The notes below the pieces were generated by a model. That model had not been told where the DNA came from. It did no database searches and worked only from the letters and a program-made list of their open reading frames with translations. The position numbers and the translations under genes are program-made. Positions 1 through 64,000 of a DNA stretch of 64,000 nt are shown in pieces. Position 1 is the stretch's first letter, and the number at the start of each line of letters is the position of its first letter. Origin of the DNA: Kribbella pratensis (GTDB lineage: Bacteria; Actinomycetota; Actinomycetes; Propionibacteriales; Kribbellaceae); the NCBI RefSeq assembly GCF_004365355.1, contig NZ_SODP01000001.1, positions 2,239,473 to 2,303,472 on the forward strand, given 5' to 3'.

Positions 1-27
1 CCAGTGATTCACAGGTAATCTGCCGGT

Positions 28-786
28 GTGCCGGGGACTGTGCAGTCGATCGAGCGGGCCGCGGCGGTGCTGCGACTCCTCGCCGCCGCGCCTGACGGGC
101 TCGGGGTCGCCGACCTCGGCAACGCACTCGGGCTGGCCAAGACGACCGTGCACGGCATCCTCCGGACCCTGCATCAGGTCGGTTTCGTCGAACAGGACCA
201 CACCGGCGCGCATTACCACCTGAGCGACGCCTTTGGCCGGCTCGGCGAGAGCTACCTCGATCCGAACGAACTGCGCAGCCGCGCGATCAACTGGGCCGAC
301 TCGCTCGCGTCCCGCAGCGGTGAGGTCGTTCGCGTCGGCCGCCTGGTCGAGGGCAAGGTCGTCGTCGTGCACCACGTCTTCCGGCCCGACGACAGCGACC
401 AGGACCTGGACGTCGGTACGACGCTGCCGCCGCATGCGACCGCGCTGGGCAAGGCAGTCCTCGCGTACGACGCCAGCGGCGCCTCCCGGCCGCACAAGCT
501 CGAGGCGTTCACCACCCGGACGATCATCGATCCGGCCCGGCTGGCCGAGGAGCTCGCAGCGGTGCGCGCCCGCGGTTGGGCCAGCGAGTTCGAGGAATAC
601 ACGGTCGAGCTGGCGAGTATCGCGGCGCCGATCCGCGGACTCGGCGGCCTGGTCGTCGGCGCGGTCGGTCTGGCCGGCCGGGTCGAACGCATCTGCGACA
701 GCCGCCTGCGACATCGCGCCGACCTGGTGACGATGGTCCGCGCCACCGCGGACGCCATCGCCCGCGATCTCCGGGAGGACGCATGA
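28..786 (+). CDS. IclR-family transcriptional regulator, probable glycerol regulator
   Basis: A 252-residue protein starting at GTG. Residues about 6-66 form the IclR winged helix-turn-helix (the recognition part reads LGLAKTTVHGILRTL), and the rest is the IclR effector-binding domain, so the length is normal for the family. IclR regulators of the GylR type control glycerol genes in actinomycetes. This gene lies just before one glycerol kinase gene and near the glpF-glpK-glpD operon, whose promoter carries a dyad of the right kind, so glycerol control is a sound inference but is not proven. Only 27 bases of its own upstream region are in the window, so its promoter cannot be judged. Its stop codon overlaps the ATG of a low-complexity reading frame at 783. 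Confidence 0.88.
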   Translation: MPGTVQSIERAAAVLRLLAAAPDGLGVADLGNALGLAKTTVHGILRTLHQVGFVEQDHTGAHYHLSDAFGRLGESYLDPNELRSRAINWADSLASRSGEVVRVGRLVEGKVVVVHHVFRPDDSDQDLDVGTTLPPHATALGKAVLAYDASGASRPHKLEAFTTRTIIDPARLAEELAAVRARGWASEFEEYTVELASIAAPIRGLGGLVVGAVGLAGRVERICDSRLRHRADLVTMVRATADAIARDLREDA

Positions 787-1121
787 CCCCCGCCCCGCCG
801 TCCTCCGAGCTCACCGCCCCGCCCACCGCCCCGCCCTCCTCCGAACTCACCGCCCCACCCACCGCCCCGCCCTCCTCCGAGCTCACCGCCCCGCCCACCG
901 CCCCGCCCACCGCCCCGCCCACCGCCCCGCCCACCGCCGCACGCGCCGCCGCACGCGCCGCCGCACGCGCCGCCGCCATCGCGCCCCGGACGTCTCAGGG
1001 GTCAACCCCTGAGTTGGTCGGTTCGGCCAGGAGATTCTCGGGGGCCAACCCACCAACTCAGGGGTTGACCCCTGAGACGTCCGGCGGCGGGGGCGGGAGT
1101 GAGGGGTGGGGTGATGGCTGA
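783..1121 (+). CDS. Low-complexity Pro/Ala/Thr repeat ORF (uncertain) between iclR and glpK
   Basis: A possible 112-residue protein. Its ATG overlaps the iclR stop as ATGA, a GGGAGGA sequence sits a few bases upstream, and its stop falls 8 bases inside the glpK start region. The product would be three copies of a 12-residue Ser-Ser-Glu-Leu-Thr-Ala-Pro-rich unit, then Pro-Pro-Thr-Ala and Ala-Arg-Ala-Ala repeats, then a Gly-rich tail. There is no recognisable domain. It may be a chance frame across repetitive GC-rich DNA, or a translated leader coupling iclR to glpK. I recognise no family and favour neither reading strongly. Confidence 0.3.
795..975 (+). repeat. Tandem repeats, 36-bp and 12-bp units
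   Basis: About three near-identical 36-base units (TCCTCCGAGCTCACCGCCCC followed by GCCCACCGCCCCGCCC) are followed by about four 12-base ACCGCCCCGCCC units and then three ACGCGCCGCCGC units. All unit lengths are multiples of three, so changes in copy number keep the reading frame that starts at 783. Confidence 0.8.
986..1084. repeat. 33-bp perfect inverted repeat with nested dyads upstream of glpK
   Basis: The arms are 986-1018 and 1052-1084, perfectly complementary, around a 33-base centre. Each arm contains its own smaller palindrome, CTCAGGGGT-CA-ACCCCTGAG, so the RNA could fold as one long hairpin or as two smaller ones. It ends about 30 bases before the glpK ATG and leaves the ribosome site free. 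It could be an attenuator, a regulator site or a mobile palindromic repeat; there is no T-run as in a classical terminator. Confidence 0.8.
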
Positions 1122-2631
1122 GCAGTATGTGGCGGCCGTGGATCAGGGGACGAACTCGACGCGGTGCATCCTGTTCGACCGGCGCGGGCGGTTGGTGTCG
1201 GTGGCGCAGCGTGAGCACCACCAGCTCTTCCCGCGACCCGGGTGGGTCGAGCACGACGCCGGCGAGATCTGGAACAACGTCACCCGCGTGGTGCCGGGCG
1301 CGATCAAGCAGATCGGCGCCTCACCGTCCCAGATCGTTGCCATCGGCATCGCCAACCAGCGCGAGACCAGCCTGCTCTGGGACCGGCTGACCGGCCGGCC
1401 GATCGGGCACGCGGTGACCTGGCAGGACACCCGGACGGACCGGCTGGTCACCGAGCTCGCCGGCACCGAAGGCGCGGACCGGTTCGCCGATCTGTGCGGT
1501 CTCCCGCTGACGACGTACTTCTCGGCGCCCCGGATCAAGTGGATGCTCGACCACACGCCCGGTCTGCGGCAGCGCGCCGAGCGCGGCGAGATCCTCTTCG
1601 GCACGATGGAGAGCTGGCTGATCTGGAACTTCACCGGCGGCGCGAAGGGCGGCCTGCACGCCACCGACGTGACCAACGCGAGCCGCACGATGCTGATGAA
1701 CATCGAGACGCTCGAATGGGACGACCGGCTGCTCGAGGCGTTCGACGTACCGCGGGCGATCCTGCCGGAGATCCGCCCGTCGTCCGGGGTCTTCGCGACC
1801 GCGACCGAAGTACTGCCCGGGGTGCGGATCGGTGCGGCGCTCGGCGATCAGCAGGCCGCGCTGTTCGGGCAGACCTGCTTCAGCGCCGGTGAGGCGAAGT
1901 GCACATACGGCACCGGGTCGTTCCTGCTGCTGCACACCGGGCAGGAGATCGTCCGGTCGAAGCACGGGATGCTGACCACGGTCGCGTACCAGATCGGTGA
2001 CCACCCTGCGTCGTACGCGCTGGAAGGCTCGATGGCCGTGACCGGGTCGCTGGTGCAGTGGTTCCGGGACGGGCTCGGGATGATCCACACCGCGGCAGAG
2101 ATCGAGACGCTGGCGCGCACGGTGGAGGACAACGGCGGCGCGTACATCGTGCCGGCGTTCTCCGGGCTGTTCGCACCACACTGGCGCAGCGAGGCGCGCG
2201 GCGTGATCGCCGGGCTGACCGGGTACATCACCAAGGGTCACCTGGCTCGCGCCGTCCTGGAAGCCACCGGCTTCCAGACGCTCGAGGTCGTCGACGCGAT
2301 GAACGCCGACTCCGGTATCGCGCTGACCGCGCTGAAGGTCGACGGCGGGATGACGGCGAACAACCTGCTGATGCAGTTCCTCGCCGATCTGCTCGACGTC
2401 CGCGTCGTCCGTCCGATGGTGACCGAGACCGTGTCCCTCGGTGCGGCGTACGCCGCCGGCCTGGCCGTCGGGTACTGGCCCGACCTGGAAGGCCTGCGCA
2501 GCAACTGGCACCGCGCAGGTCAGTGGATGCCGCACATGGATCCGGCCCGCCGCAAGACCGAGTACGCGAACTGGCAGGCGGCCGTCCAGCGGACCTTCAA
2601 CTGGATCCGTCCCGAGGACCAGGAACTCTAG
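1114..2631 (+). CDS. glpK: Glycerol kinase (first copy)
   Basis: Phosphorylates glycerol with ATP to sn-glycerol 3-phosphate in the cytosol, the entry step of glycerol use. The 505 residues match the usual size. The N-terminal phosphate-binding motif VDQGTNSTR, the glycerol-site segment NQRETSLLW...TWQDTRTDR, the [10 protein letters not shown] motif and the GTGSF nucleotide-site region are all present. The ATG at 1114 is preferred over an in-frame GTG at 1099 because GAGGGG lies 7 bases upstream of it and the protein then begins [12 protein letters not shown], as in relatives. It is a diverged paralogue of the kinase at 4457-5974. It lies downstream of the IclR gene and converges on glpD. Confidence 0.96.
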
Positions 2632-2635
2632 CAAC

Positions 2636-2660
2636 GGGGAGGACCGTGCCGGTCCTCCCC
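2636..2660. terminator. Bidirectional terminator hairpin between glpK and glpD
   Basis: GGGGAGGACC-GTGCC-GGTCCTCCCC is a perfect 10-bp stem with a 5-base loop. It starts 4 bases after the glpK stop and ends 10 bases before the glpD stop on the other strand, which suits two convergent genes. It has no clear T-tract, which is common in high-GC actinobacteria. Confidence 0.75.
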
Positions 2661-2670
2661 GCGCTGATGG

Positions 2671-4383
2671 TCAGGCCGGCGAGACGATGTCCGGAGCCTC
2701 GAGGCGCACCTTGTCGGCGGACTCGTCGTCGGGCTGGTCCTGCGAGTCCCGTTCGGACTGGACGCGCCTGTTGTAGAACGAGACCTCGCGCTCGATTGTC
2801 GCCGCGTCCCAGCCGAGGATCGGTGCGACCAGCCGGGCAGCTGCCTCCGCTGCGCCGACGCCGCGGTCCCAGGCCTCGATCGAGATCCGGGTGCGCCGGG
2901 CAAGGATGTCGTCGAGATGACGAGCGCCCTCGGCCTTGGCGCCGTACACGATCTCCGCCTTCAAGTAGTCCTGCGTGCCGGGCAGCTGCTCGCCCAGCGA
3001 CGGGTCCTCCTCGACGAGCTGCAGTACTTCGTCGACCAGCGCGCCGTACCGGTTCAGCAGGTGCTCGATGCGGGCCACGTGCAGACCGGAGCGCTGCGCG
3101 ATCAGGTGGCGCTGGTTCCACAACGCGTGGTACCCGTCGGCGCCGACCAGCGGGATGTTCTTCGTGACGCTCTTCGGCACCCGTCCGTCCAGCGCGTCCG
3201 CCACCGCGTCGATCGCGTCCTTCGCCATCACCCGGTACGTCGTGTACTTGCCACCAGCAACTACCACGAGACCCGGTGCGGTGTGGGCGACGACGTGTTC
3301 GCGGGACAGCTTCGACGTACTCTCCGACTCACCGGCGAGCAGCGGCCGCAGTCCGGCGTACACGCCCTCGACGTCCTCGCGGGTGAGCGGGGTCGTGAGT
3401 ACTGCGTTGACGTGGTCGAGCAGGTATTCGATGTCCTTGCTCGTCGCGGCCGGATGCGCCTTGTCCAGGTGCCAGTCGGTGTCCGTGGTGCCGATCAGCC
3501 AGTGCCGGCCCCACGGGATGATGAACAGCACGGACTTCTCGGTCCGCAGGATCATCCCGGTGCTGGACTGGATCCGGTCCTTCGGCACGACGAGGTGGAT
3601 GCCCTTCGACGCGCGGACGTGGTACTGCCCGCGCTCCCCCACCATCGCCTGCGTGTCGTCGGTCCAGACGCCGGTCGCGTTCACGACCTGCTTCGCGCGG
3701 ACCTCGAACTCGCGACCGCTCTCGAGGTCCTTCGCCTGGACGCCGGTGACCCGCTCACCCTGCCGCAGGAAGCCGGTCACCTTCACGCGGTTCGCCACAT
3801 GCGCTCCGTACGACGCGGCAGTCCGCGCGAGCTCCATCGTGTGGCGGGCGTCGTCGACCTGCGCGTCGTAGTACTGCAGCGCGCCGACCAGGGCGGACTT
3901 CTTCAACGACGGGACCAACCGCATCGCGCCGCGGCGGGTCAGGTGCCGGTGGAGCGGCAGCCCGGCTCCCAGGCCCGAGCTGACCGCCATACCGTCGTAC
4001 AGGGCGACGCCGGAGCCGGCGTAGAACCGCTCCCACCAGCGGTGCTGGAGCGGGTACAGGAACGGCACCGGCTTGACCAGGTGCGGTGCCAGGCGTTGCA
4101 GGAGCAGACCGCGCTCCTGCAACGCCTCGTGCACCAGTCGGAAGTCGAGCATCTCCAGGTAGCGCAGGCCGCCATGGATCAGCTTGCTGGACCGGCTGGA
4201 GGTGCCGCTCGCAAAGTCGCGCGCCTCCAGCAGTCCGGTGGTCAGACCCCGGGTCGCGGCGTCGAGCGCCGACCCGGTGCCGACCACCCCGCCACCGATC
4301 ACCAGGACGTCCAGTTCCCGTCCGTCGGCCATCGCGTCGATCGCGTCGGCCCTCGCTTGCGGGGACAGAGCCACTACGCCCAC
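2671..4383 (-). CDS. glpD: Aerobic glycerol-3-phosphate dehydrogenase, FAD-dependent
   Basis: Oxidises sn-glycerol 3-phosphate to dihydroxyacetone phosphate at the membrane and passes electrons through FAD to the quinone pool. The 570 residues are the normal size. The FAD/NAD-binding Gly motif VIGGGVVGTGSALDAATRG lies near residue 30, followed by the typical SSRSSKLIHGGLRYLE segment and, towards the C-terminus, the HVVAHTAPGL...GGKYTTYR region. It is the last gene of the minus-strand glpF-glpK-glpD unit, 73 bases behind glpK. That short gap contains two direct copies of GATCACTGCC. The order transporter, kinase, dehydrogenase follows the pathway. Confidence 0.96.
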   Translation of the reverse strand: MGVVALSPQARADAIDAMADGRELDVLVIGGGVVGTGSALDAATRGLTTGLLEARDFASGTSSRSSKLIHGGLRYLEMLDFRLVHEALQERGLLLQRLAPHLVKPVPFLYPLQHRWWERFYAGSGVALYDGMAVSSGLGAGLPLHRHLTRRGAMRLVPSLKKSALVGALQYYDAQVDDARHTMELARTAASYGAHVANRVKVTGFLRQGERVTGVQAKDLESGREFEVRAKQVVNATGVWTDDTQAMVGERGQYHVRASKGIHLVVPKDRIQSSTGMILRTEKSVLFIIPWGRHWLIGTTDTDWHLDKAHPAATSKDIEYLLDHVNAVLTTPLTREDVEGVYAGLRPLLAGESESTSKLSREHVVAHTAPGLVVVAGGKYTTYRVMAKDAIDAVADALDGRVPKSVTKNIPLVGADGYHALWNQRHLIAQRSGLHVARIEHLLNRYGALVDEVLQLVEEDPSLGEQLPGTQDYLKAEIVYGAKAEGARHLDDILARRTRISIEAWDRGVGAAEAAARLVAPILGWDAATIEREVSFYNRRVQSERDSQDQPDDESADKVRLEAPDIVSPA

Positions 4384-4456
4384 TGTGCTGTTCCTTCCGA
4401 TTCCAGTTACTTATCTACTGCTGTGCTGCCGATCACTGCCGATCACTGCCGGTCGA

Positions 4457-5974
4457 TCAGCTGACGTCCACCCAGTCCAGTGTCCGCTGGACTGCCTTCT
4501 GCCAGCCGGCGTACCCCGCGGCACGCTGCTCGTCCGACCACTGCGGCTCCCACCGCTTGTCCTCGTTCCAGTTCTGGACGAGCTCTTCCTTGGTCTTCCA
4601 GAACCCGACCGCGAGACCGGCCGCGTACGCCGCACCGAGAGCCGTGGTCTCCGCGACGACCGGCTTGCTCACCGGTACGCCGAGGATGTCGGCCTGCATC
4701 TGCATGGCCAGCTCGTTGGCCGTCACGCCGCCGTCGACCTTCAGCACGTCGAGCGTCACGCCCGAGTCCTTCTCCATCGCGTCGGCGACGTCCTTGCTCT
4801 GGTAGCAGATCGCTTCCAGTGTTGCGCGCGCCAGGTGAGCGTTGGTGTTGAACCGCGACAGCCCGACGATCGCCCCGCGCGCGTCGGACCGCCAGTACGG
4901 CGCGAACAGGCCCGAGAACGCGGGCACGAAGTACACGCCGCCGTTGTCCTCGACGGTCCGGGCCAGCGTCTCGATCTCACTCGCGCCGGAGATGATGCCG
5001 AGTTGGTCCCGCAGCCATTGCACTGCGGAGCCGGTCACGGCGATGGAACCCTCCAGCGCGTAGACCGGCGCCTCGTCGCCGAACTTGTAGCACATCGTGC
5101 TGAGCAGGCCGGCCTTGGACCGGACCAGCTCGGTGCCGGTGTTCAGCAGCATGAAGTTGCCGGTGCCGTAGGTGTTCTTCGCCTCGCCCGGTTTGAAGCA
5201 GACCTGACCGACGGTTGCCGCCTGCTGGTCCCCGAGGTCGCCGGTGAGCGGCACGACGCCGCCCAACGGACCGTTGGCCAGCGTCTCGCCGTACTTGTTC
5301 GGGTCCGACGACGGACGGATCTCCGGCAGCATCTGCCGCGGGATGTTGAAGAAGCTGATCAGCTCGTCGTCCCAGTCGAGCGTCTCGAGGTTCATCAGCA
5401 TCGTCCGGCTGGCATTCGTCACATCGGTGACGTGTACGCCGCCGTCGGGGCCGCCGGTCAGGTTCCACAGCAGATAGGTGTCGGTGTTGCCGAACACGGC
5501 GTCACCGGCCTCGGCGGCCTCGCGGACGCCGTCGACGTTCTCCAGGATCCACTGCACCTTGCCGGCCGAGAAGTACGTCGCCGGCGGCAGACCGGCCTTC
5601 TGCCGGATCACGTCGCCCTTGCCTTCACGCTCCAGCGCGGAGGCGATCCGGTCGGTCCGGGTGTCCTGCCAGACGATCGCGTTGTAGTACGGGCGTCCGG
5701 TCTTGCGGTTCCACACCACCGCGGTCTCGCGCTGGTTCGTGATGCCGAGCGCCGCCAGGTCGCTCGCCTGCAGGTTGTTCGCGTTCAGCGCGGTCCGGAT
5801 CACCGAGCTGGTCCGCTCCCAGATCTCCAGCGGGTTGTGCTCCACCCATCCCGCCTGCGGCAGGATCTGCTCGTGCTCCAGCTGGTGGATGCCCACCTCG
5901 TTGCCGGAGTGGTCGAAGATCATGAATCGGGTGCTCGTGGTGCCTTGGTCGACGGCACCGACGAAGTCAGCCAT
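4457..5974 (-). CDS. glpK: Glycerol kinase (second copy)
   Basis: ATP-dependent glycerol kinase of 505 residues, carrying VDQGTTSTR near the N-terminus, [16 protein letters not shown]...[18 protein letters not shown] and GTGNF. The start at 5974 gives [12 protein letters not shown] and has a strong AGGAGAGGAC ribosome site; an upstream in-frame start would add only six residues. It sits between glpF (27 bases upstream) and glpD (73 bases downstream) on the same strand, so it is the operon kinase. The copy at 1114 is in a different transcription unit, so the two kinases may be expressed under different conditions. Confidence 0.96.
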
Positions 5975-6001
5975 GGAAAGTCCTCTCCTCACACAGGGGT
6001 G

Positions 6002-6832
6002 TCATGCGGTCTTCTCCTCGGGGATCCGGCCCGGCTCCTCGTCCGTGTCGGCGATCGGCAGGTTGCGGCCCACCAGCAGGTCGTACAGGAACCCGCCGAC
6101 CAGGGCGCCGATGATGGGCCCGACTATCGGCACCCAGAAATAGATATCCCCGAACTGATCCTTGAAAGCTGTCCCGTATCCGGTGAGGAAGGACGCCAGT
6201 CGCGGCCCGAAGTCACGGGCCGGGTTGATCGCGTAGCCGGCATTGGTGCCCCAGGCCATACCGATCGCCACCACGATCAGACCCACGATGAACGGGGCCA
6301 GGTTCGCGGCCGGGGCCGTGTTGCGCAGGTCGGTGACGGCGAGGATCAGGAACATCAGGATCGCCGTACCGATGATCTGGTCCCGCAAGCCGCCCCACAT
6401 GTGGACGCCGATGTCGGCGCCGTTGCCGGGCAGGGTGGAGAAGATGCCCTGGGTCTTGATCGTGTGCCCGGGATCCACCTTGCCGATCGCCTCGGTGTAG
6501 TTCCAGCGGACCACCAGAGCCGCCACGAACGCCCCGACGATCTGTGACAGCGAGTACGGCAGCACCTTCCTCCAGCTGAACCCGCGGAACGTCGCCAGCG
6601 CGACCGTCACCGCCGGATTCAGATGCGCACCGGTCATCCGGCCCGCCGTGTAGACCCCCAGCGTCACCCCGAGACCCCAGGCCCACGCGATCGAGTCGTG
6701 GCCTCCGATCCCGCCGGCAACCACCTGGGCCACCACGCCGACGCCGAACAGGATCAGGATGAACGTGCCCGCGAACTCCGCGCAACACTCCCCCAGGAGG
6801 GTTTTCGCCTTGACCGCTTCGGTCGTAGCCAT
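6002..6832 (-). CDS. glpF: Glycerol uptake facilitator (aquaglyceroporin)
   Basis: A 276-residue membrane channel of the MIP family that lets glycerol diffuse into the cell, where GlpK traps it. Six hydrophobic segments are evident. Both half-helix motifs are present, NPA at residues about 72-74 (HLNPAVTVAL) and at about 203-205 (INPARDFGPR). The Asp that follows the second NPAR is the residue typical of glycerol channels rather than pure water channels. It is the first gene of the minus-strand operon glpF-glpK-glpD, and the dyad at 6911-6929 lies about 80 bases upstream of its start. Confidence 0.95.
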   Translation of the reverse strand: MATTEAVKAKTLLGECCAEFAGTFILILFGVGVVAQVVAGGIGGHDSIAWAWGLGVTLGVYTAGRMTGAHLNPAVTVALATFRGFSWRKVLPYSLSQIVGAFVAALVVRWNYTEAIGKVDPGHTIKTQGIFSTLPGNGADIGVHMWGGLRDQIIGTAILMFLILAVTDLRNTAPAANLAPFIVGLIVVAIGMAWGTNAGYAINPARDFGPRLASFLTGYGTAFKDQFGDIYFWVPIVGPIIGALVGGFLYDLLVGRNLPIADTDEEPGRIPEEKTA

Positions 6833-6910
6833 ACCGAACCTCCCTTCCCCGCCGTGACGACCACGGCTGGCTGGAATCTAGGAGTGACAACCAGGCGAAA
6901 CAACGCCCAC

Positions 6911-6929
6911 CGTTCGACATTGTCGAACG
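6911..6929. promoter_or_regulatory. Putative IclR-type operator of the glpF-glpK-glpD operon
   Basis: CGTTCGACA-T-TGTCGAACG is a perfect palindrome with 9-base arms and a 1-base centre, 79-97 bases before the glpF start. GTTCG...CGAAC dyads are typical targets of actinobacterial IclR-family proteins, and an IclR gene lies 6 kb away at 28-786. That this protein binds here is inference. Confidence 0.6.
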
Positions 6930-7050
6930 CCGATTCCCAGGCTGTGAGCTGCGACACACAGTAATCTCCTGATTACGCGGCCGACCATGCCAACCGGGTG
7001 CCGGAGTTCGGCGTCTGGGCTGTGGGTCAACTCGGTTTCGGGAGGGTTGG

Positions 7051-8349
7051 ATGAGTGTGTCGCTGCTCGGGGGATGGTTTCCGGCGGTGCTGGAGGTGGT
7101 TGCGGCGGGGGTTCTGATCGCGGCCGTGGGGTGGCGGGACCGGCGGTGGCGGTTGGGGGTGGTGCCAATTGTCGTCGGGGCGGCGGCGTTCGTGACGTTG
7201 TTCGCGGCCTACCCGGGGGCCGAGTTGATCGGACTCACCGATCCGTTGCCGTTCTCGGTGTGGTTGTGGTTCGGGCTGGCGGTCGGCGCGTTGATCGTGC
7301 TGGGCGCCGGGTGGCGGACGGCGCGGTGGTGGCGGCGGGGTACGGCCGTGGTCGCGGCCGCGCTTGCCGCGTTGGTGTGCGCCAACGGGATCAATCAGTT
7401 CGTCGGCTACTACCCGACGATCGACTCCGCGGTGAACGACTGGACCGACACACCGCTGCCGGGTCAGGTATCGATGGCGGGCCTCGCCCACACGGCCGGT
7501 ACGACGAAGCTCCCGCCGGCCGGGAGGCTGGTCGCGGTGAACATCCCCGCGACGTACAGCCATTTCAATCACCGGCAGGAGCTGGTCTACCTCCCTCCGA
7601 TCTGGTTCCGCGGTGACCACCGGCCCGCGCTGCCGGTCGTCGAGCTGATCGGCGGCGAGCGCGGCGGTCCGGGCGACTGGGTGCGGCTCGGCAACGCCGT
7701 ACAGGTGTCCGACGCGTACGCACACCGGCATCACGGGTACGCGCCGATCCTGGTCTTCGTCGACGCGACCGAGCGGTTCGACAACGACACCGAGTGCGTG
7801 AACGGCCCGCGCGGGAACTCTGCGGACCACCTGGACCAGGACATCCCGCACTTCGTCGAGAAGACGTTCGGCGCCTCGCACGACCCGCGGCAGTGGGCGG
7901 TCGCCGGGTTCTCGATGGGCGGCACCTGCGCCATCGACCTGGTCGTCGAGCACCCGGACGTCTTCGACCACTTCATCGACATCTCCGGCGACCTCGCGCC
8001 GTACACGAGCACGCCGGCGGCGAGCCTGCACGACCTGTACGGCGGCAACGTGGCGCTCGAGCACGCGAACGAGCCACTCCTGGTGATGCATGCCCACGGC
8101 AAGTACACGAACGTCAACGGCCTGTTCCTCACCAGCACCCAGGAGCTGCGGCACCAGCACGAGGCCGAGGAACTCTCGGCGGCCGCCGCCAAGGTCGGGA
8201 TCTGGTCCCGGGTCGAGATCTCGCCCGGCACGCACGTGTGGCAGTTCGCCGCCCCGGCGTTCGCCACGGCCTATCCTTGGCTGGCGAACCAGCTCGAGGT
8301 CCCGCACTCGCAACGGCATCAGGAAGCGAGGCACACGAAACCGGCGTGA
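7051..8349 (+). CDS. Membrane-anchored alpha/beta-hydrolase (esterase family)
   Basis: A 432-residue protein. The first 110 residues hold about four hydrophobic helices, and the rest is an exported alpha/beta-hydrolase domain of the putative esterase (antigen 85/esterase D-like) type. The nucleophile elbow GFSMGG puts the Ser at residue 288, and a likely catalytic His lies in SPGTHVWQF near the C-terminus. GGAGGG precedes the ATG. The domain order, a membrane part then an extracellular esterase, suits an enzyme that works on cell-envelope acyl esters; the substrate is unknown. It overlaps the next gene by four bases, so the two are probably co-translated. Confidence 0.82.
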   Translation: MSVSLLGGWFPAVLEVVAAGVLIAAVGWRDRRWRLGVVPIVVGAAAFVTLFAAYPGAELIGLTDPLPFSVWLWFGLAVGALIVLGAGWRTARWWRRGTAVVAAALAALVCANGINQFVGYYPTIDSAVNDWTDTPLPGQVSMAGLAHTAGTTKLPPAGRLVAVNIPATYSHFNHRQELVYLPPIWFRGDHRPALPVVELIGGERGGPGDWVRLGNAVQVSDAYAHRHHGYAPILVFVDATERFDNDTECVNGPRGNSADHLDQDIPHFVEKTFGASHDPRQWAVAGFSMGGTCAIDLVVEHPDVFDHFIDISGDLAPYTSTPAASLHDLYGGNVALEHANEPLLVMHAHGKYTNVNGLFLTSTQELRHQHEAEELSAAAAKVGIWSRVEISPGTHVWQFAAPAFATAYPWLANQLEVPHSQRHQEARHTKPA

Positions 8350-9155
8350 TCCAGATACTCCGACGACTCGCGATCGGTCTGGTCGTCCTGGCGGTCGTGA
8401 CCGCGATCAGCAGCGCGGACACGATCAGCGAGGTCCTCCGGCCGCAGCCCCGGGCTGCCGGTGAGGTCCGGGTCGTCGCGCTCGGCGACTCGGTCACGTC
8501 CGGCCACAACTGCGACTGCTCCGCGTTCCCCCAGATGTACGGCGACCTGCTGCACGACCGATCCGGCGCACCGGTGATCGTCAACAACCTCGGCGTCGCG
8601 GGCATCGACTCGAACGGTCTGCTGCAGCTGCTCGACCAGCGCAACTCCCCCGCCGAGCAGGCCACCGCAGCGGCGAACGTCGTACTGATCACGATCGGCG
8701 CGAACGATTTCGGCGACCACCACGACGACGTCACCAGCGGCCAGTGCACGGGTGACTGCGTGTCCGACGAGTTCGAGCAGCTCCAGGTCAACCTGGGCAA
8801 GATCCTCCACCGGATCCACGTCCTGCGGGCCAACCTGCCGACCACGATCCTGATGACCGGGTACTGGAACGTCTTCAAGGACGGCGATGTCGCCGAACGC
8901 CAGTACACCCCGAGCGGCCGGATCGCCAGCGACCAGCTCACCGTCCGCACCAATGCCGCGATCGCCGCCGCGGCCGGTGCGGACGACGCGACCTACGTCG
9001 ACATCTACACCCCGTTCGAGAACAGCTCCGACATCACCAGCCTGCTCGCCTCCGACGGCGACCACCCGAACGCCGCCGGCCACGCCCTGATCGCCCGAAC
9101 CCTCCTCGCCGCAACACCCAACCCTTTGACGCCGTCCCCACGTCAGGGAGGGTAG
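8346..9155 (+). CDS. SGNH/GDSL-family lipase-like hydrolase, signal-anchored
   Basis: A 269-residue protein starting at a GTG that overlaps the previous stop (GTGA). A hydrophobic N-terminal segment (residues about 8-20) acts as signal or anchor. The SGNH blocks are visible: ALGDSVTSG (Ser nucleophile), TIGANDFG (Gly and Asn) and DGDHPNAAGH (Asp and His) near the end. The family hydrolyses esters of lipids or acetylated sugars outside the cell. Coupling to an esterase-like gene suggests both act on the same envelope or extracellular material. The exact substrate cannot be read from the sequence. Confidence 0.85.
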   Translation: MIQILRRLAIGLVVLAVVTAISSADTISEVLRPQPRAAGEVRVVALGDSVTSGHNCDCSAFPQMYGDLLHDRSGAPVIVNNLGVAGIDSNGLLQLLDQRNSPAEQATAAANVVLITIGANDFGDHHDDVTSGQCTGDCVSDEFEQLQVNLGKILHRIHVLRANLPTTILMTGYWNVFKDGDVAERQYTPSGRIASDQLTVRTNAAIAAAAGADDATYVDIYTPFENSSDITSLLASDGDHPNAAGHALIARTLLAATPNPLTPSPRQGG

Positions 9156-9175
9156 ATCGACGGAGGGGAAACCAG

Positions 9176-9670
9176 ATGAGCTTCGCGGACTTCGCGACCA
9201 GCCGCCACGGCGCGCTCTACAGGTACGCCTACCTGCTGGCCGGCGACCGCGGCCTGGCGGAGGACCTCGTCCAGGAAGCCCTGGTCAAGACGTACGTCGG
9301 CTGGCACCGCCTCCGCGATCCGAACAACGCCGAGGCCTACACCCGCCGCGTCATCACCACCACCGCGATCGACTGGTGGCGGCGTAAGTCCTGGCGTGCC
9401 GAGCTCCCCAACGACGACGTGCCGGACCGTCCCGCCGACCCGGACGACGTCACCGCCCGCGTCTGGCTGTGGTACGAACTGCAGAAGCTCCCGCCCAGGC
9501 AGCGCGCGGCGCTGGTACTGCGGTACTACGAGGACCTCACCGAACCGCAGACGGCCGAGGTGCTCGGCTGCAGCGTCGGGACCGTCAAGAGCCAGGTCTC
9601 CGACGCACTCAAGAAGCTCCGGACCCGTCTCGGGTCCGACGTCGTGCTGAAAGCAGGGATGACCGAATGA
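9176..9670 (+). CDS. RNA polymerase sigma factor, SigE family (ECF)
   Basis: A 164-residue extracytoplasmic-function sigma factor. Region 2 (residues about 12-80) has the characteristic LYRYAYLLAGDRGLAEDLVQEAL, shown here as two adjoining halves around GDRGLAEDL, and AYTRRVITTTAIDWWRR. Region 4 (about 105-152) has LPPRQRAALVLRYYEDL and the helix-turn-helix ending in GTVKSQVSDALKKLR. It starts 20 bases after the GDSL hydrolase gene and overlaps the next gene by four bases, which is the usual arrangement of a sigma factor with its regulator. Its target promoters are not identifiable here. Confidence 0.93.
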   Translation: MSFADFATSRHGALYRYAYLLAGDRGLAEDLVQEALVKTYVGWHRLRDPNNAEAYTRRVITTTAIDWWRRKSWRAELPNDDVPDRPADPDDVTARVWLWYELQKLPPRQRAALVLRYYEDLTEPQTAEVLGCSVGTVKSQVSDALKKLRTRLGSDVVLKAGMTE

Positions 9671-10839
9671 CCGACCTCCTCCGGGACACCCTCAACGAGC
9701 GCGCCGACGGTATCGAACCGCCGCCCCTCGACCTCGACGGCATCGTTGCGGCCGGCAACCGGCAGATCTCCCGCCGACGGGCGCTGACCGTCCTCGGCGG
9801 CGCGGTCGCCACCGCAGCGGTTGCCGTCGGTGGCGCGACCCTGATCCGTCCCCGTACCCCGCGACCCCAGCCGGCCCGTCCGGCGCCGTACGTCGAACGC
9901 CGCGCGGTAACCTTTGCGCTCGGCAACAAGATCCACTACGGCAGCGATGTCATCCCGGTGCCGTCCAAGCACATCAACGCCTTCGTCCAGACCGATGCCG
10001 GCTTCGTGTTCCTTGACGAAGGCAACAACATCCACATCGCTGACCGGGCCGGGGTCCGTGCCACCGGAAAGGGCACGTGGCGCCTGACCGCCGACCACCG
10101 CGGCAGCTTGGTCGCGTGGGTCGAGGACTTCAACGACCATTGCGAGTCGGTGGTGTACGACGTCGCGGCGAACCGCGAGCTCGTCCGTACGCCCGCCGGC
10201 AACGCGATCCCCGCGAACGCCAGCCTTGCGTACGGCCCCAGGATCGTCGCCATCGACGGCAACACCGCGTACTTCGGAACGCTCAAAGGCCTGTACCGCT
10301 GGGACATCAGCACGAACAACGGCGAACTGCTGGCCAAGGTGCCCCCGGACGCCGTCCGAACCGTGTCCGCGGGTCAACTGGTGTACCAGCAACCGCTCGT
10401 CCAACCGGCCGCAGGGCATACGTTGAGGGTGGGTCCCACGCTGACCACCGGAGACAGAACCACGTTCGCCGGGGAGCAGGCGTTCCTGTCACCAGGCGCG
10501 AAGTACCTCGTGACGCAGCCGAACGACGCCTCCGCGGGCCCCCAGCCGGTCTGGTCCGATCTGCAACTGTACGGCGTGACGACCCCGACCGGTCGCCCGT
10601 TGCCGCGCACCAGCTATTGGAAATTCAGGTTCGGGCAGTGGCTCGACGACACGACCTTCACCGCGGCTGGAGCGCGACACACGTCTCGCAACGAGGCGGA
10701 CCTGCTCGTTGTCGACGCCCGGACCAGCACCTACGGGGTCGTGGCGCCGGAGTTCTCCACCTACACCTTCAGCAAGACGGCACCGCGAACGACTCCGTTC
10801 GCGATGCCGACCGGCGCACCCATCTACGACTTGGGCTGA
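9667..10839 (+). CDS. Sigma-factor-coupled membrane protein, possible anti-sigma partner
   Basis: A 390-residue protein whose ATG overlaps the sigma-factor stop (ATGA). A short cytosolic N-terminus (about 36 residues, ending in [11 protein letters not shown]) is followed by one hydrophobic segment (about 39-58) and a large extracytoplasmic part without a clear motif, possibly a beta-propeller. This cytosol-helix-exported layout fits proteins encoded next to SigE-family sigma factors, some of which act as anti-sigma factors. No zinc-binding anti-sigma motif is visible, so the role is inferred from position only. Its 3' end overlaps the end of the opposite ABC ATPase gene by 16 bases. Confidence 0.75.
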
Positions 10840-11903
10840 TCCGCAGTCGCGGCCGGGGTGTCGGTGGGCTGGTTCTCCGGGAAGTGGCAGGCGGTTTGGT
10901 GGCCCGGCGCCAGTTCGACGAGGGGTGGCTCGACGGACTTGCAGATGTCCTGGGCCTTCCAGCAGCGGGTGTGGAAGCGGCAGGCCGGCGGTGGGTTGAT
11001 CGGGCTCGGGACGTCGCCCTGCAACCGGATCCGCTCCTGCTTCTTCTTGCGCTTGGTGTCCGGCACCGGCACCGCGGAGAGCAATGCGACGGTGTACGGG
11101 TGCATCGGCTTCTCGTACAGGTCGACGCGGTCGGCGAGCTCGACGATCTTGCCGAGGTACATGACCGCGACCCGGTCCGACACATGCCGTACGACGGACA
11201 GGTCGTGCGCGATCATCACGTACGTCAGGTCGAACTCCTCCTGCAGGTCCTCCAGCAGGTTCACGACCTGGGCCTGGATCGACACGTCCAGCGCGGACAC
11301 CGGCTCGTCGGCCACGATCAGCTTCGGCCGCAGCGCGAGCGTACGGGCGATACCGATGCGCTGCCGCTGGCCGCCGGAGAACTCGTGCGGGTACCGGTTG
11401 TAGTGCTCCGGGCTCAGACCGACCAGTTCGAGCAGCTCCTGGACGGCCTTCTTCACGCCGTGCTCGGTCTTCACGTGCTGCAGCCTGAAGGGCGCGCCGA
11501 CGATCTTGCCGACCGTGTGCCGCGGGTTCAGCGAACCGTACGGGTCCTGGAAGATCATCTGTACGTCGCGACGCAGCGGCCGCATCCGGCCCTCGCCGAG
11601 GTGGCTGATGTCGCGGCCCTCGAAGACGATCTTGCCGTCGGTCGGCGTCTCCAGCCGGGTGAGCAGCCGGCCGGTCGTGGTCTTGCCGCAGCCCGACTCG
11701 CCGACCAGCGACAGCGTCTCGCCGCGGGTGACGTTGAAGGTCAGGCCGTCGACCGCCTGGACGGCGCCGACCTGACGCTGCAGGACGCCCTTGCGGATCG
11801 GGAAGTGCTTGACGAGGCCGGTGACCGACAGGATCTCCTCCCCTAGCTTCGGGGTCTTGGGAGTCAGCTCGGAGTCAGTAGTAGTCACAGTCGTCCCGTT
11901 CAC
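10824..11903 (-). CDS. Oligopeptide/dipeptide ABC transporter ATPase (DppF/OppF type)
   Basis: A 359-residue ATPase that powers peptide or related solute import. Walker A (GESGCGKTT), the signature [15 protein letters not shown] and Walker B ([13 protein letters not shown]) are intact, and the C-terminal oligopeptide-ABC extension carries the Cys-containing [11 protein letters not shown] segment. The GTG at 11903 overlaps the previous stop as GTGA; a second GTG at 11888 would give a protein five residues shorter and cannot be excluded. It is the last gene of the importer operon and pairs with the OppD-type ATPase upstream. Confidence 0.92.
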
Positions 11904-12976
11904 AGCTTCGGCTTGATGTCGGTCTCCCACGCCTGCTGGCGGTTCTTCGGGGAGAGGTGGCAGGCGACCTTGTGGCCGTTGCCGGTGTCGAGCAGCTCCG
12001 GACGCTCCGTCTCGCTCGCGCCGCCGTTCAGGTGCGCGTAGTTGCAGCGCGGGTTGAACGCACAGCCCGTCGGCACGTTGATCAGGCTGGGCGGCGCGCC
12101 CATGATCGGGATCAGCCGCTCGCTCCGCTCCCGGTCGATCCGCGGCATCGAGCCGAGCAGGCCCCAGGTGTACGGGTGCTGCGGCTCGTCGAAGATCTCC
12201 TCCGCCGTGCCGTACTCCGCCGCGCGGCCGGCGTACATCACCTGGATGTCGTCGGCCAGCTCGGCGACGACGCCGAGGTCGTGGGTGATGATGATGACGG
12301 CCGAGTTGAACTCGCGCTGCAGGTCCCGGATCAGGTCCAGGATCTGCGCCTGCACGGTGACGTCGAGGGCCGTCGTCGGCTCGTCCGCGATCAGCAGGTC
12401 CGGGTCGCACGACAGCGCCATCGCGATCATCGCGCGCTGCCGCATACCGCCGGAGAACTGGTGCGGGTACGCGTCCACGCGCCGGTCGGGCTGCGGGATG
12501 CCGACCCGGTCCAGCATCTCGATCGCGTGCTTCCTCGCGACCTGCTTGCTGACCTGGTTGTGCACCCGGTACGCCTCGATGATCTGGTGCCCGACCGTGT
12601 AGAACGGGTGCATCGCCGACAGCGGGTCCTGGAAGATCATCGCCATCCGCTTGCCGCGCAGCAACCGGACTTCTTCCCGGCTCGACGTCACCAGATCCTG
12701 CCCGTCCAGGAAGATCTGGCCGCTGATCCTGGCGACACCCGGCGGGTGCAGGCCCATGATCGACAGACTGGTTACGCTCTTGCCGGAGCCGGACTCCCCC
12801 ACGATGCCGAGGGTCTTGCCGCGCTCGAGCTGGAACGAGATCCCGTCGACGGACTTCACCACACCGTCGTCGGTCGGGAAATGCACCCTGAGGTCGCGGA
12901 CGTCGAGGAACGCCTCGCCGCGTTCGACCCGCTGCACGGAGTCCTGCGGCCGGATCAGGTCTTCAGAATCGGTCAC
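11900..12976 (-). CDS. Oligopeptide/dipeptide ABC transporter ATPase (DppD/OppD type)
   Basis: A 358-residue ATPase. Visible motifs are Walker [10 protein letters not shown], signature [15 protein letters not shown] and Walker [14 protein letters not shown]. The C-terminal region has the [13 protein letters not shown] cysteine segment found in this subfamily. It forms the heterodimeric motor with the following DppF-type protein. It overlaps both neighbours by four bases (ATGA with the permease, GTGA with the second ATPase), so the three are likely translated in a coupled way. Confidence 0.93.
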
Positions 12977-13986
12977 GAGATCCGCACTCTCGGGTCGACG
13001 ACGGCGTACAGCAGGTCAACCACCAGGTTGGCCAGCACGATGAAGAAGGCGGCGACCAGGGTCACGCCCAGCACCTTCGGCAGGTCGTTTGCCCGCAGCG
13101 CGATGACGGCGTACTGACCGATGCCCGGGAGCGAGAACGTCGTCTCGGTGAGGATCGCGCCGCCCATCAGCAGACCGAGGTCGAGGCCGAAGATCGTCAG
13201 GATCGGCGTCAGCGCGGACCGCAGCCCGTGTCTGAGGACGACGTCCCGCTCGGTCAGGCCCTTGGCCCGCGCCGTCCGGACGTAGTCGTCGTTCATCGTC
13301 TCGAGCATGCCGGCCCGGGTCAGCCGGGCGTACGCCGCGGCGTACAGGAACGCAAGCGTCGTCCACGGAAGTATCAGGTCGTACGCCCACCAGATCGGAT
13401 TGGTCTCGTCCATCGGGTTCGTACCGCCTTGCGCGGTCCATCCGAGGCCGTAACTGAAGATCGACAGCGCCAGCAGACCGGTGAAGAAGATCGGCAGCGA
13501 CACCCCGGCCAGTGCCACCGACATCATGGATCGGTCCAGGACCGAACCGCGTCTCAGCGCGGAGATGACACCGGTGCCGACGCCGGTGACGAGCCAGATG
13601 AACGCCGCACCGCCGGCCAGCGAGGCGGTGACGGGTATTCGTGACACCAGGTCCGGCCAGACCGGCTGCTGGGTCAGGAACGAGTAGCCGAAGCACGGCG
13701 GCGGGCAGTGCTCCGTCGACGGGCCGTAGTTGTAGTCGGTCCCGACGACCAGGCCCTTCACGAAGCGCCCGTACTGCACGTAGAGCGGATCGGTGAAGCC
13801 GAGCCGCTCCGCGGTCTGGTGGATCTGTTCCTTGCCGACACTGCGGCCCACGTACCGCGAGGCCAGGTCGTCCGCCGTGGCACCGCCGAGCCGCGGGACC
13901 AGGAAGAAGATCGAGAACGTGACTGCCGTGACTATGAAGAGCAGGACCACTGCCCCGATCAACCGGCGGATCAGATATGCGAGCAC
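12973..13986 (-). CDS. Peptide-type ABC transporter permease (DppB/OppB type)
   Basis: A 337-residue inner-membrane permease. It begins MLAYLIRRLIGAVVLLF, the standard DppB N-terminus, followed by a large exported loop (about 30-100) and the membrane domain. The EAA-like loop that contacts the ATPases is seen around YVRTARAKGLTERDVVLRHG. It pairs with the DppC-type permease at 15916-16908. A 15-bp hairpin directly upstream separates it from the binding-protein gene. Confidence 0.92.
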   Translation of the reverse strand: MLAYLIRRLIGAVVLLFIVTAVTFSIFFLVPRLGGATADDLASRYVGRSVGKEQIHQTAERLGFTDPLYVQYGRFVKGLVVGTDYNYGPSTEHCPPPCFGYSFLTQQPVWPDLVSRIPVTASLAGGAAFIWLVTGVGTGVISALRRGSVLDRSMMSVALAGVSLPIFFTGLLALSIFSYGLGWTAQGGTNPMDETNPIWWAYDLILPWTTLAFLYAAAYARLTRAGMLETMNDDYVRTARAKGLTERDVVLRHGLRSALTPILTIFGLDLGLLMGGAILTETTFSLPGIGQYAVIALRANDLPKVLGVTLVAAFFIVLANLVVDLLYAVVDPRVRIS

Positions 13987-13998
13987 CGTGCGCGGCGT

Positions 13999-14032
13999 GG
14001 TGGCCGGTGATCATCGCTGATCACCGGCCACC
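13999..14032 (-). promoter_or_regulatory. Intercistronic hairpin between binding protein and permease
   Basis: GGTGGCCGGTGATCA-TCGC-TGATCACCGGCCACC is a perfect 15-bp stem with a 4-base loop, 13 bases before the DppB start. Strong hairpins after solute-binding-protein genes commonly stabilise that part of the message or end some transcripts, so the binding protein is made in excess over the membrane parts. Here that role is inferred from position. Confidence 0.65.
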
Positions 14033-14081
14033 ATCAGCCTTCACCTACCTCTGCTGGCGAAATGATGGTTGTTCAGAGCAA

Positions 14082-15860
14082 CTACTTCTGCGCGAGCCCG
14101 ATGGCCGCGTAGTCGTACATGTTCTGACCGTCGTTGCTGAAGACGTTGGCCAGCGTGTCCGGACGGTACAGCAGGCCCTTGGCCCAGATGCCCGGCAGCG
14201 CCGCCGCCTGCTCCATGACCTTCTTGTCGACGTCGACCCACAGCTTGTTACGCGCGGTCTCGTCGGTGGTGGACATCGCCTGGTCGATCAGCTTGTCGAC
14301 CTCGGGGATGCGGATACCCAGGTTGGTGTTACCACCGGTGTCCCGGATGACCCGGCTGTCGACGATCTGGCTCAGGAAGCCGAAGCCGTCGTTCCAGTCG
14401 GCACCCCAGCTGTAGACGATCAGGCCGAGGCGGTTCGCCTTCGCGAAGTCCGGCTTGCCGGCGTACAGCTTGGTGTAGTCACCGGTCGGGTACGGCTTGG
14501 TGGTCAGGTTGATGCCGACCCGCTTCAGCGACTGCTGCAGCGTCTCGGCGACCGCCTTCTCCTTGGCCCGGTCGGTGCGGTAGGTGATGTTGATCGCGAA
14601 GCCGTTGGGCTGGCCGCACTGCTTCAGCTCGTCCTTGGCCTTGTCGACGTTGCCGTTCTTGTCGGTCAGGAAGCCGTAGTCGTCGAAGCTCTCCGCACCG
14701 GTGACACCCGGCGGCATCAGGTTCGTCGCGATGTCGCCGCCGATCGGACCGCCGTAGGCGCGCTGGTAGCCCTCGTGGTCGGCCGCGTACAGGACCGCCT
14801 TGCGGCAGTGCACGTTGTCCAGCGGCGGGACCTGGCTGTTCAGCACGGTCCAGTTCAGCCGCGGCGCCGGCACGTTGTCGGCGTGCGCCTTCAGGTTCGG
14901 GTCGGCGAGGATCTTCGCCTGGGTCTCGGGCTGCACGCCGGTACCGGCGAGGTCGACGTCCAGGTCACCAGCCAGCAGCCGGTTGTCGATGTCCGTGCCG
15001 TCGACGTTGTACGCGATGGTGATCTTGTCCGGCAGCGCCTTGCGGCCCGAGTCCGGGTCGGTGGCCGGGTCGTACTGGTCGTTGCGGACCAGGTCGAAGC
15101 CCTTGTTCGAGTCGTAGGTGCCGAACTTGTACGGGCCCGTCGCGATCGGGTGTTCCTTGTACTTCGCGCCGGTGTCCTTGGCCTGCGGCACCGGAGCCGT
15201 CGACGGCAGCTGCGCGAAGTAGTCGAAGCTGGCGAACGGCTTGTTCAGGTGGAACACGATGGTCTGGTCGTCGGGCGTCTCGATCGCCTTCGCGACACCG
15301 GCCAGCGTCTTGTCCTTGTAGACGCTGTAGCCCTTCGGGACGTCCAGCAGGAAGTCGTTGAAGTACGTCGGGCCGTTCGGCAGCGTGGCCTTGTCGAGCG
15401 ACCGCGCGACGGCGTACTTCACGTCCTTGGACGTGACCGGCGTGCCGTCCTCGAACTTCACGCCCTTGCGGAGCTTGTACGTCCAGGTCTTCGCGTTGTC
15501 GCTGGGCACACCAGGAGCCTCGGCCAGGTCCGGGACCGGCTTCGCGCCCTCGGCACCCGGGACAGCCTTGAACGTCATCAGCGGACGGACGTAGTTGCGG
15601 ACCAGGTTCCAGGACAGGCCGTAGTAGGTGTCACCGGGGTCAGTGGAGTCCCACTGCTCGGTGATCGCCATCCGCAGCGTGCCACCCTTCTTGTCGCTCG
15701 GGTTGAAGTTCTTCCCGACGGCCGCGTTGAACTCGGCCTTCGCGGAACTCCCACCGCTGGACCCCCCGCCGGGCGTCGCCTTGGGTCCCCCGCAAGCCAC
15801 CAGGCTGAGGGCGACGGCCGCACTGACGGCGGTAACCGTCGTGATGCGATTCCATCTCAT
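14082..15860 (-). CDS. Peptide-type ABC transporter substrate-binding lipoprotein (family 5)
   Basis: A 592-residue exported lipoprotein with lipobox SLVAC, the Cys at residue 23 being the lipidation site, then a Gly/Ser linker and a family-5 (DppA/OppA) binding domain. It captures peptides or similar solutes outside the membrane for the permease encoded around it. The ATG at 15860 is chosen because AGGGG lies 11 bases upstream; an in-frame GTG four codons earlier lies directly on that ribosome site. It sits between the two permease genes, an unusual order (dppC, binding protein, dppB, dppD, dppF). The substrate is unknown. Confidence 0.92.
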   Translation of the reverse strand: MRWNRITTVTAVSAAVALSLVACGGPKATPGGGSSGGSSAKAEFNAAVGKNFNPSDKKGGTLRMAITEQWDSTDPGDTYYGLSWNLVRNYVRPLMTFKAVPGAEGAKPVPDLAEAPGVPSDNAKTWTYKLRKGVKFEDGTPVTSKDVKYAVARSLDKATLPNGPTYFNDFLLDVPKGYSVYKDKTLAGVAKAIETPDDQTIVFHLNKPFASFDYFAQLPSTAPVPQAKDTGAKYKEHPIATGPYKFGTYDSNKGFDLVRNDQYDPATDPDSGRKALPDKITIAYNVDGTDIDNRLLAGDLDVDLAGTGVQPETQAKILADPNLKAHADNVPAPRLNWTVLNSQVPPLDNVHCRKAVLYAADHEGYQRAYGGPIGGDIATNLMPPGVTGAESFDDYGFLTDKNGNVDKAKDELKQCGQPNGFAINITYRTDRAKEKAVAETLQQSLKRVGINLTTKPYPTGDYTKLYAGKPDFAKANRLGLIVYSWGADWNDGFGFLSQIVDSRVIRDTGGNTNLGIRIPEVDKLIDQAMSTTDETARNKLWVDVDKKVMEQAAALPGIWAKGLLYRPDTLANVFSNDGQNMYDYAAIGLAQK

Positions 15861-15915
15861 CTGTTGTTGCACCCCTTTTTTCGTGAGAGCCAGGCTCCCT
15901 GGTTGGAGAGAAGTC

Positions 15916-16908
15916 CTAGCGCGACCGCGGGTCTAGCGCGTCGCGCAGCCCGTCGCCGAACAGGTTGAACGCCAGCACGGTGATGAAGATGGCCAGACCC
16001 GGCGAGATCATGTACCACGGGTCGACGGCGTACCACTTCGCCGCGATCGACAGCATGTCTCCCCAGCTGGCTGTCGGCGGACGGACGCCGACGCCGAGGT
16101 AGGACAGGCCCGCCTCGAACAGCACGTTGGTCGGGATCAGCAGCGTCGCGTAGACCAGGATCGGGGCGATCAGGTTCGGGAGCAGCTCGGTGAACAGGAT
16201 GTACGGGCGGCGCGCGCCGAGGCTGCGGGCCGCGTCGACGAACTCGCGCTCACGCAGCGACAGCGTCTGACCACGGATGATCCGGCCGATGTACGGCCAG
16301 CTGAAGAAGCCGATGATGAACACGATCAGCCCCACCCGCAGCGCGTCGCCGGTCAGGCCGAGCAGCGTGTCCGGCACCGCACCGACCAGCGCCAGCGCGA
16401 ACAGCACCAGCGGGAACGCCAGGAAGATGTCCATCAGCCGGCTGATCAAGGAGTCGATCCAGCCGCCGAAGTATCCGGCGACGATGCCCATCACGACGCC
16501 GATCACCACCGACAGCAGCGTCGCCAGGAAGGCGATCAGCAGCGAGATCCGGGCTCCGTAGACGATCCGGGCGAAGATGTCGCGGCCGTTGAGCGGCTCG
16601 ACGCCGAGTGGATGGTCCCAGCTGATGCCCCCGAACCGGCCGAGTGGCACCTGCCGCGACGGATCGACCAGATCCTGGTGGAAGTCGTTCGGGGTGACAC
16701 CGACGAGCTTGCACAGCAACGGCGCGAAGATCGCGACCAGGATCAGGAGCACCACGACGACCCCGCCGCCGATCGCGACCTTGTCGCGCTTCAGCCGCAT
16801 CCAGGAGATCTGCCACAGCGACCTGCCCTCGATCTTGCCGACGCCCTCGAGGATGGCGTCAGGCTGGGCCGACGATGCTCCGGGCTCGACCTCGAGTGGC
16901 GCACTCAC
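15916..16908 (-). CDS. Peptide-type ABC transporter permease (DppC/OppC type)
   Basis: A 330-residue permease. A cytosolic N-terminus of about 45 residues including SLWQISWMRLKRDKVA leads to the first membrane helix, as in DppC proteins. The ATPase-contact loop appears around LREREFVDAARSLGARRPYI. The protein ends FGDGLRDALDPRSR, the typical DppC terminus. It is the first gene of the importer operon, with 276 bases of non-coding DNA in front of it that should hold the promoter. Confidence 0.93.
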   Translation of the reverse strand: MSAPLEVEPGASSAQPDAILEGVGKIEGRSLWQISWMRLKRDKVAIGGGVVVVLLILVAIFAPLLCKLVGVTPNDFHQDLVDPSRQVPLGRFGGISWDHPLGVEPLNGRDIFARIVYGARISLLIAFLATLLSVVIGVVMGIVAGYFGGWIDSLISRLMDIFLAFPLVLFALALVGAVPDTLLGLTGDALRVGLIVFIIGFFSWPYIGRIIRGQTLSLREREFVDAARSLGARRPYILFTELLPNLIAPILVYATLLIPTNVLFEAGLSYLGVGVRPPTASWGDMLSIAAKWYAVDPWYMISPGLAIFITVLAFNLFGDGLRDALDPRSR

Positions 16909-17184
16909 GCGATAGGTCCCCCTGACTGGTTCGGTTTTTGAACAGGAACGAAATCCCGTAGGGCTGCGGCCTTAACCTGCCGCCATTACAGCGCGGAGTC
17001 AAACGCGGAAAGTGCTGCGTTGCCCGATCGTGATCGTCAGGAAATCGTCCCGTATCGTGGACGTTCCGCAGTAAACCACGCTCTCGCACCCACGGTCGCC
17101 GCGGCCTCGCGAACCGTTACTGCCATGGCATTTTTGTGTCAGTTCCGAGATCAGGGCCGTGATCAAGGCGATATTCGCCGGGTT

Positions 17185-18747
17185 TCAGCGCCGCATGCCG
17201 GAGAAGTAGACGAACGACAGCGGATCGATGGCCGGCTGGACGTTCTCGATGTCGTTGTGGGCGACCACGGCGAGTCTGCCCTGCCAGCTCGGGATCACCG
17301 GGACCTCTCGCGCGATCACGGTCTGTAGCTGACCGATGAGCTCGTCGCGCTTCAGCCCGTTCTGCTCGGTCCGTTGCTGCTGCAGCAGCTTCGTGGCCGC
17401 GGCCGAGCGGTACCCGTTCTGGAACGGTACGTCGGTCACGAAGGGCGCGAGGTAGTCGTCGGCGTCCGGAAACTCCGGGGTCCAGCCGAACTGGTACATG
17501 TCGTACGCCCCGGCCTTCGCGGCCAGCTGGTACTGCGGCCACTCCGCGCTCCGCAGGGTGACCCGGAACAACCCCGACGCCTCCAGCTGACGCTTCAGCT
17601 CGAGTACTTCGGCCTTCGCGCCGGTGCCGAACTGAGTCGGCGTCCAGCCGACCGTCAGCGGGACAGGCGCGGCGATGTTCGCGGCCTTGAGGATGGCCGC
17701 GGCCGCCGTCCTGCTCGGCTGCGTGTACTCCTTCTTGAACGCGTCCGTCTGGCCGCCGAACCCGGGCGGCACCACGGAGTACAGCGGCGACACGTGGTCG
17801 CCGTACGCCTTCTTCGCGATCGCCGGGCGGTCGATCAGCTGGGCGACCGCCTGCCGGATGGCCGGCTTGCGGGCCAGCAGCGACTTCATCTGGAAGGCGA
17901 AGAACCGGATCTCGGCGGAGTTGGTCTCGACCACCTGCACCTGGTCGGACTTGCGCAGTTTGTCCAGCAGGCTCGGACCGAATCCGTGGAACGCGACGTC
18001 CGCCTCGCCGGAGGTGACGGCCTGGTACAGCGCGGTCGAGTCCTTCAGCCGGCTGATCGTGACGCCGTCGTTCTGGGCGGCCCGCGGACCCTTGTACCCG
18101 GCGAACTTGGCGAGCGTGACCTCCGCGGGCTTGTACGACGCCAGTTGGTACGGCCCGCTGCCGACCGCCTTCGCATCGAGCAGCTTGTTCGCCGGGTACG
18201 ACTGCTCGTCGACGATCGACGCGGCAGTCGTGGTCAGCAGGTACGGCAGGCGCGCGTCGGGGTTGGTGAGGTTGAACACCGCGGTCAGGTCGTCTGGAGT
18301 GCTCACGGACTTCACCGATGAGAACAGGTGTGCCGCTCCCCCAGGCGTCTTCAGCCGCATCATCCGGTCGAAGCTGAACTTCACGTCCGACGAGGTCAAC
18401 TCGTGCCCGTTCGGGAAGGTCAGGTGCTCCTTGAGGCTGCACGTATAGGTCGTCGGCGAGTCGAACTGGCAGTCCGCCGCGTCCGGCACCGGGGTCGGCT
18501 TGTCGGGCATGATCGTCAGCAGCGTCTGGTACAGGTTCGCCTGGACGGTGCGGGAGCCGACGTCATACGGGCCGGCCGGGTCGAGCGAGGAGATCGAGTC
18601 GGTGGTCGCCACGCGCAGCAGCGCCGGCTTCGGCGACGTCTCCCCGGGGTGCGGCGCATTGTCGTCCGGCTGACCGCAGGCAGCCAGGGACACCCCCAGG
18701 GCACCCACAGCCACGGCCGCCGACATCCGGCGCACCCACTCACTCAC
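17185..18747 (-). CDS. Second peptide-type ABC substrate-binding lipoprotein (family 5)
   Basis: A 520-residue exported lipoprotein, lipobox SLAAC with Cys at residue 24, then a family-5 solute-binding domain beginning LLRVATTDSISSLDPAGPYD. It is on the same strand as the importer operon but 276 bases upstream of it, so it is probably a separate transcript that may feed the same permease with another ligand. It is clearly diverged from the lipoprotein at 14082-15860 (shorter, little obvious identity). The substrate is unknown. Confidence 0.88.
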   Translation of the reverse strand: MSEWVRRMSAAVAVGALGVSLAACGQPDDNAPHPGETSPKPALLRVATTDSISSLDPAGPYDVGSRTVQANLYQTLLTIMPDKPTPVPDAADCQFDSPTTYTCSLKEHLTFPNGHELTSSDVKFSFDRMMRLKTPGGAAHLFSSVKSVSTPDDLTAVFNLTNPDARLPYLLTTTAASIVDEQSYPANKLLDAKAVGSGPYQLASYKPAEVTLAKFAGYKGPRAAQNDGVTISRLKDSTALYQAVTSGEADVAFHGFGPSLLDKLRKSDQVQVVETNSAEIRFFAFQMKSLLARKPAIRQAVAQLIDRPAIAKKAYGDHVSPLYSVVPPGFGGQTDAFKKEYTQPSRTAAAAILKAANIAAPVPLTVGWTPTQFGTGAKAEVLELKRQLEASGLFRVTLRSAEWPQYQLAAKAGAYDMYQFGWTPEFPDADDYLAPFVTDVPFQNGYRSAAATKLLQQQRTEQNGLKRDELIGQLQTVIAREVPVIPSWQGRLAVVAHNDIENVQPAIDPLSFVYFSGMRR

Positions 18748-18813
18748 CGTCTCACCTTCCCCAGCCCGTTACCCCACACAACGCCCCCGAGGGCACCAAG
18801 TGACGGTAGCTGG

Positions 18814-19467
18814 TCAATGGAGCAGGGAGCGCAGGGACTCCGGGGTGAGCGGTTCGAGCGACTTCACCACGAGGCGGCGGGGTGCGTCGGGGATCGCGAT
18901 CCACTGCGGCACGGCGACCACGTACGCGCCGGCCGCCGTCCCGGCCTGGGTGCCGGTCATCGAGTCCTCGATCACCACGCAGTTGGCCGGGTCGACGCCG
19001 AGCTTGGCGGCGGCGGTCAGGTACGGCTCGGGGTTCGGCTTGCCGAGGGTCACCTCGTCACCGGCGACGATCACGTCGAAGGGCTCCGGCGGCAGGTGCA
19101 GGAGAACGGCGTCGATCATCTGCCGGTACGACGCCGAGACCAGCCCGCACGGCACCTCCTCCTTGCGCAGCGCCTGCAGCAGCTCGAGCGCGCCGGGCTG
19201 GAACGTGACCTCCTTGCGGAGCGCCACGATCACCTCGGAGAACATCCGGTCGGCCAGCTCCTCGGCGGTGATCACGCCCGCGGGGATGCGCGCCATCCAG
19301 ACCTCGACGGCATCGCGCAGGTCGCTGCCGATCAAGGACATGCAGTCCTCGATCGTCCAGGTCGCGCCCAGCCCGGCCAGCAGCTCGAGCTGCACCTCCG
19401 CCCAGACCTTCTCGGAGTCGACCAACGTCCCGTCCATGTCCCACAGCACCGCTTGCAGGGCCGGCAA
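18814..19467 (-). CDS. HAD-superfamily hydrolase, beta-phosphoglucomutase-like
   Basis: A 217-residue HAD enzyme. Motif I is DMDGTLVD with the nucleophile Asp10 and acid/base Asp12. Motif II is GLVSAS, and motif III/IV appears as GKPNPEPYL and VIEDSMTGTQAG. The short helical cap between motifs I and II fits the beta-phosphoglucomutase/phosphatase group, so it likely acts on a sugar phosphate or similar small phosphoester. The gene is divergent from the PAC2 gene downstream, an arrangement that recurs next to mshC in actinobacteria as far as I recall. Confidence 0.88.
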   Translation of the reverse strand: MPALQAVLWDMDGTLVDSEKVWAEVQLELLAGLGATWTIEDCMSLIGSDLRDAVEVWMARIPAGVITAEELADRMFSEVIVALRKEVTFQPGALELLQALRKEEVPCGLVSASYRQMIDAVLLHLPPEPFDVIVAGDEVTLGKPNPEPYLTAAAKLGVDPANCVVIEDSMTGTQAGTAAGAYVVAVPQWIAIPDAPRRLVVKSLEPLTPESLRSLLH

Positions 19468-19660
19468 CTACCGCTCCTCTACGTCGTTCGCTCAGATCAG
19501 ATCGGGTCCATTCTCCCTGGTCGCGCCAGGCCCGGGCGTTTCGGGTCTCACCGACACGTTCCGCTGCGCGTGAAACCGGGCACACGGGTTCGCCGGAACA
19601 CGTAGGCTGGCAGTCCGGTTTCCCGCCGGATTGCCTACAGAGACGACAGGGGGCCTGCGA

Positions 19661-20509
19661 GTGGTTGACCTCGCGAACCTGAGGGACCCGGTCGTGATCG
19701 CCGCGTTCGAGGGCTGGAACGACGCGGCCGAGGCGGCCACCGGAGCGGTCGACCATCTCGTCGACGAGTGGGACGCGGAGCTCGTCACGGCGATCGACCC
19801 CGAGGACTACTACGACTTCCAGGTGAACCGCCCCCAGGTGGGCCTCGACGAGGACGGCGTACGGCGGTTGTCCTGGCCGACGACCCGGATCTATCTGGCG
19901 CGCCCTGACGACACCGGCCGCGACGTGCTGCTGATCCGCGGCATCGAGCCGAACATGCGCTGGCGTGCGTTCTCCCGCGAGCTGCTGGAGATCGTCGACG
20001 AGTCAAACGCGCAGATCGTCGTCGTGCTCGGCGCGCTGCTCGCCGACTCGCCGCACACCCGGCCGATCCCGGTGTCCGCCACCTCGTCCGACCCGGAGCT
20101 CACCGCGTCGTGGAGCCTGGAGGCCTCGACGTACGAAGGCCCGACCGGTATCACCGGTGTCTTCGCCGACCTGTGCACCACGCTCGGCGTCCCGTCGGTC
20201 TCGATCTGGTCCGCGATCCCGCACTACATCGCCGGCACGCCGTGCCCGAAGGCCTCGCTCGCGTTGCTCGGCAAGATCGAGGCGCTGCTGGATCTGGCCA
20301 TCCCCGAGGGCGAGCTGCCCGAGCTGGCCCGGGCCTGGCAGCGCGGCGCCGACGAGCTCAGCGAGGAGGACCCCGAGGTCGCGGAGTACGTCCAGTCGCT
20401 CGAGGAGCAGCGCGACACCGCCGACCTGCCCGAAGCCACCGGCGAGGCGATCGCGGCGGAGTTCGAGCGCTACCTCAGGCGCCGCAACAAGAACCATCCG
20501 AGCGACTAG
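19661..20509 (+). CDS. PAC2-family protein
   Basis: A 282-residue protein of the PAC2 (proteasome assembly chaperone 2-like) family, recognised by the opening LRDPVVIAAFEGWNDAAEAA and by the segment GALLADSPHTRPIPV. GTG at 19661 is preferred to a TTG ten codons upstream because AGGGGG lies 7 bases before it. The molecular role of bacterial PAC2 proteins is not settled; in actinobacteria they are conserved in number and position near mshC. The C-terminal part is acidic and probably helical. Confidence 0.85.
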   Translation: MVDLANLRDPVVIAAFEGWNDAAEAATGAVDHLVDEWDAELVTAIDPEDYYDFQVNRPQVGLDEDGVRRLSWPTTRIYLARPDDTGRDVLLIRGIEPNMRWRAFSRELLEIVDESNAQIVVVLGALLADSPHTRPIPVSATSSDPELTASWSLEASTYEGPTGITGVFADLCTTLGVPSVSIWSAIPHYIAGTPCPKASLALLGKIEALLDLAIPEGELPELARAWQRGADELSEEDPEVAEYVQSLEEQRDTADLPEATGEAIAAEFERYLRRRNKNHPSD

Positions 20510-20512
20510 GGC

Positions 20513-20881
20513 CTAAGCCGGCATCTCCCGCGTCGCAGTGGTGATGACGTCGTCGAGCACGGCGCGGGAGGTGGTGAGGTCCGCGATCATCTGGTCGATG
20601 CGGTCCCGCTCGGCGGTCAGCTCGGTGACGAGCTCGGGCGTGGCCCGCTCGTTCGGGCCGCCGTCCGGGTCGCGCATGCAGGGCAGCAGCTCGGCGATCT
20701 TCTTGCTGTGCAGCCCGGCGGCGAACAGCTCCTGGATCAGGATCACGCGGTCGACGGCGCGTTCGGCGTACTCACGCTGGCCGCCGGCCGTTCGCTGCGA
20801 GACGAGCAGGCCCTGCGCTTCGTAGTACCGCAGCGAGCGCACGCTGACGCCTGCCCGCTCCGCCAGCTCCCCGATCCGCAC
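20513..20881 (-). CDS. MerR-family transcriptional regulator
   Basis: A 122-residue regulator with the MerR winged helix at its start (IGELAERAGVSVRSLRYYE, then QGLL...GGQREY) and a helical dimerisation part. The C-terminal part holds a single Cys in LLPCMRD, so metal or thiol sensing is possible but not shown. The GTG at 20881 has GGAGG just upstream; a GTG nine codons earlier is also in frame. It is divergent from the deacetylase-like gene at 20934, 52 bases away, so it probably controls that gene, itself, or both. Confidence 0.88.
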   Translation of the reverse strand: MRIGELAERAGVSVRSLRYYEAQGLLVSQRTAGGQREYAERAVDRVILIQELFAAGLHSKKIAELLPCMRDPDGGPNERATPELVTELTAERDRIDQMIADLTTSRAVLDDVITTATREMPA

Positions 20882-20901
20882 GCTGCCTCCAGGACTTGAA
20901 C

Positions 20902-20917
20902 CTGACACTGATGTCAG
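20902..20917. promoter_or_regulatory. Candidate MerR operator in the divergent promoter
   Basis: CTGACA-CTGA-TGTCAG is a dyad with 6-base arms in the 52-base region between the divergent merR-type and deacetylase-like genes. MerR proteins bind such dyads between the -35 and -10 elements. The assignment rests on position only. Confidence 0.4.
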
Positions 20918-20933
20918 ACTTTACCGTCCCGGC

Positions 20934-21776
20934 ATGACGCTCTACGACTCCCTTTACAACTACAGCCCGATCACCGAACGACCCGCCCTCGACTGGCCCG
21001 GCGGCAAGCGCGTGGCCTTCTACGTCGGCCTCAACATCGAGCACTTCCTGCCCGACGAACCCTCCACCAGCATCTGGCCGATCGACGTCAAACCCGATGC
21101 ACTCAACCACGGCTGGCGCGAGTACGGCGCCCGCGTCGGTATCTGGCGCATCATCGACATCCTCGACCGGCACGGCGTCCGGGCGAGCGCTCTGGTCAAC
21201 TCGATGGTTGCCGAGCACAACCCGCAGATCATCAAGGCCGGCACCGAACGCGACTGGGCCTGGCTCGCGCACGGTCAGACCAACTCGATCCTGCACACCG
21301 GCTACGTGCCCGACGAGGAACGCCGCATCCTGACCGACATCACCACCACCATCGAGACCGCCACCGGCAGGCGGCCGAAGGGCTGGATGGGGCCGGCGCT
21401 GACCGAGACCCACAACACCCCGGAGCTGCTCGCCGAGCTCGGGTACCAGTACGTCCTCGACTGGACCAACGACGATCAGCCGTACCGCCTCAACGTGCCC
21501 GAAATGCTCAGCGTCCCGTACACCCTCGAGCTCAACGACCTCGGCCTGTTCCTCCGCGGCCTGTCCGGCCCTGACTTCCTCCAGATGGTGAAGGACCAGT
21601 ACGACGTACTCCGCGAAGAGGGCGGGCGGGTGATGGCGCTCGCGCTGCATCCGTTCGTGATCGGGCAGCCGTTCCGCGCGAAGTACCTGAACCTCGCCCT
21701 GGAGTACATTGCCGCGCAGAGCGACGTCTGGTTGACCACGAGTGACGACATCGCCGCGCACTACGCGACGACGTAA
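20934..21776 (+). CDS. Polysaccharide deacetylase-family protein (PuuE/allantoinase-like)
   Basis: A 280-residue cytosolic protein of the NodB-fold carbohydrate esterase superfamily, most like the PuuE-type subgroup: the opening WPGGKRVAFYVGLNIEHF, the middle WLAHGQTNS and the late LALHPFVIGQPFR (a conserved His) are recognisable. There is no signal peptide, so a small cytosolic amide or N-acyl compound is a more likely substrate than cell wall. The pathway is unknown. It is divergent from a MerR regulator that may control it. Confidence 0.8.
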   Translation: MTLYDSLYNYSPITERPALDWPGGKRVAFYVGLNIEHFLPDEPSTSIWPIDVKPDALNHGWREYGARVGIWRIIDILDRHGVRASALVNSMVAEHNPQIIKAGTERDWAWLAHGQTNSILHTGYVPDEERRILTDITTTIETATGRRPKGWMGPALTETHNTPELLAELGYQYVLDWTNDDQPYRLNVPEMLSVPYTLELNDLGLFLRGLSGPDFLQMVKDQYDVLREEGGRVMALALHPFVIGQPFRAKYLNLALEYIAAQSDVWLTTSDDIAAHYATT

Positions 21777-21834
21777 CCCGGCCGGGCATGGCGCGTTGTT
21801 ACTAATGGGTTTATTCTCGTCCGGACAACTGGGG

Positions 21835-21854
21835 GGTGACGGCGCGCCGTCACC
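21835..21854 (+). promoter_or_regulatory. Perfect 20-bp palindrome upstream of the L,D-transpeptidase gene
   Basis: GGTGACGGCGCGCCGTCACC is self-complementary over its whole length and lies 22-41 bases before the transpeptidase start. It may be an operator for a dimeric regulator or a hairpin in the 5' leader. Confidence 0.45.
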
Positions 21855-21875
21855 GGGAGCACGGGGAGTAACGAG

Positions 21876-22646
21876 ATGCGGAACGAGCGGGGAGGTACTT
21901 CGATCCCTGCCCTCGCGGTGCTCGTGCTGCTCGGCATCGTCGCCGCGGTCGGCATCTTCGGTAACAAGACGAAGCACGTCACCGTCGACCTCACCACGCT
22001 GACGGCGTCGACGACCGCCACCACGATCCCTACCGCGCCGCTCGACACGCAGCCGTTCACCGGGACCGGCGGTCTGGTCGTCCACCCACGCTCCGAGGCG
22101 GCGCTGTTCACCGCTCCGGACGCCGATGCGTTCGGCAAGATCGGTCCGACCCAGTTCGGCCCGACCTGGTTGCCGGTGGTCGAGCAGACCGACGGCTGGG
22201 TGCGCGTGCTGCTCCCCTCCAAGCCGAACCGGTCCACCGGCTGGCTCCAGGACGAGGACCTCGACCGCGCCTCCTCGTCGTACCTGATCCGCGTGCACAC
22301 CAGCTCGCGGACCATCGAGCTCTTCGACAAGAACAAGAGCCTGGGCACCTGGAAGGCCGGGGTCGGCGCGAAGAAGACGCCGACGCCGCCCGGCCGGACG
22401 TTCCTGCTCGGCTCGATCATCGACCACAAGCGGTCGGCGTCGCCGATCGTGCTCCCGCTGGGTGCACACAGTCCCACCTTGGACACGTTCGGTGGCGGAC
22501 CTGGTACGGTCGCGATCCACGGCTGGCCGAATCCGCACGTGTTCGGCGCGGCGATCAGCGCCGGCTGCGTCCGGGTGCCGAAGACCGCCCTCGCCGACCT
22601 GCAGAAGGTCCCGCTCGGGACGCTCGTCCTGATCGACAGCAAATAA
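21876..22646 (+). CDS. L,D-transpeptidase (YkuD domain), membrane-anchored
   Basis: A 256-residue exported enzyme that makes 3-3 cross-links in peptidoglycan or attaches proteins to it. An N-terminal membrane helix (about 10-25) is followed by a Thr-rich linker and the YkuD domain. The catalytic motif is present as HGWPNP...SAGCVRV, with the His and the nucleophilic Cys spaced as in the family. It lies 10 bases before a secreted protein gene on the same strand, so the two form a small envelope operon. Confidence 0.92.
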   Translation: MRNERGGTSIPALAVLVLLGIVAAVGIFGNKTKHVTVDLTTLTASTTATTIPTAPLDTQPFTGTGGLVVHPRSEAALFTAPDADAFGKIGPTQFGPTWLPVVEQTDGWVRVLLPSKPNRSTGWLQDEDLDRASSSYLIRVHTSSRTIELFDKNKSLGTWKAGVGAKKTPTPPGRTFLLGSIIDHKRSASPIVLPLGAHSPTLDTFGGGPGTVAIHGWPNPHVFGAAISAGCVRVPKTALADLQKVPLGTLVLIDSK

Positions 22647-22656
22647 GGAGATTCCG

Positions 22657-23550
22657 ATGCGACGCCCCCTCACTCCGACGCTGCTGACGGCTGCGGCCGT
22701 GGCGGGGGTCGTGACGTTCAGCCTGGTCGCCAGTGCGCCGGCCGGCAACGCCGCGGCCCGGCCGTCGTCGGCGTACGCCGTGAGCGCGGAAGGCCAGGTG
22801 CCGATCGCCAAGACGCCGTACGCCGAATCGCTCGACGGGAAGCGGCAGACGACCTCCGCGCTGGAGCTCCCGAAGAACCCGCTGCTCTCGGTCCGGGCCG
22901 GTACGGCGACCGCGGGCAACGACTCCGCCTCGGTCGAGCTGTTCGACATCGTGGTCGGCCCGGACATCCTCAGCCAGGTACAGATCCCGCCGGAGCTGAA
23001 GCAGCAGTGCGCGAGCCTGCCGAAGACCGGCGCGGAGGACCTGCCGCTCCCGGACATCGCGCTGCCCGACCTGGGCCTGCCGCTGCCGAAGCTGAGCACC
23101 AAGGACCTGCCGGTCAAGAACCTCCCCGACCTGTGCAACCTGCTGCTCAACCCGCCGACGTCGCTGCTCGCCATCGACTCGCTGAACGTCTACTGCTCGG
23201 GTGATTCCGGCGGCGTCGACCTCGGCACGGTGACGCTGCTCGGTCAGACCCTGAAGCTGCCGAGCACCAAGCAGGGCGCGTCCTTGCCGTCCAACCCGCT
23301 GGCAGCGATCAGCGTCAACAGCCAGGGCAAGCACTCGGACGGGTCGTTCACGATCACCGGCCTGACCATCAACCTCGGCGGCGGCGCCGAGGTCATCAAC
23401 CTGGCCTCCGCCACCTGTGCGAAGCCGGCCCCGAAGCCCAAGCCCACCCCGAAGCCGACTCAGCCGGTTGTCCCCGCCCCGCCGCTCGACCACGTCCCCG
23501 CGGCCCCTGTCCCCACCCCCGTCAAAACCCACCAGCCCGTCACCGGCTGA
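22657..23550 (+). CDS. Secreted protein of unknown function with Pro-rich C-terminus
   Basis: A 297-residue protein preceded by a good AAGGAG ribosome site. A signal peptide is clear (TLLTAAAVAGVVTFSLVASA, likely cleavage near ANAAA), and the C-terminal 40 residues are a Pro/Lys-rich tail (PKPKPTPKPTQPVVPAPP). Four Cys residues in the middle suggest disulfides in the exported domain. I do not recognise the family with certainty. Its coupling to an L,D-transpeptidase gene and the wall-spanning tail point to the cell envelope. Confidence 0.75.
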   Translation: MRRPLTPTLLTAAAVAGVVTFSLVASAPAGNAAARPSSAYAVSAEGQVPIAKTPYAESLDGKRQTTSALELPKNPLLSVRAGTATAGNDSASVELFDIVVGPDILSQVQIPPELKQQCASLPKTGAEDLPLPDIALPDLGLPLPKLSTKDLPVKNLPDLCNLLLNPPTSLLAIDSLNVYCSGDSGGVDLGTVTLLGQTLKLPSTKQGASLPSNPLAAISVNSQGKHSDGSFTITGLTINLGGGAEVINLASATCAKPAPKPKPTPKPTQPVVPAPPLDHVPAAPVPTPVKTHQPVTG

Positions 23551-23576
23551 CCCCCCGCCCGCCCCGCACACACCCG

Positions 23577-23686
23577 CATTTGCCTGGCAGACCCACCTAG
23601 TGAGGGGTTCCTCACCCGTAGCCAGGGTGTAGAACCCCGGATTGCATGGGTCAGCCAGGCAAATTCGTGGGTCAGCCAGGCAAATG
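23577..23686. repeat. Three-copy 20-bp repeat forming an inverted repeat between convergent genes
   Basis: GTGGGTCAGCCAGGCAAATG at 23667-23686 and ATGGGTCAGCCAGGCAAATT at 23646-23665 are direct copies; 23577-23596 is the same sequence inverted with one mismatch. The enclosed stretch has its own hairpin, GGGGTTC (23604-23610) with GAACCCC (23632-23638). It fills the gap between two convergent genes, so it may work as a terminator, but the repeat structure looks like a dispersed palindromic element. Confidence 0.75.
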
Positions 23687-23703
23687 AGGGCCGGCGGCGC
23701 GGG

Positions 23704-24924
23704 CTAGAGCTTGACGCCGAGGAGGGCGTCTACGGCTAGGGCGACGAGGGCGGGAGCCTCGTGGTCGTCGCCTTCGCTCTCCGCCCAGGCGTCCACGGCA
23801 GCCAGCGCGGCGACTGTGTCCAGATCGTTCGTGAGCGCCGCCCGCAGGGCATCGACCGCCGCCGCGCCGTCAGGCCCGGACCCGCGGCCCACCGCACCAC
23901 GCCACACGTCCAGGCGCTCCTGCGCCGACGTCAGATCGGTCGGCATCCAGAACCAGTCCGTGCGGTAGTGATGCGTGAGCAGCGCCAGCCGGATGGCCAT
24001 CGGGTCCGCACCCGCGAGGCGCTCCTTCGACACCAGGACCAGATTGCCCTTGGACTTCGACATCTTCTCGCCGTCGAGCCCGACCATCGCCTGGTGCACG
24101 TAGGCCCGCGCGAACGGGTGCTTCCCGGTCGCGACCTGAGCACCGCTGGCCGACATCTCGTGGTGCGGGAAGATCAGGTCCGTCCCGCCGCCCTGGACGT
24201 CGAACGTCATCCCGAGGTACTTCAGCGCGATCGCCGAGCACTCCACGTGCCACCCCGGCCGGCCGCGTCCGAGCTCCGAGTCCCACGCGGGCTCCCCCGG
24301 CCGCTCGTGCCGCCAGAGCAGGCTGTCCAGGGGGTCCTGCTTGCCCTCGCGATCCGGGTCGCCGCCGCGCTCCGCGAACAGCTCGCGCATCGTCTCGCGG
24401 TCGTAGTTCGACACGCCGCCGAACAGCGGGTCGGTCTTCACCGCGAAGTACAGATCGCCGCCGACCGAGTACACGGCCCCGGCCCGGCGCAGGTCCTCGA
24501 CCGCGTCGGAGACCAGGTCGATTGACTCGACGACGCCGATGTAGTGCTGTGGCGGGATCACCCGCAACGCGGTCATGTCGTCGCGGAACAACTGGATCTC
24601 CTGCGCGGCCAGGTCGGTCCACTCGACGCCGGTCGCCGTCGCCCGCTCGAGCAGCGGATCGTCGACATCGGTGATGTTCTGCGTGTAGTGGACGTCGTAT
24701 CCGCTGTCCCGCCACATCCGGTTGATCAGGTCGAACGTGACGTACGTCGCCGCGTGGCCCATGTGCGTCGCGTCGTACGGCGTGATGCCGCACACATACA
24801 TCCGGGCGGTCGTGCTGTCGACCGGCGGCACCTCGACCAGGCCGCGGGAGGCGGTGTCGTAGAGGCGCAGCCGCCGGGCCGGCCCGGGTACGACCGGGAT
24901 GTCTGGTTTCGTCCACGCCTGCAT
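23704..24924 (-). CDS. mshC: L-cysteine:1D-myo-inositol 2-amino-2-deoxy-alpha-D-glucopyranoside ligase
   Basis: Mycothiol synthesis enzyme: uses ATP to join cysteine to glucosaminyl-inositol, giving the direct precursor of mycothiol, the main actinobacterial thiol. It is a cysteinyl-tRNA-synthetase paralogue of 406 residues, the usual MshC size and shorter than CysS because the anticodon domain is missing. Cys45 in [11 protein letters not shown] is the zinc ligand, the HIGH-like motif is THMGHA (54-59), and the KMSKSKGN loop is intact. It is surrounded by genes that commonly neighbour mshC in actinobacteria. Confidence 0.95.
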
Positions 24925-25025
24925 GTGTCGGAGCTTATGCCAGTCCGATTTTCAATGACGCGACACGGTTCCAATCTGTGGTCCCGCCGGCGGCTTGCCC
25001 CCTGGTGCCGCTAACGTCGCGGGCG

Positions 25026-25724
25026 ATGAGCGCTGACTTCAGTCCCGAGTTCCAGGCGTTCGGCGGCTGGATCGCCGCCGCCGCGATCCAGCAGCAGGAT
25101 CTGTTCAACGAGGCGGTCGGATCCGACCCGCTGCAGGCCGACCTCGACGCCCGCACCCTGACCGGCGAGCGCGGCGTACTCGGTGGGGTGTCGCTGCTCG
25201 GGAGCTTCTCCGAGCTGGATCAGACCTGGCTGTGGGGTTGGGCGAACCCGGGCTTCGGAGCGGACGCTGTGGCGGTGGCGCCGACGGTGACGGTTCGCGA
25301 GTTCGGGGCGCAGCACGGGATCTCGGAGTTCACGACCGACAGTCCGGACCTGAGCGGCTTCCCGGAGCCGGCGCAGGCGGCGATCACGCTGGCCATCGCG
25401 GCAGGCGCCGTACTGGGTGGTCGTGGGGTTTGGTCGACAGCGATCAACGAGGGTCGCGGGCAGGTGTACCTGCACGTCGCCGACGAGCAGCTGCCGCTGG
25501 CCGGGTTCGATGCCATCGCCACACCGCGGCTGCTGATGACGGCCGTCAGCGTGTTCCCGTCCGACCCCCGTCAGGTCGTCCGCGGGTACTTCCAGCATTT
25601 CGGCCTGCCGTACGAGGAGCGGTCCGACGCGATCCGCGGCACGGCGCCGAACGGCAGCGTCGTGCTCGCGACCTTCGACGAGCTCGGCCGCCTCGGCACC
25701 GTGAACGTCGAACCGAAGACCTAG
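25026..25724 (+). CDS. Hypothetical protein resembling DUF6882 family
   Basis: A 232-residue soluble protein. The segment LGSFSELDQTWLWGWANPGF and the general layout recall the DUF6882 proteins, which have no known function; the match is from memory and moderate. The ATG at 25026 is chosen because the start then sits in MSADFSPEFQAFGG and the upstream in-frame extension has unlike composition. It is divergent from mshC and converges on the SCO1664-family gene. Confidence 0.65.
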   Translation: MSADFSPEFQAFGGWIAAAAIQQQDLFNEAVGSDPLQADLDARTLTGERGVLGGVSLLGSFSELDQTWLWGWANPGFGADAVAVAPTVTVREFGAQHGISEFTTDSPDLSGFPEPAQAAITLAIAAGAVLGGRGVWSTAINEGRGQVYLHVADEQLPLAGFDAIATPRLLMTAVSVFPSDPRQVVRGYFQHFGLPYEERSDAIRGTAPNGSVVLATFDELGRLGTVNVEPKT

Positions 25725-25756
25725 AAGGCCCAGAAGGCCTGGAACGCCTGGCAGGC

Positions 25757-26551
25757 CTAGAACGCCGGCCAGGGAATCGCGGGCCAGTCGTCGCTCGGAT
25801 ACGGGAAGGTGCCGGTCTTCAGCAGCGTCGCGCAGCGCTCGCGGGTCGCGGTCAGCTCGACCGTGGTGATCAGCTCGCACAATTGTTGCCCGAAGCCACC
25901 AGCGAGCTGATCGGCCAACCGGCGTACGTCGTCCAGCAGGCCGGCCGGGATGGGGTCGCCGGCCCATCCCCACAGGACCGTGCGGAGCTTGTCGTCGGCG
26001 TTGAACGTGACGCCGTGGTCCACGCCGAACACCCGGCCGTCGCCCGGGTTCAGCACGTGGCCGCCCTTGCGGTCGGCATTGTTGACCACGGCATCGAACA
26101 CGGCCATCCGCTTCAGCGCATCGTTGTCCGCGTGCACGAGCGTGACCGGGTTGTGGCGGCCGTCGAGCGCTTCGAGTACGCCGACCCAGCCCTTCGGCAC
26201 GCGACCTTGCGGAACGATGTCGACCAGCTCGGTCTCCCCCGGCCCGAGCTCGGCCTCGTCGATCCACAGCTGCACCATGCCCTCGCCGAGCGGCCCGTCC
26301 CGCAACAGCGTCGGCGGCACGACCGACCAGCCGAGCGCCTCGGAGACGACGTACGCCGCGAACTCGCGCTGTGCCAGCGTGCCGTCGGGGAAGTCCCACA
26401 GCGGCCGCTCACCCTCGACCGGCTTGTAGACCACGGTCGCGGTCTCGCCGTCGAGGCTGACCGAGCCCTGGTAGGTACCATTCGAAGCCGCGACGAGGCG
26501 GCCGTGCAGTGACAGCTCCCCATGGGCGAGCAGGTCGGGATCGGTCATCAT
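25757..26551 (-). CDS. SCO1664-family protein (phosphoinositide-kinase-like fold)
   Basis: A 264-residue protein of a family conserved in actinobacteria and annotated after SCO1664, distantly related to phosphatidylinositol 3/4-kinases. Visible kinase-like parts are VVYKPVEGERPLWDFP (a possible ATP-binding Lys) and the catalytic-loop-like FDAVVNNADRKGGH followed by VFGVDHGVTFN. The substrate is unknown. The ATG at 26551 overlaps the stop of the DUF3090 gene (ATGA). The trio phosphomutase-like, DUF3090 and SCO1664 is a recurrent actinobacterial operon, which suggests a shared but unknown task. Confidence 0.82.
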   Translation of the reverse strand: MMTDPDLLAHGELSLHGRLVAASNGTYQGSVSLDGETATVVYKPVEGERPLWDFPDGTLAQREFAAYVVSEALGWSVVPPTLLRDGPLGEGMVQLWIDEAELGPGETELVDIVPQGRVPKGWVGVLEALDGRHNPVTLVHADNDALKRMAVFDAVVNNADRKGGHVLNPGDGRVFGVDHGVTFNADDKLRTVLWGWAGDPIPAGLLDDVRRLADQLAGGFGQQLCELITTVELTATRERCATLLKTGTFPYPSDDWPAIPWPAF

Positions 26552-27123
26552 TCCGGCAGGTGCCGACGGTATCCGTTGGCCCGCGGGCAGATGTGCCCGT
26601 CCGCGTCGATCGGCCGGCCGCAGAACGGGCAGCTCGGGCGACCGGACGCGACCAGCGCGACCGCGCGCCGGGCGAACGCCCTGGCCTGCTCCTCGGTGAT
26701 CCGGACGATGAACACCTCGGCGTCGTCGGACTCCATCGCGGCCGTGACCGGATCGGTCTCCTCGAGGTCGGCCTGCTCGCCCGTGACCACCGCGAACACC
26801 TCGATCACCACGCGCTCGGCGTCGGCCTCCCAGGCCAGCGTCATCGTGCCGGCCCGGAACTCCTCCTCGATCGGCTGCTCCAGCGGCGCGGTGTCGTCGG
26901 CCGCGGTCTGCGTCACCGGATCGCGGTCGAAGCGCCGGGCGACCTCGTCCAGCATCACGTCGAGCCGCTCCGCGAGCGCCATCACCTGTTCCTTCTCGCA
27001 CGCGACCGACGTCAGCCGTTGCCCGGCCCTGGCCTGCAGGAAGAACGTCCTCGCACCGGGCTCCCCCACGGTGCCGGCGACGAACCGCTCGGGGTCGTCG
27101 TAGGTATGTACAACTCGCGCCAT
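26548..27123 (-). CDS. DUF3090 family protein with C-terminal zinc-finger-like motif
   Basis: A 191-residue protein of the DUF3090 family, recognised from its opening MARVVHTYDDPERFVAGTVG and ARTFFLQA. The C-terminus has CPFCGRPID followed by HICPR, a likely zinc site of three Cys and one His. The function of the family is unknown. It starts 12 bases after the phosphomutase-like gene ends and overlaps the SCO1664-family gene by four bases. Confidence 0.85.
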   Translation of the reverse strand: MARVVHTYDDPERFVAGTVGEPGARTFFLQARAGQRLTSVACEKEQVMALAERLDVMLDEVARRFDRDPVTQTAADDTAPLEQPIEEEFRAGTMTLAWEADAERVVIEVFAVVTGEQADLEETDPVTAAMESDDAEVFIVRITEEQARAFARRAVALVASGRPSCPFCGRPIDADGHICPRANGYRRHLPE

Positions 27124-27135
27124 ATCTAGACCCTA

Positions 27136-27843
27136 TTACCGTCCGCCGACTACCGCGTCCGAGGACTGCTTCTTGGGCTTGCCTTTCGCTGTCGGCTTAG
27201 GGACCAGGGACGCTAGCTCGCTGCCGGAGTCGTTCAGGCGGACCAGGAACGGGCGGGTCGCGGTGTAGGTGATGATCGTGGTCGACGCGGTGTCCACGAC
27301 GATCCGCTGAAACGTGTCCAGATGCTGGCCGAGCGCATCGGCCACGATCGCCTTGATCACGTCGCCGTGCGAGACCGCGACCCAGATCGCGTTGTTGCCG
27401 TGGCTCTTGGCCAGCTCCGCGTCGTGCGCCCGGACCGCGTCGACCGCGCGCTGCTGCATCGCCCGCATCGACTCGCCGTTCGGGAACGTGACCGCGGACG
27501 GGTGCTGCTGGACGACGGTCCACAGCGGGTCCTTCGCCAGGGTCGCGATCTTCTTCCCGGTCCAGTCGCCGTACCCGCACTCGGTCAGCCGCCGATCGGT
27601 TGCCGGACGCAACGCGGGGTGGTGCTCGGCGTGGGCCTTGGCGATCGCCGCGGCGGTCTGCCGGCAGCGTTCGAGGGGCGAGGTGACGATCGCAGCCAGC
27701 GGCAGTTCGGCCAGGCGCTGCGCCACCGCCTCGGCCTGCTTGACGCCGGTCTCGTCCAGCTTCACGCCGGGCGTGCGACCAGCGAGTGTGCCGGATGTGT
27801 TCGCGGCGCTACGACCGTGGCGGACCAGAATCACCGTGGGCAT
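27136..27843 (-). CDS. Histidine phosphatase/phosphomutase-family protein (MSMEG_4193-like)
   Basis: A 235-residue enzyme of the histidine phosphatase superfamily. The phosphorylated His9 lies in LVRHGRSA, and the other family sites are seen as SPLERCRQTA and the late VSHGDVIKA. The physiological substrate of this actinobacterial group (called MSMEG_4193-type phosphomutase) is unknown. It is the first gene of the trio with DUF3090 and SCO1664 proteins and is divergent from corA. Confidence 0.87.
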   Translation of the reverse strand: MPTVILVRHGRSAANTSGTLAGRTPGVKLDETGVKQAEAVAQRLAELPLAAIVTSPLERCRQTAAAIAKAHAEHHPALRPATDRRLTECGYGDWTGKKIATLAKDPLWTVVQQHPSAVTFPNGESMRAMQQRAVDAVRAHDAELAKSHGNNAIWVAVSHGDVIKAIVADALGQHLDTFQRIVVDTASTTIITYTATRPFLVRLNDSGSELASLVPKPTAKGKPKKQSSDAVVGGR

Positions 27844-27891
27844 GGGGTGCACGTTATCCGGTCGGGCAAGTCGTGATGCCATGATGGGGGC

Positions 27892-28863
27892 GTGATCGTG
27901 GACTGCGGGGTGTACGCCGAGGGGGAACGGCGGGATCTGCCCAAGGACCCCGAGACCGTTGCCCGGGCCATCGACGACGACCACGCATCGTTCGGATGGA
28001 TCGGGCTGCACGACCCGTCGGACGCCGAGATGAAGCGGGTCCAGCGCCTGTTCGACTTGCACGACCTCGCGGTCGAGGACGCGCTGCAGATCCACCAGCG
28101 GCCGAAGGTCGAGCGGTTCGGCGACATGATCCTCGTCGTACTGCGGACCCTCTGGTACGTCGACGAAGGCGACGCGGTCGAGACCGGGCAGGTGACCGCG
28201 TTCATCGGGCAGCGGTACGTCGTGACGGTGCGGCACGGGGAAGGCGGTGAGCTCGCCACCACGCGGCACCAGTTGGAGGAGCGCGCCTCGATGCTCGGGC
28301 ACGGTCCGGCCGCCGTCCTGTGGGCGATCTGCGACGCGATCGTGGACCAGTACGAGACCGTGGCCGAACAGGTCGAGATCGACGTCGACGAGATCGAGAG
28401 CTCGGTGTTCTCGCCCGAGCGGACCAGCGACGCGGAGCGGATCTACGGGCTCAAGCGCGAGGTGCTGGAGATGCGGCGGGCGATCGATCCGCTGCGCGAG
28501 CCGATGGAGGAGTTCGCGCACGGCGTCGCCGGCCTCGGCCCGAAGGCGAGCCCGTTCTTCCGCGATGTCGCCGACCATCTCACCCGCGTGTCGGAGCAGA
28601 CCGAGTCGATCGACGTCCTGCTCCAGTCGGCGCTCAACGCACACCTCGCGCGGGTGTCGGTCCAGCAGAACGACGACATGCGGAAAATCTCTGCCTGGGT
28701 TGCCATCGCCGCAGTCCCCACGATGCTGGCGGGGATCTACGGCATGAACTTCGACAACATGCCGGAGCTCCGATGGCACTTCGGGTACTACGCCGTACTG
28801 CTGCTGATGGCCGTCGTCTGTTCCACCATGTACGCCTTCTTCCGCAAGGTCGGCTGGCTCTAG
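27892..28863 (+). CDS. corA: CorA-family divalent cation (magnesium) channel
   Basis: A 323-residue transporter that admits Mg2+ (sometimes Co2+ or Ni2+). A long cytosolic helical domain occupies the first 260 residues, and two membrane helices lie at the C-terminus. The selectivity motif GMN is at residues 284-286 (YGMNFDNMPEL), and the last helix ends in a basic tail. The start is a GTG. The gene overlaps the end of the convergent uppP gene by four bases. Confidence 0.93.
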   Translation: MIVDCGVYAEGERRDLPKDPETVARAIDDDHASFGWIGLHDPSDAEMKRVQRLFDLHDLAVEDALQIHQRPKVERFGDMILVVLRTLWYVDEGDAVETGQVTAFIGQRYVVTVRHGEGGELATTRHQLEERASMLGHGPAAVLWAICDAIVDQYETVAEQVEIDVDEIESSVFSPERTSDAERIYGLKREVLEMRRAIDPLREPMEEFAHGVAGLGPKASPFFRDVADHLTRVSEQTESIDVLLQSALNAHLARVSVQQNDDMRKISAWVAIAAVPTMLAGIYGMNFDNMPELRWHFGYYAVLLLMAVVCSTMYAFFRKVGWL

Positions 28864-29687
28864 GTAGCGGTGATCGTGCTGGTTGCCAGCAGGATGATCA
28901 GGACGATGCCCAGTAGGACCCGGTAGAAGGCGAAGACCTCGATGGTGTGCTTGACGACGAAGCGCAGGAGCCAGGCGATCGACGCGTAGGCGACCACGAA
29001 GCTGACGACCGTGCCGACGAGCACAGGTACTGCGCCGACGTCGCCGTGGAGGGCGTCCTTCAACTCGTAGACGCCGGCCCCGACGAGCGCCGGAATGCCC
29101 AGCAGGAACGAGATTCTCGTCGCGGCTACCCGGTCCAGGCCGCGGAACAGACCCGCGGAGATCGTGGCGCCCGAGCGGGAGATGCCGGGGATCAGCGCCA
29201 GGCATTGGACCAGGCCCATGACGAGCGCATCGACCAGCGTGATGCGGGTCAAGGGCCGTTCCTTGGTGCCGATGCGTTCGGCGGCGACCATCACGAACGC
29301 CCAGCCGATCAGCGCGCCGGCGACCCACCACAAGCTGCGGAGCGGACCCGAGATCAGGTCGCGGGCGAGGAAGCCGACGATCACGATCGGGACCGAGCCG
29401 ACGATGACGTACCAGCCCATGCGGTGATCGAACTCGCCGCGGTATTCGGGGTTGGCCAGGCCACGCACCCAGGCGACCGCGATCCGGGCGATGTCCTTCC
29501 AGAAGTACAGGACGACCGCGACGATCGCGCCGACCTGGATCACCGCGGTGAAGCCGGTGATCGACGGGTCGTCGATCTTCAGCCCGAGCATCTTCGACAC
29601 GATGGTCAGGTGCCCGGTGCTGGAGACCGGGAGGAATTCGGTCAGGCCCTCGACGATGCCGAGGATGATGGAGTCCCAGATCGTCAT
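28860..29687 (-). CDS. uppP: Undecaprenyl-diphosphatase
   Basis: Removes one phosphate from undecaprenyl diphosphate so that the lipid carrier for peptidoglycan and polymers can be reused; the BacA family also gives bacitracin resistance. The 275 residues and about eight hydrophobic segments are typical. Both catalytic motifs are visible, EGLTEFLPVSSTGH near residue 14 and PGISRSGATI in the middle. Its ATG overlaps the stop of the upstream oxidoreductase gene by one base (TGATG), so the two are co-translated. Confidence 0.95.
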   Translation of the reverse strand: MTIWDSIILGIVEGLTEFLPVSSTGHLTIVSKMLGLKIDDPSITGFTAVIQVGAIVAVVLYFWKDIARIAVAWVRGLANPEYRGEFDHRMGWYVIVGSVPIVIVGFLARDLISGPLRSLWWVAGALIGWAFVMVAAERIGTKERPLTRITLVDALVMGLVQCLALIPGISRSGATISAGLFRGLDRVAATRISFLLGIPALVGAGVYELKDALHGDVGAVPVLVGTVVSFVVAYASIAWLLRFVVKHTIEVFAFYRVLLGIVLIILLATSTITAT

Positions 29688-30739
29688 CAGCCGGCGACCC
29701 CGGCCAGCTCGAGCGCCTCCGCGGCGGTGTGCAGGTCGGCGATCCGCTGCTCGACCGTCGACGCGAACGGCGTCAGCGCGACAGTCGTCGCCCCGGCCTC
29801 GGCGTACGCCGTGAGCTTGTCGGCCATCCGCTCCTTGGAACCGAGCAGCGAGATCGAGTCCAGGAACCCGAACGGTACGGCGGCCATCGCCTCGCGGTGC
29901 TTCTTGTCCAGGTACAGGTCCTGGATCTGCTTGGCCTCCTCGGCGTACCCCATCCGGACCGCGAGCGCGTTGTAGAAGTTCTTCTCCCGGCTGCCCATGC
30001 CGCCGATGTACAGCGCGGCGTACCCACGGACCGGGTCGGCCGCGACCTGCAGGTCGTCGCCCGTCATGAGCGGCGTGGTGACCACGACGTCGAAGCCGTC
30101 GAGGTCTTTCTGACAGGCCGCGCGGCCCGCCTTGATGTGCGTCAACTGCTCTCCCAGATAGGCAGGATCGTTCAGGATGCCGAGCCAGCCGTCGGCGATC
30201 TCGCCGGCCAGCTCGAGGTTCTTCGGACCGACCGCCGCAAGGTACACCGGCACATGGTCGCGGATCGGCCGCACCGTCAGTTTCAGCGCCTTGCCCGGTC
30301 CGTCGGGCAGCGGCAGCGTGAAATGCTTCCCCTCGTACGCGACGGTCTCACGCCGGAGGGCCGCGTTCACGATGTCAACGTACTCACGGGTCCTGAGCAG
30401 AGGCTGAGAGAAGCGGACGCCGTGCCACCCCTCCGAGACCTGCGGCCCGGACACGCCGAGACCCAGCCGGAACCGGCCGTTCGACAACCGGTCCAAGGTG
30501 GCCGCGGTCATCGCGGTCATGGCCGGCGTCCGGGCCGGGATCTGGAAAACGGCCGCGCCGACGTCGATCGTCGCGGTCTGGGCGGCGATCCAGCTGAGCA
30601 GGGTCGCGGCGTCCGAGCCGTACGCCTCTGCTGCCCAGGTGACCGCGAAACCGAGGGCCTCGGCCTCCTTCACCAGCCTCAGGTGGTCCAGGTGATCGTC
30701 GCCGCCGTACACGAAGCCGATGTTGAGTCCGAGTCGCAT
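29687..30739 (-). CDS. LLM-class F420-dependent oxidoreductase
   Basis: A 350-residue luciferase-like (TIM-barrel) flavin/deazaflavin oxidoreductase. The opening MRLGLNIGFVYGG, the segment EALGFAVTWAAEAYG and the cofactor-loop region RLGLGVSGPQVSEGWHG fit the F420-using branch found in actinobacteria. The substrate is not evident. It begins an operon with uppP and is divergent from an aldo/keto reductase gene, 51 bases away. Confidence 0.88.
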   Translation of the reverse strand: MRLGLNIGFVYGGDDHLDHLRLVKEAEALGFAVTWAAEAYGSDAATLLSWIAAQTATIDVGAAVFQIPARTPAMTAMTAATLDRLSNGRFRLGLGVSGPQVSEGWHGVRFSQPLLRTREYVDIVNAALRRETVAYEGKHFTLPLPDGPGKALKLTVRPIRDHVPVYLAAVGPKNLELAGEIADGWLGILNDPAYLGEQLTHIKAGRAACQKDLDGFDVVVTTPLMTGDDLQVAADPVRGYAALYIGGMGSREKNFYNALAVRMGYAEEAKQIQDLYLDKKHREAMAAVPFGFLDSISLLGSKERMADKLTAYAEAGATTVALTPFASTVEQRIADLHTAAEALELAGVAG

Positions 30740-30790
30740 GACTGGCGAGCCTAGCGAGAGGTTGTCGGTGGCCCGCAATAGGCTCGGCTC

Positions 30791-31732
30791 ATGCAGCAGC
30801 GCTATCTCGGTCACAGTGGACTGGCGGTGAGCCGGCTCGGCCTGGGCACGATGTCGTGGGGCCGGGACACCGACGAGCACGAGGCGCGCGAGCAGCTGGC
30901 GGCGTTCGTGTCCGCGGGCGGGACGCTGATCGACACCGCCGCGGCGTACGGCGACGGTGACAGCGAGCTGCTGATCGGGTCGCTGCTCGGCGACGTGGTG
31001 GACCGCGACGACCTGGTGATCGCGACCAAGGCCGGGTTCAGCGTCCGCCGGGGCGAGCGGATCACCGACACGTCCCGCGGCGCCCTGCTGCGCGACCTCG
31101 AGGGCTCGCTGCGCCGGATGAACGTCGACCACATCGACCTCTGGCAGCTGCACACCTGGTCCGACGACGTGCCGTTGGAGGAGACGCTCTCGGCGCTGGA
31201 TCACGCAGTCAACTCCGGCAAGGTGCGGTATGTCGGCATCTCGAACTACGCGGGCTGGAAGTCCGCCCGAGCCGTCACCTGGCAGCAGGCCTGGCCGGGC
31301 CGCGCGGTCCCGGTGTCCAACCAGGTGGAGTACTCGCTGCTCGCCCGGGACGCCGAGTTGGACGCGCTGCGGGCCGCCGCCGGGCTCGGGATCGGGGTCC
31401 TGGCGTGGTCCCCGCTGGGGCGCGGCGTGCTGACCGGGAAGTACCGCACGGGCATCCCGGCGGACTCCCGCGCGGCGTCTCAACATCTGTCCAGATTCGT
31501 CGACCCCTACCTCGACGCGCGCGCTTCAGGCATCGTGGAAGCGGTTGCCCGGGCAGCGGACGGGCTCGGCTGGACCCCGCTCGAGGTCGCACTGACCTGG
31601 GTGCGGGACCGGCCCGGCGTGTCGGCGGCCATCGTCGGAGCCCGGACTGCGCTGCAATTGAAGTCGGTGCTCGGAGTGGAGGAACTCACCCTGCCGCCCG
31701 CGATCGCGGCGGCGTTGGAGGATGTTTCGTGA
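30791..31732 (+). CDS. Aldo/keto reductase
   Basis: A 313-residue NADPH-type oxidoreductase with the AKR (beta/alpha)8 fold. The catalytic tetrad is visible: Asp48 and Tyr53 (IDTAAAYGDG), Lys80 (IATKAGF) and His121 (WQLHTW). The late GVSAAIVGARTALQL segment is the usual cofactor-phosphate site of the family. The substrate is unknown. A DUF5703-type small gene follows on the same strand. Confidence 0.93.
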   Translation: MQQRYLGHSGLAVSRLGLGTMSWGRDTDEHEAREQLAAFVSAGGTLIDTAAAYGDGDSELLIGSLLGDVVDRDDLVIATKAGFSVRRGERITDTSRGALLRDLEGSLRRMNVDHIDLWQLHTWSDDVPLEETLSALDHAVNSGKVRYVGISNYAGWKSARAVTWQQAWPGRAVPVSNQVEYSLLARDAELDALRAAAGLGIGVLAWSPLGRGVLTGKYRTGIPADSRAASQHLSRFVDPYLDARASGIVEAVARAADGLGWTPLEVALTWVRDRPGVSAAIVGARTALQLKSVLGVEELTLPPAIAAALEDVS

Positions 31733-31780
31733 GGCCTTTGTTGTTACAGCTGTGTTGTTGAAGGTGGCAGGGAGGTGCGG

Positions 31781-31966
31781 ATGGCCGAATACGAGCTGCA
31801 GCAGTTCGAGGTGTCCAGGACGGAGTCCCGCGGTGCGGTGCGCAGGTTGCTCACCGAGCACGCGGAGTACGGCGGGTGGGAGCTTGCCCGTCTTCGTCGC
31901 TATCCCGACGGCACCCGCCGCGTCTGGCTCCGCCGCCGCATCATCCGCGTGATGCGGACCCTCTGA
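31781..31966 (+). CDS. Small DUF5703-family protein
   Basis: A 61-residue basic protein beginning MAEYELQQFEVSR, with the family-like core LLTEHAEYGGWELARLRRYPD cut short here as YGGWELARLRRYPDG. GGAGG lies 5 bases before the ATG, which decides this start over a GTG two codons upstream. Function unknown. Its 3' end overlaps the end of the opposite LuxR gene by 26 bases. Confidence 0.75.
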   Translation: MAEYELQQFEVSRTESRGAVRRLLTEHAEYGGWELARLRRYPDGTRRVWLRRRIIRVMRTL

Positions 31967-33002
31967 GCAACGCACTCACCAGCTCGCGTCGGCTCCCGAC
32001 GCCGACCTTGTCGAACGACGCCCGCACGTGCTCCTGCACGGTGTGCGGTGACAGGCACAACCGCTCGACGACCTGCCGCGTCGAGTAGCCGCGCAACAAG
32101 AGCTCCGTGACCCGCTGCTGAGCCGGCGTGAGTCCATGCAGATCCAGCAACAACGACCCCAGCTGAGCCGGTGTCACCGGCTCCATCACGACGACGATCT
32201 GCCCGTTGTCACCGAGCTTCGACGCCTGAAGCTGTAACCAGTCGCCGGCACGCGTCCTGACCTTCAGCCTCGCGGTCGCCTGATCGAACTGCATCCGCGC
32301 GGCCACCGACCGGACGGCAACGGGCAGCTCGTCGGCCGAGCCGAGCTCCGCGAGCCAGTAGCCCGCCTCGGCGCTCGACGACTGCATCCGGAGCCGGGTG
32401 TCCAGCACCACCACGCCCGGCCCGACTCGCGGCGCGCTGGCATACCATACGGTATGGTCTGGCGGCCCGGGCTCGAGCTCTCGCGCCTCGAAGGCGGTGG
32501 GTCGGAGTCCGAGGCGCAGGCCCTCGCCCAGGTGTGGCGCCAGTCGTCGTACGAGCTGGATCTCTTGGGCGGCGAAGCCTGACTCCGCGTTCTCCCGGTG
32601 GAGGCAGAGGACGCCCCAGCAGCGGCCGTTCGACGTCAGGGCGGCGCGGAGTTCGTCGCCGAGACCGAGCGGGCGCATCACCTCGGCGTACCGCGGACTG
32701 CTCGCCCAGTCGCCCTTCGTCGCCTGGCCCAGCGACCGCACCGGATCGCGGCCGCCGGCCAGTACGGCGAACTTGTTCACATCGTCCTGCCCGAACTCGT
32801 TCGCGATGAACTGCTCGGTGACCGCATCGAGCGGCTCGTCGACCGTCACCGACGTGAACAGCACCGTCGCCGGATCCACCGTCGCGAAGAACGCCGCGTC
32901 GACCGTCAGCACACCCCTCAGCCGCGCGAGCACCTCGGAGCGCAACTCATCGGCGTCCAGCCCCGCGTAACAGCGCTGGATCAGCACCTCAAGGCGATCC
33001 AT
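31941..33002 (-). CDS. LuxR-family transcriptional regulator with sensor-like N-terminus
   Basis: A 353-residue regulator. The last 65 residues form the LuxR/FixJ helix-turn-helix (LTPAQQRVTELLLRGYST, then LCLSPHTVQEHVRASFDKVG). The rest resembles a GAF-like sensory domain; no receiver domain is visible, so it is not a response regulator and is not a DosR orthologue. The ATG at 33002 follows a G-rich ribosome site. The ligand and targets are unknown. Confidence 0.85.
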   Translation of the reverse strand: MDRLEVLIQRCYAGLDADELRSEVLARLRGVLTVDAAFFATVDPATVLFTSVTVDEPLDAVTEQFIANEFGQDDVNKFAVLAGGRDPVRSLGQATKGDWASSPRYAEVMRPLGLGDELRAALTSNGRCWGVLCLHRENAESGFAAQEIQLVRRLAPHLGEGLRLGLRPTAFEARELEPGPPDHTVWYASAPRVGPGVVVLDTRLRMQSSSAEAGYWLAELGSADELPVAVRSVAARMQFDQATARLKVRTRAGDWLQLQASKLGDNGQIVVVMEPVTPAQLGSLLLDLHGLTPAQQRVTELLLRGYSTRQVVERLCLSPHTVQEHVRASFDKVGVGSRRELVSALLRGSASRG

Positions 33003-33029
33003 CGCCCCCACCCCGCCCCGCCCCCATGG

Positions 33030-33446
33030 TCAGGATGCTACGCCGAGTTGCTCGCGGAACCCGAGGTCGTCGAGCCGCCCCCAGCGTTCGACGATCAGGC
33101 CGTCCCGGAGTCGCCAGATGTTGATCCCCGGCAGGCTTACGGTCTTGCCGGTCGGCGGCACGCCCATCACCTCACCGCGCTGCGTCCCACCGGCCGTGAA
33201 CCGCTCGACGACGAGATCGCCCTCCGCGATCAGCGCGTGCAGGTCGCTGTGCCAGTCCGGGAACGCGGCCCGCATCATGCTTCCGGCGTCCCGCATGCCC
33301 TCGCGGTCCGGCGTGACGCCGAACGGCGGGTCGTGGTTGATGAAGTCCTCGGCCAGGTGCGTGTCCACGGCGCCGAGGTCCCCTTTGGTGAACAGTCCGT
33401 CGATGAAGTCCTTGACGACGGTTTTGTTGCTGTCTGTTGTGCTCAT
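33030..33446 (-). CDS. SnoaL-like ester cyclase/NTF2-fold protein
   Basis: A 138-residue protein of the SnoaL-like/NTF2 fold: VVKDFIDGLFTKGDLGAVD, then HLAEDFINHDPP, FPDWHSDL and FTAGGTQRGEVMGVPPTGK are standard features of the polyketide-cyclase-like group. Many such proteins are small-molecule isomerases or hydratases, or have no known reaction. It is divergent from the MarR-controlled exporter operon. Confidence 0.82.
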   Translation of the reverse strand: MSTTDSNKTVVKDFIDGLFTKGDLGAVDTHLAEDFINHDPPFGVTPDREGMRDAGSMMRAAFPDWHSDLHALIAEGDLVVERFTAGGTQRGEVMGVPPTGKTVSLPGINIWRLRDGLIVERWGRLDDLGFREQLGVAS

Positions 33447-33511
33447 GACTCGATCGTGCGCGGGTCCGGATCCCGGCTGTACCCCGATTAGTTGGGGTTC
33501 TGCCGGTGAAA

Positions 33512-33530
33512 TATCTCTGCGACAGAGGTA
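33512..33530. promoter_or_regulatory. Candidate MarR operator
   Basis: TATCTCTG-CGA-CAGAGGTA is a dyad of 8-base arms (one T-G mismatch) a dozen bases upstream of the likely marR start, in the divergent promoter region. Autoregulation through such a dyad is usual for MarR proteins; binding is inferred. Confidence 0.45.
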
Positions 33531-33541
33531 ATCTCGAAGAC

Positions 33542-34006
33542 GTGACCGAGACACTCGCCGAGGACCTGCTGGCTGCGATCGGGCTGGTGCGCCGTCGCCT
33601 CCGTCGATCGGCCGGGCGTCCGTTGGCGCTCAGCACACTGACGGGTTCGCAGGCGGAGCTGGTCCGGCTCGTGCGGCGCAACCCAGGCATCTCCGTCGCC
33701 GAGGCCGCCGCCGAGCTCGGTCTCGTCGCGAACACCGTGTCGACCCTGGTCGGCCAGCTCACCGAGCGCGGCATGCTGCTACGGGCACCGGACGAGAGCG
33801 ACCGCAGAATCGCCCGCCTGACCCTGACCGAGCCGGCCCGCGAACAGGTCGAGGCCTGGCGCGACCGCCGCGCCGCCCTCGTCAACGAAGCCCTCGACGA
33901 ACTCCGTCCCGCGGACCGGGACGCGTTGCGCGCCGCTTTACCGGCTCTCGGCGTACTCGCCGAACGACTCACCCCATCCGAGCGGGACGTCAAGGAGAGT
34001 GTATGA
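33542..34006 (+). CDS. MarR-family transcriptional regulator
   Basis: A 154-residue winged-helix regulator with NPGISVAEAAAELGLVANTV, RGMLLRAPDESDRRI and a C-terminal dimerisation helix. GTG at 33542 gives a normal MarR length; a GTG at 33506 would extend it by 12 residues but would overlap the operator-like dyad at 33512-33530. It overlaps the ABC ATPase gene by four bases, so it very probably represses the exporter operon and responds to the exported drug or a related ligand. Confidence 0.9.
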   Translation: MTETLAEDLLAAIGLVRRRLRRSAGRPLALSTLTGSQAELVRLVRRNPGISVAEAAAELGLVANTVSTLVGQLTERGMLLRAPDESDRRIARLTLTEPAREQVEAWRDRRAALVNEALDELRPADRDALRAALPALGVLAERLTPSERDVKESV

Positions 34007-34830
34007 ATGCGGAACCCGCAACGCAGTCGGCGCCGGCTGCCGAGATCATCGGGCTCAGTCATCGGTTCGGCGACCATCTCGCGGTCGACAGCCTCGACCT
34101 GACCGTCTCCCCCGGTGAGTGCTTCGGTCTGCTCGGCCCGAACGGCGCAGGCAAGACCACCACCCTCCGGGTGCTCAATACGCTCTATCCGCCGCAGTCG
34201 GGCACGGTCCGCGTCTTCGGCCTCGATGTGCGCCGGGATGCCATGTCGGTACGCCGGATGCTCGGCTATGTCCCACAGCAGTTGTCGATCGAGGGCGCGC
34301 TCACCGGCCGGGAGAACGTGTCGTGGTTCGCGCGGCTGTTCGACGTACCGCGGCGTGAACGGGCGGCCCGCGTGGCCGAAGTACTCGAGATCGTCGACCT
34401 GACGGATGCAGCGGACCGGCTCGCGTCGACGTACTCCGGCGGGATGGTACGTCGCCTCGAGCTCGCGCAGGCGCTGGTGAATCGGCCCGCGCTGCTCGTC
34501 CTCGACGAGCCGACGGTCGGCCTGGACCCGGTCGCGCGGGACTCGGTGTGGGCGCGTGTGCAGGACATGCAGCAGCGGTACGGGATGACCGTGCTGCTGA
34601 CCACGCACTACATGGAGGAGGCCGACATCCTCTGCGACCGGGTGGCGCTGATGCATCTGGGCCGGCTGCGGGCCCTCGGCACACCGACTGATCTGAAGGC
34701 CGAGCTCGGTCCCGAGGCGAGCCTCGAGGACGTGTTCCGCCACCACACCGGCGAAAGCCTCGCGGCTTCGGAGAAGGGAGGCCTGCGCGATGTCCGTGGC
34801 ACCCGCCGCACCGCCCAGCGCATGGGTTGA
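34003..34830 (+). CDS. ABC exporter ATPase (DrrA-like)
   Basis: A 275-residue ATPase of the daunorubicin-resistance/ABC-2 type. Walker A is GPNGAGKTT, the signature STYSGGMVRRLELAQAL, Walker B LLVLDEPTVGLD, and the His switch is TTHYMEEAD. The C-terminal extension after residue 230 is typical of this group. Its ATG overlaps the marR stop, and its 3' end overlaps the permease gene by 41 bases. It likely drives export of a lipophilic compound. Confidence 0.93.
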   Translation: MNAEPATQSAPAAEIIGLSHRFGDHLAVDSLDLTVSPGECFGLLGPNGAGKTTTLRVLNTLYPPQSGTVRVFGLDVRRDAMSVRRMLGYVPQQLSIEGALTGRENVSWFARLFDVPRRERAARVAEVLEIVDLTDAADRLASTYSGGMVRRLELAQALVNRPALLVLDEPTVGLDPVARDSVWARVQDMQQRYGMTVLLTTHYMEEADILCDRVALMHLGRLRALGTPTDLKAELGPEASLEDVFRHHTGESLAASEKGGLRDVRGTRRTAQRMG

Positions 34831-35608
34831 TTCGCGGCCGCGAGCGGCGCTCCGGCTGTTGTCCAGGATCGGCACGTTCTGCCTGGTCGAGCTGCAGAAG
34901 CTGCGGCACGACCGGACCGAGCTGGTCACGCGCGCGATCCAGCCGATCCTCTGGCTGGTGATCTTCGGCCAGACGTTCAGCCGGATCCGGGCCATCCCGA
35001 CCGGCAACGTGCCGTACCTCGACTATCTCGCGCCGGGCATCATCGCGCAGTCGGCGCTGTTCGTCGCGATCTTCTACGGCATCCAGATCATCTGGGAGCG
35101 CGACGCGGGCATCCTGACCAAGCTGCTCGTCACGCCCAGCCCGCGCTCTGCTCTGGTCGCGGGCAAGGCGTTCGCGGCCGGCGTCCGGACGATCTCGCAG
35201 GCGATCGTGGTCATCATCGTCGCCGCGCTGCTCGGCGTCAGCATGACGTGGAACCCGCTGAAGCTGCTCGCGGTTCTCGTGGTCGTCGTACTCGGCGCGG
35301 CGTTCTTCTCGTGCCTGTCGATGACCATCGCCGGTCTCGTCCTGCGCCGCGACCGCCTGATGGGGATCGGGCAGGCGATCACGATGCCGCTGTTCTTCGC
35401 GTCGAGCGCGCTGTATCCGATCGCGATCATGCCGGCCTGGCTCAAGGTGCTGAGCCATGCGAACCCGCTGACCTACGAGGTGAGCGCTCTGCGCGGCCTA
35501 CTGATCGGCCAACCCACCAACTACTGGCTCGACTTCGCCGTCCTGATCGTCGCCGCGATCGCAGGCATCTGCGCGGCGTCGGCGCTCCTCAGTCGTCTCG
35601 CGCGTTAG
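34790..35608 (+). CDS. ABC-2 type exporter permease (DrrB-like)
   Basis: A 272-residue permease with a cytosolic N-terminus of about 45 residues and six membrane segments. The region RDAGILTKLLVTPSPRSALV, quoted in full length of twenty residues, is the ABC-2 coupling region of DrrB-like exporters. With the ATPase it forms a complete half-transporter pair. The start lies 41 bases inside the ATPase gene. Regulation is probably by the MarR protein encoded first in the operon. Confidence 0.92.
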   Translation: MSVAPAAPPSAWVDSRPRAALRLLSRIGTFCLVELQKLRHDRTELVTRAIQPILWLVIFGQTFSRIRAIPTGNVPYLDYLAPGIIAQSALFVAIFYGIQIIWERDAGILTKLLVTPSPRSALVAGKAFAAGVRTISQAIVVIIVAALLGVSMTWNPLKLLAVLVVVVLGAAFFSCLSMTIAGLVLRRDRLMGIGQAITMPLFFASSALYPIAIMPAWLKVLSHANPLTYEVSALRGLLIGQPTNYWLDFAVLIVAAIAGICAASALLSRLAR

Positions 35609-36345
35609 AGGTCGTGCCGGACCCAGACGTTGGGTTCGACGTACACGGCGTGGTTGTGACGGATGTCCACGTGGACGGGGACCAACGCCTTGGGTACGAC
35701 GACGTCGCCGGTCGTGTCGAACGGCAGGCCGGTCCACCTGCGCCACTCGTCGAGGGTGCCCGCGATGACCATCGAGCGTGGGGCGACCTGGACGATCGTG
35801 CCGCCGGCTTTGACGTGGACGCGCAACCAGGGATCGGTTGGTAGACCGTCCGGCCTGGTTTCCTCGGCGTACTCCGTCATCGGCTGGTGTGCATCGGTCT
35901 TGCCGTTCGGGCGGACCGGGGCGTAGAGGGTGGTGTGGCCTTTCGCCTTCACGGCTTGGCGCATCGCGTCGAGCATCGCGTGGGACAGCCCACGACCCTG
36001 ATGCGACGGACGGATCAGGATCTCCAGAGCGCTCGACACGTTCGGCTCGCGCCCGTGACGGAGGTCGGCGAAGCCCCACTGCAGGACCCGGTCCCAGCCG
36101 TCGGCCGGCAGCTCCGGACGGTCCTCGTCCGGGTAGACGAACGGGATGCTCCGGCCGTGCGCGACCGGCTCGCCGTCCTCCGTCGCGAACAGGCACTGGT
36201 CGGGGAAGTTCGCCGCCACCTGGCCCATCAGCGCGTTGCCGATGGGGTCGTTGAACATGAACTTCGGCCACGCGTCGGCGAACTCGTACATCCGCTGGAG
36301 GTACTCAGGACGCTCGGCCAACGTGGTGATCACGATCCCTGGCAT
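35605..36345 (-). CDS. GNAT-family N-acetyltransferase
   Basis: A 246-residue protein of the GNAT fold. The acetyl-CoA pyrophosphate loop is IRPSHQGRGLSHAML (the QxxGxG/A pattern), in the centre of the protein. The acceptor substrate is unknown; the length is greater than minimal GNAT proteins because of a C-terminal extension of about 80 residues. Its start overlaps the end of the MFS gene by 41 bases, which suggests one transcript coding for a transporter and an acetylating enzyme. Confidence 0.82.
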   Translation of the reverse strand: MPGIVITTLAERPEYLQRMYEFADAWPKFMFNDPIGNALMGQVAANFPDQCLFATEDGEPVAHGRSIPFVYPDEDRPELPADGWDRVLQWGFADLRHGREPNVSSALEILIRPSHQGRGLSHAMLDAMRQAVKAKGHTTLYAPVRPNGKTDAHQPMTEYAEETRPDGLPTDPWLRVHVKAGGTIVQVAPRSMVIAGTLDEWRRWTGLPFDTTGDVVVPKALVPVHVDIRHNHAVYVEPNVWVRHDL

Positions 36346-37522
36346 GTAGTGCAGTCTGACACCGAAGCAGGACGAGTCCAGCGATTAAAGCCGTGATCGT
36401 CCCGGCGCCGACCAGCGTCACCTGCGCACCGGCCGCTGCGATGATCGGTCCGCCGACCAGCAGCCCCGCCGAACTGCTCGCGCTGACGACCACAGCCTGG
36501 CCCCCCAGCAACGTACGCCGCTCTGCGCCGGACGATGACCTCGTGATGATGACCGAGATGGCCGTAATCCCGACCACCACCGTCACACCCGAGAACGCGC
36601 CCGCGCCCGCGACCACCGCCGGCGTCGGACACAATCCCATCGCGATCCAGCACAGTCCGCTCCAGGACCAGGCGACCGCGGCGCAAACCACTGGCGGGAT
36701 CCGGCGTACGACGGCCAGCGAGATCGCGGTTCCGATCAGCGAGCCCACGCCGTACCCCGTCATGCCCGCGGCCAGGTACACCCCGGGCCGCCCGCGTTGT
36801 TCCCCCAGCACCGACAGCCCCAACGTGAAGGCGAACCAGGTCACGCATCCTGTGCTGCGGATCAGCCAGCCGTACCGGACTTCCGGCCGGCCCTTGAGGC
36901 TGCCTCGAATGGACGGCAGCTCGCCCTGACCGACCGCGTGCCCGGCCGTGCGCCGTGCAGGCACCGTGCAGGCAAGCAGTCCGGCGCCGACGACAGCCAC
37001 CGCTTCGATCCACAGCAGCCGGTTCGTGAACCCGGCCGACACCGCCAGCGCACCGACCGTTGGTCCGATCAGCATGCCGACACGGCGCAGGCCGTCCTGC
37101 CACGTGAGCAACAGGACCGCGCGATCCGCGCCCCACCGATCCCCCGTGTCAGCCAGCAATGCGGACCGGCCCGGGTCTGACAGCGCAGTACCGCAGCCCA
37201 GCAGGAGACCGCTCAGTACCAGCAACTCCGGCGTCAGTAGGCCGAGTCCCGCGGCAGCCGGGACCGAGGCCAACGCCATCGCCGTCACCAGCGCGACCAG
37301 GGCCAGCCGCGGCCCGGAGTCCACCCGCTGCCGCGCCTTCCGCGCCCACCAGGGCGACAACAGCACCGGCAGTCCGGCCGCGCCGCCGACCAGTCCGGTT
37401 GCGCCCACCGACCCCGTTTCGCGCAGGATCACCAGCGGCAGAGCAACCTGCGTAATCCGCATCGCGAAGTCCGCCGTACCACTCCCGGCCAGCAGTGCCA
37501 GCGCCTCGAACTTCGCTCTCAC
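36305..37522 (-). CDS. Major facilitator superfamily transporter
   Basis: A 405-residue membrane protein with about twelve hydrophobic segments. The cytosolic loop after helix 2 is WWARKARQRVDSGPRLALV, the MFS basic loop in a weak form. Its closest type is probably the macrolide/multidrug efflux group, but no substrate motif is decisive. It overlaps the GNAT gene downstream and is divergent from a LysR gene 73 bases away, which may control it. Confidence 0.87.
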   Translation of the reverse strand: MRAKFEALALLAGSGTADFAMRITQVALPLVILRETGSVGATGLVGGAAGLPVLLSPWWARKARQRVDSGPRLALVALVTAMALASVPAAAGLGLLTPELLVLSGLLLGCGTALSDPGRSALLADTGDRWGADRAVLLLTWQDGLRRVGMLIGPTVGALAVSAGFTNRLLWIEAVAVVGAGLLACTVPARRTAGHAVGQGELPSIRGSLKGRPEVRYGWLIRSTGCVTWFAFTLGLSVLGEQRGRPGVYLAAGMTGYGVGSLIGTAISLAVVRRIPPVVCAAVAWSWSGLCWIAMGLCPTPAVVAGAGAFSGVTVVVGITAISVIITRSSSGAERRTLLGGQAVVVSASSSAGLLVGGPIIAAAGAQVTLVGAGTITALIAGLVLLRCQTALHARDRDHHVGRAS

Positions 37523-37595
37523 GCCTTCAATTCTTGGCCTTTCACTACTGCGCAGGTACCCGCCGAGTCTTGACTGCTTGCCATAGGCTCAACCT

Positions 37596-38456
37596 ATGGC
37601 CTCATTACCCTCCGTCGAGGACCTGCGGCTCGTCCAAGCCGTCACGCGCACCGGCGCGGTCGGCACCGCCGCGCGCGAGCTCCGCATCTCGCAGCCCTCG
37701 GCATCACAACGCCTGGCCCGTCTGGAACGCCTCTGCGGCACCAAGCTCTTCGAACGCGACACCCGCGGCGCCCGCCCCACCCCGGCCGGCGCCGAGCTGA
37801 GTCGCCGGGCCGACCACATCCTCCGCCACCTCGAGGAGGTGTACGACGCCACGCGCGCGGCCGCGGTGGGGCAGCAACTCGTGATCGGCACCTTCGCGAG
37901 TCTCGCGCCGATCCTGTTCCCGGTCCTGGACGCCGATCTGCCCGACCTCGAGATCCAGCAACAGGTCGACCACGGCCACTTCCTGGTCGAACGTGTCGCC
38001 GAAGGCACCATGGACGCCGCCTTCATCGCGATCGCCGACCAGATGACCCTCCCCCGCGGCACCACGTCCCGTCGCGTCGGCCGCGACGACCTCGTCCTGT
38101 TCGTCCCACCGGGCGCCCGTCCACCGGGCCGTGGTCGCCAGCCACTGAAGGATCGCCCGATCGTGTTCTCCACCTACGACCGCGGCGCCGAGGAGATCCA
38201 GACCCGACTCGCCGCCCTCGGGGCCGTCCCGCGCCGCGGCGTCACGCTCAGCACGACCGTCGCCATCGCCCGCCGCCGCTCGCACCTGGCCCTCGTCCCG
38301 CGCAGCGCCCTCGCCACCGAGCTCCGCCCCGGCGAACACCTCGCCGCCTCCCCCTTCGCCTACCGGCTCACCCTCTCCGTCGTCACCACTCCCAACCCGC
38401 CACGCCCCCTGATCCGACACCTCCCCCAACTTCGCGCCACGTTGAACTTGTCGTGA
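37596..38456 (+). CDS. LysR-family transcriptional regulator
   Basis: A 286-residue regulator. The N-terminal winged helix reads LRLVQAVTRTGAVGTAAREL followed by ISQPSASQRLARLERLCG; the rest is a periplasmic-binding-like effector domain. It is divergent from the MFS/GNAT operon, the standard place for a LysR protein that activates its neighbour. The effector is unknown. Confidence 0.9.
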   Translation: MASLPSVEDLRLVQAVTRTGAVGTAARELRISQPSASQRLARLERLCGTKLFERDTRGARPTPAGAELSRRADHILRHLEEVYDATRAAAVGQQLVIGTFASLAPILFPVLDADLPDLEIQQQVDHGHFLVERVAEGTMDAAFIAIADQMTLPRGTTSRRVGRDDLVLFVPPGARPPGRGRQPLKDRPIVFSTYDRGAEEIQTRLAALGAVPRRGVTLSTTVAIARRRSHLALVPRSALATELRPGEHLAASPFAYRLTLSVVTTPNPPRPLIRHLPQLRATLNLS

Positions 38457-38498
38457 ACACCGGTGAGTCGGCCGCCGGGAGCAGGCAGACTCAGGGGC

Positions 38499-39113
38499 AT
38501 GAACCTGGGGCGGTTGACGCACGGGCGGCGGGTATTGGCGGGGTTCTGTGGTGCGACGGTCGTGCAGGTCGCGGCCGTTGCCTTTGACGTCAAGATCCTC
38601 AAGCAGGCCAGCAAGGTGACGTTGATGCCGCTGCTGTGGCAGTGGTCGCGCACACAGGACGCGCCGCCGCTGCTTCAGGCGGCGCTGCTCGCGTCGGCGG
38701 CCGGGGATCTGTTGCTCGAGACTGATGCGCAGCTGGCCGGGATAGCGGCGTTCGCGGCGGCGCATGCGTGTTACCTCGCGGTGTTTCTCGCCAACCCCGC
38801 GCAGCGGTCCTGGCGAGTGCTGGCGGCGTACGCAGCGCTGTGGGCAGCCCTGATCGCGGTGCTGTCGCCTGGGCTCGATGGCCGGCGCGTGCCGGTGGCT
38901 GCGTACGCATTGTTGCTGACAGCAACTGCCGTCGCCTCCCGCTGGCACAACTCGCGGAGCGGCGTCGGCGGCGCACTGTTCCTCGTTTCGGACGCGTTGA
39001 TCGCGCTGCGGATGTCCGGGCGGGACTTTCCTGGCCGCGGCACGCTCACGATGTCGACGTACGCCGTCGGTCAGTACCTGCTGGCCTCAGGGGTGACCAA
39101 ATCTGACCGGTAG
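38499..39113 (+). CDS. Lysoplasmalogenase-like (YhhN/TMEM86 family) membrane protein
   Basis: A 204-residue protein with about seven hydrophobic segments. The pattern VTLMPLLWQWSR, SAAGDLLLE (conserved Asp) and FLVSDALIALR (conserved Ser-Asp) fits the YhhN family, related to the mammalian enzyme that cleaves the vinyl-ether bond of lysoplasmalogens. The bacterial substrate is not established. The ATG at 38499 has GGGG close upstream. Confidence 0.82.
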   Translation: MNLGRLTHGRRVLAGFCGATVVQVAAVAFDVKILKQASKVTLMPLLWQWSRTQDAPPLLQAALLASAAGDLLLETDAQLAGIAAFAAAHACYLAVFLANPAQRSWRVLAAYAALWAALIAVLSPGLDGRRVPVAAYALLLTATAVASRWHNSRSGVGGALFLVSDALIALRMSGRDFPGRGTLTMSTYAVGQYLLASGVTKSDR

Positions 39114-39161
39114 TGGTCATCCTCGTTGACCGTTGGTCGCGTCCGCTGTGGGGTGAAGGGT

Positions 39162-41576
39162 ATGGCGACCGTCGACGACGTACGACGACAGTTCCGGAAC
39201 CCGCCACCCGAGGGACGGCCGATGATGCGCTGGTGGTGGTTCGGGCCGTCCATCGCGCGAGACGAAATCGACCGCGAACTGACCGCGATGGCCGCAGCCG
39301 GACTGGGCGGCGCCGAGGTCGCGTTCGTGTATCCGATGGGGCCGGTTACGGCACCGTTCGGGTCCCCGGAGCTGCTCGAGCTGGTGGGACATGCGGCTCG
39401 GAGGGCGCGTTCGCTCGGGCTGCGGTTCGACGTGACGCTCGGCAGCGGCTGGTCGTACGGCGGGCCGCACGTCGGGATCGAGTACGCGGCCCGGCAGTTG
39501 CACTGGGATCGCCGCGAGATCGGCGCGGCGGCGTACGACGTACCGATCGTGACGGCCTGGCCCGGTGACGAGTTCGTCGCGGCCTTCGTCGGCGACGGAT
39601 CGCTCGGCGCGCCGTCGTCGTACGTCGAGGTGCCGGTGCGCAACGGGGTGATCGAGGTGCCGGCCGGCGGGCAACCGCGCGAGGTGTTGATCGCGACGTC
39701 GCAGGTGACCGGGCAGAACGTGAAGCGAGCCGCCGCGGGAGCGGAGGGACACACGCTCGATCACTACTCGGCGGCTGCAGCGTTGGAGCACATCCGCTCC
39801 GTGGCGGAGCCATTGCTGCAGGCCGCGACGCCGAAGCTGCTCGGGTCCGTGTTCTGCGACAGCCTCGAGGTGTACAAGGGCGACTGGACGCCGGGGATCT
39901 TCGAGGAGTTCGCCAAGCGCCGGGGATACGACCTGCGGCCGCGGCTGTATGAGCTGTTCGCCGACACAGGTGAATGGAGGCAGCTGCGGATCGACTTCGG
40001 GCGGACGTTGTCGGAGCTGTACGAGGACAACTTCCTGAAGGTGTTCCAGCAGTGGGCAGCCGGGCACGGCGTACCGTTCCGCATCCAGAGCTACGGCGAA
40101 CCGCCGGCGACAATGAGCAGCTTCCGGTTCGCCGACATCTTCGAGGGCGAGGGCTGGGGTTGGACGCGGATCCCCGAGACTCGGTGGGCATCCTCGGCGG
40201 CCGCCATCTACGGCCGCTCGGTGGTGTCGGCCGAGGTGTGGACCTGGGTGCACTCGCCCTCGTTCCGCGCGACGCCGCTCGATCTCCAAGGTGAGGCGCA
40301 CGAACATTTCTTGTCCGGCGTCAACCAGCTGATCGGCCACGGCTGGCCGTATTCGCCGACGAACGGACCCGGACTCGGCTGGATCTTCTACGCCGCCGGC
40401 GCGCTCGACGACCGCAACCCTTGGTGGCCGGTGGCAACCGATCTGTTCGCCTCACTCCATCGCCTGTCCTGGCTCCTCCAGCAAGGTACGCCGGTCCGCC
40501 CGGTCAAGATCTACATCCCGGCCTCCGACGCGTACGCCGACACGGGCGCCGACGAACCGAACAACCTGTACCGCGTCGTACGCCGCCTGATTCCGGAAAG
40601 CATCCCCCGCACGGTCCGCGAGGCCGGCCTCGACTACGACCTGATCGACGACGATGCCATCGCCGTGGTGGATCCGGCCGACGTGCCGCTGATCGTCGTA
40701 CCTGAAGGAACCACGACGCCACCGAAGACCAGGCGTTGGCTCGATGCTGTGGTCGCGTCGGGCGGACAGGTGGTCACCGATCCGACCGGATACTTGCCGG
40801 CGGCACCGATCACGCCACCTCCCGGCGTCGGAGTCGTCCACCGCCGCCTGGACGACGGCGATTTCTACTTCGTCGCCAACACCGGGCCTGAGTCTCGCAC
40901 GCTCACCTTCGACCGCCCGATGGAAAACTGGAGCACCTCCGACGAGCCAACGCTCGCGCTCACGCTGCGCCCGTACGAATCCGCCGTGCTGTCCCCGACG
41001 ACCGGGACTGCTACAACCGCCCCCACCGAGCAAGTCGTCGGACCGGTCCAGGGCAACTGGTCGGTTGCCTTCGACCACAACATTCGCCCCGTCACGCTCC
41101 CCCACCGCTGGGAAGACGACCCCGAGCTGGCGACGTACTCCGGCTCGGCCACCTACGAAGTCGAGCTGCAACTGGAGCACACCGACGGAAAGCTCTTCCT
41201 GGACTTCGGCCCAGGCGAGCCCGTCGCCCCCGACAGCGAGCCGTATCTGCCCAGCAACTCCTACCGGGCCCTCATCATCCCGCCGGTCGGCGTCGCCGCC
41301 GAGATCTACCTCAACGAAACGCCCTGCGGCACCCTCTGGGCCCCGCCGTACCGCGTAGACATCACCCAGGCCGCACACTCAGGCGCCAACGCGCTCCGCG
41401 TCGTCGTACACAACACGGCCGCGAACGCGCTGTCCGCCGACCAACACCTACTCGAAGCGACAGCAACCGTCACCAAGGAATTCGGCCGCCGCTTCGACCT
41501 GCAGCACGTCGAGCACGCGGCCGACTACCTGAACTCCGGGCTGCTCGCCGTACCGACGATCATCCGAACCAGCTAG
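39162..41576 (+). CDS. Large glycoside-hydrolase-like protein (GH106/alpha-L-rhamnosidase-type)
   Basis: An 804-residue protein without signal peptide. The opening [20 protein letters not shown] and the block [17 protein letters not shown] are typical of the GH106-type rhamnosidase family, and the middle contains a TIM-barrel-like domain with several acidic residues (for example [18 protein letters not shown]). The last 150 residues form a beta-sandwich sugar-binding domain like that of GH2 enzymes ([13 protein letters not shown]...LFLDFGP). It probably removes rhamnose or a related sugar from an oligosaccharide taken into the cell. The ATG at 39162 has GAAGGG upstream. The exact activity is inferred. 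Confidence 0.78.
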
Positions 41577-41878
41577 TCGGCGGCGCGCGCCTCGGCGAGG
41601 CGTTCGTGGTGGTGGATGACCTCGGCGACCACGAAGGCGAGGAACTTCTCGGCGAAGACCGGATCGAGACCGGACTCGGCGGCGAGCGCGCGGAGCCGGG
41701 CCACCTGAGCCTGTTCGCGGGACTTGTCGGCCGGCGGCATCCCGGTCCGGGCCTTGAGGGCACCGACCTGCTGGGTGCACTTGAAGCGCTCGGCCAGCAG
41801 ATGGATCAGCGCGGCGTCGATGTTGTCGATACTGCTACGGAGCCGGGCGAGCTCCTCGGTGGCATTATCTGCGATCAC
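41573..41878 (-). CDS. Chorismate mutase, AroQ type
   Basis: A 101-residue all-helical enzyme that converts chorismate to prephenate for phenylalanine and tyrosine synthesis. The AroQ pattern is clear: LARLRSSIDNIDAALIHLL, then ERFKCTQQVGALKARTG with the catalytic Lys, and DKSREQAQVARLRALA with the Arg-Glu pair. The GTG start at 41878 follows GGAAGGTAAG. It overlaps the end of the convergent glycosidase-like gene by four bases and lies just downstream of the M20 peptidase gene, possibly on the same transcript. Confidence 0.92.
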   Translation of the reverse strand: MIADNATEELARLRSSIDNIDAALIHLLAERFKCTQQVGALKARTGMPPADKSREQAQVARLRALAAESGLDPVFAEKFLAFVVAEVIHHHERLAEARAAD

Positions 41879-41909
41879 GCTCTTACCTTCCCAGGCTGCC
41901 GGCTCGAGC

Positions 41910-43235
41910 TCACGCCTGGTCCAGGAACCGGTCCAGGACCCGCGACCCGAACTCGAGCGACGAGGTCGGCACCCGCTCGTCGATGCCGTGGAACATGCCC
42001 ATGAAATCCAGGTCCGGCGGCAGCTGCAGCGGTACAAACCCGAAGCACCGCACCCCGAGCCGGCTCCACGACTTGGCGTCGGTGCCGCCCGACATCAGCA
42101 GCGGCGCGGTCCGGCTCTGCGGATCCTCGGCGGCCAGGCACGCCTTCATCGCCTCGACCAGCCCGCCGCTGAACTCGGTCTCCAGCGCGATGTCGTTGAC
42201 CACCGTCTCCCGCTGCACCTTGTCGCCGAGCAGCTCGTCGATGGTCGCGTAGAACTCGTCCTCGTACCCGGGCAGGAACCGTCCGTCGATGTGCGCCTCG
42301 GCGTCGCCGGGAATCACGTTCACCTTGTAGCCGGCGTTCAGCATCGTCGGGTTCGAGGTGTTGCGGATGGTCGCGCCGAACATCCGGCTGAACGTGCCCA
42401 GCTTCGCGAGCGTCGCGGTCATGTCCTCGGGATCGAGCTCGACCTCGAGCACATCCTCCAGCGTCTTCAGGAACTCACGCACCGTCGGCGTGATCCGCAG
42501 CGGCCACTCGTGCCCGCCGATCCGGGTCACCGCCTCGACCAGGTTGGTGACCGCGTTGTCGTTGTTGACCATCGACCCGTGCCCCGCCGTACCGCGGGCC
42601 TTGAGCCGCATCCAGTTCATGCCCTTCTCGGCCGTCTCGATCAGGTACAGCCGCAGGTCGTCCTTGACCGTGATCGAGAACCCGCCGACCTCGCCGATGC
42701 CTTCGGTGCAGTCGGCGACGGTGTCGGGGTGGTTGTTGATCAGCCACTGCGCGCCGTACACACCGCCGGCCTCTTCGTCGGCGGTGAACACGAGACGCAC
42801 CGGCCGCCGCGGCTTCACGCCGGCGCGCTGCCGAGCGCGGACCACCGAAAGCACCATCGCGTCGAAGTCCTTCATGTCGACCGCGCCGCGACCCCAGACG
42901 CAGCCGTCGAAGAGCTCCCCGGAGAACGGGTCTACCTTCCAGTCCTTCGGGTCCGCCGGTACGACGTCCAGGTGCCCGTGCACCAGCAGCGGGTCCGCAT
43001 TCTGGTCCTCACCGTCCCAATGAGCGACCAGCGTCGCGCGACCCGGCTCCGACTCGTAGATCGTCGACTCGATCCCGACCTCGTCCAGCTTCGCGGCGAC
43101 GTACTCGGCCGCGACCCGCTCCCCGTTGCTCTTGCCGTTGCCGTAGTTCGTGGTGTCGATCCGGATCAGCTCACTGCAGAGCTCCACCACCTCGGCATCG
43201 GGGGCGTACGACGGGCGGTCGCTGGAGGTCGTCAT
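41910..43235 (-). CDS. M20-family metallopeptidase/dipeptidase
   Basis: A 441-residue dinuclear zinc hydrolase of the M20 (ArgE/DapE/ACY1) family, acting on dipeptides or N-acyl amino acids in the cytosol. Metal and catalytic sites are intact: LVHGHLDVVPAD, WGRGAVDMKDFDAMV, FTADEEAGGVYGAQW and the late GGTDAKSW. The ATG at 43235 gives MTTSSDRPSYAPDAEVV, the usual start; longer in-frame extensions look non-coding. The substrate cannot be told from the sequence. Confidence 0.92.
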   Translation of the reverse strand: MTTSSDRPSYAPDAEVVELCSELIRIDTTNYGNGKSNGERVAAEYVAAKLDEVGIESTIYESEPGRATLVAHWDGEDQNADPLLVHGHLDVVPADPKDWKVDPFSGELFDGCVWGRGAVDMKDFDAMVLSVVRARQRAGVKPRRPVRLVFTADEEAGGVYGAQWLINNHPDTVADCTEGIGEVGGFSITVKDDLRLYLIETAEKGMNWMRLKARGTAGHGSMVNNDNAVTNLVEAVTRIGGHEWPLRITPTVREFLKTLEDVLEVELDPEDMTATLAKLGTFSRMFGATIRNTSNPTMLNAGYKVNVIPGDAEAHIDGRFLPGYEDEFYATIDELLGDKVQRETVVNDIALETEFSGGLVEAMKACLAAEDPQSRTAPLLMSGGTDAKSWSRLGVRCFGFVPLQLPPDLDFMGMFHGIDERVPTSSLEFGSRVLDRFLDQA

Positions 43236-43282
43236 GCCGACCATCCTCTCGCACCGGTCCTGGGGAGGCACCCCGAGGTCGG

Positions 43283-43720
43283 TCAGACCAGCGTGATCGA
43301 GTCCCCGGAGACGGTGATCTGTTTCGGCGGGAGCGGCCGCGGCGCGGGCCCGGCCACGACGGAGCCGTCTTTCACGGAGTACTTGCTGCCGTGACACGGA
43401 CAGTCGATGGTGCCGTCGGCAACAGTCGTCACCTGACAGCCCTGATGCGTACAGGTCGAGCTGAACGCCTTGAACGTGCCCTTCACCGGCTGCGTGACGA
43501 CGACCTGGTTCTGGTCGAAGATCTTGCCCTCGCCGACCGGGATCTCCTCGGTCTTCCCGAGGACGGCGTTCGCGGGCGCCGTCTGCGAGGGCTGCGGGTT
43601 CGAGCCCGGTGGCGCGTTCGAGGGCTGCGGGTTCGAGGGTTGGCCGTACTTCGAACAGCCGGCGGCGGTCGCTCCGAGTACGACGGCCAGCACCGCGCGG
43701 CGGCCTGCTTGCTCGGTCAT
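43283..43720 (-). CDS. Rieske [2Fe-2S] lipoprotein
   Basis: A 145-residue exported protein. The lipobox ATAAGC puts the lipidated Cys at 22; residues 24-48 are a Pro/Ser/Asn-rich linker with a repeated NPQPS unit. The Rieske domain follows: cluster ligands are Cys90, His92, Cys107 and His110 (CTHQGC and CPCHGS), and Cys95 with Cys109 make the structural disulfide. It would carry one electron on the outer face of the membrane. It is the last gene of a coupled three-gene unit with a histidine-rich membrane protein. It is too small for a bc1 Rieske subunit and has no bc1 genes around it. Confidence 0.9.
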   Translation of the reverse strand: MTEQAGRRAVLAVVLGATAAGCSKYGQPSNPQPSNAPPGSNPQPSQTAPANAVLGKTEEIPVGEGKIFDQNQVVVTQPVKGTFKAFSSTCTHQGCQVTTVADGTIDCPCHGSKYSVKDGSVVAGPAPRPLPPKQITVSGDSITLV

Positions 43721-44247
43721 CGGATAACTCCGAACGTCGTGAAGAACCACAGGGCCGAGGTCAGCCACAGGCCGATCAGGGCGGTGAACAGGGCTCCGCC
43801 GACGACCGGCAAGAGCCATTTGGGGGCGTCGGGCCTGGTGAGCGTGAGCATCTTCGCGACGAACGCGCCGTAGAAGAAGCAGCCCAGCAGGGAGTGGATC
43901 AGCACGCGCGGTTCGCCGTACTGGAAGCCGAGTGCATAGAGACAGTGCGCGACGACCGGGAGGGTGACCGCGACGGCGGCGCGGCCGGACCAGCGGTGGA
44001 GCGGCGCGACTTTGGGGCGGCCGTGGTACAGGGCGTAGGCGCTGACAACCTGCACCAGGCCGAGTACCGCGGCGAGCGTGGCGAGCCAGGTTTTGACGGA
44101 CTGGAAGCTGGAGAAACCGGCCAGGTTGATCGCGACGCCGGTCGGATCGTGGAGGCGACCGTAGACACCGAGCGCGACGGCCGCGGCGGCGCCGACCGAC
44201 AGCGGTATCGCGATCGTGCTCGCTTTCTGAACCTGTGCTGTGCTCAT
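43717..44247 (-). CDS. Histidine-rich membrane protein of DUF6529 type, possible b-type cytochrome
   Basis: A 176-residue protein with five hydrophobic segments. His33, His75 (ALYHGRPK), His84 (LHRWSGRA), His101 (VVAHCLYAL) and His118 (LIHSLLGC) lie at or near helix ends, and HRWSGR resembles motifs in small heme-binding membrane proteins. I take it to be the DUF6529 family, whose function is unknown. Both ends overlap neighbours: ATGA with the Rieske gene and one shared base with the upstream gene. The likely role is to pass electrons between the membrane and the Rieske lipoprotein; heme binding is inference. Confidence 0.75.
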   Translation of the reverse strand: MSTAQVQKASTIAIPLSVGAAAAVALGVYGRLHDPTGVAINLAGFSSFQSVKTWLATLAAVLGLVQVVSAYALYHGRPKVAPLHRWSGRAAVAVTLPVVAHCLYALGFQYGEPRVLIHSLLGCFFYGAFVAKMLTLTRPDAPKWLLPVVGGALFTALIGLWLTSALWFFTTFGVIR

Positions 44248-44927
44248 CAGAACGTCTCATCTCCGACGACTGCCTGCGCGGTCACGGGTACGCCGTTGAC
44301 GGTCGCGGCGCGCCTGGTGGTGTCGAGCGGCGGGGCGGGCGCCGGCGTACCGTCGTCGTCGACGCCGACCTGCTTGCCGTCGGGCAGCACGATCCAGCCG
44401 ATGGTGCTGGTCGCGTTCCGCGCGCGGTAGAGGCCGGCGGGCGGGCCGGCCTTGGCGATCGAGAATCGCAGGGTGCGACCACTGAGCGTGAAGGCGCCGG
44501 TGGCGGTGTTGTTGGTGATCGCGGCGGTCAGGCGCTCGCCGGTCTTCGAGCGGAGTACGAGCTGACCGTTGTGGTACGTGCCGGTCAGCCAGGCTTCCAG
44601 GCGACGGCCGTCGCACACGTAGGCCGCGGCTCGCTCGCCCTTCGTCGCGATCGCCAGCGAGGCTTCACGTTCGTTGGTATGCCCTGCGTAGACCGCGGGC
44701 GGTTTGGCGGGGGCCGTCGTAGTGGCGGGCGCCGTGGTCTTGGGGGCCGTGGGGGTGACGGCCGACTCGGATGTGCTCGGTGTGACGGTGCCTTGGGCGG
44801 CCGGAGCGACCGCGGGCGGACTGCTCGCGGGCGTTGGATTGCCGGTCTGGGTGCTGTTGACCACGAGGAACCCGACCAGGCCGACGGCCGTCGCCGCCAA
44901 CGTCACCAACGGACTACGCTGCCCCAT
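44247..44927 (-). CDS. Membrane-anchored exported protein of unknown function
   Basis: A 226-residue protein. One N-terminal membrane segment (about 7-24) is followed by a Pro/Thr/Ser-rich linker (about 28-78) and an exported domain of about 145 residues with a single Cys (YVCDGR). I do not recognise the domain. It is the first gene of the unit with the histidine-rich membrane protein and the Rieske lipoprotein, so it may be a third, wall-facing part of that redox system. Confidence 0.7.
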   Translation of the reverse strand: MGQRSPLVTLAATAVGLVGFLVVNSTQTGNPTPASSPPAVAPAAQGTVTPSTSESAVTPTAPKTTAPATTTAPAKPPAVYAGHTNEREASLAIATKGERAAAYVCDGRRLEAWLTGTYHNGQLVLRSKTGERLTAAITNNTATGAFTLSGRTLRFSIAKAGPPAGLYRARNATSTIGWIVLPDGKQVGVDDDGTPAPAPPLDTTRRAATVNGVPVTAQAVVGDETF

Positions 44928-45034
44928 CGCCGCCCCACCCCGAGCCTTGTCTCACCCCGAGACGAGGATCCCGCCGACCACCCGCCCGGTCAACGGCTCA
45001 GCCCGTCGACACGGAGGCGCAACTGCTTGCCGGC

Positions 45035-45076
45035 GGTCAGAGCAACTTGGTCAGAGCGACTTGGTCAGAGCACCTT
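45035..45076. repeat. Three tandem 14-bp repeats at the end of the VOC gene
   Basis: GGTCAGAGCAACTT, GGTCAGAGCGACTT and GGTCAGAGCACCTT follow each other directly. The last unit lies within the 3' end of the VOC-family gene, so the coding end seems to have been duplicated outwards by slippage. Confidence 0.85.
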
Positions 45077-45553
45077 GAGGCCGTACATCTCGCCGAGCGG
45101 ATCCGAGATCAGTTCGATCCGCGCGCCGTCGGGGTCGCGGAAGTAGATCGACGTACCGCTCTCCTCCTGGAAGTCGACGCCGTGCGCGCTCAGGCTCGCT
45201 TTGAGCTCGTCCCACCGCGCCGGCTCGACCGAGATCGCCATGTGGTGCAGTCCGCCCAGCACCTCGGCGTACGGCCCGAGATCCAGCCCCGGGAAGTCGA
45301 AGAACGCCAGCAGGTTCCCGTTCCCGATGTCGAAGAAGAAGTGCGTCGAGCCCTCGTAGTCGCGGTTCCCGACCATCTCGGTCAGCGGGAAGCCGAGCAC
45401 GTCCTGGTAGAACCGCACCGTCCGCTCGACGTCGGCACACAGCAACGCGGTGTGATGCAACCCACGCGCCGAACTCACCCCGCCCGGCTTCAGATAAGCG
45501 CTCCGGATCCGCTCCCGCTCGGCCTCGATCGCACCCAGCTCGATCTCCGTCAT
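45065..45553 (-). CDS. VOC-superfamily (glyoxalase/dioxygenase-like) protein
   Basis: A 162-residue protein with the paired beta-alpha-beta-beta-beta modules of the vicinal oxygen chelate fold. Likely metal ligands are the His in GLHHTALLC, the His in GLHHMAISV and the Glu in ARIELISDP, with RFYQDVLGFPL typical of the fold. It could be a dioxygenase, isomerase or resistance protein; the substrate is unknown. Confidence 0.87.
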   Translation of the reverse strand: MTEIELGAIEAERERIRSAYLKPGGVSSARGLHHTALLCADVERTVRFYQDVLGFPLTEMVGNRDYEGSTHFFFDIGNGNLLAFFDFPGLDLGPYAEVLGGLHHMAISVEPARWDELKASLSAHGVDFQEESGTSIYFRDPDGARIELISDPLGEMYGLKVL

Positions 45554-45628
45554 CCCACCCCACCCTTCTCCTTGAACCCGAAACTACCCCGCCCCCAACA
45601 CTCCGTCACCACCCCCACCCGCCCGATG

Positions 45629-45657
45629 TGAATTCCACCCCTGGAGTTTGCTACTGT
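45629..45657 (+). promoter_or_regulatory. Probable promoter of the tRNA-Leu gene
   Basis: TGAATT (45629-45634) and TACTGT (45652-45657) are spaced by 17 bases, and the tRNA begins 37 bases further on. The -10 element is a fair match and the -35 is weak. Confidence 0.4.
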
Positions 45658-45693
45658 TCTCCGGTCAGCACCGCACCCCGGTGCAGACCACTC

Positions 45694-45782
45694 GTCCGGG
45701 TGGCGGAATAGGCAGACGCGCTAGCTTGAGGTGCTAGTGCCCTTCGCGGGGCGTGGGGGTTCAAGTCCCCCCTCGGACACCA
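45694..45782 (+). tRNA. tRNA-Leu (anticodon GAG)
   Basis: The acceptor stem is GTCCGGG with CTCGGAC (one G-T pair), and the discriminator A is followed by an encoded CCA (45780-45782). The anticodon arm is CTAGC-TTGAGGT-GCTAG with anticodon GAG, reading CUC/CUU codons. The long variable arm (GTGCCCTTCGCGGGGCGT) is that of a class II leucine tRNA, and the T arm is GGGGG-TTCAAGT-CCCCC. tRNA genes are common integration sites, and remnants follow this one. Confidence 0.95.
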
Positions 45783-45784
45783 GA

Positions 45785-45926
45785 ACTAACCACACGGTCA
45801 GCCGACGGATCGACCTCCACCTCGAGAATCTGCTCGGTGGGTTGTACCTCAGCGCCAGCCGAAGCGACGAGTAGAGCTCACCCGGCTCCTCGGGCCGTGC
45901 GAAGTCAGGGCTCTGGCTACATTGCC
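45785..45926 (-). pseudogene. Possible C-terminal remnant of a recombinase-like gene next to tRNA-Leu
   Basis: Read on the minus strand, one frame gives PEEPGELYSSLRLALRYNP, and the sense continues after a shift of frame as PTEQILEVEVDPSADR. This recalls the C-terminal beta strands of serine recombinases, and the gene would point towards the tRNA 3' end, where integrase genes usually sit. The stretch is short and frameshifted, so this is a weak call. Confidence 0.3.
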
Positions 45927-45974
45927 CAACTGATCCATGTACGCCTTAAGTACGTCGCGGCCGAGACCTTCAAG

Positions 45975-47234
45975 TCAATGCCGCAGACCATGGCCCCAAG
46001 GCCCGCGCCGGGCGAACACCATCGCAGCGTAGAGCACTGCGGCCACTGCAGTGGCCGCGGCCGGCAGCAGGAACAGACGCGGGATACCCAGGCTGTCACC
46101 CGCAACGCCTGTGTAGAGACCGCCGAGCGCTCCGGAGACCATCACCGAACTGCTGAACGTGTTCGTCGCGGTGGCGAGTCGTTCGGGCACGAGGTCCTGA
46201 GCGATCGCAACGCCCAACGCACCCGTCGCCGCGACGGCGACCGACATGAACACCTGGCCGATCGCGATCGCGACGAGGTTCTGCGCGACGGCGTAGGACA
46301 GGTAGGCCCCGAACGCTGCGACGATGCCGAGCGCGAACACCCTCAGCGCGCCGAACCGCCCCGCGAGCCGGGCCAACGTGGCCATGAACACGACCTCCAG
46401 CAGCGGCTGCAACGAGATGACCGCACCACGGGCGAACGCACTCACGCGCAGGGTCTCGGCCATATAGATCGAGAGGAACGACAGTTTGATCGACTCACCC
46501 GACATCACCAGCACACCGACCGCCGTGAACATCGCCAACAACGCGAACCGGCCTCGCGGCACGGCCGGCTCGGCTCGTCGAGCTGCCACAGTCGCATCCG
46601 AACGCGGCCTCGTATGCTCCGAGGGCAGGTGCCGACCGGCCAGGACCACAGGAACCACCCCGACGGCCGACAACGCGGCCGTGGCCAGCAACGTCTCCCG
46701 CAGCCCGGCCACCGTTGCGAGCCAAGCACCGAGCGCCGGCCCGGTGATCCAGCCGACCGCCTGGCTGATCCTCAACAGCGCGAGAACGCCGTACCGCGAC
46801 GGCGTCGGATGTCGCTCCAGATATCCACGGGCCACGGTGAACAGCAGCCCACCAGAGGTCCCCGCCAGACTGAGGACCACGACGTTCACCACGTACGGCA
46901 CCCACGGCTGCTCCCACACCGCAATCACGGTCCAACCCGCGGCAGCAAGCAGCGAACCTCCCACGGCGAGCGGGATCCGCTTGTCGAATCGGTCCGAGAG
47001 CGCGCCGACAAGGAATCCGGCGACCGGGGCAGCCAGGTTCGTCACGTAGTACAGCCCGGCGGCCCGCACCGACAGATGCAGCTCCTGAGTCAGGAAGAGG
47101 CCCATCTGCGGCCAGCTCAACGACAGGGCGAAGCCGGACATCAGCATGGCCACGAAAAGCCATCGCAGCACGACATGCCCGATCAAGTAGCCCCAGGCAG
47201 ACTCCGTAGGCACCTCTACTTGCAGTGATCGCAT
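45975..47234 (-). CDS. Major facilitator superfamily transporter, sugar/drug efflux-like
   Basis: A 419-residue protein with twelve hydrophobic segments. The MFS loop after helix 2 is GALSDRFDKRIPLAVGG, a good match to the family, and the fold resembles SetA-type efflux carriers. ATG at 47234 follows AGGAGA. It appears intact although it is flanked on both sides by gene remnants. The substrate is unknown. Confidence 0.85.
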   Translation of the reverse strand: MRSLQVEVPTESAWGYLIGHVVLRWLFVAMLMSGFALSLSWPQMGLFLTQELHLSVRAAGLYYVTNLAAPVAGFLVGALSDRFDKRIPLAVGGSLLAAAGWTVIAVWEQPWVPYVVNVVVLSLAGTSGGLLFTVARGYLERHPTPSRYGVLALLRISQAVGWITGPALGAWLATVAGLRETLLATAALSAVGVVPVVLAGRHLPSEHTRPRSDATVAARRAEPAVPRGRFALLAMFTAVGVLVMSGESIKLSFLSIYMAETLRVSAFARGAVISLQPLLEVVFMATLARLAGRFGALRVFALGIVAAFGAYLSYAVAQNLVAIAIGQVFMSVAVAATGALGVAIAQDLVPERLATATNTFSSSVMVSGALGGLYTGVAGDSLGIPRLFLLPAAATAVAAVLYAAMVFARRGPWGHGLRH

Positions 47235-47311
47235 GGATGCGCTGTCTCCTGGTCGAGGTGCACGGTGTGCCACGCGCTGCGGAAATCCCTGGAAGGGGCG
47301 GACACGCCGGG

Positions 47312-47620
47312 CAGGCACATTTTCACAAACCCCCTGACCGCCCACTCAAGCGGCCCCGCTTCTGCGTCCAGTACGACGCTCACGTGGACCCGGCGCAGCC
47401 GGTTCAGCGGGCCGCCTGGGCGACCGGCGAGCTGGACGTCCAGATCAACGACAACGGCGAGTGGCTCGGCCGCGTCCGAGAAAAGAACGGCCCCGTCCCT
47501 GGCCCCGGCCCTGGCTCCGACCTCCGCCCGGCCCCCTGCAAGGGCAGAGAGACCAGCTTCCGGCGCGCCGATAAGCTGCCCTGCGTCAGGTGCAAGATTG
47601 GTAGTCGCACCTCACCGTAG
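47312..47620 (+). CDS. Possible small hypothetical gene or remnant
   Basis: This frame has coding-like composition in YDAHVDPAQPVQRAAWATGE and INDNGEWLGRVREKNG, followed by a Pro-Gly stretch and SDLRPAP. No convincing start codon with a ribosome site was found, and I do not recognise the family. Four Cys near the end are probably incidental. It fills most of the gap between the MFS gene and the next gene; the rest of the gap shows nothing I can name. Confidence 0.35.
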   Translation, partial: QAHFHKPPDRPLKRPRFCVQYDAHVDPAQPVQRAAWATGELDVQINDNGEWLGRVREKNGPVPGPGPGSDLRPAPCKGRETSFRRADKLPCVRCKIGSRTSP

Positions 47621-47673
47621 GAACCGGAGCGGTCCCGGTGCGACAACTTCGAGTGCAGAGTTCAGTACTGCGT

Positions 47674-48224
47674 TCAACGTGAAGCGCCGATGGTCACCGC
47701 CAAGCGCTCTTGGGCTAGGTCGATCTCCTCAACCTCAACGTCGATCAGGGAATGCTCGATCGTGAGGTGCGGGTCGCCGTCGACCAGCAGCTCGTAGGTC
47801 AGCCATTCCTGCTGACCGATCAGTCCCGGCCCGACCGAGAGGATCTCGTCGGCGATCTCAGCGGGCGGGCCGACCTGAGTGGTGAGTGCGTTCGAGGCCT
47901 CGAGCAACTCCAGGATCTTCACGCCGGGGTGGAGTTTGATCGAGGTATCCCTGTCGTACAGCGCCGACGAGATCGCTGCTCGGCCGGTGTTCCGGATCGA
48001 CAAACGTACGACTGTCGGATCGGCGAGGACGCCGAACGTGGCATGAGAGATCGACAGCCGATCTGCTGCGCCTGACGCCTTATCGCGTGTGAACAGACGC
48101 GTCGGCGTCATCTCTATGCCGAGACGTCGTTTCGGCGGAATCGTCCGGATCGTCGCCATGTCGCCAATGCCGCCAACGGAAGCCCCACCACGGCGGCGAT
48201 CACCCCCACAGTCGCCCAGTCCAT
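47674..48224 (-). pseudogene. Frameshifted gene: membrane-anchored hypothetical protein
   Basis: Two pieces in different frames overlap. The first (48224-48114) starts at an ATG with a very strong GGAGGGGGAG ribosome site and codes one membrane helix, MDWATVGVIAAVVGLPLAAL, then stops after 36 residues. The second (48159-47674) codes a 161-residue soluble domain from KRRLGIEMTPTRLFTR onward, with no ribosome site of its own. Together they look like one protein with an N-terminal anchor, broken by a frameshift near 48120-48160. Programmed frameshifting or two coupled genes are alternatives. I do not recognise the domain. Confidence 0.55.
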
Positions 48225-48442
48225 AACTCCCCCTCCGTCTGCGACGACTCCGACGCCGCCCACGATCTGGTTTCTCACCACAACTGACACTGAAGGCGGC
48301 CGATCACATCCGGCTCGGCCGCCATCAGTGCCGTCGCGCGTGAGATTCATCGGACTCAGCGTTCAGCTTCCGGACTCCCGGCCGATCGCGCGACCCACGC
48401 CGCACCAACCGCCGAATCTCCAACAGCACATGGCATCGCCGC

Positions 48443-48595
48443 CTAACAGGTCGCGACCGCCCGTGCCAAGGTGATGGTCCGGCGGTCGCCGTACGCGACG
48501 ATGCTGCTCACCTTCACCGATTGGCCAAGAGTGGCCAGCTCGGGCTGGTCCTCCGGCGAGACGACGAACCGCTCCGGCGGCGGGGGTCCGGCTTA
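48443..48595 (-). pseudogene. Short gene remnant
   Basis: A minus-strand frame without start codon gives ERFVVSPEDQPELATLGQ and VKVSSIVAYGDRRTITLARA before a stop; the codon pattern looks protein-like. Otherwise 48225-48769 shows only non-coding DNA and the promoter region of the secreted-protein gene that follows. It probably belongs to the decayed region after tRNA-Leu. Confidence 0.3.
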
Positions 48596-48769
48596 CTGAC
48601 AATCCGGCTGCGCAGTCCCGTGCATGCGAGTGAGGCAGAAATCCTGCCCACGTTGGCCGTTCGGGGACGACTGCGCAACTTTTATCGGTTCAGCCGCATC
48701 AAGCTGGGTGACGATCTGCTGCTGGCATGGAGCCTGCAACCTGGGGGTCAGGTCACGAGAGGTTGCGAC

Positions 48770-49705
48770 ATGCGAGGTAAGCAAGGGCTAGTCCGTCGAG
48801 GCTCGGTAGTACTGAGCGCGGCTGCACTCTTGGCCGTCGGCTTGTTCCCCGGAGCCGCGGACGCTGTCACGACGACCAGCGGCGATGCAAGCGCCGGCAA
48901 GTGCACGATGGATCTGGGGTCGGTCACGGCTGGAGGTGATCACAGGTCACAACGCATTACTGCCAACTCGCCGCCGACGAGAACGAACGATCGCGTTGTG
49001 GCGCCTGGCCTGTTCGATGATCAGGTACGACTCAGCGGTTCGATGTTCACCTCACCGACTCCCGGCGGGGTTTATGTCGCGGGCCATGTGATCATCGGCG
49101 GGACCCTCACCTACAGCGGCTACACGCTCGTCGAGGGCCGTGAACTCGATCCGGACTCGATCGGCCGCGAGGTCGACCCCGGCGAATACAGTGACATCGT
49201 CGCATTCGAGGAGTCCCGCTATCGCGAGGGAACCTCCGCGCGAACGAAGCTTTACGGGCTGAACCGCGGCGGCGTGCTCTTCAGATGGACCTCGACCAGC
49301 GGGGGTTGGAGCGTCACCGGCACGTCAACGGGCTTCGCGTCGGTGAAGGCGATGACGTTGATCAGCAAGACCCGGACCTACGACACGTTCCTCGCGAACA
49401 CCCGGGGCGGCGCGCTCTACACGATTCACATCCCGACGACATCGCCGATGAAGCCGATCATCAAACCGGTACGCACCCGTACCTGGCAGGGCTTCGAATT
49501 CCTGATCGCACAGAAGTGTGGCAACCAGGGCACCCTGCTGCTCGGCATCGACAAAGACACCCAATCCGCCTACCTGTACGCGGTCGGACACGCGAACGGC
49601 ACCGCGACAGTCATCCAGGGCCTCGGCAAGGTCCCTGGCACGTTCAACGACCCGGCGTACTTCCGCTGGGCCACCGCAACCAACGACCCACTCGCGGGCG
49701 AGTAG
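48770..49705 (+). CDS. Secreted protein of unknown function
   Basis: A 311-residue protein with a clear signal peptide (RRGSVVLSAAALLAVGLFPG, cleavage likely after ADA near residue 32). The mature part has repeated short segments of the kind YGLNRGGVLFRWTSTSGGW and TRGGALYTIHIP, which suggest a beta-propeller or tachylectin-like sheet fold. GAGAGG precedes the ATG. I recognise no enzymatic motif. A strong hairpin ends the gene. Confidence 0.75.
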   Translation: MRGKQGLVRRGSVVLSAAALLAVGLFPGAADAVTTTSGDASAGKCTMDLGSVTAGGDHRSQRITANSPPTRTNDRVVAPGLFDDQVRLSGSMFTSPTPGGVYVAGHVIIGGTLTYSGYTLVEGRELDPDSIGREVDPGEYSDIVAFEESRYREGTSARTKLYGLNRGGVLFRWTSTSGGWSVTGTSTGFASVKAMTLISKTRTYDTFLANTRGGALYTIHIPTTSPMKPIIKPVRTRTWQGFEFLIAQKCGNQGTLLLGIDKDTQSAYLYAVGHANGTATVIQGLGKVPGTFNDPAYFRWATATNDPLAGE

Positions 49706-49710
49706 GCACG

Positions 49711-49747
49711 TGTCCCACCACGGGCTCACTTCACCGGTGGTGGGACA
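49711..49747 (+). terminator. Terminator hairpin after the secreted-protein gene
   Basis: TGTCCCACCAC (49711-49721) pairs with GTGGTGGGACA (49737-49747), an 11-bp perfect stem 5 bases after the stop codon. Confidence 0.7.
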
Positions 49748-49830
49748 GACGTCGGGGGCCACTAGACACGCGGGGCCGTCTCGTCGGGGCGTAGGAGGCT
49801 AACCGGCGGGTGAGGTGAGACGGTCTCTGT

Positions 49831-51168
49831 ATGGCCTCGCATCTTCTTCCCGTCCTCGGCAACCATGAGCTCGTCGAGCTCGACGCCGATCTCGTCCGGG
49901 GCGCGGTGAGCGCGCTCGCGGTGACTGCTGTCGATCCCAGTGGTGTGCCTCGCGCGAAGTTCGTGCCGCGCGAGAAGATCGCGGAGACGCACCGGTCGGG
50001 GCTGGGGGCGGCACCGAGCTGGCATGTCTTCTGCATCGACAACGGCATTGCATTCACGCCCGAGCTGGGCGTGGTCGGCGACCAACGGCTGCGTCCCGAC
50101 CTGCGCGCGCTGCGCGTGCTCGGCGGCGGCCTGGCGTGGGCGCCGGCAGAGTTCCAGGAACAGTCCGGCTCGCCCTCGTCGCTGTGCACACGCGGGCGGC
50201 TACGGGAGACCGTGGACGAGTTGGCGTCACTTGGCATCACCGCGACAGTCGGCTGCGAGGTCGAGTTCGTACTCACCGCCGCCGACGGTGCGGCGCTGAC
50301 CGAACGCCCATGGAGCTGCTACGGCCTGACCGCAGGACTGGACCGGGAGGACTTCCTCCTGCGACTGCTCGACGACTGCAGAACCGCCGGGCTCGACGTC
50401 GTGCAGTGCCATGCCGAGTACGGCGACAATCAGTACGAAATCTCCTTCTCCCCCACCGATCCGGTCGCCGCGGCCGACATCGTGGTACTGGCGCGCATCG
50501 TGATCGGCCGCGCAGCGCGGCGCGCAGGGCTTGCCGCGTCGTTCTCGCCGGTCCCGTTCGCAGGTGGTAGCGGCAACGGAGCCCACGTCCATGTCTCGCT
50601 CCATCGCGACGGTACGCCGATGCTGTCCGGTGGGCCCGGACCGCACGGGCTGACCGTGGAGGGCGAGTCGGCGATCGGCGGTATTCTCGCCGGGCTGCCC
50701 GGCGTGATCGGCGTGTTCGCCGGGTCCGTGCTGTCGGGTCAGCGGCTGCTTCCCGGGCACTGGTCGGGCGCGTTTGCCTGCTGGGGACTGGAGAACCGCG
50801 AGGCCGCAGTACGTCTGTGCGCGGTCGAGGCAGGCAGCGCCAACATCGAGGTCAAATGTATCGACCCGTCCGCCAACCCCTACCTCGCGACCGCGGTCGT
50901 GCTCGGCCTGATCGTGGACGGTGTGCGGCGCAAGACCCCGCTGCCGACCGAGGCCACGACTCATCCGGCCGACGCACAGCACCAGACACTTCCTACCGAT
51001 CAGACCGCGGCGCTGGACGCGCTCAAGCAGTCGGCCCAGGCAAAACACATACTCGGCGCAGACCTGCTGTCCGCGCTGCTCGCCGTACGGCGACACGAGG
51101 TGACCGCCTTCGAAGGACAGGACCCGTCCGCAGTGGCCGAGCGGTTGCGGTTCGCGTGGTCGGCATGA
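49831..51168 (+). CDS. Glutamine-synthetase-family protein (FluG C-terminal type)
   Basis: A 445-residue protein of the glutamine synthetase superfamily. The beta-Grasp start is weak, but the catalytic half is clear: CEVEFVL (metal Glu), NQYEISF, GGSGNGAHVHVSLH, ENREAAVRL and IEVKCIDPSANPYLATA. Such proteins often act as gamma-glutamyl ligases on amines or other compounds rather than as true glutamine synthetase. It overlaps an amidohydrolase gene by four bases; the two correspond to the halves of the fungal FluG fusion, in the reverse order. The likely task is catabolism or modification of an amine, but the substrate is unknown. Confidence 0.87.
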   Translation: MASHLLPVLGNHELVELDADLVRGAVSALAVTAVDPSGVPRAKFVPREKIAETHRSGLGAAPSWHVFCIDNGIAFTPELGVVGDQRLRPDLRALRVLGGGLAWAPAEFQEQSGSPSSLCTRGRLRETVDELASLGITATVGCEVEFVLTAADGAALTERPWSCYGLTAGLDREDFLLRLLDDCRTAGLDVVQCHAEYGDNQYEISFSPTDPVAAADIVVLARIVIGRAARRAGLAASFSPVPFAGGSGNGAHVHVSLHRDGTPMLSGGPGPHGLTVEGESAIGGILAGLPGVIGVFAGSVLSGQRLLPGHWSGAFACWGLENREAAVRLCAVEAGSANIEVKCIDPSANPYLATAVVLGLIVDGVRRKTPLPTEATTHPADAQHQTLPTDQTAALDALKQSAQAKHILGADLLSALLAVRRHEVTAFEGQDPSAVAERLRFAWSA

Positions 51169-52352
51169 GCGATCAAGGAGCGATCCCGGATGCCACGGAA
51201 GCCCTGCCGGTTGTGCGGACTGGTGAGAGTGTGGCCGAGTTGGCCTTCCAAATGCCGCTGATCGACCACCACTGCCACGGCGTACAGACCGGCACCGCGA
51301 CCGATGCGGAGGTGGAGCTGCTGGCCACCGAATCGGATTGGCCTGCCCCACCCGGTACGTCGGTGTTCGACAACCCGTTCGGAATCACGGTGCGCTCGCT
51401 GTGCGCGCCGTTGCTCGACCTGCCGCGGCATTGCACCGCAGAGGAGTATCTTCAGCGGCGCGGGGAGCTGGGCGGCACGGAGGTCAGCACGCGGCTACTG
51501 GCTTCGAGCGGAACCGAGCGGTACCTGCTCGACACCGGTTTCCGGGCTTCGACGATCACGACGCCGCACGAGATGGCGACCCTGACCGGCTCGGCTACCG
51601 ACGAGATCGTGCGCCTGGAAAGGCTCGCCGAGTCGATCGCGCCGGGCTGTACTGCCGCCGGCTTCGCGAGCGCCTTCGACGACGCGCTCGAGGCGGCCGC
51701 CGCAAACGCGGTTGGCGTCAAATCGATCATCGCCTACCGGTACGGTCTCGACTTCGACCCGGCCCGACCGGAACCTGCTCAGGTAACCGCGGCCGCGGGC
51801 CGCTGGCTGACGAGAATCGAGGCAGGCTCACCGGGGCGTCTCGCGGACCCGGTGCTGCTGCGGCATTTGTTGTGGCGGGCGGTGGAACTCCGCAAGCCGA
51901 TCCAGTTGCATGTCGGGTACGGCGACCCGGACATCGTGCTGCATCGCTGCGATCCGTCCCACCTCACCAGGTTCGCGCACGCGACACGTACGACGGGCGC
52001 TCAGCTGATGCTGCTGCACTGCTACCCGTACATCCGTCAGGCCGGGATCCTCGCGCAGCTCTTCCCGCACGTTTGGCTCGACACCAGTTGCGCAGTCAGC
52101 CATACCGGGCCGTCCAGCGAAACGCTGGTGCGGGAGTCGCTGGAGATCGCGCCGATGCACAAGCTGCTCTACGCCTCGGATGCGTTCGGCCTGCCCGAGC
52201 TGTACGCATGCGGATCCTGGCTCTGGCGCCGAGCCGTCGGCCTGGTCCTCGACGAGTGGCTGGCCGACAACCTGATCGGCGCAGCCGACGCGCGCCGCTA
52301 CGTCAAAATGCTGGGCCGCGACAACGCTGTTCGAGCCTACGGTCTGGAGTAG
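51165..52352 (+). CDS. Amidohydrolase-family protein (FluG N-terminal type)
   Basis: A 395-residue metal-dependent hydrolase of the amidohydrolase-2 group. The opening metal site is MPLIDHHCHG, the central strands are LQLHVGYGDPD and LLHCYPYIRQA, and the late metal Asp is in LLYASDAFGLPELY. The ATG overlaps the stop of the glutamine-synthetase-like gene (ATGA). In FluG and in related bacterial pairs the hydrolase is thought to work with the GS-like ligase; here the two must be made together. The actual reaction is not known. Confidence 0.87.
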   Translation: MSDQGAIPDATEALPVVRTGESVAELAFQMPLIDHHCHGVQTGTATDAEVELLATESDWPAPPGTSVFDNPFGITVRSLCAPLLDLPRHCTAEEYLQRRGELGGTEVSTRLLASSGTERYLLDTGFRASTITTPHEMATLTGSATDEIVRLERLAESIAPGCTAAGFASAFDDALEAAAANAVGVKSIIAYRYGLDFDPARPEPAQVTAAAGRWLTRIEAGSPGRLADPVLLRHLLWRAVELRKPIQLHVGYGDPDIVLHRCDPSHLTRFAHATRTTGAQLMLLHCYPYIRQAGILAQLFPHVWLDTSCAVSHTGPSSETLVRESLEIAPMHKLLYASDAFGLPELYACGSWLWRRAVGLVLDEWLADNLIGAADARRYVKMLGRDNAVRAYGLE

Positions 52353-52595
52353 ACAGCGATCGAGGAAGCACACATAGAGGCAGCGGTCGAGCTGCGTCAC
52401 CGGCTGCATACCGGACCGGCACCAGGCCGCCCGTTCGCGTCACGACGTCGCCGCCGAGCTACCCGCAGGGAGCCAGCCGGCTTGAGATGGCTCCTGCTCC
52501 ACCCTCTGATCACGCGTTCCAGAACTCGGACCGGGCGGTCCGGCGCGATCAACACCTCTGGAGCGCGCCGGCAACCTGGAACCGCAAGCCTTCAG

Positions 52596-53585
52596 CTAGG
52601 CGCCATGCACATCGGACCTGGCACGAGGGCCCCAGTCGATAAGAGACGGTCGGAACGCCGATGGCGCCAAGATCGCCTTCCGCTGGCTTCCGTCGGGATG
52701 CATGCGATAAAGACCGAACAGGCCGCCGATCTCTAGTCTGAACACGACCCACTGACCGTCGGGCGAATACGATCCGAGGTATGCATTCGTCTCGCCATCG
52801 TGGAAATGAGTGACTTCTCGAACAGCCGAGCCATCCGGGCGCATCGTCACGATGTTCGCCGAATCTGCGGGATGGAAGTGGTTCGCGTTCTCGGTCACCG
52901 CGATCCGACGACCGCTCGGGGCCCAGTCCGCCTTGATCGTCTCATCTGCCGTGAACGGTCGAATCTGCCTGATATGACGACCGTCGACGTCGGCCGTGAA
53001 CAGGCCTTGTGCCGGCTCCAGGTTGGGCGGCGGACCCGTCACCGAGCCGTCGAAGCCCTGGAAGCTAAGGGTCTTGCCATCCGGCGACACGTTGGGGTCG
53101 GTCACGAAACCGTTGGGGAACGGGCCGAGTAGTCGGCGCTGGTGGCTGCCGTCGCTCGACATACGCCAGATCGCATCGTCGTTGGTCGCGATGGTGAAGC
53201 GCTCGAAGTAGATGGTCCGTCCATCGGGCGAGAACGACGGTTGGTCGTCGAAGACGCCCGCCGGCTGTGGCAGCACTTTGAGCCGGGATCCGTCCGGTCT
53301 GGCGACGGCAATCCGGACCGAGTCTTCGCTGCCGATGGAGAAGACGATGCGGCTGCCATCCGGCGCCCAGTCGACGTTGACGGCATCACCGTCCACGCGC
53401 GTGATCTGACGAAGATCCGTGCCGTCGGGGCGCACGGTGAACAGTTGGCTGCCGGCGTCTGTTCCCGCCGTGAAGGCGATCAACCCGTTCCGGCCGGGAA
53501 AAGTAGCCTGAGCTGATGTCGGAACTGCGACTGCCACCAAGATCACTGCGAGAAAGATTGCTGCCTTCGACCAACGGGTCGACAT
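52596..53585 (-). CDS. Secreted TolB-like beta-propeller protein
   Basis: A 329-residue exported protein. The signal peptide is AAIFLAVILVAVAVPTSAQA; after it come at least six repeats of the PD40/WD40-like kind, each with a phrase such as VRPDGTDLRQITR, WAPDGSRIVFS, FSPDGRTIYFE or MRPDGSAVREVTH. Such propellers bind proteins or sugars; no catalytic site is visible. The ATG at 53585 begins just before the signal peptide. The 243 bases beyond its stop, up to the amidohydrolase gene, show nothing I can name. Confidence 0.82.
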   Translation of the reverse strand: MSTRWSKAAIFLAVILVAVAVPTSAQATFPGRNGLIAFTAGTDAGSQLFTVRPDGTDLRQITRVDGDAVNVDWAPDGSRIVFSIGSEDSVRIAVARPDGSRLKVLPQPAGVFDDQPSFSPDGRTIYFERFTIATNDDAIWRMSSDGSHQRRLLGPFPNGFVTDPNVSPDGKTLSFQGFDGSVTGPPPNLEPAQGLFTADVDGRHIRQIRPFTADETIKADWAPSGRRIAVTENANHFHPADSANIVTMRPDGSAVREVTHFHDGETNAYLGSYSPDGQWVVFRLEIGGLFGLYRMHPDGSQRKAILAPSAFRPSLIDWGPRARSDVHGA

Positions 53586-53882
53586 GGTCCCCACCCCCGT
53601 CCCGAGGCGGCACGAGGACTGATTCCCCGCGCCTCCCATCGGGATCACTCCATCAAATCCCTGCCACCCGCAAAGGGCAAGACGGCGGACGAACCCGCCG
53701 GCGTTGCAGCGTTTGATTGAAGACGGAGATCGAGGCACTCATCTGAACCGACCTGTAGGGGCATGATCCAGGCGTCGTCCAGCACAGCGGCGCGGGCTTT
53801 TCCGACCAAACGATTCATCCCCGTCGACCGACTCCCGATTTTCGGAGCGGGTTGTAGCTCAACCCGTCGAGACGCCTAACCG

Positions 53883-54373
53883 TTGCTGTGGGCAACGGCG
53901 CGCTATGAGGGACCGGCGGTGGGTAGACGGATTGTGAAGGTGGAGGTTTCGGTGAGCGTCACGATGCCGCGGTGGCGTCGGGCGATTTCGGCGACGATGG
54001 AGACCACGGAAGGTTCCAGCCCGCTGCAGCACTTCTACGCCACCTGGCGGACCCTGCGGAGCGCCGGAGGATCGTTCGAGCTCGCGCTCGTCACCAACCG
54101 CGGCTTCGACGCCCGCCACCCCATATTCGCACAGCCCGCAGGCTGTACGACGGCCACCTGCAGGTCGACAGCATCCGCGTCGCGGGATCTCGCTCGAAGC
54201 TGGGCAAGGCGCGCGTCAGCTGGGCGAAGCACCTCGAAATCGACGCCGGTGAGCTGCTCGACTTTCTGGGCGACCTGCAGCTCCTGCCTGAGGGCAGCGA
54301 GTCGTCGGTGGACAAGCTGGCGCAGGCGATGATGCGCACCACGAGCCGATCCAGCGATGGATTCCAGGCGTGA
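53883..54373 (+). pseudogene. Frameshifted remnant, possibly of a DUF4297-like defence nuclease
   Basis: One frame gives FYATWRTLRSAGGSFELALV then TNRGFDARHPIFA, and the sense moves to another frame at about 54140, giving RLYDGHLQVDSIRVAGSRSK then LGKARVSWAKHLEIDAGELL. The order and wording recall the internal part of DUF4297-type dsDNA nucleases of anti-phage systems, but the match is from memory. No nuclease core motif survives. It is certainly not translated as one protein. The 297 bases before it, 53586-53882, contain no gene I can support. Confidence 0.45.
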
Positions 54374-54716
54374 TCACATCCTTGACGACGTAGCCGCCAG
54401 CGACGTCATCGGCATCAAGGAGTTCTTCCACCTTCTGCCACCGGCCGTAGACCGCATATCGGGTGTACCGCGGGTCTCCAGATCTCCGCGATGGTCGAGT
54501 GCTGGGCACCTTCAGCCGGTGCCCCTCCCGCGCCGTCCGAGGATGCGGGTGCCGCCCGCTGTCGGTCAAGATGCACTCCCACGGCGCCTGCGATCAGCGT
54601 CAGCAGCAGAACAGTTCCAAAAGGCCCTCGGCCACCACAAGCGCCATCACCGGGTGCTGCCGGAACCACGGATCACGTAACACCGACGTCCGAAGGGGCC
54701 ACGCGAATTCAGTCAT
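54340..54716 (-). pseudogene. Frameshifted gene with one membrane helix
   Basis: From an ATG at 54716 the protein reads MTEFAWPLRTSVLRDPWF and HPVMALVVAEG. A shift then gives PFGTVLLLTLIAGAVGVHLD (a membrane helix) up to HSTIAEIW, and a second shift gives DPRYTRYAVYGRWQKVEELL and DADDVAGGYVVKDV. Three consecutive coding-like pieces in order in three frames point to one gene broken by two frameshifts. The family is not recognised. Confidence 0.5.
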
Positions 54717-54849
54717 ACCCTCACCGATAGCTCGCCCGCCAGGTCGAGCACAGGGACGAAAGTCCTGTGTTCCCAGACGCATCGGCTGCTGCCCTTCGAT
54801 GCGCGCCGTACGCCGCTGGGCCAGACCGGACCGAGTGGCGAGAACCCAG

Positions 54850-55070
54850 GTTAGGGATCTCGATGCCGCATTGGGCGACACCGAGCTCGCGGGCTCCCGC
54901 CACGCGCAACACCATCCTCCAATAGGAGATCAGGCGGTGATCGCGGTCAGTGCTCTGCCTCGCGAGCACGTTCATGAATCCGTCAGCGTTGAAATCGCCC
55001 GGCCCGAAAATGGACGTCATCGCATTCCGGCCGCTACCGAAACGCTTCCAGATCAGCCAGCTGCCCCTGT
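54850..55070 (-). pseudogene. Remnant of an FG-GAP/VCBS-repeat protein
   Basis: The frame holds SWLIWKRFGSGRNAMTSIFG followed by PGDFNADGFMNVLAR, a good FG-GAP repeat with the calcium-binding DxNxDG pattern. Such repeats form secreted beta-propellers in actinomycetes. Only about one repeat is left and no start or signal peptide is visible, so it is most likely a fragment. Two to three DosR-like palindromes lie just upstream of it. Confidence 0.45.
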
Positions 55071-55128
55071 TCAGCCTCACTGTCGTAGCCCTACAACTCC
55101 AACAAACCGGACTAGCGCCCTTGGCTCT

Positions 55129-55143
55129 AGGGCCAAAGGTCCC
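55129..55143. promoter_or_regulatory. DosR/DevR-like box A
   Basis: AGGGCCAAAGGTCCC, or GGGACCTTTGGCCCT on the minus strand, matches the GGGACTTNNGNCCCT form of the mycobacterial DosR motif at all but one fixed base. It lies upstream of the FG-GAP remnant. Confidence 0.45.
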
Positions 55144-55232
55144 GAGTGTGTTGCTTCTCGTATTTGCACGCTCACGCATCGGCAATGTACGGCGCCAGGC
55201 TCCCGCTCACGAGCCTGGTCCAGCTCGGCCTC

Positions 55233-55268
55233 GGGACTGTGGCCCAGCGAACTCGGGACCTTTGGCCC
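55233..55268. promoter_or_regulatory. Two DosR/DevR-like boxes, B and C
   Basis: GGGACTGTGGCCC (55233-55245) and GGGACCTTTGGCCC (55255-55268) lie 22 bases apart start to start, the spacing of tandem DosR boxes on one face of the helix. No intact gene follows within 300 bases, so they may serve a lost gene or a transcript towards the hibernation-factor-like gene. Confidence 0.45.
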
Positions 55269-55490
55269 GGGTATCTCTTGCCGACGGCGCGGCACAGTGT
55301 GGGTGACCCTGTCCGGTCCGTACCCGAGCCGGTCCCCTGCAAGGGTCGCTCACAGGCCGACATGACGCACATTCGTGGAGAGGTGACGGTCGAGGAGGTG
55401 TTCGAGCCGAGCAGACGAGCACCGATCCTGCGCCGCTGCCTCGAATTTGCACCAAGGGCGCGAGGTCACGTACCCAAACCGGCGAGGGGC

Positions 55491-55504
55491 GGGACCAAAG
55501 TCCC
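55491..55504. promoter_or_regulatory. DosR/DevR-like box D before the hibernation-factor-like gene
   Basis: GGGACCAAAGTCCC, with flanking C and G giving CGGGACCAAAGTCCCG, is a near-perfect palindrome close to the DosR consensus GGGACTWWAGTCCC. It lies 83-96 bases upstream of the start at 55587. Confidence 0.6.
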
Positions 55505-55586
55505 GACTTCGAGGGCCAACGGACCCGCACCGAGCTGCCGGCGACGTGTCAGGCTGTTGTCCTAGGCAAGCATTCATGGGGGAAAC

Positions 55587-56408
55587 ATGACAATCGAGTC
55601 GCGGACCATGCTGCCGACCAGGTCCGGCTGGGCACTTCACGTCACCATGCAGGGGATTCTGCCGACGAACGCGGCGGAGGTGGTGTCCGAACGCCTCCTG
55701 CCGATCCTCGGTGCATCGGCCGTCCATAGCCGGGTGCGACTGGCCCGGCTGAGCGAGCCTGACCTGGTCCGGCCGATAGTTGCCCAGCTCGACGTACAAC
55801 TCGCCCGGCACCGGGTTCGGGCCCAGGTGGCAGCTGCTACGACGTCGGAGGTCGTCAGCATGCTCGCGGTCCGCACCATCGGGCAACTGCACCCATTCCC
55901 GGGAGTCCTTGCTCCGTGCCTGCGCGACCAAGCGATCAGCACCTCGCCGCCTACGCCGCCGGAGCTCCTGCCGCCGTTCGCCCGCCGTTTGGCCCGTCAC
56001 AAGTTGTGCGAGCCGGCGGCGATGACTGCCAACGAGGCCATCGGCGTACTCGAGGCGATGGACTACCGGTTCCACCTGTTCCGGGAGCGGCACAGCCGTG
56101 AGGACAGCGTCGTCGTCCGGAGCGCTTCGGGCAGCTACCGGATTCTGCAGTCGCTGCCCAACGCGATCGGCATCGAAATCACGTCGCCGCCGATCGTCCT
56201 GACGGCCGCACACCGGCTCACCGTCGCGGACGCGACCGCGTGGCTGGACCTCACCGGCGCACCGTTCGAGATCTTCGTCGATCGGGCCACCGGGCGTGTG
56301 TCTGTCCTCTACGCGAGATACGACGGGCATTACGGTCTCCTGGCACCGACGCCGGCGTTGCGGCGAAGGCGAGCCGCCGGCCTCAGGAGCAGCCGCGGAT
56401 CATGGTGA
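55587..56408 (+). CDS. Ribosome hibernation-promoting factor-like protein with two S30EA C-terminal-type domains
   Basis: A 273-residue protein. Residues about 30-100 resemble the HPF/RaiA domain that binds the ribosomal decoding site. Two copies of the S30EA C-terminal dimerisation domain follow: a degenerate one (about 142-190, EAMDYRFHLFRERHS) and a typical one (about 207-255, WLDLTGAPFEIFVDRATGRV then VLYARYDGHYGLL). Mycobacterial hibernation factors under DosR control (Rv0079/RafH group) are of very similar size as I recall. It would dimerise and stall ribosomes in dormancy. The DosR-like box D lies about 90 bases upstream. No proline-rich or membrane part is present. Confidence 0.78.
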   Translation: MTIESRTMLPTRSGWALHVTMQGILPTNAAEVVSERLLPILGASAVHSRVRLARLSEPDLVRPIVAQLDVQLARHRVRAQVAAATTSEVVSMLAVRTIGQLHPFPGVLAPCLRDQAISTSPPTPPELLPPFARRLARHKLCEPAAMTANEAIGVLEAMDYRFHLFRERHSREDSVVVRSASGSYRILQSLPNAIGIEITSPPIVLTAAHRLTVADATAWLDLTGAPFEIFVDRATGRVSVLYARYDGHYGLLAPTPALRRRRAAGLRSSRGSW

Positions 56409-56426
56409 CGGCTCGGCCGGCAACGA

Positions 56427-56462
56427 TGCCGGCAGCGGCGTGACCCGACGCCACTGCCGGCA
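56427..56462. terminator. Terminator hairpin between convergent genes
   Basis: TGCCGGCAGCGGCGT pairs with ACGCCACTGCCGGCA around a short loop, with one C-A mismatch in a 15-base stem. It sits 18 bases after the hibernation-factor-like gene and 37 bases before the stop of the opposite heparinase-like gene. Confidence 0.65.
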
Positions 56463-56499
56463 AGTCCACTCCCGCTCGGATGGAAGGAAGGTCAGCCTC

Positions 56500-58452
56500 C
56501 TAGCCGGCTCGGTAGAGCGAGCCGCCGCCGGAGATGGCAACGGCCACGGCGCGGCCGCCGACCTTCAGCGATACGACGAAGGTCGTCCCCGACCAGTAGG
56601 TCTTGTAGGTGACCCCTCCCGAAGCTCGGATCGGCACGACGAACGACAGGATCGATGCCGTTGTGCCGGAGCGGGCCAGCATGATGGTCGGTGCAGACCG
56701 GCGGACGTAGCTGCTCGGGTAGACCCAGCCCTGGATCGGGTTGGTCTGGGCCTGCTTGACCAGGATCGCGCCGGCCGGCAGCGCCTGCTTGAACGGCACC
56801 TGGAACAGGATCGTCTTCGTCGTGTCGCCCGCCGCGATCGCGGTCGCGGTGGTCCGCGAGTACACAGTCGCCTTCTGATCGGACGGCAGATGCCACAGCG
56901 TCTGGAACGCCTGAGCGGTTCTCGCCGATGCACGGTCCCACGTCACCAGCAGGTCCGGGTCCTTCAGCACCAGCACCGAACGCACGCGACTGATCCCACT
57001 CCCCGGCGCATCGCTCAACACATAGGCCTCGGCGTTCGTCTTCACCGATGACGCCGTCAGCCGGGTCGTCGGGTTCAGGTACGTCGACAGCGGCGTCGTC
57101 AGGTCACTGTGCGCGCTGGGACTCACGGCCCAGGTCCGATAAGCGCCGGCGTTGTAGGCCGCATATCCGCCGTCGACGATGATGTCTCGCCCGCGCGCCG
57201 TGTACGTGATGCTCGTGTGGTCGAAATGCCCGTGGAACGCCCGCGGCGGACCGAACCTGATGCTGTACGCCGACTCGCCCGTGAAACCTCTCGCAGGATC
57301 AGTGCCCCAACCGGTCCGCCCGAACACATACCCGGCGGAATAGATCCCGACCCGCCACGGCGGCACCGTGCCTTTCGTGCCCAGTGAGCCGGCATACTCC
57401 ATCGGCGTTCCCACCCACGGGTACGTCGACTGCACCTCGGTGTCGCCGAGTTGATGAAGTTTGCCGAGCGAGTTCGTCGCCAGTGCGAGCCACTTCCCGA
57501 GCAACGCCCGCCTGGTCGCCATCGTCGTACCAGGGTCGACCCCGCCGTTCTGCAACACCGCTATGGCGCGGCCCCACAGGGAATAGTTGAACGACGCATA
57601 CCCGGTCGACTGCTCGTTGGTCGATCCCTGCGTGTCGATCGACGTCGTGATTCCTGCCCCCAGCCGCTGCACGGCGAGGTTCTTGTAGTCGGCCCGATTC
57701 AACGTCACCCCAACGCCGAACAGCGCGATGCTCTCATCGGTGCCGTGGTTCCACGCGCCGCTCCAGTAGTTCGTCAGGAACCTCGCGTGACTCAGCAACG
57801 CCGTGTCCAGCCAGGCGTAGCGAGTCGGCAGCGTGGTGACCTTCAACCCCGACAGGATCGCCTGACGCAGGCAGATCAGCACATTCGTCCGGTGCATGGT
57901 CGACTCCCACGCGCCGACATTCGCCTTCCACGAGTACGGGTTGTCGCGGTACCAGTCGTAGGCAATCGTGTTGACCCGCGTCAGCGCGGTCAGGTTGCCC
58001 TGGCCGGCCGCGATGATTCCTTGCCCGAGCCAACGCAGCGAATGGAACCACATGTACCAACTGGCATTCTTGTACGGGTTCGACGCCCAGTTGATGTTGC
58101 CGCCGCCATTGCCGACCTTGTACGCCGCATACGGCCCCCACTGGAACTTGTCGACGTACAGATTCGCCAGCGGATTGGTCTTCTCGATCCCGCTGAACCC
58201 CGAGCACGCATAGAACGGCGCCGCCAACGACTGGACCTGCTTCTTCCCGATATCGGTCGCCGGCGCGGCAGTCGGCGGTACGACATTTGTTGCCCCCGGC
58301 ACGAACTGGGACTCGCCCGGTTCAGGCAGTGCGGGCAGGATCGGGATTCCAGGTGTGACCGTAGGTGGTGCCGTCGCTCCCGTCGCTGCGCCGGCTGCCA
58401 GCACCACCGCGGCTAGCCCCAGGGCCACCGCGGCCCGTGTTCTGTACTTCAT
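56500..58452 (-). CDS. Secreted heparinase II/III-family polysaccharide lyase-like protein
   Basis: A 650-residue exported protein with signal peptide (AAVALGLAAVVLAAGAATG) and a Pro-rich spacer. An alpha/alpha-toroid domain covers about 100-330 (NYWSGAWNHGTDESIALFG, with the conserved Asn-His region), and a heparinase II/III beta-sandwich follows (AFHGHFDHTSITYTARGRD, with the likely metal/catalytic His residues). It would cleave an acidic polysaccharide outside the cell. GGAGGG lies close before the ATG. A DosR-like box is 75-88 bases upstream of its start, which is unexpected for such an enzyme. Confidence 0.82.
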   Translation of the reverse strand: MKYRTRAAVALGLAAVVLAAGAATGATAPPTVTPGIPILPALPEPGESQFVPGATNVVPPTAAPATDIGKKQVQSLAAPFYACSGFSGIEKTNPLANLYVDKFQWGPYAAYKVGNGGGNINWASNPYKNASWYMWFHSLRWLGQGIIAAGQGNLTALTRVNTIAYDWYRDNPYSWKANVGAWESTMHRTNVLICLRQAILSGLKVTTLPTRYAWLDTALLSHARFLTNYWSGAWNHGTDESIALFGVGVTLNRADYKNLAVQRLGAGITTSIDTQGSTNEQSTGYASFNYSLWGRAIAVLQNGGVDPGTTMATRRALLGKWLALATNSLGKLHQLGDTEVQSTYPWVGTPMEYAGSLGTKGTVPPWRVGIYSAGYVFGRTGWGTDPARGFTGESAYSIRFGPPRAFHGHFDHTSITYTARGRDIIVDGGYAAYNAGAYRTWAVSPSAHSDLTTPLSTYLNPTTRLTASSVKTNAEAYVLSDAPGSGISRVRSVLVLKDPDLLVTWDRASARTAQAFQTLWHLPSDQKATVYSRTTATAIAAGDTTKTILFQVPFKQALPAGAILVKQAQTNPIQGWVYPSSYVRRSAPTIMLARSGTTASILSFVVPIRASGGVTYKTYWSGTTFVVSLKVGGRAVAVAISGGGSLYRAG

Positions 58453-58526
58453 AGCCTTCGCCCTCCCCCACCGCCGCCGAACAGCAGCGGTGCTTCGAGC
58501 GTGCGACCGGTTGCGACCACCTCCCA

Positions 58527-58540
58527 GGGCCAAACGTCCC
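58527..58540. promoter_or_regulatory. DosR/DevR-like box E before the heparinase-like gene
   Basis: GGGCCAAACGTCCC, on the minus strand GGGACGTTTGGCCC, fits the GGGACNTTNGNCCC form of the motif. It lies 75-88 bases upstream of the heparinase-like start, the same distance as the boxes before the two neighbouring units. Confidence 0.5.
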
Positions 58541-58694
58541 GTTCTGGTCAGGACCAGTACCCGAATTCCACGCCGGCCCCGGGAGACCGACAGCGCAGGG
58601 CCCGTGACCGGTGGCCCTGGCTCGGCGCAGCGGTGCCAGCCAGCAGGCTCTGAACCCACGTGCGGCGCGCGTCATCATCGGGCTGCCAGTTGTT

Positions 58695-58712
58695 CCAGGC
58701 CTTGGTGCCTGG
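58695..58712 (-). terminator. Possible terminator after ppdK
   Basis: CCAGGC-CTTGGT-GCCTGG is a 6-bp stem 24 bases beyond the ppdK stop. The stem is short and has no T-run, so the call is weak. Confidence 0.35.
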
Positions 58713-58735
58713 TCAGCGTGCTGTCTGACCTCGGT

Positions 58736-61447
58736 TCAGCGAGTGTCGCTCTCGGAAGCCGTGGCGCCGACGGAGGCGCGGCCGGCTTCGAGGCGGGCTA
58801 TCGGGATGCGGAACGGGGAGCACGAGACGTAGTCGAGGCCGGCCGCGGCGAAGAAGGCGATCGAGGCGGGGTCGCCGCCGTGTTCACCGCAGACGCCGAT
58901 CACGAGGTCGGGGTTGCCGCTGCGTCCCTCGGCGACGGCGATCCGGACGAGCCGGCCGACGCCTTCGACGTCCAGGGACTCGAACGGCGAGACTGCGAAG
59001 ATGCCCGCGTCGAGGTAGCGCGGGAAGATCGACGCCTCCACGTCGTCGCGGCTGAACGCCCAGGTCAACTGGGTGAGGTCGTTGGTGCCGAACGAGAAGA
59101 AGTCCGCGGACCGGGCGATCCGCTCCGCTCCCAACGCCGCTCGCGGTACTTCGATCATCACCCCGATCCGGATCGGTACGTGGGCCCCGGTCCGATCAGC
59201 CACCTCGGCCAGGACCCGTTCGATCTCCTGCCGGACAAGACGCAACTCGACGTCGCCCGCCACCAACGGAACCATGATCTCCGGGCGTACCGTCCAGCCC
59301 TCCGCCGTCACAATGGCGGCGGCCTCGGCGATGGCGCGCGTCTGCATGGCGAACAGCCCGGGAATAAGGATCCCCAGCCGGACACCGCGGAGCCCCAGCA
59401 TCGGGTTGCTCTCGTGGATCCGCTGGACCGCCGGCAGCAGGCTCTCCGCGTCGGCATCGGGAGAGCCGGTGGCCTGGCCGACCGCCACCCGCACCGACAG
59501 CTCCGTGAGGTCGGGCAGGAACTCGTGCAGCGGCGGGTCGATCAATCGCACCGTCACCGGCAGACCGTCCATCGCGCGGAAGATCCCGGCGAAGTCATCA
59601 CGCTGGAGCACCAGCAATTCCTCGAGCACAGCCTCCTGCTCGGACGCGCCTTCGGCCAGCACCAACCGCTCGACGAGCTTGCGGCGCTCGCCGAGGAACA
59701 TGTGTTCCGTCCTGCACAGCCCGACTCCGCCTGCACCGAACCGTCGCGCACGCTCGGCGTCGGCCGGAGTGTCGGCGTTCGCATGGACACCGAGCCGGCG
59801 CCGGCCATCGGCGTGACGCAACAGCCTGTCGACCGCCCGAACAAGATCATCTGCCGCGGAGAGGTCCAGGCGACCTTCGAAGTACTCCACCACTGGTGAT
59901 GCGACCACCGGAACCTCGCCGCGGTAGACGACACCTGCGGTCCCATCGAGCGAAAGCATGTCGCCCTCCTCGATGACGGCCCCCTCGTCCGTCACCGCAC
60001 GGCGCGCGACCGGGTCGACTGCCAGGCTCTCGACACCACAGACACACGTCTTGCCGAGACCGCGCGCGACGACCGCGGCATGGGAGGTCTTACCGCCACG
60101 CGTGGTGAGGATCCCGACGGCTGCAAGCATTCCGGGCAGATCGTCGGGGTTGGTCTCCCGACGGACCAGCACGACCTTCCAGCCCTCGGCGGCGTATCGA
60201 CGCGCCGCGACCGAGTCGAAGGCTGCGACTCCTACCGCCGCACCCGGTGAGGCTGCGACACCGCGGGCCAGCTCAGGTACGTCGTGCTGCCCGTCGAACC
60301 GTGGAAACATCAGCTGTCCGAGCTGGGCGCCCGTGACGCGCAACAAGGCCTCGTCGAGGGTGATGAGTCCCTCGTCTACCAGCTGCACGGCGATCCGGAA
60401 CGCGGCGGCAGCCGTTCGCTTGCCGACTCGTGTCTGCAGGATCCACAGCCGTCCACGCTCGATCGTGAACTCGATGTCGCACAGGTCGCGATAGTGCTGT
60501 TCGAGCGTGGACATCACGGTCAGCAGACCGGCGTGACTCACCGGATCGAGGTCGGCCAACTTGGCCAGCGGCACGGTGTTGCGGACGCCGGCGACGACGT
60601 CCTCGCCCTGGGCGTCCTGGAGGTAGTCCCCATAGACGCCGTGCGCACCCGATGCGGGATCGCGCGTGAACGCGACGCCGGTTCCGCTGTCCGGTCCGCG
60701 GTTGCCGAAGACCATTGCCATCACATTGACCGCCGTGCCGAGGTCGTCCGGGATCTGCTCCTGGTGACGGTACAACTGCGCCCGAGGCGTGGACCACGAG
60801 CGGAAGACGGCCCGCACCGCGAGGTCGAGCTGCTCGGCCGGATCCTGCGGGAAGGGACGGCCGGCTTGCTCGGCGATCACCTGCTTGAGCGCCGAGCACG
60901 CCCGTTCGATCGCGCCGGCAGGAAGCTCTTCAGGAGTCGCGACATCCCACTCGGCATACTCCGTGGACACGGCCGCCTCCAGCAGCTCCTCCGGTACGTC
61001 GAGGACCGTCCGCGCGTACATCTGCAACAGCCGCCGGTACGAGTCCCAGGCGAAGTGCTCGTCGCCCGAATGCTTGGCCAGACCATGCACCGATTCGTCC
61101 GTGAGCCCGATGTCGAGGATCGTCTCCATCATCCCGGGCATCGAGAACTTCGCACCCGAACGCACCGAGATCAGCAACGGATCAGCCGGGTCACCGAGGC
61201 CGCGGCCCATCGTCCGCTCCAGCCGGCCGAGGTGCGCAGTGATCTCCTCGGCCACTCCGGCCGGCAGGTCGCCGTTGTCCAGGTACTCACGGCATGCGGT
61301 GGTCGCGATCGTGAACCCCGGCGGCACCGGGAGCCCCATCCGGGTCATCTCCGCGAGATTGGCGCCCTTGCCGCCGAGCAGATCCTTCTCGGCCATGCTC
61401 CCCTCGGCGAAGTCGAAGACGTGGCGATCGGTCGGCAAGGTGCTCAT
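58736..61447 (-). CDS. ppdK: Pyruvate, phosphate dikinase
   Basis: Interconverts pyruvate, ATP and phosphate with phosphoenolpyruvate, AMP and pyrophosphate. The 903 residues match PPDK. The N-terminal nucleotide domain starts [20 protein letters not shown], the phosphorylated His is residue 456 in [15 protein letters not shown] (position 455 in the reference enzyme as I recall), and the C-terminal barrel has [10 protein letters not shown] with the catalytic Cys. The ATG overlaps the xfp stop (ATGA). In low-oxygen cells the enzyme can run towards pyruvate and ATP, using pyrophosphate, which suits its place beside phosphoketolase under DosR-like boxes. Confidence 0.95.
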
Positions 61448-63840
61448 GTGCGTGCCTCTTCGGTGCTCGGGCCGGATGTCCAGCGCCAGTTGCGTACCTC
61501 GGGAAGGTCCTCGCCGTACTCGATGATGTGGGCGTGGTGGCGCGCGCGCTGATCGGTCAGCCATTGCCGGACCTGTACGGCGCGCCGGCCGAGATGCGGG
61601 ACGCGGTCGATCACGTCGATCGCGAGGTGATAGCGGTCGAGGTCGTTGCGGACGACCATGTCGAACGGCGTCGTCGTGGTGCCTTCCTCCTTGTAACCGC
61701 GGACGTGCAGGTTGTCGTGGTTGTGCCGCCGGTAAGTCAGTCGATGGATCAGCCACGGATAGCCGTGGTACGCGAACACGACCGGTTTGTCGGTGGTGAA
61801 GAGCGCGTCGAACTCGGCGTCGGTGAGGCCGTGCGGGTGCTCGGTGGCGGGCTGCAGGCGCATCAGGTCGACGACGTTGATCACACGGATCCGCAGGTCT
61901 GGCAGGTGTTCGCGCAGCAGGCTCACCGCCGCCAGCGTCTCCTGGGTCGGTACGTCGCCGGCACAGGCGAGCACCACGTCCGGGTCGCCCTGGTCGTTGG
62001 TGGCGAAGTCCCATACCCCGATGCCGCGCGCGCAATGCAGTGCGGCTGCTTCCGGAGCGAGCCAGTCGGCCTGCGGTTGCTTGCCCGCGACAACGACATT
62101 GATGTAGTGCCTGCTGCGCAGGCAGTGGTCGGCGGTGGCGAGCAGCGTGTTGGTGTCCGGCGGCAGATACACCCGGACAACCTCGGCCTTCTTGTTCACC
62201 ACATGGTCGATGAAGCCAGGATCCTGGTGCGAGAAGCCGTTGTGGTCCTGCCGCCACACATGCGAGGTCAGCAGGTAGTTGAGCGATGGGATCGATCGGC
62301 GCCACCGCAGCCCGCGCGTGACCTTGAGCCACTTGGCGTGCTGGTTGACCATCGAGTCGACCAGGTGCACGAAGGCCTCGTAGCAGGAGAACCAGCCGTG
62401 CCGCCCGGTCAGCAGGTATCCCTCGAGCCAACCCTGGCAGGTGTGCTCGCTGAGGATCTCCATCACTCTGCCGTCCACGGCCAGGTGCTCGTCGGTCGGC
62501 AACACCTCGGCGTTCCAGGCCTTGTCGGTGACCTGATACAGCGCATCCAGGCGATTCGACGCCGTCTCGTCCGGGCCGAAGACGCGAAAGTTGCGTTCGG
62601 TCGCGTTGGCACTCATCACGTCACGCAGATAGTCACCCAGAACCCGCGTCGGTTCGTGGTCGGTCGCCCCGGGGACTGGCACAGGTACGGCGTACGACGC
62701 GAGGTCCGGCAGCTTCAGGTCTCGCGAAGCCGGCCCGCCGTTGCTGTGCGGGTTCGAGCCCATCCGGCGATCGCCCGAGGGCACCTGGTCGAGAAGGAGG
62801 TCGATCGGTGAGCCCGCCTCGTCGAAGAGTTCCTCGGGGCGATAGCTCTGCAGCCACTGCTCCAGTAGCCGGCGATGGTCCGGGTTACCCCGCACGTCGC
62901 TCACAGGCACTTGATGCGCCCGCCAGGTGCCTTCGACCTGCACGCCGTCGACCTCGTGCGGCCCGGTCCAGCCCTTCGGCGTACGCAGGACGATCATCGG
63001 CCACGGCCGCCGCGGCGTACCGCTCACCGCCCGGGCCTCGGACTGGATGGCGGCGATCTCGTCGAGCACCTGCTCGAGCGTCGCCGCGAGCTGCTGGTGC
63101 ACGTGCTCGGGCTCGTCGCCGTCGACGAGGTACGGCCGATAGCCGTAGCCCTCCAGCAGGCTGGTCAGCTCGTCGTCGCCGATCCGGGCCAGGATCGCCG
63201 GATTCGCGATCTTGTAGCCGTTGAGGTGCAGGATCGGCAGTACCGCGCCGTCGGTCCGCGGGTCGAGGAACTTGTTCGAGTGCCACGACGCGGCCAGCGG
63301 ACCGGTCTCGGCCTCGCCGTCACCGATCACACAGGCGACGACGAGATCCGGGTTGTCGAGCACCGCGCCGTACGCGTGGCTGAGCGAGTAGCCCAGCTCA
63401 CCGCCCTCGTGGATCGAGCCCGGCAGCTCCGGCGCCACGTGGCTCGGGATCCCACCCGGGAACGAGAACTGCCGGAAGAGCCGCTCCATCCCGGACGCAT
63501 CTTGCGGTACGTCGGGGTAGGTCTCGCTGTAGCTGCCCTCCAACCAGGTGTTGGCGGCGATCGCCGGACCACCATGGCCGGGGCCGATCACGTACATCAT
63601 GTTCAGGTCGCGCTGCCGGATGACCCGGTTCAAGTGCGCGTAGAGGATGTTCAGCCCCGGAGTGGTTCCCCAATGGCCCAGGAGGCGTGGCTTCACGTCC
63701 TCCGGCCGCAGCGGCTGGTGGAGCAGTGGATTGCGCATCAGGTAGATCTGTCCGACCGACAGGTAGTTCGCGGCACGCCAGTACGCGTCGAGCGCGTCCA
63801 CCTCGTCGGCGCTGAGCGGCTTCTCCAGGATCTCGTACAT
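61444..63840 (-). CDS. xfp: Phosphoketolase (xylulose 5-phosphate/fructose 6-phosphate)
   Basis: Thiamine-diphosphate enzyme that splits xylulose 5-phosphate (or fructose 6-phosphate) with phosphate to acetyl phosphate and a triose (or tetrose) phosphate. The 798 residues are the usual size. The opening [17 protein letters not shown], the substrate/phosphate loop [19 protein letters not shown] and the thiamine-binding [20 protein letters not shown] are all present. Acetyl phosphate can give ATP through acetate kinase. It is the first gene of a two-gene operon with ppdK, overlapping it by four bases, and has two DosR-like boxes upstream. Confidence 0.95.
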
Positions 63841-63911
63841 GCTTCGACGTCCTCCGAGCGATCGCTGAGTGGATTGCCTTCACTGTCGCGCCCGGGCATG
63901 ACCGGCAACTA

Positions 63912-63925
63912 GGGACCGACGTCCC
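63912..63925. promoter_or_regulatory. DosR/DevR-like box F, proximal, before xfp-ppdK
   Basis: GGGACCGACGTCCC is a perfect GGGAC-N4-GTCCC palindrome, 72-85 bases upstream of the xfp start. This is nearly the same distance as for boxes D and E. Confidence 0.6.
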
Positions 63926-63976
63926 GGCCGCGTTCGCCAGAGGTCCCATTGCTCTGCACGAACGCCTGTGCACCGA

Positions 63977-63990
63977 GGACTTTCGGCCCT
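63977..63990. promoter_or_regulatory. DosR/DevR-like box G, distal, before xfp-ppdK
   Basis: GGACTTTCGGCCCT, preceded by A instead of the usual G, matches GGGACTTNNGNCCCT at 14 of 15 positions. It lies 65 bases beyond box F. Paired boxes are common at strongly induced DosR targets. Confidence 0.5.
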
Positions 63991-64000
63991 ACTGCGACAA

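Follow-up and report, generated by a model that had tools for sequence, protein, structure and literature searches.

What might a five-helix membrane protein of an uncharacterised family do when its gene is coupled by overlapping codons to those of an exported protein and a Rieske iron-sulphur protein? This question is raised by a three-gene unit in the stretch of 64,000 nucleotides of Kribbella pratensis DNA analysed here (the window). All three genes lie on the minus strand, in the order exported protein, DUF6529 membrane protein and Rieske protein, and both codon overlaps proposed by a first-pass annotation, made from the letters alone, are present (Table 1). A longer open reading frame that starts at 44260 is in the same frame as the Rieske gene and represents an upstream extension of it. 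The flanking VOC and M20 peptidase genes were considered as further members and excluded: the two occur together in seven of the 12 named Kribbella loci, and outside Kribbella, among the loci searched, an M20 match was found only at L058 and a VOC match only at L188.

Table 1. Features of the three-gene unit, with positions counted in the window
Feature	Position	Strand	Remarks
Exported, N-terminally anchored predicted beta-barrel protein (P0003 family)	44927..44247	-	226 aa; predicted helix 8-22
DUF6529 (PF20139) five-helix membrane protein (P0002), core of the unit	44247..43717	-	176 aa; Pfam 223.6 bits against a cut-off of 23.3
Rieske [2Fe-2S] lipoprotein, carrier partner	43720..43283	-	145 aa; PF00355 E 1.1e-14, 54.5 bits against 20.3
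TGATG, overlap of exported-protein and DUF6529 genes	44247	-	1 base
ATGA, shared by the stop codon of DUF6529 and the start codon of the Rieske gene	43717..43720	-	4 bases
K52 codon, outer group	44092..44094	-	109/109; aligns with an invariant His in five DUF2306 proteins
C102 codon, outer group	43942..43944	-	109/109
H118 codon, outer group (H-x3-G)	43894..43896	-	109/109
H84 codon, inner group (H-x3-G)	43996..43998	-	108/109
Q66 codon, inner group	44050..44052	-	109/109

The last gene encodes a Rieske [2Fe-2S] protein with all four cluster ligands (C90, H92, C107 and H110), a twin arginine (R7-R8) and a lipobox cysteine (C22), which bears out the lipidated Rieske protein of the first reading. 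An extra pair of disulfide cysteines is the mark of the bc-type Rieske class, and this pair is in place as C95 and C109. Among 125 relatives each of the ligands and of the two disulfide cysteines is kept in 123 or 124, and both disulfide cysteines in 124; a simple pattern finds the lipobox in 86, and the lipobox followed by YG in 76. At the second ligand pair, nine Kribbella Rieske partners have CDCH (L005-L008, L010, L012 and L013) or CTCH (L009 and L011) in place of CPCH, a change that might affect the potential of the cluster. In the Rieske protein of L064 (5496-5909) a Leu replaces the first His ligand, and this protein may not hold a normal cluster.

A disulfide-type Rieske protein on the outer face, beside an integral membrane partner, recalls the cytochrome bc1 and b6f complexes, but no cytochrome b or c1 is encoded by any of the three genes. 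DUF6529 occurs at a single place in the genome and the Rieske domain at 12, one of which is inside the window, while the three cytochrome b places (PF13631) all lie outside the window; as far as cytochrome b is concerned, the earlier remark that no bc1 or b6f genes are nearby therefore stands. The 12 best named DUF6529 relatives are all from Kribbella (73 to 96% identity), and the next one, from Amycolatopsis, is 61% identical.

The linkage of DUF6529 to Rieske genes extends well beyond Kribbella. In a class-wide sample of 394 genomes from the class of the window, 76 matched DUF6529, at 78 places. At 59 of these a Rieske neighbour (a match to the Rieske family that has the same orientation and begins at most 400 bases downstream of DUF6529) was found, 20 of the 59 also having the exported protein upstream, and the co-occurrence in other genomes, whose absence would have refuted the first reading, is thus real. 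The linked places are spread over 17 of the 28 genus codes that have a match, although the counts are non-independent because relatives share ancestry. The remaining places comprise nine with the exported protein and no adjacent Rieske gene, nine with neither, and one weak match that is not DUF6529 by profile. At L084 the Rieske match is split into two pieces in different frames. Two of the 59 linked places, L190 and L191 (the latter in the same genome as L108), hold only fragments of DUF6529 beside the Rieske gene, possibly a decay of the membrane partner with retention of the carrier. Among the named-genome loci (the best 80 of 98, a set biased toward close relatives), our script assigned a Rieske protein to 64, the exported protein only to five, a cupredoxin to three and nothing to eight, one of which (L068) actually has a cytochrome c.

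Small Rieske proteins of this kind are common whether or not a genome has DUF6529, with matches at E 1e-15 in 163 of 197 genomes, and the linkage could be regarded as trivial for that reason. This is opposed by the adjacency of the genes and by the substitution of the Rieske protein by other carriers, described below; moreover, 59 of 78 places have a Rieske neighbour though the K. pratensis genome has only 12 Rieske-domain places in all, which argues for a linkage beyond chance. The picture differs in the 18 further places of a phylum sample, where one had a cupredoxin and 17 had no partner, 15 of these 17 being short four-helix relatives. Two such short relatives (L101 and L106) have a Rieske gene roughly 0.3-0.45 kb upstream, and at L096, L097, L100 and L105 the gene that comes after the short relative encodes, in place of a carrier, a small protein with a single hydrophobic stretch. 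At L178 (1788-3158, minus strand) DUF6529 adjoins opposite-strand genes that by eye resemble a YedY-type molybdenum enzyme and a flavin reductase.

Replacement of the carrier was seen in the class of genome G113, where 14 of 148 genomes have DUF6529. This class is probably Acidimicrobiia, because the cupredoxin sequence of L112 is the same as that in L072, an Acidimicrobiia locus. Of its 14 places, nine have a c-type cytochrome directly downstream or fused (one fused), three have a cupredoxin and two, L090 and L115, have neither. Five separate partners were assigned by Pfam (Cytochrome_CBB3 in L091, L113 and L114, Cupredoxin_1 in L088 and L112) and the other partners of this class by motif patterns. 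In addition, two natural fusions were found as single open reading frames: L073 (293 aa) joins DUF6529 to a Copper-bind domain (Pfam E 2.8e-12), and L095 (271 aa) joins it to Cytochrome_CBB3 (Pfam E 1.7e-12). In a tree of the quick kind, built from 82 hand-picked DUF6529 rows and with L095 on a very long branch, the carrier type changed at least three times, and all five labels together required 10 changes against a mean of 36.4 after shuffling. Secreted proteins with AWPPV-type repeats, which we take to be COG4315-like, are encoded near the DUF6529 genes of L088, L089, L093 and L115, places with a cupredoxin or no seen partner.

Rieske proteins, cytochromes c and cupredoxins differ in cofactor and in maturation, and what they have in common is one-electron transfer outside the cytoplasmic membrane. 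Since carriers with three unrelated cofactors share this job on the outer face, we infer that DUF6529 is their redox partner. The carriers fused to its C-terminus should be outside, which would place that terminus outside and, with five helices, the N-terminus inside. Gene linkage, carrier replacement and fusions thus all agree with the earlier picture of a small electron-transfer module at the outer membrane face. It also appears to be undescribed, as neither 'DUF6529' nor 'PF20139' was mentioned in the literature searched, where we likewise found no paper that combines Rieske, lipoprotein, Actinobacteria and cytochrome b561. A module described elsewhere is different, as it consists of a cytochrome b related to FdnI and an iron-sulfur protein with a tail anchor (PMC10924467).

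Which residues could serve such a role was judged from an AlphaFold2 model and from alignments. The five helices claimed for the membrane protein are predicted with high confidence (mean pLDDT 94.5; residues 3-32, 48-74, 78-106, 113-136 and 145-172), and helices 2-5 would form a four-helix bundle. In 109 DUF6529 sequences, which include close relatives, the five residues of Table 1 are invariant or nearly so, and K132 and R114 are kept in 107 and 105. The first-pass annotation had singled out histidines 33, 75, 84, 101 and 118; their positions are correct, but H75 is kept in only two of the 109 sequences, H33 is kept in 89, and H101 is kept in 93 and variable, being replaced by M, S, D, N and others. 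The representative alignment A1 holds 81 of 85 sequences (L095, L103, L105 and L106 were excluded), and the invariance of H84 in A1 leans on the exclusion of L095, where it is Q; L095 is included in the count of 108 out of 109.

By depth, the conserved residues fall into an outer group (K52, C102, R114, H118 and G122) and an inner group (Q66, H84, G88, K132 and G150), and the full letters of each group, KCRHG and QHGKG, are kept in 104 of the 109 sequences. These groups near the two membrane faces would probably be redox or quinone sites. On the predicted helices and A1, eight of the ten (K52, Q66, H84, G88, C102, H118, G122 and G150) lie within 30 degrees of the conserved face of their helix, an analysis that is partly circular in that the judged residues also define the face; R114 and K132 are off this face by 68 degrees and H101 by 110 degrees. 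Both H84 and H118 are followed by a Gly at +4 on the conserved helix face, and heme histidines in membrane bundles often have a Gly four residues on.

The idea of a heme held between His pairs did not fare well. The two near-universal histidines, H84 and H118, are near opposite faces, about 25 Å apart along the bundle (distances and depths here are helix counts rather than model coordinates), and as possible pairing residues H75 is not conserved, while H101 is variable and off the conserved face. With a single near-universal His in each group, and none conserved in helices 2 and 5, the sequence gives no clear sign of a classical bis-His heme b. Any heme would have to be five-coordinate or else take a further ligand, for example K52 or C102.

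Comparisons with known families suggest a distant relation of DUF6529 to b-type membrane proteins. Searched singly against Pfam, its members gave weak matches to DUF4079 (E 0.00055), DUF2306 (0.0026), Ferric_reduct (0.0057) and Cytochrom_B561 (0.0072), those to DUF4079 and DUF2306 being below the Pfam cut-off. In profile comparisons, whose E-values are those of single comparisons, DUF6529 matched five DUF2306 proteins (five of the seven places found, with L209 and L210 excluded) at 86.8% (E 4.3e-6) and the ferric reductase profile at 8.4% (E 0.004), and the control BioY, a weak control of four closely similar sequences, at 0.06% (E 0.76); the DUF2306 profile itself gave 31.3% with ferric reductase and 0.07% with BioY. 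DUF2306 (PF10067) has in common with DUF6529 a helix pair in which Q66 aligns with a Gln (four of five proteins) and H84 with an HR..G motif, but where DUF6529 has K52 the five proteins have an invariant His. Membership in DUF2306 itself is not indicated, as P0002 is not listed among its matches and, of the DUF6529 members that are, the best reaches 18.3 bits where the cut-off is 31.6; no paper that treats DUF2306 together with heme was found in the literature searched. DUF6529 thus seems to be distantly related to b-type membrane proteins, its Lys standing at the helix-2 position that a His occupies in DUF2306, and it may well hold a heme.

Structural comparison added little to this. A Foldseek search of the PDB with DUF6529 gave no match under E 0.001, and a sequence profile search of the PDB with A1 gave nothing up to E 10. 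In the VIA fold comparison, cytochrome b561 (4o6y) matched with Z 8.4 and rmsd 4.2 over 128 residues, which is inside the tool's chance range for helical bundles, and unrelated bundles such as GPCRs and talin domains appeared at similar or higher Z. For this reason the b561 match is a hint only.

These relatives bear most directly on the strongest of the alternatives, in which DUF6529 is a two-heme transmembrane cytochrome in the style of b561 or ferric reductase and electrons cross from the cytoplasmic face, at the inner group, to the outer carrier. Such a protein would be in keeping with the H-x3-G found in both conserved groups, which lie near opposite faces, with the presence of cytochrome b561 among the fold matches and with the weak alignment (8.4%) of H84 to the first of the invariant histidines in the ferric reductase profile. 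Cytochrome b561 (PF03188), however, holds two bis-His hemes; DUF6529 is also predicted to form a four-helix membrane bundle, but has only one near-universal His per leaflet (H84 and H118) in place of four conserved heme histidines in helix pairs. Ferric reductase-like proteins (PF01794) likewise share the HR..G at a helix start, but their invariant His pairs, 13-14 residues apart (H49/H63 and H126/H139 in alignment A3), have no counterpart in DUF6529, where 17 residues separate H84 from H101 and a second pair is lacking. The fused protein L095 argues further against an essential inner heme, since its inner group reads QQAAV whereas its outer group, KCAHG, keeps K52, C102, H118 and G122; in this one sequence, at least, the inner group is dispensable while the carrier fusion persists. 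We therefore consider a two-heme cytochrome unlikely, though it merits the most serious attention among the alternatives. A further five-helix comparison, made by description, is offered by the Sco3746-type protein of Streptomyces, which is described as having a cofactor domain outside at the C-terminus and as predicted to bind two hemes b through four histidines, of which only three are conserved; it differs from DUF6529 in that this domain is predicted to bind a molybdenum cofactor and in having a Tat motif before helix 5 (PMC5449189).

The reading that we prefer, and regard as rather probable, is that the unit is a compact membrane electron-transfer module in which electrons pass one at a time between DUF6529 and an exchangeable carrier on the outer face, most likely from menaquinol to the carrier. 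Gene linkage, carrier replacement, fusions, conserved residues and the predicted fold are direct results of the analysis; the redox role and the topology are inferred from partners and fusions, and heme b, menaquinol and the direction of flow are guesses. With its N-terminus inside and its C-terminus outside, DUF6529 would swap single electrons with a tethered carrier, which is the Rieske lipoprotein here and a c-type cytochrome or cupredoxin elsewhere. The electrons would most likely come from menaquinol in the membrane, probably via a heme b at H118 and/or H84, and pass to a high-potential carrier, making the whole a small bc1-independent quinol:carrier oxidoreductase. Against this simple story count the places without a carrier, namely the nine partnerless and the nine exported-protein-only places of the class sample and nearly all of those in the phylum sample, as do the wide spread of such Rieske proteins, the single near-universal His in each group, the failure to find a significant PDB match and the loss of the inner group in L095.

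The supposed direction follows from the carriers: disulfide-type Rieske proteins, CBB3-type cytochromes c and cupredoxins usually have a high potential relative to menaquinol, and flow is therefore probably from menaquinol to carrier. The genes themselves do not give the direction, and it is conceivable that the outer carrier takes electrons from an extracellular donor, perhaps from a substrate brought by the exported barrel protein (a speculation), with DUF6529 feeding the quinone pool. Besides the usual potentials of the carriers, the lack of any recurring dehydrogenase, by eye, in the loci whose neighbours were read makes such a reverse flow distinctly improbable.

If DUF6529, rather than carrying electrons, helped exported redox proteins to mature or anchored them in the membrane, this would explain why in the linked clades it is mostly found beside such proteins. 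The three partner types, however, need different maturation pathways, and an anchor seems superfluous where the Rieske relatives mostly have a lipobox of their own and the partner cytochromes c an N-terminal hydrophobic stretch; nor would an anchor need invariant Lys, Gln, His and Cys within its helices, and this role has little chance of being correct. Equally poor are the prospects of a heme-free outer-face site for copper or iron made of K52, C102, H118 and H101, which, by helix counting, would profit from the closeness of the invariant C102 and H118 and of H101 to the outer helix ends (all within about 8 Å), but includes in H101 a variable residue that points away from the conserved face, while R114, in the same group, would be well matched to something acidic, for instance a heme propionate.

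The third member of the unit, the exported protein, is a less constant companion. Its standing as a partner, claimed at the outset, holds for 29 of the 78 class-sample places, but at 32 places outside that sample none was found beside DUF6529. No Pfam family was found for the protein of the window and only sub-threshold matches in NCBIfam, to which its aligned relatives also gave weak and scattered matches. It is predicted to be a membrane-anchored beta-barrel (AlphaFold2 pLDDT about 97 for residues 81-220), and alignment A4 of its family shows Y103, C105, D106, G107, E111, W113 and G116 to be invariant; among 95 members taken from the loci, C105, D106 and W113 are each present in 92. Foldseek, run with this protein against the PDB, returned nothing under E 0.001. 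Over its first half the barrel domain is similar to NHBA-C3 (Z 11.8, rmsd 2.5, 89 residues) and to TbpB, from which we draw no function.

Full-length matches to the exported protein (E under 1e-60) were found in 13 of 197 genomes, all 13 of which have DUF6529, a co-occurrence favoured by the fact that the profile was built from DUF6529 neighbours. Weaker or partial matches occur in ten more genomes; the one in G193 adjoins DUF6529, and G038, matched at E 2.8e-25, gave no match to DUF6529. The nine class-sample places with the exported protein and no adjacent Rieske gene all belong to family code f114, and there the Rieske protein may act in trans. In three f114 genomes (L262-L264) a Rieske protein with YG after the lipobox belongs to a small Rieske cluster and is encoded next to a uvrC-like gene, with a uvrA-like gene also adjacent where the contig continues (gene names by eye), and in a small sample of four genomes without a DUF6529 match (L265, L266, L267 and L269) the Rieske proteins that were read are without YG. 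A location between uvrA-like and uvrC-like genes, again by eye, was noted in several actinobacterial genomes, for the Rieske genes of L262, L263, L267, L268 and L269, and on the uvrC side only for L264, at a contig end. L268 is in the K. pratensis genome itself; here other genes intervene, and the protein reads CTHQGN...CPFHNS with neither disulfide cysteine.

DUF6529 is an uncharacterised Pfam family, present in nearly a fifth of the sampled genomes of the class, for which a role as membrane redox partner of three interchangeable carriers, with two natural fusions, provides a concrete and testable function. The invariant Lys where the related DUF2306 has His points to an unusual heme or quinone site. 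As a tentative possibility, DUF6529 may be a minimal quinol:one-electron-carrier oxidoreductase of a class not known before. Its heme or quinone site on the outer face would then be unusual, formed by a Lys, a Cys and a His that are invariant and an Arg that nearly is, and its partner slot would have been filled by a Rieske protein, a cytochrome c or a cupredoxin. If so, it would be a bc1-independent plug-in design that feeds different outer-face electron chains, and if DUF6529 does oxidise menaquinol without a Q-cycle complex, it would constitute an unrecognised branch of actinobacterial respiration.
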